The translations under genes and the position numbers were made by a program. DNA of 24,258 nt from IMG/VR virus record IMGVR_UViG_3300044619_003069, positions 1 to 24,258 of that record. One strand, given 5' to 3'. This document shows positions 1 through 24,258 of this stretch, piece by piece. The notes under the pieces are model-generated. The model did not search any database. It was not told where the DNA came from and saw nothing but the letters and a program-made list of their open reading frames with translations. Numbering within the stretch: the stretch's first letter is position 1; the number at the start of each line of letters is the position of its first letter. The DNA is from a virus.

Positions 1-1560
1 CGTAGATCGTCGTGGCCCGGGCCCCGACCGGATTGATCGACCCGACCCGCTGGTTCGCGGCGTCGTACACGGTCGTCGCCCGGTTCCCGAGCGGATCGAT
101 CCGCCCGACCGCCCGGCTGGCGACATCATAGACGGTGCTGGTCCGCCGTCCGAGAGGGTTGATGGACGCGATCGGTCGGCTGGAGGTGTCGTACACCGTG
201 GTGCCGCGGGCCCCCAGCGGGTTGATCCCGGCGACCGTCCGCCCCGCCTGGTCGTAGACCGTGGTGGCGCGGTAGCCCAGCGCGTCGACGCTGGCGATGG
301 GCCGGCCCGCCGCGTCGTAGATCGTCGTCGACCGGTGGCCCAGGGGATCGACGGTGGCCACTGGCCGGCCCTGCGCGTCGTAGATCGTGGTCGAGCGGTT
401 GCCGAGCGCGTCGATCTGGCCGATCGAACGGCCCGATTTGTCGTACACCGTGCTGACCCGGTGGCCCAGCGGGTCGATGCGGCCGACCGGGCGGTTCGCC
501 GCGTCGTAGATTGTGGTCCAGATCCTGCCGAGCGCGTTCTTTTGCTTGATCTCGTTCCCCGCCGCGTCGTATCCGAACGTGGTTCGGTTCCCCAACGGAT
601 CGATCTGGGCGACCGGACGGCTGGCGGTGTCGTACACCGTGGTGGTGATCGCGCCGACTCCGTTTTGTTGACGCTTGACGTTGCCCCGGGTGTCGTACGT
701 GAACGTCGCCCGCAGCCCGAGCGGGCTGATCGAGCTTTTGACCTGCCCCAGCGTCGTGTACGTGGTCGTGAACCGCCGTCCCAGCGGGTTGATCCGGGCG
801 ACGCGGTGGCCGTCGGAGTCGTACAGATTCGTGACGCGGAACCCGAGCGGGTTGATCGTCGCTTTGACACGGTTGAGCGTGTCGTAGACCACCGTCGTCC
901 GGGCCAGCGACGGTTGGATCGTGGCGACCGCCCGCCCCGCCGAGTCGTAGACGCTGGTGGTTCGGTTGCCAAGCGGATCGACCCGGGCGATCGCGTTCCC
1001 CGAGCCGTCGTAGATCGTCGTCGCCCGGGCGCCGAGGGGGCTGATCTCCGCGGCCACGAGCCCCTGGGTCGTGTACAGGAACGAGGTTCGGGCGCCGAGC
1101 GCGTCGAGCGTGGCGATCCGCTGGCCCGAGCCATTCCAGACGAGCGTGGCGCGATTGCCCTGTTGGTCGGTGACCCCCTTCACGCGCCCCGAGGTGTCGT
1201 AGGCGAGCGTGACCCGGCTTCCAAGCGGGTCGACCACCCCGGTCAACAACGAGACCTGGTTCCCCTGCGTGGCGTAGACCAGCGTGGTTCGATCGCCGCG
1301 GGCGTCGGTCCCGGTTTGGATCTGCTTGCCGTTCCAGGTCCACGAGGTTCGCTGGCCGAGCGGGTTGATGACGGCGGCCACGTTGCGGGAGGTGTCCCAG
1401 ACGCCGGTCGTGCGGGCGCCCGAGGGGTCGGTCACCGCGAACGTCTGGACGCCCCACGTTTGCGTGTACCGGACGCCATCGGCGAGCTTGACGGTGGTGA
1501 CCCGCTTCAGGCCGTCGTACACGAAACTGGTCCGGGAACCAGCGGGATCGGTAAGCTGGG
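1..1560 (-). repeat. Tandem YD/RHS repeats, ~63 bp period
   Basis: The + strand shows a recurring block of the form CGTCGTAGATCGTGGT..GAGCGG.TCGAT about every 63 bp. It is the reverse complement of codons for a 21-residue YD repeat (Y-D-x-x-G-R-x-x-x-x-x-D-P-L-G-x-R-x-T-x-V). Roughly two dozen copies are visible, degenerating toward 1560. The repeats are internal to the RHS gene, and similar copies make the region recombination-prone. Confidence 0.85.
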
Positions 1561-2455
1561 TGAGGCGATGGCTGGTGTCGTAGCGGAAGCCGACGGTCGA
1601 ACCATCGGGCTGCGTCACCTGAGTGAGATTGCCGCTCGCATCGATCGTGAACGACGTGATTCGGGCGGCAACATCGACCACCCGCCTCAAATTGTTGGAG
1701 CCGTCGTAGGCGTAGGTGGTCCGTTGGCCGAACGGCGAGACAATCGCCGTGGCGAGATTCCCCGAGCGGAGAACCGTCCAGCGGGCGTCGGCGGCATTGG
1801 CCAGATAGCGCAGCAGGCCCCCCGAATCATACCGCGCGACCGTGGCGTCGAGCGCGGTCTCAGTGAACGTGTTGTCACCGTTCTGCTTCAGCGAACTGGT
1901 GGCGCCACGCGGGGCGGTGTACTGGCCGGCGCCATCCTTCGCGGTGTAGACGTCCGATTGGCAACCGGCCTTCGTGAGGCGGGCGCTCGTGGCGTCGAGC
2001 GTGCTGACGGTCGGATTGAAGACATCGCTCCAACCATAGCCAAACTGGATCGTGGAACCAGCGGCGCGGGAGCTGTAAGTGAAAACGGGATTGGCGGCGA
2101 CTTTGGAGGCCGCCGGCCCGCTGATGCCGACCGACAGCGAACCGGTCCGCGGATCGATGGAGTAATTCGAGCCCGTGAGCCCGGGGATCAGGGTATTCGG
2201 AGATGGGACCGCGTTTTCGACCGCCGACTCGACTTGTTCGAGCGGTCCCCCCGCACCCCCACCACAGCCACACCCGCACGAACCGCCACAACCACAACTC
2301 CCCCCGCAGCCACAGGCGCTCGCCTGGGGGATCTTGGGAACGCAAATGGGAGTCGTCGCCTGGGGCGGCCCACCCGGGACATGGGCGGTCACTTCATTGA
2401 CGCAACCCCCCGCAGCGCCCCACCCGCAACCGCAGCCCGCAGTGTTGTTCGACAT
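1..2455 (-). CDS. RHS/YD-repeat protein, 5' part (runs off the left edge)
   Basis: Large surface or secreted repeat protein; only the first ~818 codons are in the window, with no stop before the left edge. The start is the ATG at 2453-2455, preceded by a GGGGAG stretch about 7 nt upstream. Residues ~1-75 are rich in Gly and Cys (GCGCG, then CGCGGSCGCGGSCGCGCGGG-type runs). They are followed by a YSIDPRTGSLSVG-like segment typical of RHS N-terminal shells. From about residue 230 there are YD repeats of 21 residues, e.g. YDAAGRPIASVDALGYRATT. Known RHS proteins form a hollow beta-cocoon that often encapsulates a C-terminal toxin; that end is not visible here, so toxin function is unproven. The frame stays open throughout at the places I translated. 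It lies downstream of the IS block in the same orientation as the phage operon but is probably a host gene. Confidence 0.88.
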   Translation of the reverse strand, partial: MSNNTAGCGCGWGAAGGCVNEVTAHVPGGPPQATTPICVPKIPQASACGCGGSCGCGGSCGCGCGGGAGGPLEQVESAVENAVPSPNTLIPGLTGSNYSIDPRTGSLSVGISGPAASKVAANPVFTYSSRAAGSTIQFGYGWSDVFNPTVSTLDATSARLTKAGCQSDVYTAKDGAGQYTAPRGATSSLKQNGDNTFTETALDATVARYDSGGLLRYLANAADARWTVLRSGNLATAIVSPFGQRTTYAYDGSNNLRRVVDVAARITSFTIDASGNLTQVTQPDGSTVGFRYDTSHRLTQLTDPAGSRTSFVYDGLKRVTTVKLADGVRYTQTWGVQTFAVTDPSGARTTGVWDTSRNVAAVINPLGQRTSWTWNGKQIQTGTDARGDRTTLVYATQGNQVSLLTGVVDPLGSRVTLAYDTSGRVKGVTDQQGNRATLVWNGSGQRIATLDALGARTSFLYTTQGLVAAEISPLGARATTIYDGSGNAIARVDPLGNRTTSVYDSAGRAVATIQPSLARTTVVYDTLNRVKATINPLGFRVTNLYDSDGHRVARINPLGRRFTTTYTTLGQVKSSISPLGLRATFTYDTRGNVKRQQNGVGAITTTVYDTASRPVAQIDPLGNRTTFGYDAAGNEIKQKNALGRIWTTIYDAANRPVGRIDPLGHRVSTVYDKSGRSIGQIDALGNRSTTIYDAQGRPVATVDPLGHRSTTIYDAAGRPIASVDALGYRATTVYDQAGRTVAGINPLGARGTTVYDTSSRPIASINPLGRRTSTVYDVASRAVGRIDPLGNRATTVYDAANQRVGSINPVGARATTIY

Positions 2456-2739
2456 GGTGAACGCTCCCCGGTGGATGATGGAGAAAAGCGGTCGGTGAAG
2501 TGGGATGAACCAGGAATCCGTGGGGCGTGACGCAAATCATGCCCCCACACGACTCGGTGCGAAGACGCCTTCAGCGAAGAGACGCAGAAGAACGCCAAAC
2601 CAGAAGCAAATTCGGGTGGAAATTGTTGTCTGGCTCCAAAAAGACGCTGGCTCCTTCGCATCATTAAAGTGGATGAAACCGGGCCCCGGTTCGCGTTCCG
2701 CGACAGAACGCACGGCAACCGTGATTTCATCATTGTTTG

Positions 2740-2764
2740 CTGGAAAGTCAAGAGGACTTTCCAG
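2740..2764. other. Perfect 10-bp stem hairpin
   Basis: CTGGAAAGTC, then a 5-nt AAGAG loop, then GACTTTCCAG: a perfect 10-bp inverted repeat in non-coding DNA upstream of the RHS gene. There is no T-tract on either strand, so it does not look like an intrinsic terminator. Function unknown. Confidence 0.6.
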
Positions 2765-2857
2765 GGACCGAGAAGAGTCGAAGAGTCTGGAAATGATCGT
2801 GCAAAACGGACCCACCTGAGCGCCGAAATCAGACCCACCCGGGTGAGGGAGTGGAAG

Positions 2858-2878
2858 GTGCCGAGGGGAGGTCGGCAC
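2858..2878. other. 7-bp stem hairpin in intergenic DNA
   Basis: GTGCCGA, then a 7-nt G-rich loop, then TCGGCAC. It is perfect over 7 bp but short enough to arise by chance in GC-rich DNA, and no T-tract follows. Function unknown. Confidence 0.4.
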
Positions 2879-3045
2879 ACGGGGGTCATTCAGGAGGTCG
2901 AAGCGGCAGCTGACGGTTTGTTATCCGCTTCAGTCCTGCTTCTTGCTCCGCCTCGATTTCATCGATCCCAATCGCAGTAGTTTCCCGAATTTCTGGATGC
3001 AACAGTCCCCCTTTCGCTGTCTCCGCACAGCCTGAGACACACTTT

Positions 3046-3958
3046 GAGCTCCTAACAAAATGACTTGTCGCCGCTGATGGCTTGTGGTGTGGTATAAGTT
3101 CTGTCCGGTGGTAGAAGACTCGTGTGTTCAAGGAGGAACCCACAGATGGCTGCGAGATTGGTGTCGGATGAACTTCGGAGCGTGATTGAACCCCTGATTC
3201 CCCAGCATCCGTCCCGCCCACGCGGAGGGCGTCCTCCGGTCAGCGATCGGATGGTGCTGACGGGAATCTTGTTTGTGCTGAAGAGCGGCATTCCCTGGGA
3301 GATGTTGCCTCAGGAGATGGGCTGCGGCAGTGGCATGACTTGCTGGCGACGGTTGCGTGACTGGCAGTCTGCCGGTGTCTGGGAAAAACTGCACACAACT
3401 TTGCTTGACCAACTGCGTAAGGCGGATCAGATTGAATGGTCGCGTGCCACCGTGGACAGTGGCACGATTCGAGCCGACGGCGGGGGCGGAAAAACAGGAC
3501 CAAATCCCACAGATCGACGCAAACCGGGAAGCAAACATCATGTACTTTCTGATGCGAATGGCATTCCGCTGAACGCAATTCTGACCGGTGCGAATCGTCA
3601 CGATGTGACTCAACTGCTGCCACTCGTCGACAGCATACCACCCGTCGCTGGAAAACCCGGCCATCCGAAGAAGCGTCCAGTGTCCCTGTCCGCAGACCGG
3701 GCATATGACTCACAACCACATCGTGATGAACTTCGGCATCGAGGGATTGAACCGCACCTTGCCAAGCGCAACACGCCGCACGGAAGTGGATTGGGAGTCT
3801 ATCGCTGGGTAGCCGAACGCACCCTGAGTTGGCTCCACCAATTTCGCCGCCTCAGAATCCGATTTGAACGCAGAGCCGATATCCATGAAGCTCTCATGGC
3901 ACTTGGCGAAAGTCTGATTTGCTTCCGAACCCTCTCGCACGAGTTTTGTTAGGGGCTC
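3046..3958 (+). mobile_element. IS5-family insertion sequence (913 bp)
   Basis: Bounded by imperfect 15-bp terminal inverted repeats: GAGCTCCTAACAAAA at 3046-3060, and the reverse complement of GAGCCCCTAACAAAA at 3944-3958 (one mismatch). It holds one transposase gene whose stop codon lies inside the right repeat, as is usual in compact IS elements. No convincing target-site duplication is seen: the flanks are TTT on the left and TAA on the right. The exact outer boundary could therefore be off by a few bases, or one flank was altered by the neighbouring IS630-type element. Confidence 0.8.
3146..3952 (+). CDS. IS5-family transposase (DDE)
   Basis: 268-residue cut-and-paste transposase acting on the terminal repeats of its own element. 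The N-terminal ~85 residues match the IS5-type DUF4096 region (SDELRSVIEPLIP, GGRPPVSDRMVLTGILFVLKSG, IPWEMLP). The DDE catalytic part follows: the first Asp in ATVDSGTIRADGGG, the second in SADRAYDSQ, and the Glu in YRWVAERTLSWLHQFRRLRIR. These positions and the length fit the IS427-like branch of IS5, here in one uninterrupted frame rather than two frameshifted ORFs. The start is the ATG at 3146 because AGGAGG lies 9 nt upstream; the ORF could open earlier at 3122, but without that signal. It looks intact and may be active. Confidence 0.93.
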   Translation: MAARLVSDELRSVIEPLIPQHPSRPRGGRPPVSDRMVLTGILFVLKSGIPWEMLPQEMGCGSGMTCWRRLRDWQSAGVWEKLHTTLLDQLRKADQIEWSRATVDSGTIRADGGGGKTGPNPTDRRKPGSKHHVLSDANGIPLNAILTGANRHDVTQLLPLVDSIPPVAGKPGHPKKRPVSLSADRAYDSQPHRDELRHRGIEPHLAKRNTPHGSGLGVYRWVAERTLSWLHQFRRLRIRFERRADIHEALMALGESLICFRTLSHEFC

Positions 3959-3979
3959 TAAATAGACTTGCGCGATTTT

Positions 3980-5126
3980 GGGACAGATGGGTAAAACAGG
4001 AACTCGCAATCACTTGCGTCAAGTTCGAAGATGAACAAGTGAAAGGAGTTCCTTGTGAGCATTGTGTCGGAAGTTGTGCGGCAATGGAAGCGTTTGAGCA
4101 AGCCGGCGCGGGATTTCCTGAACCGAGAAGCGATGACTGGCCGGAACGCCGAGTTTCGGATGCGCTGCAAGATCATTCGGAATCTCGCTCGCGGTGAAAC
4201 TCCAATGCAGATCCATCGAATTCTGGGCTGTAGCCGTTCGCAGGTCTATCGAATGTCGCACCGGTTCGTGAAGAACGGCATCGTGGGTCTGGTTGATCAG
4301 CGAGAGGAAAACGGCCCCACGAAAGTTTTGGAGGAATACGCGAGTGAGGTCCTCGCCGCCGTTGCGGGTTCGCCTCGCGAGCATGGGTACGACCGTCCCA
4401 CTTGGACGCAGGAGCTGTTGATTCTCGTCGTCCGGAAGAAAACGAGTGTTGGGATCAGTCGAACGACGATGTGTCGTTTGCTGCAACGTCTGAACGTCCG
4501 CAATGGTCGGCCGAAACCATACGTCATGTGTCCGTGGCCACAGCGACGAAAATCCCGGCGATTAAACGACATCAAGCGGCTGGAGAAAAAGCTGCCAAGG
4601 CATCATGTCATGCTCTATGTGGATGAAGTGGACATCCACTTGAATCCCAAGATCGGCAATGACTGGATGTTGAAGGGGCAACAAAAGCAGGTCCTGACAC
4701 CAGGACAGAATGAGAAGTGGTACCTGGCTGGAGCACTGGATCACCAGAGTGGTCGCCTGCATTGGGTGGAGGGGACGAGCAAGAACAGTGCCCTGTTCAT
4801 TTCGCTGGTCGACGATCTGGTTCAAAAAAGGTACCGCAACAAGAAAGTGATTCACCTCGTTCTGGACAACTTCAAGATTCACAGCAGCAAGGCCGTCCAA
4901 GCCGCAAGCGATCGCTGGGGAAAACGCGTCCAGTTTCACTTTCTGCCGCCCTACTGCCCCGATGCGAATCGGATCGAACGGAGATGGAAGGATCTTCACG
5001 ACAATGTGACGCGAAACCACACCTGCAGGTCAATGGACGAACTCATGGCGTGTGTGCGACGCTACCTGTGCATCCGCCGCAGAACGGGAAAGCATGGCTA
5101 CTGTGCGGCCGCATGACTCCTGTCCC
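3980..5126 (+). mobile_element. IS630-family insertion sequence, ends approximate
   Basis: An IS630-type transposase gene flanked by short inverted GGGACAG / CTGTCCC motifs at 3980-3986 and 5120-5126. The motifs are only 7 bp and do not extend well, so these ends are a guess. IS630 elements normally duplicate a TA dinucleotide, which I could not pair convincingly. The left end lies within ~25 bp of the IS5 right repeat, so one element inserted next to the other or in its border. Confidence 0.5.
4055..5116 (+). CDS. IS630-family transposase
   Basis: 353-residue DDE transposase of the Tc1/mariner-related IS630 family. The N-terminal helix-turn-helix region (residues ~25-75) contains IIRNLARGETPMQIHRILGC and SRSQVYRM. 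A winged-helix part follows to ~150. The catalytic core has the first Asp in MLYVDEVDIHLNPK (~195), the second Asp in HLVLDNFKIHSSK, and the Glu in PDANRIERRWKDLHDNVT. The start is GTG at 4055, with AAAGGAG ending 6 nt upstream; no better ATG exists nearby. Length and motif order are typical and nothing is broken, so it is probably functional. Confidence 0.92.
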   Translation: MSIVSEVVRQWKRLSKPARDFLNREAMTGRNAEFRMRCKIIRNLARGETPMQIHRILGCSRSQVYRMSHRFVKNGIVGLVDQREENGPTKVLEEYASEVLAAVAGSPREHGYDRPTWTQELLILVVRKKTSVGISRTTMCRLLQRLNVRNGRPKPYVMCPWPQRRKSRRLNDIKRLEKKLPRHHVMLYVDEVDIHLNPKIGNDWMLKGQQKQVLTPGQNEKWYLAGALDHQSGRLHWVEGTSKNSALFISLVDDLVQKRYRNKKVIHLVLDNFKIHSSKAVQAASDRWGKRVQFHFLPPYCPDANRIERRWKDLHDNVTRNHTCRSMDELMACVRRYLCIRRRTGKHGYCAAA

Positions 5127-5213
5127 CGAATTCCGAACGGTCATTTAGACAGGCCGGCTATTTTCGCGGGTTCGATTCGAGATTTTTCGAACCCCAGCGA
5201 GAAGGAGCGGCCG

Positions 5214-5495
5214 ATGGCCCGAGCGCGAGATCCAGATCTGTGGCAGGCGTGGCGTGAGCGATTGAGGCGATTTCGGGGATCACTGGAGACGGTCGCCGAA
5301 TTCTGTCGGCGGGAGAGCGTCTAGGTCGCCGAGTTCTACCAGTGGAGGCGGAAGCTGAGTCCCGGCGGCGGTGTGCGGAGGTCAAAGGATGCCGACATTG
5401 GACGATTCCGCGCGGATTCGACAGGCTTGCCGGGAATGGATGAACATCTGGGGCCTGACCACCAAGTGGTATCAATCGACGCGAGCAAGCCCTGA
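5214..5495 (+). pseudogene. IS66-type accessory protein TnpA remnant, in-frame amber stop
   Basis: The ATG at 5214 (after a GAGAAGGAGCGG ribosome-binding stretch) begins MARARDPDLWQAWRERLRRF and continues through a VAEFCRRESV segment. This is the usual N-terminal helix-turn-helix of the small IS66 OrfA/TnpA protein. A TAG at 5322-5324 then interrupts it. The same frame continues at once with VAEFYQWRRKLSPGGG, the expected second half of the same motif, up to TGA at 5493-5495. The rest is unrecognisable and no IS66 tnpB or tnpC follows. I read it as a decayed IS66 scrap with a point nonsense mutation. Suppression or readthrough is possible but unsupported. Confidence 0.65.
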
Positions 5496-5592
5496 AGCTT
5501 CTCGGCAAAGCGACCGGGTGCTTGCACCAACGACATGCCACTTCTCCCTTGTGTCGTGAAACATGCCGGGCTTTGTAAAACCCGCCTGGGGC

Positions 5593-6081
5593 TCAGTCAC
5601 TCATCAGCCCTGCGAAGACATCTCTTGGCTTCCGATACTTGAGCGCCGAAAATGGGATATCATTGAGTTTGAAGGACGTGTCATGCGGTGACAGGTCTTC
5701 CTCGATCAGCCACCTTTTGGCATGGAGTACCAGGTCATTCATGGAGCCGGTGACCGAGCGATTGAGCGCCTTCGAGAACTGGACTGTCGCGCTCGCCGGT
5801 GCGATGAACTGCTGATAGATGAATGACAGCCCGTCGGCTTCCATGAGGTCGCGCAGGGAACTCATGGCACTCTCAATGAAATGGTTGTCGCTGGGAATGC
5901 CTCGTCCATAAAAGACCGTCGAGTAGAGCGAGGCCGTATTCGTGAGGATCATGAACTGCGTGCGAGCGGCCGTGAAGACGTGCCCCGACCAATCAGCCAA
6001 CGGATTGTCGTCGAGTGGCAGGATCTTCGGCGGCGTAAAGTCAAACCTGGCAGCGAGCTTCGCGGAGAGGCGAATGATCAT
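5593..6081 (-). CDS. DUF6933-type protein
   Basis: 162-residue cytoplasmic-looking protein with no signal peptide or membrane segment. The start is taken at the ATG 6079-6081 because the product then begins MIIRLSAKLAARF, the usual opening of DUF6933-like proteins (MIIR.t.KLa). A longer GTG-start version at 6120 adds 13 unlikely residues. Recognisable blocks are NPLADWSGHVFTAARTQFM, LTNTASLYSTVFYGRGI, and ALNRSVTGSMNDLV near residues 115-130. The molecular function is unknown. It is on the same strand as the phage operon and about 120 bp downstream of the phage glycosyltransferase, so it could be a prophage accessory gene or a host gene at the boundary. The family call is from memory of the motif pattern. 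Confidence 0.7.
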   Translation of the reverse strand: MIIRLSAKLAARFDFTPPKILPLDDNPLADWSGHVFTAARTQFMILTNTASLYSTVFYGRGIPSDNHFIESAMSSLRDLMEADGLSFIYQQFIAPASATVQFSKALNRSVTGSMNDLVLHAKRWLIEEDLSPHDTSFKLNDIPFSALKYRKPRDVFAGLMSD

Positions 6082-6204
6082 GTGGCGTGTTGTGCTGGAT
6101 CGGTGGCAACCGGACTTCACAGGAACGATGGGGACGGTAAGCGGGAACTGGATTCTATCAAGAGGTCGCGGCGTGGTGTCTCAAGGCCTCGGTGATGCTG
6201 AAAT

Positions 6205-7905
6205 TCATTCCACATCGGCCGGGCGTGGTCCATGCCCCACCTCACACCACCAATCCACCTTCGCTCGCCAGCGAGTCCCCCGCAGTTCGGCATAGAACGT
6301 CGGATCGTAATCCCCCCGTCCACCGTGGTGGATCACGTGCTCATCCAACACGGACTTCCGCAGGATCACGCACCCGAACCCCTGCCCGCCGATAACCTGC
6401 ACGCCGTTGCCCCGCTCGGCGAAGATCCGTCCGTCTTGGTCCCACGCCACGTAGCCGGGGTGGAACCGGGATTGGTACACCCCGGAGACTGAGACGGTGG
6501 TGGCGTCGAACGATCGCAGCAGCCGCTGGCAGGTGTCGACCGGCGGCAGGATGTCGTCCTCCACGATCCACAGGTACTCGGTGGTGGTCTCAGCCCGCAC
6601 CCGGTTGTAGATCCGCGGCATCGCCACTTGCACGCGCTGGCGGACCCCCGGTCCCCGGCGGTTCTCGTCCGCCAGACCCGGATCGGCCACTGCCAAGGCG
6701 AGGTACTGCACCTGGGAATAGTCACACGTCGCGAGCCATTGCCTGACGGTCCGCCCGAACTCCGCTGACTGGCTGGTATCGACGAGCAGAAGCCGCGTCT
6801 GGTCGTGGGGCCAGGTCTGGTGTTCGAGGAACTTTGCCATCCGGGGCCAAAACTCCGTTCGACCCGACAGCGGGATCGCGAGCGTGACCTGCTCCAGCGC
6901 CAGGGCCGCCCGCTCGAAGTACGGGACCTCCGCCGCATTCATCTGGGCCAGCTTCGAAGCGGCGTGCTTCCGGTACCGGTACACCGCCGAACTCTTCGCC
7001 AACCGCCAGCCGAACGGGACGATCCGCCGCCAGAGGAACCAGTCGTCATTGGCTTGGGCCGGACACTCGATCTCGAACACCCGCGACATCTCGAGCGCCG
7101 TGCGGCGGACCAGGCTTCCCGCATGCACGAAGTTTTCCCGGTGGATCCGGTTCCCTGGCTCGGCCGGGTACTCGATTCGTCCCGTCTGATCCCCGAACCG
7201 TTCCACATCCGAGTAGACGATCCCCACGGCCGGGTTGTCCAACAGCGGCACTCCCGCCTCGAGGTAGTCGGGGGGCAGAATATCGTCCGCATCCAGAAAG
7301 CAGACCACACTGGCCCGCGTGGCGGCCAACCCCGCGGCCCGGGCGCGGTGGACGTCCCGCACGTCAACCCGTTCGTACCGGACGCCACGTGGGGCAAACT
7401 GGGCGGCCACGGCGGGGGTGTCGTCGGTCGAGGCGTCGTCGACCACCAGGACCTCGGCCGGCGGCCGCGTCTGGACCAGCACACTGTGGATCGCCTCGGC
7501 AAGAAACCGGCCGTAGTTGTGGCACACGACGATCACCGCCACATCCGTGGGGGCTCCAACCGCTCCCGGTTCCCCCAAGGCCACGCTCGGACACCCCTGG
7601 CAGCATCCTGGGATCTCGGCGACGCGTTTGCTGAGGGTGCATTCCCCGTGCACCTCGCAGGCAAACACCTTGAGAGCCACGCCCCCGCCACAGGGCGCAC
7701 AGGGGACGCGGCGGACTTCCCCGCCCCGGTGGCGACAGGTCCGTTCGCTCCGTGGCGGCGGAGGGGGTGGTGTGGGACTGGGAGCCGAGCATTTTCGGCG
7801 GATCGGAAAGACACTCGCCGTGGCGGGCTCGCCGCAGCGGAGGCAATGAACAGTGACGGCAGTCTCGAGCCGCCCGACCTGCTCCCCCGGAAATTGACAG
7901 TGCAT
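6205..7905 (-). CDS. Two-domain glycosyltransferase with Cys-rich N-terminus (phage-encoded)
   Basis: 566 residues. Residues 1-110 are Cys-rich (C21, C24, C39, C57, C69, C72, C83, C89, C101, C102, C105) with a Pro run at 45-51, suggesting zinc-knuckle-like metal binding. Residues ~120-340 form a GT-A family 2 glycosyltransferase: a nucleotide-binding start DVAVIVVCHNYGRFLAEAI, DDAS at 156-159, the DADD metal motif at 205-208, and NDDW near 286-289. Residues ~341-566 look like a second GT-A-like half, with LLLVDTSQSAEF and WIVEDDILPP (446-455) mimicking the same two motifs. It probably uses nucleotide sugars to decorate a phage virion protein or host surface; donor and acceptor are unknown. 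The ATG at 7905 lies 10 nt after the fibre gene and it is the last gene of the operon. No obvious terminator follows. Confidence 0.85.
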   Translation of the reverse strand: MHCQFPGEQVGRLETAVTVHCLRCGEPATASVFPIRRKCSAPSPTPPPPPPRSERTCRHRGGEVRRVPCAPCGGGVALKVFACEVHGECTLSKRVAEIPGCCQGCPSVALGEPGAVGAPTDVAVIVVCHNYGRFLAEAIHSVLVQTRPPAEVLVVDDASTDDTPAVAAQFAPRGVRYERVDVRDVHRARAAGLAATRASVVCFLDADDILPPDYLEAGVPLLDNPAVGIVYSDVERFGDQTGRIEYPAEPGNRIHRENFVHAGSLVRRTALEMSRVFEIECPAQANDDWFLWRRIVPFGWRLAKSSAVYRYRKHAASKLAQMNAAEVPYFERAALALEQVTLAIPLSGRTEFWPRMAKFLEHQTWPHDQTRLLLVDTSQSAEFGRTVRQWLATCDYSQVQYLALAVADPGLADENRRGPGVRQRVQVAMPRIYNRVRAETTTEYLWIVEDDILPPVDTCQRLLRSFDATTVSVSGVYQSRFHPGYVAWDQDGRIFAERGNGVQVIGGQGFGCVILRKSVLDEHVIHHGGRGDYDPTFYAELRGTRWRAKVDWWCEVGHGPRPADVE

Positions 7906-7914
7906 GGCTTCGGC

Positions 7915-9543
7915 TCACGAGGGGTAGCAGTCGTAGTCCGGGCGACAGGCACACAGGTCGACCGTCTGCTGCGTGGTGAACGGGATGCCCGCTTCGAACC
8001 CCACCACCACACCTGCGGCATTGGTCAGCAGATTGAAGGGGGTCACGGTCTTGCTCAGGGTCAACGTGCAACCGGCAATAGCAAGCTGCACATTGGTGAC
8101 GGCGGAGAACGTGAACGCTGAGACCACGTCGGTATCGATTGCCAGGCGGCAGGGGCTTTCCGCCACAAGCCCTTCCCCCGCCAGATCGTGGGGGTTCACA
8201 TCCAGGAGATTGCCAAAAAACGTCAGGCCGCAGCCTGCCAGCACCCGCAGGCCACAGGTTCCATCGGCGATCAGTCCCGGGCCGGCGACATCCGTGGGCT
8301 GAAACCGGACACCCGTTTCTCCGACGGCGATCCCGCATCCGGGCAACACCGCAACCTGGCAGGTGCTTCCGACCAACCCGGGGCCAGCAATCGCCGCCGC
8401 GTCGATCCGCACCGCATCTGGTTCGACAACGATGCCGCATCCAGCCCCCACGGCCAACCCGCAGTGTTCGAACGGCACCAGCCCCGGGCCGGCGAGCACC
8501 TCCTGATCGACGATCAGTTTGTCGTCTTCATCCCGCTTGAGGCCGCAGCCCAGCTTGACCTCACTGATCTTCTCGATATCCCAGTGGACTGAGAACGTGT
8601 TCCAGTTCACGGCCACCAGGTCGTTGGCCTTGACCGCCGTGTACGGGGAGAACGCGTCGACTGTGATCTCGCGGGCATCGCTCCCTGCGCCGACATTCAG
8701 CTTCACCTGACCCGCTTGTCCGACCGCGATGTCAGCCACGACATTGCCGTGGAAGTACCAGCCCCCGACCACGCCGTACCACTGGAGCGCCTCCAGCGAG
8801 TAGTACACATCGATCTTGTCCCCCGAGTCGACTGCGTCCGTCCGGCCGAACGCCACCCCCCGGAACCCTTGGTCCCCGTAGAGGTCGATCTTTTTGTCCG
8901 TCCGGATCCAGCCGGTCCCATCGAATTCCAGGAGCCAGGCCTGCGCGGGGCCCGTGTCCCCCTGCTGCAGCCGATCGATCATTTCGGCTTTGCGGATGAT
9001 CGGTGGGACGGGGCCCAACCGGACCACCCCCCATTTGTGGGCTCCCGTTCCCGGCTCTTTCCAGAGAATGGTCGCCGACCCACTGCCGGCGGATTTCAGG
9101 GAGTGGCAGGTTCCGTCCTCGATCTCCGCGAAGGTGTCGGATTCTTCGGTGACCGACAACTGGACGGGACAGACACCACTGACGACCGCCCGGCCAATCT
9201 GCCCCGCTCCCAGTGGCTCCAATAGCACCACGAAACGTCCCGCATGGTCTTCCCGCACTGGCTGGACGCCGACCAGCAGCACTTCGTTCTGGAACGTCGC
9301 CAGGTTGTCACTGGGAGTGAAGATCGGGCGATCGACTCCCAGGACCTCGAAGCGTTCCCGAGCCGTACCACTGGCGTTCTTGACCCGCACGATCCCAGCC
9401 TGTGGCCAGTGGGGCTGGGACTCCTGGAGACGGGACTGTTGTCGCCTCCGGAAATCCTCCGCCGCGTCGATGAACGCATTGAACGCGGCCGCGGGAATCG
9501 CCAGGGGCTGGCCCGACTGCACTTTGTGGAACGGATCCGGCAT
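7915..9543 (-). CDS. Putative phage tail fibre/distal tail protein with ~35-residue GCG repeats
   Basis: 542 residues, with no recognised enzyme domain. The N-terminus (1-40) contains IPAAAFNAFIDAAEDFRRRQ. This style is common in the first residues of tail-associated proteins of planctomycete phages, probably a docking helix. Residues 40-330 appear beta-rich. Residues ~330-470 hold four related repeats, with AGPGLV/AGEGLV motifs at 351, 386, 420 and 455 (spacing 34-35) and intervening CGL-x-V-x(2)-GCG-I. The C-terminus ends in a Cys-containing tail (DLCACRPDYDCYPS). The position between the tape-measure-side genes and the glycosyltransferase suggests a fibre or receptor-binding component, possibly the substrate of that glycosyltransferase. 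The ATG at 9543 is 3 nt from the preceding stop. The role is inferred from context. Confidence 0.65.
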   Translation of the reverse strand: MPDPFHKVQSGQPLAIPAAAFNAFIDAAEDFRRRQQSRLQESQPHWPQAGIVRVKNASGTARERFEVLGVDRPIFTPSDNLATFQNEVLLVGVQPVREDHAGRFVVLLEPLGAGQIGRAVVSGVCPVQLSVTEESDTFAEIEDGTCHSLKSAGSGSATILWKEPGTGAHKWGVVRLGPVPPIIRKAEMIDRLQQGDTGPAQAWLLEFDGTGWIRTDKKIDLYGDQGFRGVAFGRTDAVDSGDKIDVYYSLEALQWYGVVGGWYFHGNVVADIAVGQAGQVKLNVGAGSDAREITVDAFSPYTAVKANDLVAVNWNTFSVHWDIEKISEVKLGCGLKRDEDDKLIVDQEVLAGPGLVPFEHCGLAVGAGCGIVVEPDAVRIDAAAIAGPGLVGSTCQVAVLPGCGIAVGETGVRFQPTDVAGPGLIADGTCGLRVLAGCGLTFFGNLLDVNPHDLAGEGLVAESPCRLAIDTDVVSAFTFSAVTNVQLAIAGCTLTLSKTVTPFNLLTNAAGVVVGFEAGIPFTTQQTVDLCACRPDYDCYPS

Positions 9544-9546
9544 GGC

Positions 9547-10344
9547 TCAGGTTCCAATCCCCAGTCCGGCAAAGTCCCCGAACGAATAGACCCGTTCCAC
9601 ATAGGCTGCCAGCGGGCGTTTGACGAGCACCTTGGCCAGGGAGTCTTCCTGGTCGTTGTAGCGGACCCAGAGATACTCCCAGCCCCCCTTGGCAATCCCG
9701 GTGATATTCCCGACCGTGAGATTGGTGACATTGGGACTGGCGGCGAACTTGAACGCGATCTCCCACGGTTCCTGCCCCCGCTTGGAACCCGAGGCCCCCA
9801 GGAACAGGACTTCCCCCGCTGCGAACCCCCGGAACCCGGCGTTGTTCACTGTTCCGGTCAGACCGAACAGGGCCGCTTTGTAGGCTCCCGTCACCACGGC
9901 ATCGTCGAAGTAATGGGTCTCGGAGAAGTGGTACACCGGCACGGTGATGTCGACCCCGTGGACCTGGTCGGCGGAGACGCCGATCGCTCCCTGGAAATCC
10001 GGAGCGGTTGTCCCGGGAGCCCCATAGCGGCCGACATTGGCGAGGGCTTGAGTCACATGCTGGGTGCCTCCCCCCGTGTCGAAGGAGAACTGCGATTGCC
10101 CCGCCTGCTTGGCTTCGGTCAGGCCGTACCGCACCGAACCTTCCCAGGAGTACTCCGCAATCCGTTCCACATGGGTCGATTGCCGGATCAGCCCCTGGTA
10201 CAGGCCGGGGGCGAAGTCGACCATGGCGGTGTGGGCAGCCAGGTTGTCGTCCGTCCCATCGATGACAAACAACAGTTCGATCGACGGTTGCTCACCCCCG
10301 GAGGTCGGACGACTCTCCCACTTTTCAGAGACTGTGATGGGCAT
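9547..10344 (-). CDS. Conserved-looking phage tail/baseplate-region protein
   Basis: 265 residues, not recognised as a named family. No signal peptide or membrane helix. It opens MPITVSEKWESRPTS and contains mixed beta-type sequence throughout (e.g. SIELLFVIDGTDDN near 20-35, and GWEYLWVRYNDQED near 225-240). It sits directly after the tape measure gene (15 nt gap) and 3 nt before the fibre-like gene. In siphophages this slot usually holds distal tail or tail-hub proteins, so that is the likely role. The start ATG 10342-10344 follows the TAA of the tape measure gene, with a CCGGGAACA stretch as a weak ribosome binding site. A minor capsid or adhesin role cannot be excluded. Confidence 0.7.
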   Translation of the reverse strand: MPITVSEKWESRPTSGGEQPSIELLFVIDGTDDNLAAHTAMVDFAPGLYQGLIRQSTHVERIAEYSWEGSVRYGLTEAKQAGQSQFSFDTGGGTQHVTQALANVGRYGAPGTTAPDFQGAIGVSADQVHGVDITVPVYHFSETHYFDDAVVTGAYKAALFGLTGTVNNAGFRGFAAGEVLFLGASGSKRGQEPWEIAFKFAASPNVTNLTVGNITGIAKGGWEYLWVRYNDQEDSLAKVLVKRPLAAYVERVYSFGDFAGLGIGT

Positions 10345-10359
10345 CGGTGTTGTTCCCGG

Positions 10360-12360
10360 TTAGGCAAATTGCAGACCGCCCTGATTGGCCTTCCGCAACA
10401 GGCGCTGGGTGTTCTTGGCAGTCGCTTCCGTGGCCAGGGCGGTTCGGTCGGCCGCACTCCCCCCCGCCAATCCCCGGATCCCAGCTGCATTGAACGAACC
10501 TTGCGTGGAGACCTTGGCGTCCCCCAGCTGTCCCAGTTCCGTTGCTCCTGCGGCTTTGTTCCGCAGGCGACGTTGGCGCGGTTCCAGCCCCTGTTCCGCC
10601 TCCGCCCGCTGCTTGGCGGCAGCGGCCAGAGCGTCATCCAGGGCGGTGCGGGCCGCCGCGACCTCTTGCTCCAATCCCTGGCGACTGGCGACGGACTGGT
10701 CTTGGCGCTGAGCCTGGGCCGTCTGCCGGGCGTCCTGCAGAGCCTGCTGGGAACTCTCCCGATCCGCACCGATCTGCTGCAGGCGGGCCTGGCGGGCCTG
10801 CTCGCGCTGGCGGATCTGGTCGTCTTGAGCCGCCTGGCGATCCACCCCCCGCTGCGTGACTTCCTGATTGATCCGTTCGACCTCGGCCGCGACGTTGATT
10901 TCGTCGTCGAACAGGGACTGGAGCAGAACCCACCCCTGGCGAATGAAGCCAATCGCCGTGTCCCAGTTGGCCATCAGGAAGTTGGTGAACACGGTCCAGC
11001 CATCGCTCAAGAGTCCCAGGGTCTCTTCCCAGCCAGTCTGGATCAGCGACCAGGCAGTGGTCATGAGCTCGGCCAACCCGAAGGTGGCGTCGGTCCAGAC
11101 CGACAGAAACAGTTCCTGGAACGCCAGCCACTGTTGTTCCAGAAAGGCCAGGGCTTTCTGCCACTCGAGTTTCAAAAGCAGCCCGACGATCCGCATGGCC
11201 AGTCCGAAGTTGGCGGTCATCAACGCATCGCGGATTCCGGCGAAGGCCGCAGTGGCGTCCTGCCAGAGATCTCCCAGCACAGTCTGCAACCACTGCACGG
11301 CGGCCCCCCCCATGTCGGTCGCCGTCACGAAGTAGGTCCCCAGCGCCAGGACTCCCGCTGCCACCAGCCCCAGGGGAGTGGCCAGCGCGGCGATCGTCGA
11401 GCCCAGTGTGGCGAAGACCCCCACAACAGCCGGTACCGCCGCCGCCACCATCCCAAACACCGCTCCCACTGTCAGGAGCACCTGTTCGACGACGACCAAG
11501 GCGACGCCGGCGGCCGCCACCCCGAGTGCGATCTTGCCGATCGTCACCAGGAATGCCTTGTTGATCCGGACCCAGTCGACCGTCTGCCGGATCACCCGGG
11601 TGGCGATGTCCACCAGGCTGTGCAGTTCGGGCAACAGAGTCGCCCCCAGCGAGAAGGCACTCGCCTTGATTTGCATCCACAGTGTGGCCAAAGAGTCCCC
11701 GAAATCGTCCGCCGCCTGGGCATCCTCCGTGGAGAGCACCAAGCCCAGCTTGGCCGCCTGATCCTGATACTTGGCGAGGCCGGCCGCCCCCTCGGCCAGG
11801 AGCGGGAGGAGCAACGTCCCGGATTTGCCGAAGATGTCGAGCGCAAACGCAGTGCGGAGTGCGGGGTTCCGGACGTGACTGATCGCCTCGGCGATCCGGG
11901 AGAATTGCTGGTCGGGAGTCAGCTGCACCAGCTGGGCGACGGAAAGTCCCAGTCGCGAGAGTGCCGTCTGGGCCGTCTTGGAGCCCGCGGCCGCCTGGAC
12001 GAGAGTGTCCTGCATCTTCTTGAGGCCAATCTCGATCGTCCCCAGTTCCGCCCCAGTCTGAGAGGCAGCAAACTCCAGTCCGGACAGCGCCTCGACGGAG
12101 ACTCCAGTCCGGGCACTGAGGTCCACCAGGGTCCCCCCCATGTCACCAAAGGCCTTGGCCGTGGCGACAATCCCGGCGATCCCCCCGGCCGCGAAGACGC
12201 CCGAAACCATCAGCAACTGCCGCCCCACACCGGAGATGCTCGCTCCGAAGGCCCGGAGCTTCCCCTCCGCCAGCCGCAGCCCCCGGACCAACGGATTGGT
12301 GTCGGCGGAGACTTCGACGAACGCCTTGCCGGCCCGGATCGCACCTGCAGATGCTGCCAT
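10360..12360 (-). CDS. Phage tail tape measure protein
   Basis: 666 residues. It sets tail length during assembly and is threaded through the tail tube. The N-terminal part (~1-260) has the typical helical pattern with GLRLAEGKLRAFGASISGVG and LSARTGVSVEALSGLEFAAS, a motif common to TP901-type tape measure proteins. Residues ~270-350 are strongly hydrophobic (several likely membrane-spanning helices, VTIGKIALGVAAAGVALVVV and following). Residues ~370-470 are Trp-rich amphipathic helices. Residues ~475-595 are a Gln/Arg/Ala-rich coiled coil. At about 0.15 nm per residue this predicts a tail near 100 nm. The ATG at 12360 lies 7 nt after the previous stop, with AGGTGA 8 nt upstream of it. Confident call. 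Confidence 0.92.
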   Translation of the reverse strand: MAASAGAIRAGKAFVEVSADTNPLVRGLRLAEGKLRAFGASISGVGRQLLMVSGVFAAGGIAGIVATAKAFGDMGGTLVDLSARTGVSVEALSGLEFAASQTGAELGTIEIGLKKMQDTLVQAAAGSKTAQTALSRLGLSVAQLVQLTPDQQFSRIAEAISHVRNPALRTAFALDIFGKSGTLLLPLLAEGAAGLAKYQDQAAKLGLVLSTEDAQAADDFGDSLATLWMQIKASAFSLGATLLPELHSLVDIATRVIRQTVDWVRINKAFLVTIGKIALGVAAAGVALVVVEQVLLTVGAVFGMVAAAVPAVVGVFATLGSTIAALATPLGLVAAGVLALGTYFVTATDMGGAAVQWLQTVLGDLWQDATAAFAGIRDALMTANFGLAMRIVGLLLKLEWQKALAFLEQQWLAFQELFLSVWTDATFGLAELMTTAWSLIQTGWEETLGLLSDGWTVFTNFLMANWDTAIGFIRQGWVLLQSLFDDEINVAAEVERINQEVTQRGVDRQAAQDDQIRQREQARQARLQQIGADRESSQQALQDARQTAQAQRQDQSVASRQGLEQEVAAARTALDDALAAAAKQRAEAEQGLEPRQRRLRNKAAGATELGQLGDAKVSTQGSFNAAGIRGLAGGSAADRTALATEATAKNTQRLLRKANQGGLQFA

Positions 12361-12367
12361 GTTGCTG

Positions 12368-12796
12368 TCACCTCACGCGTTGATCGACAAAGACTTTCTT
12401 CAGGACCGTGATCGGAGCCTGGGGCCAGGAAGTTCGCCGGGCTGCGCGGCGCTCGGGCTGGAACTCGGCGGGCTGAAACGGAGTCGCCCGCCGTTTCTCG
12501 TTGCGGTGGCAATTGGCCAGGAGCGCCATCTGGTGGGTGGTGTGCCGCCACCACTCCTCCCGCAATCCCTCAGCCATCCACAAGAGCTCCCGGAGGGTCA
12601 GGGGACCGGGCTCGACACCGACGAGGCCGGCGGTGCGGTAGATGAGCCGCCAAATAGCTCCGCGACTGCCTGGTCGGGCTGGAGCTGCGCCAGCCGCTGT
12701 TCCCCCGCCGCAACCATCGCCCGGACCAGATCCCGTTGCTTCTGGATCGCCGTGGCCAGATGCGTCCGGCGGAGGTTCTGGAAAAAATCGAGCCAC
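12368..12796 (-). CDS. Second tail assembly chaperone ORF (T-like), probably expressed by -1 frameshift
   Basis: This ORF lies in the -1 frame relative to its upstream partner and overlaps it by ~199 nt. The conserved-looking part begins around IWRLIYRTAGLVGVEPG (about 12655) and continues LTLRELLWMAEGLREEWW and LLANCHRNEKRRATPFQPAEF. This is the pattern of the small gene that precedes the tape measure gene in many phages. Upstream of that point the frame has no ATG, TTG or CTG; the only formal start is a GTG at 12796, inside the partner and without a clear ribosome binding site. The -1 frame is open back to the T TTT TTC site at 12781-12787. A fusion would have about 99 residues from the upstream ORF plus ~137 from this one, through a Pro/Gly/Ala-rich linker. 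Its stop is 7 nt before the tape measure ATG. Independent initiation at an ATT (~12655) or internal ATG is the alternative. Confidence 0.75.
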   Translation of the reverse strand: MARFFPEPPPDASGHGDPEATGSGPGDGCGGGTAAGAAPARPGSRGAIWRLIYRTAGLVGVEPGPLTLRELLWMAEGLREEWWRHTTHQMALLANCHRNEKRRATPFQPAEFQPERRAARRTSWPQAPITVLKKVFVDQRVR

Positions 12797-13077
12797 TCCT
12801 GGGTGAACGCTTCTTGGGCCGCCAGGATCGCCTCGCCGCCAAGACTGGCTCCGAACACCTCGTCACTCACTCCGGCAGCGTCCGCCTGCGGCTTGACGAG
12901 GACAAACAGGACATCGCACAGCAGCACGACATCAGTGGCCAAGCGGGTCATCAGGGGGGGCTCCCCCAAGAGCGGTTCCGTCAGGTCCAGCTGCAAGAGC
13001 GACTTGACCCGCTTGAGGGCTTCGATCGTCAGGGAGACCTGCCAGGTCCGTCCCGTGGTGTCGCGAAAACTCGTCAT
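12598..13077 (-). CDS. Phage tail assembly chaperone (G-like)
   Basis: 159-residue soluble, mostly helical protein beginning MTSFRDTTGRTWQVSLTIEALKRVKSLL. Its placement immediately upstream of the tape measure region is that of lambda gpG-type chaperones, which coat the tape measure protein while the tail tube polymerises. The start is either of two adjacent ATGs (13080, 13077). AGGAG sits 3 nt before the first and 6 nt before the second, so 13077 is preferred; both overlap the TGA of the preceding gene. Residues 97-99 (DFF) are encoded across the T TTT TTC heptamer. The last ~17 residues (Ser/Pro/Ala rich) overlap the conserved part of the next ORF and look like filler. Family assignment is by position and pattern. 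Confidence 0.75.
   Translation of the reverse strand: MTSFRDTTGRTWQVSLTIEALKRVKSLLQLDLTEPLLGEPPLMTRLATDVVLLCDVLFVLVKPQADAAGVSDEVFGASLGGEAILAAQEAFTQEWLDFFQNLRRTHLATAIQKQRDLVRAMVAAGEQRLAQLQPDQAVAELFGGSSTAPPASSVSSPVP
12781..12787 (-). promoter_or_regulatory. Candidate -1 ribosomal frameshift site, T TTT TTC
   Basis: On the minus strand the chaperone gene reads GAT TTT TTC CAG. The heptamer T TTT TTC is in exact X XXY YYZ phase with the reading frame. Slipping back one base enters the downstream ORF, which stays open to its stop at 12368. CCAGA/TCTGG complementarity begins right after the site (16-nt loop), closer than usual for a stimulatory stem, so the structural part is uncertain. Confidence 0.55.
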
Positions 13078-13079
13078 CA

Positions 13080-13427
13080 TCAACTCCTGGTCCAAACTGG
13101 AAAAATGCCTTTGCGGATCGACCCGTCACTGTCTGTGATCGTGACGGTCACGTCGTAGTTTTTGGCGGCGACCGCGCCCCCCGGGATGGCCGTGACACCG
13201 TGCGCGATCGCCACTGGGCGTTCGAATTCGTCCCGGAAGATGGTCTGGTTGGGCTGGGCATTGCTGAACGCCAATTCCCCAGGGGGGGTCACGGTGAGCG
13301 AGACCACACTGGCGACCGTGGCAGCCGGATTGACGCCTCGGCTCAGCAGGTCCGTGAAATTGAATCCCAAGGGAGCGGTCTCCCCCGGGATGATCACGAT
13401 CGGTGTGGCTCGGACAGAATCGGCCAT
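13080..13427 (-). CDS. Small beta-sandwich phage protein, possible fibre-tail adaptor
   Basis: 115 residues. The sequence IIPGETAPLGFNFTDLL...ASVVSLTVTPPGE and the ending KNYDVTVTITDSDGS resemble small Ig-like phage proteins described as fibre-tail adaptors: an opening with a source value, a middle with the time-averaged property, and a closing strand that describes differences. I could not assign it more tightly. No membrane segment. The ATG 13425-13427 follows the previous small gene by 12 nt. Its TGA overlaps the ATGATG of the chaperone gene, indicating translational coupling. It sits between the fibre-like genes and the chaperones. Confidence 0.7.
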   Translation of the reverse strand: MADSVRATPIVIIPGETAPLGFNFTDLLSRGVNPAATVASVVSLTVTPPGELAFSNAQPNQTIFRDEFERPVAIAHGVTAIPGGAVAAKNYDVTVTITDSDGSIRKGIFPVWTRS

Positions 13428-13439
13428 GGCCTTCGGTCG

Positions 13440-13640
13440 TCAGCGGTGTCGAATGGTCCCCACGCCCGGGCGGGGGGGAGCGGAACTGGTGAGCCACCGG
13501 CGGGGGAGCGAACCGATTCCCCAGCGCGGACGCAGCGACCCGGTCCCGGCTGGTTGCGAGCCCGTGACGGGAGGGGGGACTGGTTTCGGCCAGTAGCGGG
13601 CCGGAAAGAACCGGGGTCCAAAAAAGCCGGCGGGGAACAT
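13440..13640 (-). CDS. Small Pro/Arg/Phe-rich phage protein
   Basis: 66 residues opening MFPAGFFGPRFFPARYWPK. This Phe/Arg/Tyr-rich opening resembles that of short proteins I associate with structural operons of planctomycete-type phages; function is unknown. The remainder is Pro/Gly/Arg-rich and probably disordered, and the protein is very basic. The start ATG 13638-13640 lies 29 nt after the fibre gene stop; the ribosome binding site is weak (CAGG). The gene fills the gap between the fibre-like gene and the adaptor-like gene on the same strand. An overlapping longer ORF in another frame (13394-13660) has no such features. Moderate confidence that it is translated. Confidence 0.55.
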   Translation of the reverse strand: MFPAGFFGPRFFPARYWPKPVPPPVTGSQPAGTGSLRPRWGIGSLPRRWLTSSAPPRPGVGTIRHR

Positions 13641-13669
13641 GGTGGCGTGCCTGAGACCAACGAAAAATG

Positions 13670-15313
13670 TCAGGTGGGATTGGTGGCGATGGCGGTGCGA
13701 TTGCCTTGGGTGTCGGTCAGCGCGGTGATCCGGTCCTTGGTGTTCTCCTTGTCCCGGAAATGGATCGGCCCCTCGGGGAACCCGTTCGACACTCCGACAC
13801 TGGCCGCCCGCAGCAGGCGCAGGGTTTGCCGGGGCGTTTCGTCGGGCTCGATCCCATCGACCCGATCGAGGAGCGCGTCGGCAACCGCCTCCCGCTCTGG
13901 AGTCGTGAGCGTCATGGCCGCGCCGGGAGCCGCCCGGGTCAGCACCGCCGTGGTGCTGGCGGGATCCGCCGGGAGCAACTCGGTCTGGGCGTGGATCGCA
14001 GCGATCGTCGCGTTGTCGGGAGCGGTGTAGCCGGTTGTGGCCAATCGCGTGCTGGTGGCTACGTCGGTCTTACTGGCAATGGCCGCAATCGTGGCGTTGT
14101 CGGGGGCGGTGTAGCCTGCAGCTGCCAATCGCGTGCTGGTGGCCACGTCGGTCTTGGTAGCAATCGCAGCGATGGTCGCGTTGTCGGGAGCCGTATAGCC
14201 CGCCGTTGCCAGGCGGGTACTGGTCGGGACATCGGCATTGCCGGCAATCGCCAACAGCGCCGTCCGATCGGCCGCCGTGAAATCGACCGCGGTCGTGTCC
14301 ACAATCACACTCTGGCGGCCATACGCCCGCGTGGCTCCCCCCTCGATCACGGAGAACGTCCAATTGAGCTGCTCCAGAGCATCTCCCGCACTGGCGGTAT
14401 AGAGCACCCGGTACCGGCCCGTGCTGACCAGGGACATTGTGGTGCTGCTGAGGCGGCTGGAGAGATCGGTTCCCGCCTGGTTGACCAGGACCAGTGTGGG
14501 AGCCGCGTCCGGCACCTCCATATTGCCCACGTCGTCGTACAGGAATAGCTCGATGCGGTAGAGCGACGTTCCACTATCCGGGCGCTCGAGCACCTCGGGC
14601 AGAGAGATCACCGCGCGGGTGTTGTTTTGGATCGCGGTCACTTCCGCTTGGCTGGCCAACTGGCCGCTGACTCCCGCCAGTTTGTCGACCAGCAGCTTGC
14701 CCAGGCTGCCGAGCGTGGTCAGCCCCGAAGTCAGCACATCCCAGATCGCCTGGACGCCGGCCGCACTGAGTGTGCGGGTTGCCACTGACCACACCGCATC
14801 AAAGGCCCCCGCAGCGAACTTGGCCGCAGTCAGGCTCCCATCCGCCAGTTTGGTTGCTGTGATCGCGTCACTGGCGATCGCTGTCGCTGACACCACATTC
14901 GCCTGCAGTACCCCGACCGTGACATCGACCCGTTGATTGGTGAGCGCCAGGGGAGCGACCCCCAACCAGCGTCCCAGGTCCAGGCGGCCATTGCTGTCGA
15001 TCGCCAACAGTGTGAAATTCGCGGGGACCGTGCACACGATCAAGGGGTCCAGCTGCACATTCGCGGTGGCACTGTTGGCGGAGAACACGAGTACGTCCCC
15101 ATTGCTCTCGGCCGCCGTCACATCGAACGCATAGACCCCCTTGGCGAACACGGCATCCAGTTCCGTGGCGCTGGTATCCGCCAGCGCCACGGGAGCCCCT
15201 CCATCCTTGGAGACATACGCCGTCAGGTTGGCGGCATCCCCCGTCTTGGGAGTGTTGGCGGCCAGGTCATGGGCGTAGAACACGATCTTTTGATTGGCGA
15301 CGTTTTTGAACAT
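13670..15313 (-). CDS. Phage tail fibre-like protein with 28-residue tandem repeats
   Basis: 547 residues from the ATG at 15313 (MFKNVANQKIVFYAHDLAAN). GGGAG lies about 10 nt upstream, and the longer ORF reading through 15505 only overlaps the previous gene. Residues ~1-120 are beta-rich and resemble a virion-docking or Ig-like domain (TGDAANLTAYVSKDGGAPVALA...). The middle has segments such as ITATKLADGSLTAAKFAAGA and AIWDVLTSGL, common in fibre shafts of many phages and metagenomic prophages. Residues ~360-440 carry three near-identical 28-residue units (TSTRLATAGYTAPDNATIAA...). The C-terminus includes NTKDRITALTDTQGNRTAIA. It probably forms a trimeric fibre or a side appendage on the tail. 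It is 5 nt from the preceding gene. The function is inferred from composition and context. Confidence 0.75.
   Translation of the reverse strand: MFKNVANQKIVFYAHDLAANTPKTGDAANLTAYVSKDGGAPVALADTSATELDAVFAKGVYAFDVTAAESNGDVLVFSANSATANVQLDPLIVCTVPANFTLLAIDSNGRLDLGRWLGVAPLALTNQRVDVTVGVLQANVVSATAIASDAITATKLADGSLTAAKFAAGAFDAVWSVATRTLSAAGVQAIWDVLTSGLTTLGSLGKLLVDKLAGVSGQLASQAEVTAIQNNTRAVISLPEVLERPDSGTSLYRIELFLYDDVGNMEVPDAAPTLVLVNQAGTDLSSRLSSTTMSLVSTGRYRVLYTASAGDALEQLNWTFSVIEGGATRAYGRQSVIVDTTAVDFTAADRTALLAIAGNADVPTSTRLATAGYTAPDNATIAAIATKTDVATSTRLAAAGYTAPDNATIAAIASKTDVATSTRLATTGYTAPDNATIAAIHAQTELLPADPASTTAVLTRAAPGAAMTLTTPEREAVADALLDRVDGIEPDETPRQTLRLLRAASVGVSNGFPEGPIHFRDKENTKDRITALTDTQGNRTAIATNPT
13991..14242 (-). 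repeat. Three 84-bp tandem repeats inside the fibre gene
   Basis: The anchor CGTTGTCGGG recurs at 14011, 14095 and 14179, exactly 84 bp apart, each inside highly similar 84-bp units. The units encode 28 residues (TSTRLA.AGYTAPDNATIAAI....). Being in frame, copy-number change would lengthen or shorten the fibre without breaking it. Confidence 0.9.
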
Positions 15314-15318
15314 GCCGG

Positions 15319-16545
15319 TTACGCTCCCAGGAATCGAGCCACAGGTCGTCGGCTTCCAGCGACAGCTGAGGGAGGAGCCTGATGTAAAATCGTCCCCTCC
15401 ACGATGTAGCTGCATAGCGGAGAAGCGGAATTGACGAGCAGTGCCAGTCCCTCCTGAGGACGCAGTCGCAGGCCAGCCACGGGAAGATTGGACCGCACTT
15501 CCCAACCTTGCCTCAGCGAGCGAGCCGGAGCGAAGTTCCCCTCGGCAAATCCTGTCGTAACATCGACGGAAGCCACTCGCAGTCGTGCATTGCGAAACGT
15601 CTGGAGTCTCCGGACGGCCGGTGCATTCGTGCCGGGATAACCGAGGTCCGCGATGGGATCGAGTCCTTCAACCAACTGAATGGTTAGTTCATTCCGTAGC
15701 GAACCCCGTCGCAGCTGCAAGGCGGCGGGCACCGTGTTCCGGGTCGACGCTGGCTGGGGGTTGAGCAGAGTCCCTCCCGTGGCGCGTCGCACCCGCACCA
15801 ACCGCAACGTCGAGTTCTCACTGGCGACTCCACTGGTGGAGTTGTCATAGGAATAGAACCCCGGGGTGAAGGCGTGGATCGCCCGGATCTTGAGCACCGT
15901 GCCCGAACCGACACCGTTGAACACGGTGATCCAGGCGTGGTGCCCTTCGGACGGGAACAATTCCGCCGGCACAACCCAGGAGGAAGTTCCCACATCCAGC
16001 TCCAGATCGCACAGCCAGCCCAAGGGTGCGGGGGGGGTGGCACTGGGGCGGATCGCGATCCCTTCCCCTTCCGCCAATTCCAGAGACTGCAGCACGGCTC
16101 CCTGGCCGGCCTGCCACACGGCTCCCGTGTTGCGGCAAGGCTGTCCCGGGTTCTTGGCTCCCACTCCCGGCAGCCAGGTCGCCAGCCCCCCACTGGTCAC
16201 ACCGATCCCAGGTTCGTTCAGCCAGCTGGAACGGAGCATCCCCGACAACTCGATCGCGTCGACCTGGGTTCGGCAGCTGACCTGGGTGGGAAGCGTGGCG
16301 GCTGTGTTGGTGGCCACTGGGCTGACCGCTGTGCCCCCGGCTTGGGAGCTGATGCGGACCAACTCGACCGTCCCCACGAGCGCCCCGCTCATTGAAGCCG
16401 GAAACGGCACTTCCCGGATGGTCAGCTGCACCAATTCCAGCTCCCGGCGGAGATCCGATCCCTCGGCATTGAACAGGGTGCAGAGGGCCCGATCCGTGAT
16501 CGAGGCAGCGGCGGTGAACCCGAAGTGAAACGTGTCAGTGGCCAT
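15319..16545 (-). CDS. Phage structural protein, likely tail-associated
   Basis: 408 residues from the ATG 16543-16545 (MATDTFHFGFTAAASITDRALCTLFN). This ATG overlaps the stop of the gene before it (TGATG), which decides the start; the open frame further upstream is shadow sequence. It is beta-rich, with no membrane segment or signal peptide. A block near residues 60-75, RISSQAGGTAVSPVATNTAATL, closely resembles RQTVAPTGGTAVTPVAHSTANATL in the preceding gene, so the two share a domain and probably arose by duplication. A second set of motifs (HHAWITVFNGVGSGTVLKIRAIHAFTPGF) also echoes the theme of contacts around a core. It sits between tail tube and chaperones, so a tail-tube decoration or fibre-base role is likely. 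The exact function is unknown. Confidence 0.7.
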   Translation of the reverse strand: MATDTFHFGFTAAASITDRALCTLFNAEGSDLRRELELVQLTIREVPFPASMSGALVGTVELVRISSQAGGTAVSPVATNTAATLPTQVSCRTQVDAIELSGMLRSSWLNEPGIGVTSGGLATWLPGVGAKNPGQPCRNTGAVWQAGQGAVLQSLELAEGEGIAIRPSATPPAPLGWLCDLELDVGTSSWVVPAELFPSEGHHAWITVFNGVGSGTVLKIRAIHAFTPGFYSYDNSTSGVASENSTLRLVRVRRATGGTLLNPQPASTRNTVPAALQLRRGSLRNELTIQLVEGLDPIADLGYPGTNAPAVRRLQTFRNARLRVASVDVTTGFAEGNFAPARSLRQGWEVRSNLPVAGLRLRPQEGLALLVNSASPLCSYIVEGTILHQAPPSAVAGSRRPVARFLGA

Positions 16546-17069
16546 CAGCTGTTTGTGAATTCGAGTTCGACATCGGCCTGGCCGACCGTTTGATTGACGG
16601 AGACCACCACGATCCCCTCGTTTTGACCTGCCCGGCAGGTGAGCGGCTCCACATTGCTGTCGCCATAGCCGGAGTTCCAGATCTCGGCATACGGGACCAA
16701 GGTCAGCATCGAGTCCCAATCCAGCGTCGAGAGGGCTGGCTCATCCGGAGAGTGCAGCAGTTGCCGGAACTGCGAACCGACTGTCACCGTCCGTCCCGTT
16801 CCCACCGAGGTGCCCGCATCAAGCGTCGCGTTGGCGGTACTGTGGGCGACCGGAGTGACTGCGGTGCCACCGGTCGGAGCGACTGTCTGCCGATGGATCC
16901 GCAGGTTATTGAACACCCCTGTGATGGCGGTCGTCTGGTTGTTGAACAACCACATCCGGTAGATACGGATCGTCTTGACCGATGTGTTCACATTGAACAG
17001 ATCGATCATCGCTTTGTTGGCGGCGTATGTGACACCGGAACTTTGTGCATGCCAGGTATCGGCCATCAT
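16545..17069 (-). CDS. Phage structural protein, paralogue of the following gene
   Basis: 174 residues, beta-rich (MADTWHAQSSGVTYAANKAM, TIRIYRMWLFNNQTTAITGV). The segment RQTVAPTGGTAVTPVAHSTANATL is shared with the next gene, as is the general layout of a cytokine-like single compact domain; I read this only as common ancestry within the operon. Two ATGs in tandem (17069, 17066) overlap the TGA of the gene before it, and GGGGAG lies a few bases upstream, so translation is coupled. The last bases overlap the start of the next gene by one nucleotide. No catalytic motif is visible. It is probably a minor virion or tail protein. Confidence 0.7.
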   Translation of the reverse strand: MMADTWHAQSSGVTYAANKAMIDLFNVNTSVKTIRIYRMWLFNNQTTAITGVFNNLRIHRQTVAPTGGTAVTPVAHSTANATLDAGTSVGTGRTVTVGSQFRQLLHSPDEPALSTLDWDSMLTLVPYAEIWNSGYGDSNVEPLTCRAGQNEGIVVVSVNQTVGQADVELEFTNS

Positions 17070-17350
17070 TCACTCCCCACACTGATCACTTTGCCGGTTC
17101 CACAAGTCGCCTGGAACAGCCCGATCCCCTGTGTTCCCTGAACCCGCTGTTGAACGCCTCGAGTCCGCAATTCCCCCAATCGACGGACCATCAACTCCCG
17201 TGTGTCACCTGGCGGCATCCCCGTGACCCGCTGCTGGTTGACCTGCAGTACAAATGCCACCAGCCGCTGCAGTTGGCTCGGGAGCAACGCCCGCGGAACA
17301 TCCGCGATCCAGCCCATGGCCGGGTCATAGTGCACGGGAATCTCGCGCAT
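17066..17350 (-). CDS. Small hypothetical phage protein
   Basis: 94 residues (MREIPVHYDPAMGWIADVPRA...). Not recognised. The middle (LPSQLQRLVAFVLQVNQQRV) looks helical, followed by Arg-rich helix and a short Gly-containing end. No membrane segment. The ATG 17348-17350 lies 11 nt after the tail tube gene with GGGAGAA directly upstream. The stop overlaps the next start, so it is clearly part of the structural operon. It occupies the slot after the tail tube, where small tail accessory genes are common, but nothing in the sequence fixes a role. Confidence 0.7.
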   Translation of the reverse strand: MREIPVHYDPAMGWIADVPRALLPSQLQRLVAFVLQVNQQRVTGMPPGDTRELMVRRLGELRTRGVQQRVQGTQGIGLFQATCGTGKVISVGSE

Positions 17351-17361
17351 GGGTTCTCCCT

Positions 17362-17802
17362 TTACGGAGCGGTGTGCCAGCTGGGGGCATTGGCGGCATA
17401 GGCGGGCTTGATCGTGATGTCGATCAGCATCCCTTCCTCGAGGGCTTCACTGCGGGCGAACTTGAGCACCGCCATCGTCGCCCGCAGTCCCTGATTCCCG
17501 GCGACTGCGATGTCGCCATCCATCACGGCACATTCGATGGTGCTGCGATTGAGGAACGCGTCCCGGAACGCCGTGACATCGGTGTCGGCGGAGTCCCACA
17601 CCATCTGGAACTCAATGCTGGCCTTCTTGAGGGAGGCCAGGACCGCCTCCCAGCCAGCATTGGCCCGGGTGGTCATCGAGGCTTCCCCCGCCTCCAGGTT
17701 GAGAGTCAGGTCGCGGACATTCTTGACCTCATCCCAGGTCGGTGACACGAAGGTCCCGGTGTTCCGGTACAGCTTGCCATCCAGCCCCAGTTTGGCACCC
17801 AT
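17362..17802 (-). CDS. Phage major tail tube protein
   Basis: 146 residues beginning MGAKLGLDGKLYRNTGTF, then WDEVKNVRDLTLNLEAGEASM, and ending with EALEEGMLIDITIKPAY. This is the pattern of short tail tube subunits that stack as rings around the tape measure protein. The start is the ATG at 17802, since GAGGAGA lies about 8 nt upstream; an in-frame GTG at 17808 would leave that signal too close. No membrane segments. It is placed between the presumptive accessory module and the fibre/adaptor genes, an unusual distance (about 4.3 kb) from the chaperones and tape measure. The call rests on sequence style plus operon position. Confidence 0.75.
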   Translation of the reverse strand: MGAKLGLDGKLYRNTGTFVSPTWDEVKNVRDLTLNLEAGEASMTTRANAGWEAVLASLKKASIEFQMVWDSADTDVTAFRDAFLNRSTIECAVMDGDIAVAGNQGLRATMAVLKFARSEALEEGMLIDITIKPAYAANAPSWHTAP

Positions 17803-17842
17803 CAGCACTCTCTCCTCGATCCGAAGGACAGGTTCCGCTCAC

Positions 17843-18322
17843 TCAGGCGGTGGGGGGCACGGGACTGACCACCCCAGGACTGACCAGCCCGGGACTGACC
17901 GGTACGGGAGTCACCACGGATCCCGGGCTGCCACTCGCCACGGAGGTCCGCTCATGCACGGCCCGCAGGCGGTCGACCGTCTTGAGCAAGGCTTCCCGCT
18001 TCTCGGGATCCCGCATCTTGGCTTCCAGAACGAGCTGAAAGACCCGATCGAATTCCGCCTGCCGCTCCCGTTCATCCCCCAGCAGGTCGGCCACTTCCCG
18101 GATCTTGCTGATCATGCCGCTGTAATCCCCAATCGCGTAGTCCTCGAGGATGGGAGGCATCCGGGTAAACCCCAGTTCCCGCAGCCGGCCGGCCAGGCGG
18201 GTGGCGACCCGCCGTCGGTTCTCAACCGCGGTATCTCCCTGAAACAGCAGTTGCCCCACGAAAAACATCGCCACCCCAATGGCTCCCAGAATCAAGGGGT
18301 TCCGTAAATCGAGCTGGTCCAT
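17843..18322 (-). CDS. Single-TM protein with Pro/Ser/Val repeat tail
   Basis: 159 residues. Residues ~10-27 (LILGAIGVAMFFVGQLLF) form one membrane helix, with a short acidic N-terminal segment before it. The rest (30-125) is a charged helical domain (VRRRVATRLAGRLREL-like and DERERQAEFDRVFQLVLEAK), likely cytoplasmic or periplasmic depending on orientation. The C-terminal ~25 residues are 5-residue repeats around VSPGV. No enzymatic motif is seen. The single helix and its position beside two papain-like hydrolases make a holin- or spanin-like lysis role imaginable, but a type II/III secretion-like inner membrane adaptor or an unrelated moron is just as possible. Start ATG 18320-18322; 75 nt separate it from the previous gene. 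Confidence 0.65.
   Translation of the reverse strand: MDQLDLRNPLILGAIGVAMFFVGQLLFQGDTAVENRRRVATRLAGRLRELGFTRMPPILEDYAIGDYSGMISKIREVADLLGDERERQAEFDRVFQLVLEAKMRDPEKREALLKTVDRLRAVHERTSVASGSPGSVVTPVPVSPGLVSPGVVSPVPPTA
17861..17920 (-). repeat. 15-bp tandem repeats encoding VSPGx
   Basis: Four units of 15 bp on the + strand (GGGACTGACCACCCC, AGGACTGACCAGCCC, GGGACTGACCGGTAC, GGGAGTCACCACGGA). They are in frame in the C-terminus of the single-TM protein, giving a flexible Pro/Ser/Val tail. Confidence 0.75.
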
Positions 18323-18397
18323 GTGTCAGCCTCTCAGGTGATGTTCAGGAAACAGAAACCGCGACACTTCGGTGGGGTGGTCACAACGGGAGTGGAT

Positions 18398-19093
18398 TCA
18401 ACTCGATTTCTTCCACTGGTACGCGATCCCGGAGAGGGCGGCTCCCACGGCGGTCAAAGCCACCCACACTCCTCCGCCGTCACTGCCGCCCGAGGCCTCG
18501 TCCGACTCCCGAAACAGCAGCGGAATCTCCTCCTCCCGGTCACGATCGTCCGGCTCGCGATCCCGTCGGTCAGCAGGTCCCCAGGGGGGCTGCGGAGGAA
18601 TGGGCAGGCAGCGCCCGCGGGGGCAGTGGCGTTCCACCTGTTGACGGATGGAGCGGGTCAACTCCAGGGGCCGCTGTCCCAGCTCTGGACCCGAGCCTCG
18701 ATAGATCACCTGGCCATTGGCCCGTTCGACCAAGAGGCAGGGGGTGGTGTCGACCAGAGCGCGAAACTTGGCAAACTCCGGGTCAGCGGTGGTGATCAAG
18801 TGCCAATGCGTCTGATGCTTGAGCGACACCAGGGAGGGCTCGGTATGAAACAGCGCTTCCACCCGTCGTTCGGTCGGAATCGCCCGCCAGTCTGGTCGCA
18901 CCAACAGAATGGTGTGCCAGGTATGGGCATCCTCCGGCAGGTCCCAAGTCCGCTGTTCCACGAGCTCAAGCGGTTCCCGCTCCAGTCCCCGGGGCTGGTG
19001 CGACTCCGCCGGCAGGACCTGTGGGACGATCCACAACTGGACCGCCAGAGCCACCGCCGCGGAAATGAGTAAGGTCAGGGTGATTTGTCGCAT
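18398..19093 (-). CDS. Exported, membrane-anchored protein, possibly thioredoxin-like
   Basis: 231 residues. The N-terminus MRQITLTLLISAAVALAVQL is a signal peptide or anchor. Residues ~55-140 (HTILLVRPDWRAIP, HWHLITTADPEFAKF, TPCLLVERANGQVIYRGSG) have the strand/helix order of a thioredoxin fold, but there is no CxxC, so redox activity is doubtful. A Pro/Arg/Asp/Glu-rich spacer follows (~165-200), then a C-terminal membrane helix (VWVALTAVGAALSGIAYQW, ~210-227) and a basic KKSS end. Start ATG 19091-19093 overlaps the preceding gene by 19 nt. It belongs to the four-gene insert between head-completion and tail tube genes. Function unknown; the thioredoxin resemblance is tentative. Confidence 0.65.
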   Translation of the reverse strand: MRQITLTLLISAAVALAVQLWIVPQVLPAESHQPRGLEREPLELVEQRTWDLPEDAHTWHTILLVRPDWRAIPTERRVEALFHTEPSLVSLKHQTHWHLITTADPEFAKFRALVDTTPCLLVERANGQVIYRGSGPELGQRPLELTRSIRQQVERHCPRGRCLPIPPQPPWGPADRRDREPDDRDREEEIPLLFRESDEASGGSDGGGVWVALTAVGAALSGIAYQWKKSS

Positions 19094-19737
19094 GCCAGTA
19101 CTCCTGAGTTAGACGCCAGGGGATGAACCAACCAAGGCTGGGGAGCGGACGGCACTCCCAGGATCGTGAGGGCCCAGCCGCCACTGGATTGCCATTCCGC
19201 CAGAAACTGTCGGCGGGGCCAGTGCTGGATCTCCTGGGGAGCATTGCTGTCCAGGATGTGGGCAGACCGAGCATCGAGACCAACCAGGGTCACCATGTGG
19301 CGTCCCTCTTGAACCACTACTGCCGCTCCCCGCCGAGTGCGCAGTGCCCATTCCAGAAACCGCACCTCCCCGGTTCGCGTTTCGGCATACCTGAGGCCCG
19401 CGGCCTCCAGTTGCCGGGCCACGCTGTCCGGGGTCTCACCATCGGCATGCTGCTCCCGCCACCAAGTTGCCAGATCATGCCGCCCCTGTCCGTGCAGCAG
19501 ATGCACGATTGAAGCATGCACGCACGAGCCTTGACGGCGGGGTCCCAGCCAATTCGCCTGGCGAAAGCGTTCTGGCAAGTCCAGCTGTCGCAACCGCACC
19601 AGGAGCCGCACGACGGACGGCGTGAGGCGAATGATCGTCCCCAGCGACAAGGTCGGGGGAGCCAGGGCGGGACCAGCCAGTGCCGTCAATCCCACCACGA
19701 TCAACAGGAACGCTTTACGCAGCGGAAACACCCACAT
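19075..19737 (-). CDS. C39-like papain-fold cysteine peptidase with signal peptide
   Basis: 220 residues. Residues ~1-26 are a signal peptide (MWVFPLRKAFLLIVVGLTAL, AGPALA before the likely cleavage). The catalytic layout of papain-like C39-type peptidases is visible: Q69-G-S-C72 (RRQGSCVHASIVHLL), H147 in QEGRHMVTLVGLD, and Asp163/Asn165 in ILDSNAP. A QFLAEWQSSGGWA segment near 177-189 is typical of the C-terminal side of that fold. It is likely exported and acts outside the cytoplasm; substrates could be peptidoglycan cross-links or a virion protein. Start ATG 19735-19737 overlaps the preceding gene by 23 nt. It is paired with a second papain-like hydrolase, so a lysis role is plausible but unproven. 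Confidence 0.75.
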   Translation of the reverse strand: MWVFPLRKAFLLIVVGLTALAGPALAPPTLSLGTIIRLTPSVVRLLVRLRQLDLPERFRQANWLGPRRQGSCVHASIVHLLHGQGRHDLATWWREQHADGETPDSVARQLEAAGLRYAETRTGEVRFLEWALRTRRGAAVVVQEGRHMVTLVGLDARSAHILDSNAPQEIQHWPRRQFLAEWQSSGGWALTILGVPSAPQPWLVHPLASNSGVLACDKSP

Positions 19738-20377
19738 CGTTGTCCAGTGCCTCCTGCCAGGTGAGGGTGCCGAGATAGGTCAACAAGGGGGAGCGGGCCA
19801 GATCGTTGGGACTCACAGCGGCATCGAACTTGTGCACAAAGTGCACCCCGGCTCCGCGCAAGAACGACCGGGCGATGTGCTGGGAACAGATGGTGGCATC
19901 GGCCCGCAGACTCTGTTCGCGGAGCCAGCGGCGGTACGGCTGCATCCAGGTCAACCACCGCAGGCCCACCAGTTGACCCAGAGTCAACAGCCGGATGTTC
20001 CGCCAGGCATAATCCCCCGTGAGGTCACCGATCAGATGCCGGGCTACGTGCTTCCGCTTGTGGTCATCCAGGGGAGGCACTGTCCGGAAGACCGAGATTC
20101 GTCCGGAGTGCCGGCGGACTTCCGCACTCAGGGGAGACAGGTGACCGTTGCAGTGTTCCTCGTAACCGGCTGACCACAGGCGATCGTGCAACCAGACCAG
20201 GCCACTGGAATGGCTGAACGCCCCATCGGTGGCCGTGGCGATCAGATGGCCGTACAGGCTGGTCGGTTCCCACAACGCCACATCGCCATCGAGGGCTTGA
20301 GCTCGATACTCGGCATAGGGGAGCCAGCGCCGGACCACCCCCAGAATCAATTCCGGCTGCCGCCAGTGACCATTCAT
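19715..20377 (-). CDS. YiiX/C92-type permuted papain-like hydrolase
   Basis: 220 residues from the ATG 20375-20377, chosen because GGAGG lies 7 nt upstream (GGAGGACAGTC). The open frame upstream of it only crosses a 12-bp repeat tract. The order of motifs fits the circularly permuted NlpC/P60 group: GDVALWEPTS (31-40), the catalytic His in FSHSSGLVWL (H56), and the catalytic Cys much later in ATICSQHIARSF (C164), with SPNDLARSPLL near 189-199 as in YiiX/YebB relatives. These enzymes cleave amide bonds in peptides or lipids. No signal peptide is seen, so it may act in the cytoplasm, travel with the virion, or reach the wall through another protein. It overlaps the C39-like gene. Confidence 0.78.
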   Translation of the reverse strand: MNGHWRQPELILGVVRRWLPYAEYRAQALDGDVALWEPTSLYGHLIATATDGAFSHSSGLVWLHDRLWSAGYEEHCNGHLSPLSAEVRRHSGRISVFRTVPPLDDHKRKHVARHLIGDLTGDYAWRNIRLLTLGQLVGLRWLTWMQPYRRWLREQSLRADATICSQHIARSFLRGAGVHFVHKFDAAVSPNDLARSPLLTYLGTLTWQEALDNDVGVSAA

Positions 20378-20388
20378 GACTGTCCTCC

Positions 20389-20448
20389 GGAACCGGGACG
20401 GGAACTGCGATGGGAACTGCGATGGGAACCGGGATGGGAACTGGGACT
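20389..20448. repeat. Five 12-bp tandem repeats between two phage genes
   Basis: Five adjacent 12-bp units (GGAACCGGGACG, GGAACTGCGATG twice, GGAACCGGGATG, GGAACTGGGACT on the + strand). They fill almost all of the 73-nt gap between the stop of the gp10-like gene and the start of the YiiX-like gene. Such a short perfect array suggests slippage or a regulatory leader. Confidence 0.9.
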
Positions 20449-20450
20449 TA

Positions 20451-20888
20451 CTACGGTCGCACGGAATGGGCCCACATCGCGGGCAGCCCCGGGAGTTCCT
20501 GGGCCAGTGCAGGCCGCATGTAAGGGCGGGCGGCAATCCGCACCAGACGCGGGTGGCGGCCCCAGGTGATGGCGGCCGTTCCCCCGTATTCCAGAACGGC
20601 GGGAGCCTCTCCGGCCGTATGGTTGAGCCGGACGGGGCCCACCAGCACACTCCGCCGCGCGGGATCGAAGACGAAATAAATGAAGTCCTTGAGCAGTCCC
20701 ACGTGGCTACTGGGGGGTTGGCCCGGGAGCGACGCTGCCCGCCGCCGCCGAATGCTGGACTTGGCCCGCGTACGGACGAACGCTCCGAAGCGGGACAGCA
20801 CCTTCCGTTCCGCCTGGCTGAGAGCGGACTGCACGCTGCTGCGGTCGAAGAACGAGTTCTTGGCGAGAGCGAGTCGCAGCGGAATCAT
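20451..20888 (-). CDS. HK97 gp10-like head-tail connector/tail completion protein
   Basis: 145 residues beginning MIPLRLALAKNSFFDRSSV. The layout matches the HK97 gp10 family: a helical, basic N-terminal half (SQAERKVLSRFGAFVRTRAK), then a central strand region (IYFVFDPARRSVLVGPVRLN), and the signature end APAVLEYGGTA...RIAARPYMRPALAQEL. These proteins join tail to head or complete the tail. The ATG 20886-20888 overlaps the stop of the gene before it (ATGA), which fixes the start. It is followed by the 12-bp repeat tract. The Arg-rich insertion SSIRRRRAASLPGQPP is usual for the family, where R/K loops face DNA. Confidence 0.82.
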   Translation of the reverse strand: MIPLRLALAKNSFFDRSSVQSALSQAERKVLSRFGAFVRTRAKSSIRRRRAASLPGQPPSSHVGLLKDFIYFVFDPARRSVLVGPVRLNHTAGEAPAVLEYGGTAAITWGRHPRLVRIAARPYMRPALAQELPGLPAMWAHSVRP

Positions 20889-21319
20889 TCCAGGATCCGA
20901 TACGTGAGACTCAGGACCGTGGTGAACACCCGCCGCTGATCGAGATCTTCGCTGTCGAGGGGTACTGCGAGGGCTTCGACGGAAAGGAGCGTGGCGTCGA
21001 TGGTGGGGAGCCGGATGAGTTGCCGGAGGTGCTCCTCGAACGCCTGGGCCAGACTGACCAACGCATCGATCTCGGTGTTCGACTCGTCGACCAACTTCTG
21101 CTGCAGGCCCACATGGATCGTGCAGTCCCGTCGCAGGGTGTGCCGGGAGGCCAGTTCGCTGCTCCACCCGGCCGGGACCACACTCACCAGGGGACTCTTC
21201 AGCTGCTGTGGCGTATGCCGCGGCACATAGCACCGCTCCACAGAGAATGGCCAGCGGAATGAACCAGTCTGCAGCACCTGCACGACGGCGTCGGCAACCC
21301 GAATCAGCATGGCATCCAT
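20885..21319 (-). CDS. Phage tail terminator-like/head-tail joining protein
   Basis: 144 residues (MDAMLIRVADAVVQVLQTGSF...). The pattern is an N-terminal helix, a strand block (SPLVSVVPAGWSSELASRH, DCTIHVGLQQKL), a long helix (DALVSLAQAFEEHLRQLI) and a closing strand (RRVFTTVLSLTYRILE). It fits the small alpha/beta proteins at this position (gpU-like tail terminators or neck proteins), though there is no unmistakable motif. Start ATG 21317-21319 overlaps the previous TGA (TGATG). A second ATG at 21310 is possible but lacks coupling. The stop overlaps the gp10-like gene by 4 nt, so the three completion genes are translationally linked. Confidence 0.7.
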   Translation of the reverse strand: MDAMLIRVADAVVQVLQTGSFRWPFSVERCYVPRHTPQQLKSPLVSVVPAGWSSELASRHTLRRDCTIHVGLQQKLVDESNTEIDALVSLAQAFEEHLRQLIRLPTIDATLLSVEALAVPLDSEDLDQRRVFTTVLSLTYRILE

Positions 21320-21702
21320 CACAAGCTCTCACGCTCCATCTCCCGAACATGAATCCGCAGCAATGTGCGGCAGGGATCGCAATACCGATAAGGAGGTTCA
21401 CTCCCCAGCGGCACCACCTCAAACACCACAATTTCACGGCCTGTGGACTCCTCAATCCGATCGCCTCGCTCGGGGAGGACTGGCCTCCCCTCCAACACCA
21501 GGCTGGCCGTGGGGATCAGCCAGTCCCGCACCTCCGTTTGGATCCGCAGTCCCTGGCTGTCAGTACTCTCTCCCGTGGTTCGTCCCGCCGTGGCGGATAC
21601 CACTACAGCGGCCGCCCCCCGGCGATAGGTGACGGGCCGACTGGCGAACTGCTGCAGGCGGTCAGTCAGCCAGGCCAACCCCTGTTGCAAGCGGTCCTCC
21701 AT
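21319..21702 (-). CDS. Small head-completion/neck-like phage protein
   Basis: 127 residues (MEDRLQQGLAWLTDRLQQFA...). An N-terminal helix is followed by strands with RRGAAAVVVSATAGRTTGE and VRDWLIPTASLVLEG, then PERGDRIEE, FEVVPLGSEPPYRYCDPCRT and LRIHVRE. A motif such as P-x-x-GD-x-I is common in head-tail joining proteins of the gpFII/gp9 kind, which is why I propose that role; I do not recognise a named family with certainty. The CDPC pair could bind metal. The ATG at 21702 follows the DUF2190 stop by 3 nt; a GTG one codon earlier is also possible. Confidence 0.68.
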   Translation of the reverse strand: MEDRLQQGLAWLTDRLQQFASRPVTYRRGAAAVVVSATAGRTTGESTDSQGLRIQTEVRDWLIPTASLVLEGRPVLPERGDRIEESTGREIVVFEVVPLGSEPPYRYCDPCRTLLRIHVREMERESL

Positions 21703-21705
21703 CAC

Positions 21706-22527
21706 TCAGGCTTTCCGGAGCAGTTCCACATCGAACAGATCGAGCCGCACTTGATTGCCGGCATTGGCCACCGACCAGGTGGCGGTGATCGCCACGGTCT
21801 GAGCGGCGGTTGTATCAAGCGCACTGACAGCCAACTTGGCGGGCTTGGCCGTCACTGTCCCTTCGGTTCCCAGGGCTTGCAGGCCACTGGCGACGATGGA
21901 GCCATTGGCTCCGATCGCCCGTACGACCAGATCCGCCTCGAGGTGAAACAGATCGTTGTTGGCCACGTCGACCGCTCCGGTCGCGATCAAGGTCACCGCA
22001 CCGACTTTGAGCCGCACATTGAGGGTGTCGGTGGAGTTCGTGCTCGGACAAATTCCCTGGGCCCGGACCCGCAGGACATCCCCCACCTGCAGCGTGTTGG
22101 CGGGGATCGTGACCGACTTGTCGAACGCCGTCTCGGTCATGGTGTTGGTGATCACGCTGCTGGCCGCCTCGGCCGAGTACAGGAGATCAGCCGTCGCCTG
22201 CATCTCGAGAAACACCCGGACCGTGGTGTCGGTCGCCGCAGCCTCCTTGACGACCCGACCCACCAGGCGGCCGACGGCAGAGTCCCCCGCCACGCGCTGG
22301 TTGGCGGCGTCCCAGTACGCCTTCTGCCCGACCGTCAGTGCGACGCCACTGGGCTTGGTGAACTCGAACACCCCTTCCAGGGCCAGCGACCCGAGTCGAT
22401 TCGCGGCGATCTCCGTGCGGGTGATCCCCAAGAGGTCCCCTTGCACGACCACTTCCCCCGCCGCCCGAGCCACACTGGGGGTGTGGTCGATCGCGTCTCC
22501 CGCCTGAATGTAAACCGCCTGTGGCAT
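21706..22527 (-). CDS. DUF2190-type capsid-associated protein with extra beta domain
   Basis: 273 residues. The first ~110 residues match the DUF2190 layout (MPQAVYIQAGDAIDHTPSVA, GEVVVQGDLLGITRTEIAAN, FEFTKPSGVALTVGQKAYWD, GRLVGRVVKEA). This small beta-barrel protein commonly follows the capsid gene in Mu-like and related phages and is thought to decorate the capsid. Residues ~125-273 form an additional beta-sandwich (TAFDKSVTIPANTLQVGDVLRVRA...NSTDTLNVRLKVG...) of the sort seen on virion surface proteins. It could reach outward to bind the host or a substrate. The ATG at 22527 has AGGAG 8 nt upstream. It lies 44 nt after the capsid gene. Confidence 0.8.
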   Translation of the reverse strand: MPQAVYIQAGDAIDHTPSVARAAGEVVVQGDLLGITRTEIAANRLGSLALEGVFEFTKPSGVALTVGQKAYWDAANQRVAGDSAVGRLVGRVVKEAAATDTTVRVFLEMQATADLLYSAEAASSVITNTMTETAFDKSVTIPANTLQVGDVLRVRAQGICPSTNSTDTLNVRLKVGAVTLIATGAVDVANNDLFHLEADLVVRAIGANGSIVASGLQALGTEGTVTAKPAKLAVSALDTTAAQTVAITATWSVANAGNQVRLDLFDVELLRKA

Positions 22528-22571
22528 TGCTTGATCTCCTGTGAAATCGCTGTGGCCAATCCCGGAGCCGC

Positions 22572-24258
22572 TTACGCTTCCCCCTTACAACGGATCCCGC
22601 CTCGGTAGTCCTGCAGACTGACCCCGAAGTCGTGGAAGCCCCGCATCTGAATCCCCAGGACATTGAAATCCGCATCCGCAGTCTCGATCGTGGGAGACTC
22701 CTGGCCATTGAGGAACGCGACTTCAATCACGGGCAGGTCGCTGGGCTCAGCCAGCAGGTACCACGCCTTGGAGGAGTTCCCCGAGAAGCGGCTGTTGGCC
22801 AGGTACCGCCCGACCTCGACTCGATACTTCCCTTGGTGGGGATTGGTGATCGGGAACTTGGCATTCGGGGTGTTGTCCCGCAGTTCCAGCGACTTGAAGA
22901 GCTGCGACGCGACGGCCGAGAGAGAGGTGGGAACCAGCAGAATGGCCGGCATGAGGCCGATCGGCTGGTTGTCACTGTCGACCTGGTCCATAAAGGCGAC
23001 TTCCGCCTTGGTCAGTCCATCGATCGTCAGGGTGGTATCGGCTCCTGTCAGCAGCGTCTTGTTGGCGGCCGTGAAGAACGCGGCGTTGTTGAGAAACACT
23101 GACCAGAAGACGTCGTTGATCTTCAGGCCCGAGCCGCGGCCGAGCTTGCGGGGGACAGTCGTGATGGCCCCCAAGTCATCATTGATGATGTCCCGGCGGT
23201 CGATCGACAGCATCAACCCGTAGGTGTCGGCCTTGTTGGTGTACGTCTCATTCCCCAGCGTGCCGTGCTTGAGTTCACCCCCAGGGGCGACCTGCTCGTA
23301 GGTGTCCTTCCCAATCAAGCGGTAACTGGTCACCGTCTTGAAGTCGGTGACATTCCGGACGGCGCAGATGTTGCGCCACACCCGTTCCACCGAGAAGAAG
23401 CCTTCCAGCAGAAACTTGTTGGACACCGTGGCCAGAATTTGCCCGATGTCGATCGTGGAGTACGCCGCTTCGACATCCCGCCCGAACGCCGAGCGGAGTA
23501 CCGCTCGACTGTCCCGGAAGTTGCGCCCGGAGTAGCCATTCGCCCAAGCCGCTTCGAGCAACAGTTCCTGAAGACCAATCCCACCTCGAAAGCGGCGGGC
23601 GGCCAGGTCCAATGTCTGCGGCTCAAACAACTGCTCCACCCCGGCATACTTCGAGGACAACAGGCAAGCAGCCTCCAGCACCGTGGAATTCACCGTGTTG
23701 TCCCGCAGATGGACGGCCGGCGCCGTGGGACGCAGTTCCCGCAGTACAGTCAATTCCGCCCGCTGCTCGGACCAACCCTCCCGAATGGCCTGCGCCTCCA
23801 GTTGCGGCCAGCGACCACTGAAGTGCCGTCGCACAGCCGCGATCCGCTCCACCTCGGCCGCAGCCTGGGACCGCAGTTCGGCAACTGTGGCCTGGGGCAG
23901 CCCGGCTGGAGTCCCGACGGGCTCGACCGGCCGGGCCGGACTCCCGGTCCCCTCAACCGAGGGGGCAGCCGCTGGGGCAGGAGTGACCGGATGTTCGACC
24001 ATTGGGGGGTTGGCTGCTTGCAGCGGAGGAACCGTGGTCGGAGGAACTGCGGTTGGGGCAACTGTGGTTGTGGCATTTGGGGTCGGGGAGAACTCGGCAT
24101 CCATGGAGTGCACTCCGGAACTTGGGGACGCTGTGGCGAGCACATTGGCACTGGTCGCACCGTCGGCTCCCAGGTCAACAAAACTGATTTCTCCCAAGGT
24201 GGACTTGCGGACCACATTGGTGGGGCCCACGAAGGAACGACCATTGACCGTGACCGCC
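22572..24258 (-). CDS. Phage prohead protease-scaffold-major capsid polyprotein (N-terminus outside window)
   Basis: No start is needed inside the window: the frame is open to the right edge, and the residues before the formal GTG (24230) read VTVNGRSFVGPTNVVRKS. That stretch and the following LGEISFVDLGADGATSANVL look like the C-terminal end of a prohead protease domain. Next come a Pro/Thr/Ala-rich linker (~45-105 from 24230) and a charged helical stretch (~110-175) that may act as scaffold. The remaining ~370 residues are the capsid domain, with the Mu gpT-like block YGLMLSIDRRDIINDDLGAI, GRGSGLKINDVFWSVF, and the ending GFHDFGVSLQDYRGGIR. In-frame fusion of protease and capsid would keep them at a fixed ratio, with self-cleavage during assembly. 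The gene is truncated at the window edge. TAA at 22572-22574. Confidence 0.85.
   Translation of the reverse strand, partial: AVTVNGRSFVGPTNVVRKSTLGEISFVDLGADGATSANVLATASPSSGVHSMDAEFSPTPNATTTVAPTAVPPTTVPPLQAANPPMVEHPVTPAPAAAPSVEGTGSPARPVEPVGTPAGLPQATVAELRSQAAAEVERIAAVRRHFSGRWPQLEAQAIREGWSEQRAELTVLRELRPTAPAVHLRDNTVNSTVLEAACLLSSKYAGVEQLFEPQTLDLAARRFRGGIGLQELLLEAAWANGYSGRNFRDSRAVLRSAFGRDVEAAYSTIDIGQILATVSNKFLLEGFFSVERVWRNICAVRNVTDFKTVTSYRLIGKDTYEQVAPGGELKHGTLGNETYTNKADTYGLMLSIDRRDIINDDLGAITTVPRKLGRGSGLKINDVFWSVFLNNAAFFTAANKTLLTGADTTLTIDGLTKAEVAFMDQVDSDNQPIGLMPAILLVPTSLSAVASQLFKSLELRDNTPNAKFPITNPHQGKYRVEVGRYLANSRFSGNSSKAWYLLAEPSDLPVIEVAFLNGQESPTIETADADFNVLGIQMRGFHDFGVSLQDYRGGIRCKGEA

Follow-up and report, generated by a model that had tools for sequence, protein, structure and literature searches.

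A conserved T TTT TTC site very probably directs -1 frameshifting in a tail assembly chaperone gene pair of phages from Planctomycetota and relatives

The minus strand of a 24,258-nucleotide viral DNA (the window; IMG/VR record IMGVR_UViG_3300044619_003069) carries two overlapping open reading frames, ORF1 and ORF2, that appear to encode the two tail assembly chaperones of a long-tailed phage or prophage. In all likelihood, a programmed -1 ribosomal frameshift at a T TTT TTC heptamer within ORF1 yields an ORF1-ORF2 chaperone fusion (Table 1). That slippage occurs and how often, what the stimulators contribute and that the proteins act as chaperones are what we infer from sequence. A first-pass annotation of the window had noted T TTT TTC (12787-12781) in phase with the codons GAT TTT TTC of the zero frame, with an overlapping ORF in the -1 frame that was open from the heptamer to 12368, contained no ATG, TTG or CTG before its conserved part and would give a fusion of about 236 residues. 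Each of these statements held for the window, in which the -1 frame is open already from upstream of the heptamer, and the fusion computed from ATG 13077 is 236 aa long. ORF1 starts at this ATG (or at 13080) and stops at a TGA at 12600-12598; relatives start at the Met aligned with 13077. The -1 ORF of the window contains one GTG (12796) and one ATT, neither of them conserved, and no ORF2 start with a well-placed Shine-Dalgarno (SD) sequence was seen in the window. Since TTTTTTC occurs once in these 24 kb and 1.1 times is expected by chance, its presence alone is uninformative; what carries the meaning in the alignments is its place, phase and conservation.

Table 1. Features of the chaperone locus and its neighbours in the window
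Feature	Position	Strand	Remarks
ORF1, gpG-like tail assembly chaperone, zero-frame product	12598..13077	-	159 aa; kept in 100 loci
ORF1 Shine-Dalgarno AGGAG	13084..13088	-	6 nt before ATG 13077; from sequence
SD-like AGGAG, presumed stimulator	12796..12800	-	8 nt 5' of heptamer
Slippery heptamer T TTT TTC, putative -1 shift site	12781..12787	-	same codon in 51/59 clusters
Hairpin CGCCG...CGGCG, presumed stimulator	12748..12771	-	9 nt after heptamer
ORF1/ORF2 overlap	12659..12780	-	zero frame, ORF1 C-terminal helix; -1 frame, Pro/Gly-rich linker of the predicted fusion
ORF2, gpT-like T domain of the predicted fusion, -1 frame	12368..12658	-	conserved in relatives
Tape measure protein gene	10360..12360	-	PHROG tape measure families, E 3e-35
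Tail tube protein gene (Phage_tail_2)	17362..17808	-	several genes away from ORF1

The position of the pair just upstream of a tape measure gene, as initially annotated, was borne out: the tape measure gene lies directly downstream, its ATG 7 bases after the -1 frame stop at 12368, and a tape measure match follows ORF2 in 78 of the 88 related loci with room for one. PF06223 Phage_tail_T, the family of lambda gpT, is matched by 17 of 24 aligned ORF2 relatives (best E 4.1e-5). Members scored singly fall below the Pfam cut-off, and the window's ORF2 alone reached no Pfam match; its structural model is of modest confidence (pLDDT 77) and a fold search gave weak hits, N15 GT appearing weakly among them. 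ORF1 has no consistent Pfam or PHROG family match and its model no PDB fold match; among viral proteins, a tail assembly chaperone gave the model's best match in the fold search (probability 1.00, TM 0.46, E 2.4e-3). No sequence relative of ORF1 or ORF2 was detected in 50,697 deposited phage records. Directly upstream of ORF1 in L092 and L080 is a Phage_tail_2 tail tube gene, and the gene order in relatives runs from tail tube through ORF1 and ORF2 to tape measure. The window has several genes between its tail tube gene and ORF1 (13080-17350, minus strand), one of them of 611 aa without a Pfam match. Elsewhere in the window, a family 2 glycosyltransferase gene (6205-7905, minus) adjoins the tail genes, and a major capsid protein gene (22572-24230, minus; PHROG 4523, 'major head and protease protein'), which may include a fused head protease region, runs off at the edge region. 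Two transposase genes, one IS4/5-like and one with a DDE_3 domain (3122-3949 and 4055-5113, both plus), sit between the tail genes and an RHS/YD-repeat gene at the contig edge (5-2455, minus), the latter possibly host DNA or a phage-borne gene.

Relatives were collected by scanning IMG/VR with ORF1 and ORF2 separately and GTDB genomes with an ORF2 alignment. This gave 100 loci holding both ORFs, the window included, which were reduced to 59 sequence clusters; because the two ORFs were searched separately, the set was not selected for phase. The loci come from IMG/VR contigs and from Planctomycetota, Verrucomicrobiota and Lentisphaerota MAGs; the genome matches are Planctomycetota MAGs (Phycisphaerae, Pirellulaceae, Gemmataceae and others), one Verrucomicrobiae and one Lentisphaerae. 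The hosts are most likely Planctomycetota and relatives. Aligning homologous loci, a check proposed in the first-pass annotation, showed that the heptamer position and the -1 phase are both conserved. Relative to ORF1, the frame of ORF2 is -1 in 100/100 loci, and none of them holds an in-frame ORF1-ORF2 fusion. We looked for relatives with separate, well-started ORFs and for relatives that had lost the heptamer while keeping the overlap; both were absent, heptamer and overlap being conserved together. In one Spirochaetes MAG (L101, 3300-3850, at a contig end) the N-terminal part of ORF1 is replaced by unrelated sequence, the ORF1 C-terminus still being there and in phase; this seeming loss of ORF1 is probably a chimeric contig end.

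The -1 frame contains no stop between the shift site and the ORF2 domain in any of the 59 clusters; over the same interval the +1 frame is interrupted in 53/59, and an equal-sized window upstream of the heptamer has a -1 stop in 31/59. Upon synonymous shuffling, the -1 frame stays open in only 46% of cases on average, and the product of the shuffling probabilities is ~1e-21 if the clusters are taken as independent, an assumption that is overstated since they are related. In five clusters a -1 stop directly abuts the heptamer on its 5' side (0 nt), and in six there is one 12 nt upstream; with stops just 5' of the heptamer, the -1 frame must be entered at or after it. Judged from these stops, the -1 frame is kept open from exactly the heptamer onward.

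Reduced to clusters, the aligned shift codons are T TTT TTC in 51, T TTT ACC in seven and T TTT TCC in one; over the 100 loci the counts are 83 T TTT TTC, 15 T TTT ACC, 1 T TTT CTC (L031) and 1 T TTT TCC (L086), the phase being kept in these last two. T TTT is thus found in 59/59 clusters. Phe is encoded by TTT in all 59 at the shift site as compared with 43/207 elsewhere in ORF1, and the codon before the shift TTT always ends in T although GAC outnumbers GAT 610 to 166. At the three shift-site codons there is no synonymous change at all.

The first-pass annotation had cautioned that the zero frame goes on looking like coding sequence for ~40 codons past the heptamer and had offered a slip near 12655 as a competing model. 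In the alignments, conservation passes from the zero frame to ORF2 at about this point. The caution was right: the stretch is the C-terminus of unshifted ORF1. Between the heptamer and ORF2, substitutions fall mostly on zero-frame codon position 3, and the zero frame is therefore selected in the overlap; ORF1 similarity reaches about residue 144, and the AF2 model of ORF1 (pLDDT 89.6) has a long helix at residues 106-132. Past the start of the ORF2 domain, substitutions move to zero-frame position 2 and the -1 frame takes over selection, which is a change of selected frame where a slip near 12655 would put it. Zero-frame position 3 is also slower in the overlap than upstream (0.24 vs 0.34), as expected if the -1 frame or the RNA adds constraint. 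However, there is no conserved slippery sequence near 12655, the -1 frame is stop-free back to the heptamer (mostly 35-60 codons) in 100/100 loci, which a later slip does not need, and the heptamer, the SD-like element and the hairpin would be left unexplained. We therefore reject a slip near 12655 as very improbable, and zero-frame coding after the heptamer does not count against the heptamer as the slip site. Since that site lies about 60 codons before the ORF1 stop, the fusion would replace, not extend, the last 60 residues of ORF1, its C-terminal helices. The distance from heptamer to ORF1 stop is 180 nt in the window and has a median of 180 (range 111-270) in relatives.

Translation of ORF2 by itself, whether from a non-AUG codon (the ATT before the domain, also put forward in the first annotation, or GTG 12796) or by coupling to ORF1, is hardly to be expected either. 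Such codons exist in the window, and a GTG follows the shift site in most of the T TTT ACC clade described below. However, the ATT is missing even in the closest relative, L002, which disposes of that start, and the GTGs are not conserved between groups, the aligned codon being CTG in L055 and L073. No ATG occurs anywhere in the -1 ORF in the 59 clusters examined, and 47/59 have no ATG, GTG or TTG between slip site and ORF2 domain. Slippage of RNA polymerase, rather than the ribosome, on the T run is most unlikely as well. In principle six T could slip, but longer runs are usually required for polymerase slippage; with only four T, the T TTT ACC relatives have the same phase, and such slippage has no need of a zero-frame heptamer phase, an SD-like element or a hairpin. 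Finally, a sequencing error or pseudogene frameshift, by far the least probable reading, is ruled out by the identical -1 phase in 100/100 loci from unrelated assemblies, with both flanking frames conserved.

Ribosomal slippage at the heptamer is presumably stimulated by two flanking elements. In relatives, AGGA ends 9 nt upstream of the heptamer in 40/59 clusters and GAGG ends 10 nt upstream in 39/59; the duplex energy with the anti-SD is -7.2 upstream of the heptamer vs -3.9 at control sites in ORF1, and conserved Glu-Glu codons account for most of the motif (mean z just -0.39). Downstream, where the first-pass annotation had suggested folding the RNA in search of a stem, we found a hairpin in the window (MFE -10.7, z -1.06). 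When 45-base windows were compared with synonymous recodings, those directly 3' of the heptamer were more stable (mean z about -1.1 to -1.2; Wilcoxon p = 1.6e-8, a value that overstates independence since the clusters are related). Eleven other offsets, one of them just 10 nt beyond, showed no such excess, and the strongest among these was -0.4. A finer scan put the 5' arm ~6-14 nt from the heptamer. We also tried a single conserved hairpin in two registers. With the nucleotides 3' of the heptamer numbered from 0, these were 5-11/39-45 and 9-13/28-32; either one suits no more than 17-19 of the 65 distinct sequences, and there is little covariation. The folding results thus point to a general local hairpin excess only, different stems occupying about the same place in relatives.

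In the mechanism that we propose, most ribosomes would read ORF1 to its own stop and make the 159-aa gpG-like chaperone, while a minority would pause at T TTT TTC, helped by AGGAG upstream and the hairpin downstream. The tRNA-Phe in the P and A sites would re-pair one base back, from TTT TTC to TTT TTT, and the -1 frame would then be read through the Pro/Gly-rich linker into the T domain, giving the 236-aa fusion (...LDFF-PEPPPDASG...-AIWRLIY...). The junction peptide predicted for a slip at the heptamer would span LDFFPEPPPDASG, with ORF1 sequence to LDFF followed by PEPPPDASGHGDPEATGSGPG. By analogy with lambda, the ORF1 part would bind the tape measure protein and the T domain would recruit tail tube subunits.

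Outside the window, the T TTT ACC loci comprise 14 that are nearly identical over the shift site (L055, L059, L060, L062-L064 and L066-L073) and the distant L038. Nine of the 14 were placed on a tree, where they group as a single clade and the closest neighbours of this clade carry T TTT TTC; L038 stands apart on a long branch. The clade, and not L038, has a perfect 8-bp G+C stem, GCCCGCGC/GCGCGGGC, 4 nt downstream of the site. The segment GCGGATTTTACCCCGAGCCCGCGCGACCGGGCGCGGGC, which contains this stem, is invariant at synonymous sites in the clade; no synonymous change is found in the 36-nt block of site plus stem in the 14 sequences, whereas flanking codons do change. In the nearest sister sequences the site is T TTT TTC and the stem is weaker. 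Because a threonine tRNA pairs poorly with TAC, slippage at T TTT ACC would rest on the P-site tRNA-Phe. We regard it as moderately likely that this subclade uses a single-tRNA (P-site only) -1 shift in which the lost A-site re-pairing is offset by the stem. After the P-site slip the A-site codon would become TAC (Tyr), and for L060 the predicted junction is ADFYPEPARPGAG, with Tyr; Thr instead would mean that the A-site tRNA had moved too. Experiments on a dnaX variant support a slip of the peptidyl-tRNA only, after which the next tRNA enters in the -1 frame (PMC5009743). The T TTT ACC variant site appears not to have been described before.

A -1 slip in the tail chaperone gene has long been known from phage lambda, whose gene order is V-G-T-H. 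The relatives' order of tube, ORF1, ORF2 and tape measure corresponds to it, the window having extra genes between tube and ORF1. As with lambda G/GT, the putative -1 shift lies within a pair of chaperone genes that precedes the tape measure gene, the tail tube gene is upstream in relatives and the ORF2 family matches Phage_tail_T. In lambda, both the short and the fusion products are made, and the slip occurs near the 3' end of G (PMC5009743). Its site is G GGA AAG, whereas here the putative site is T TTT TTC, 180 nt before the ORF1 stop, and the fusion would swap the last helices for the T domain. The chaperones of the SEA-PHAGES collection and of Xu et al. share the gene position and the -1 direction, but their mean distances from slip to in-frame stop are 26 nt and 36 nt (PMC10274946). 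The arrangement of an upstream SD-like element, a slippery heptamer and a stem-loop directly downstream also resembles E. coli dnaX, an unrelated gene in which A AAA AAG directs a strong, 50% shift to an early stop (PMC5009743). In freely accessible texts we found no account of a tail chaperone frameshift in planctomycetes. The mechanism is known, and the phage family of Planctomycetota and relatives is apparently undescribed.

These results would add a large phage family of Planctomycetota and relatives to the known range of the lambda-type chaperone frameshift. In this family the predicted fusion swaps, rather than extends, the chaperone's C-terminus, and the T domain would be overlooked or given a wrong start by standard gene callers. 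The T TTT TTC sites with weaker stems and the T TTT ACC sites with a strong, invariant stem provide a matched natural set for asking how shift-site strength trades off against hairpin strength. If the single-tRNA reading of T TTT ACC is true, natural single-tRNA -1 frameshifting would be conserved in a phage family whose close relatives keep the canonical site.
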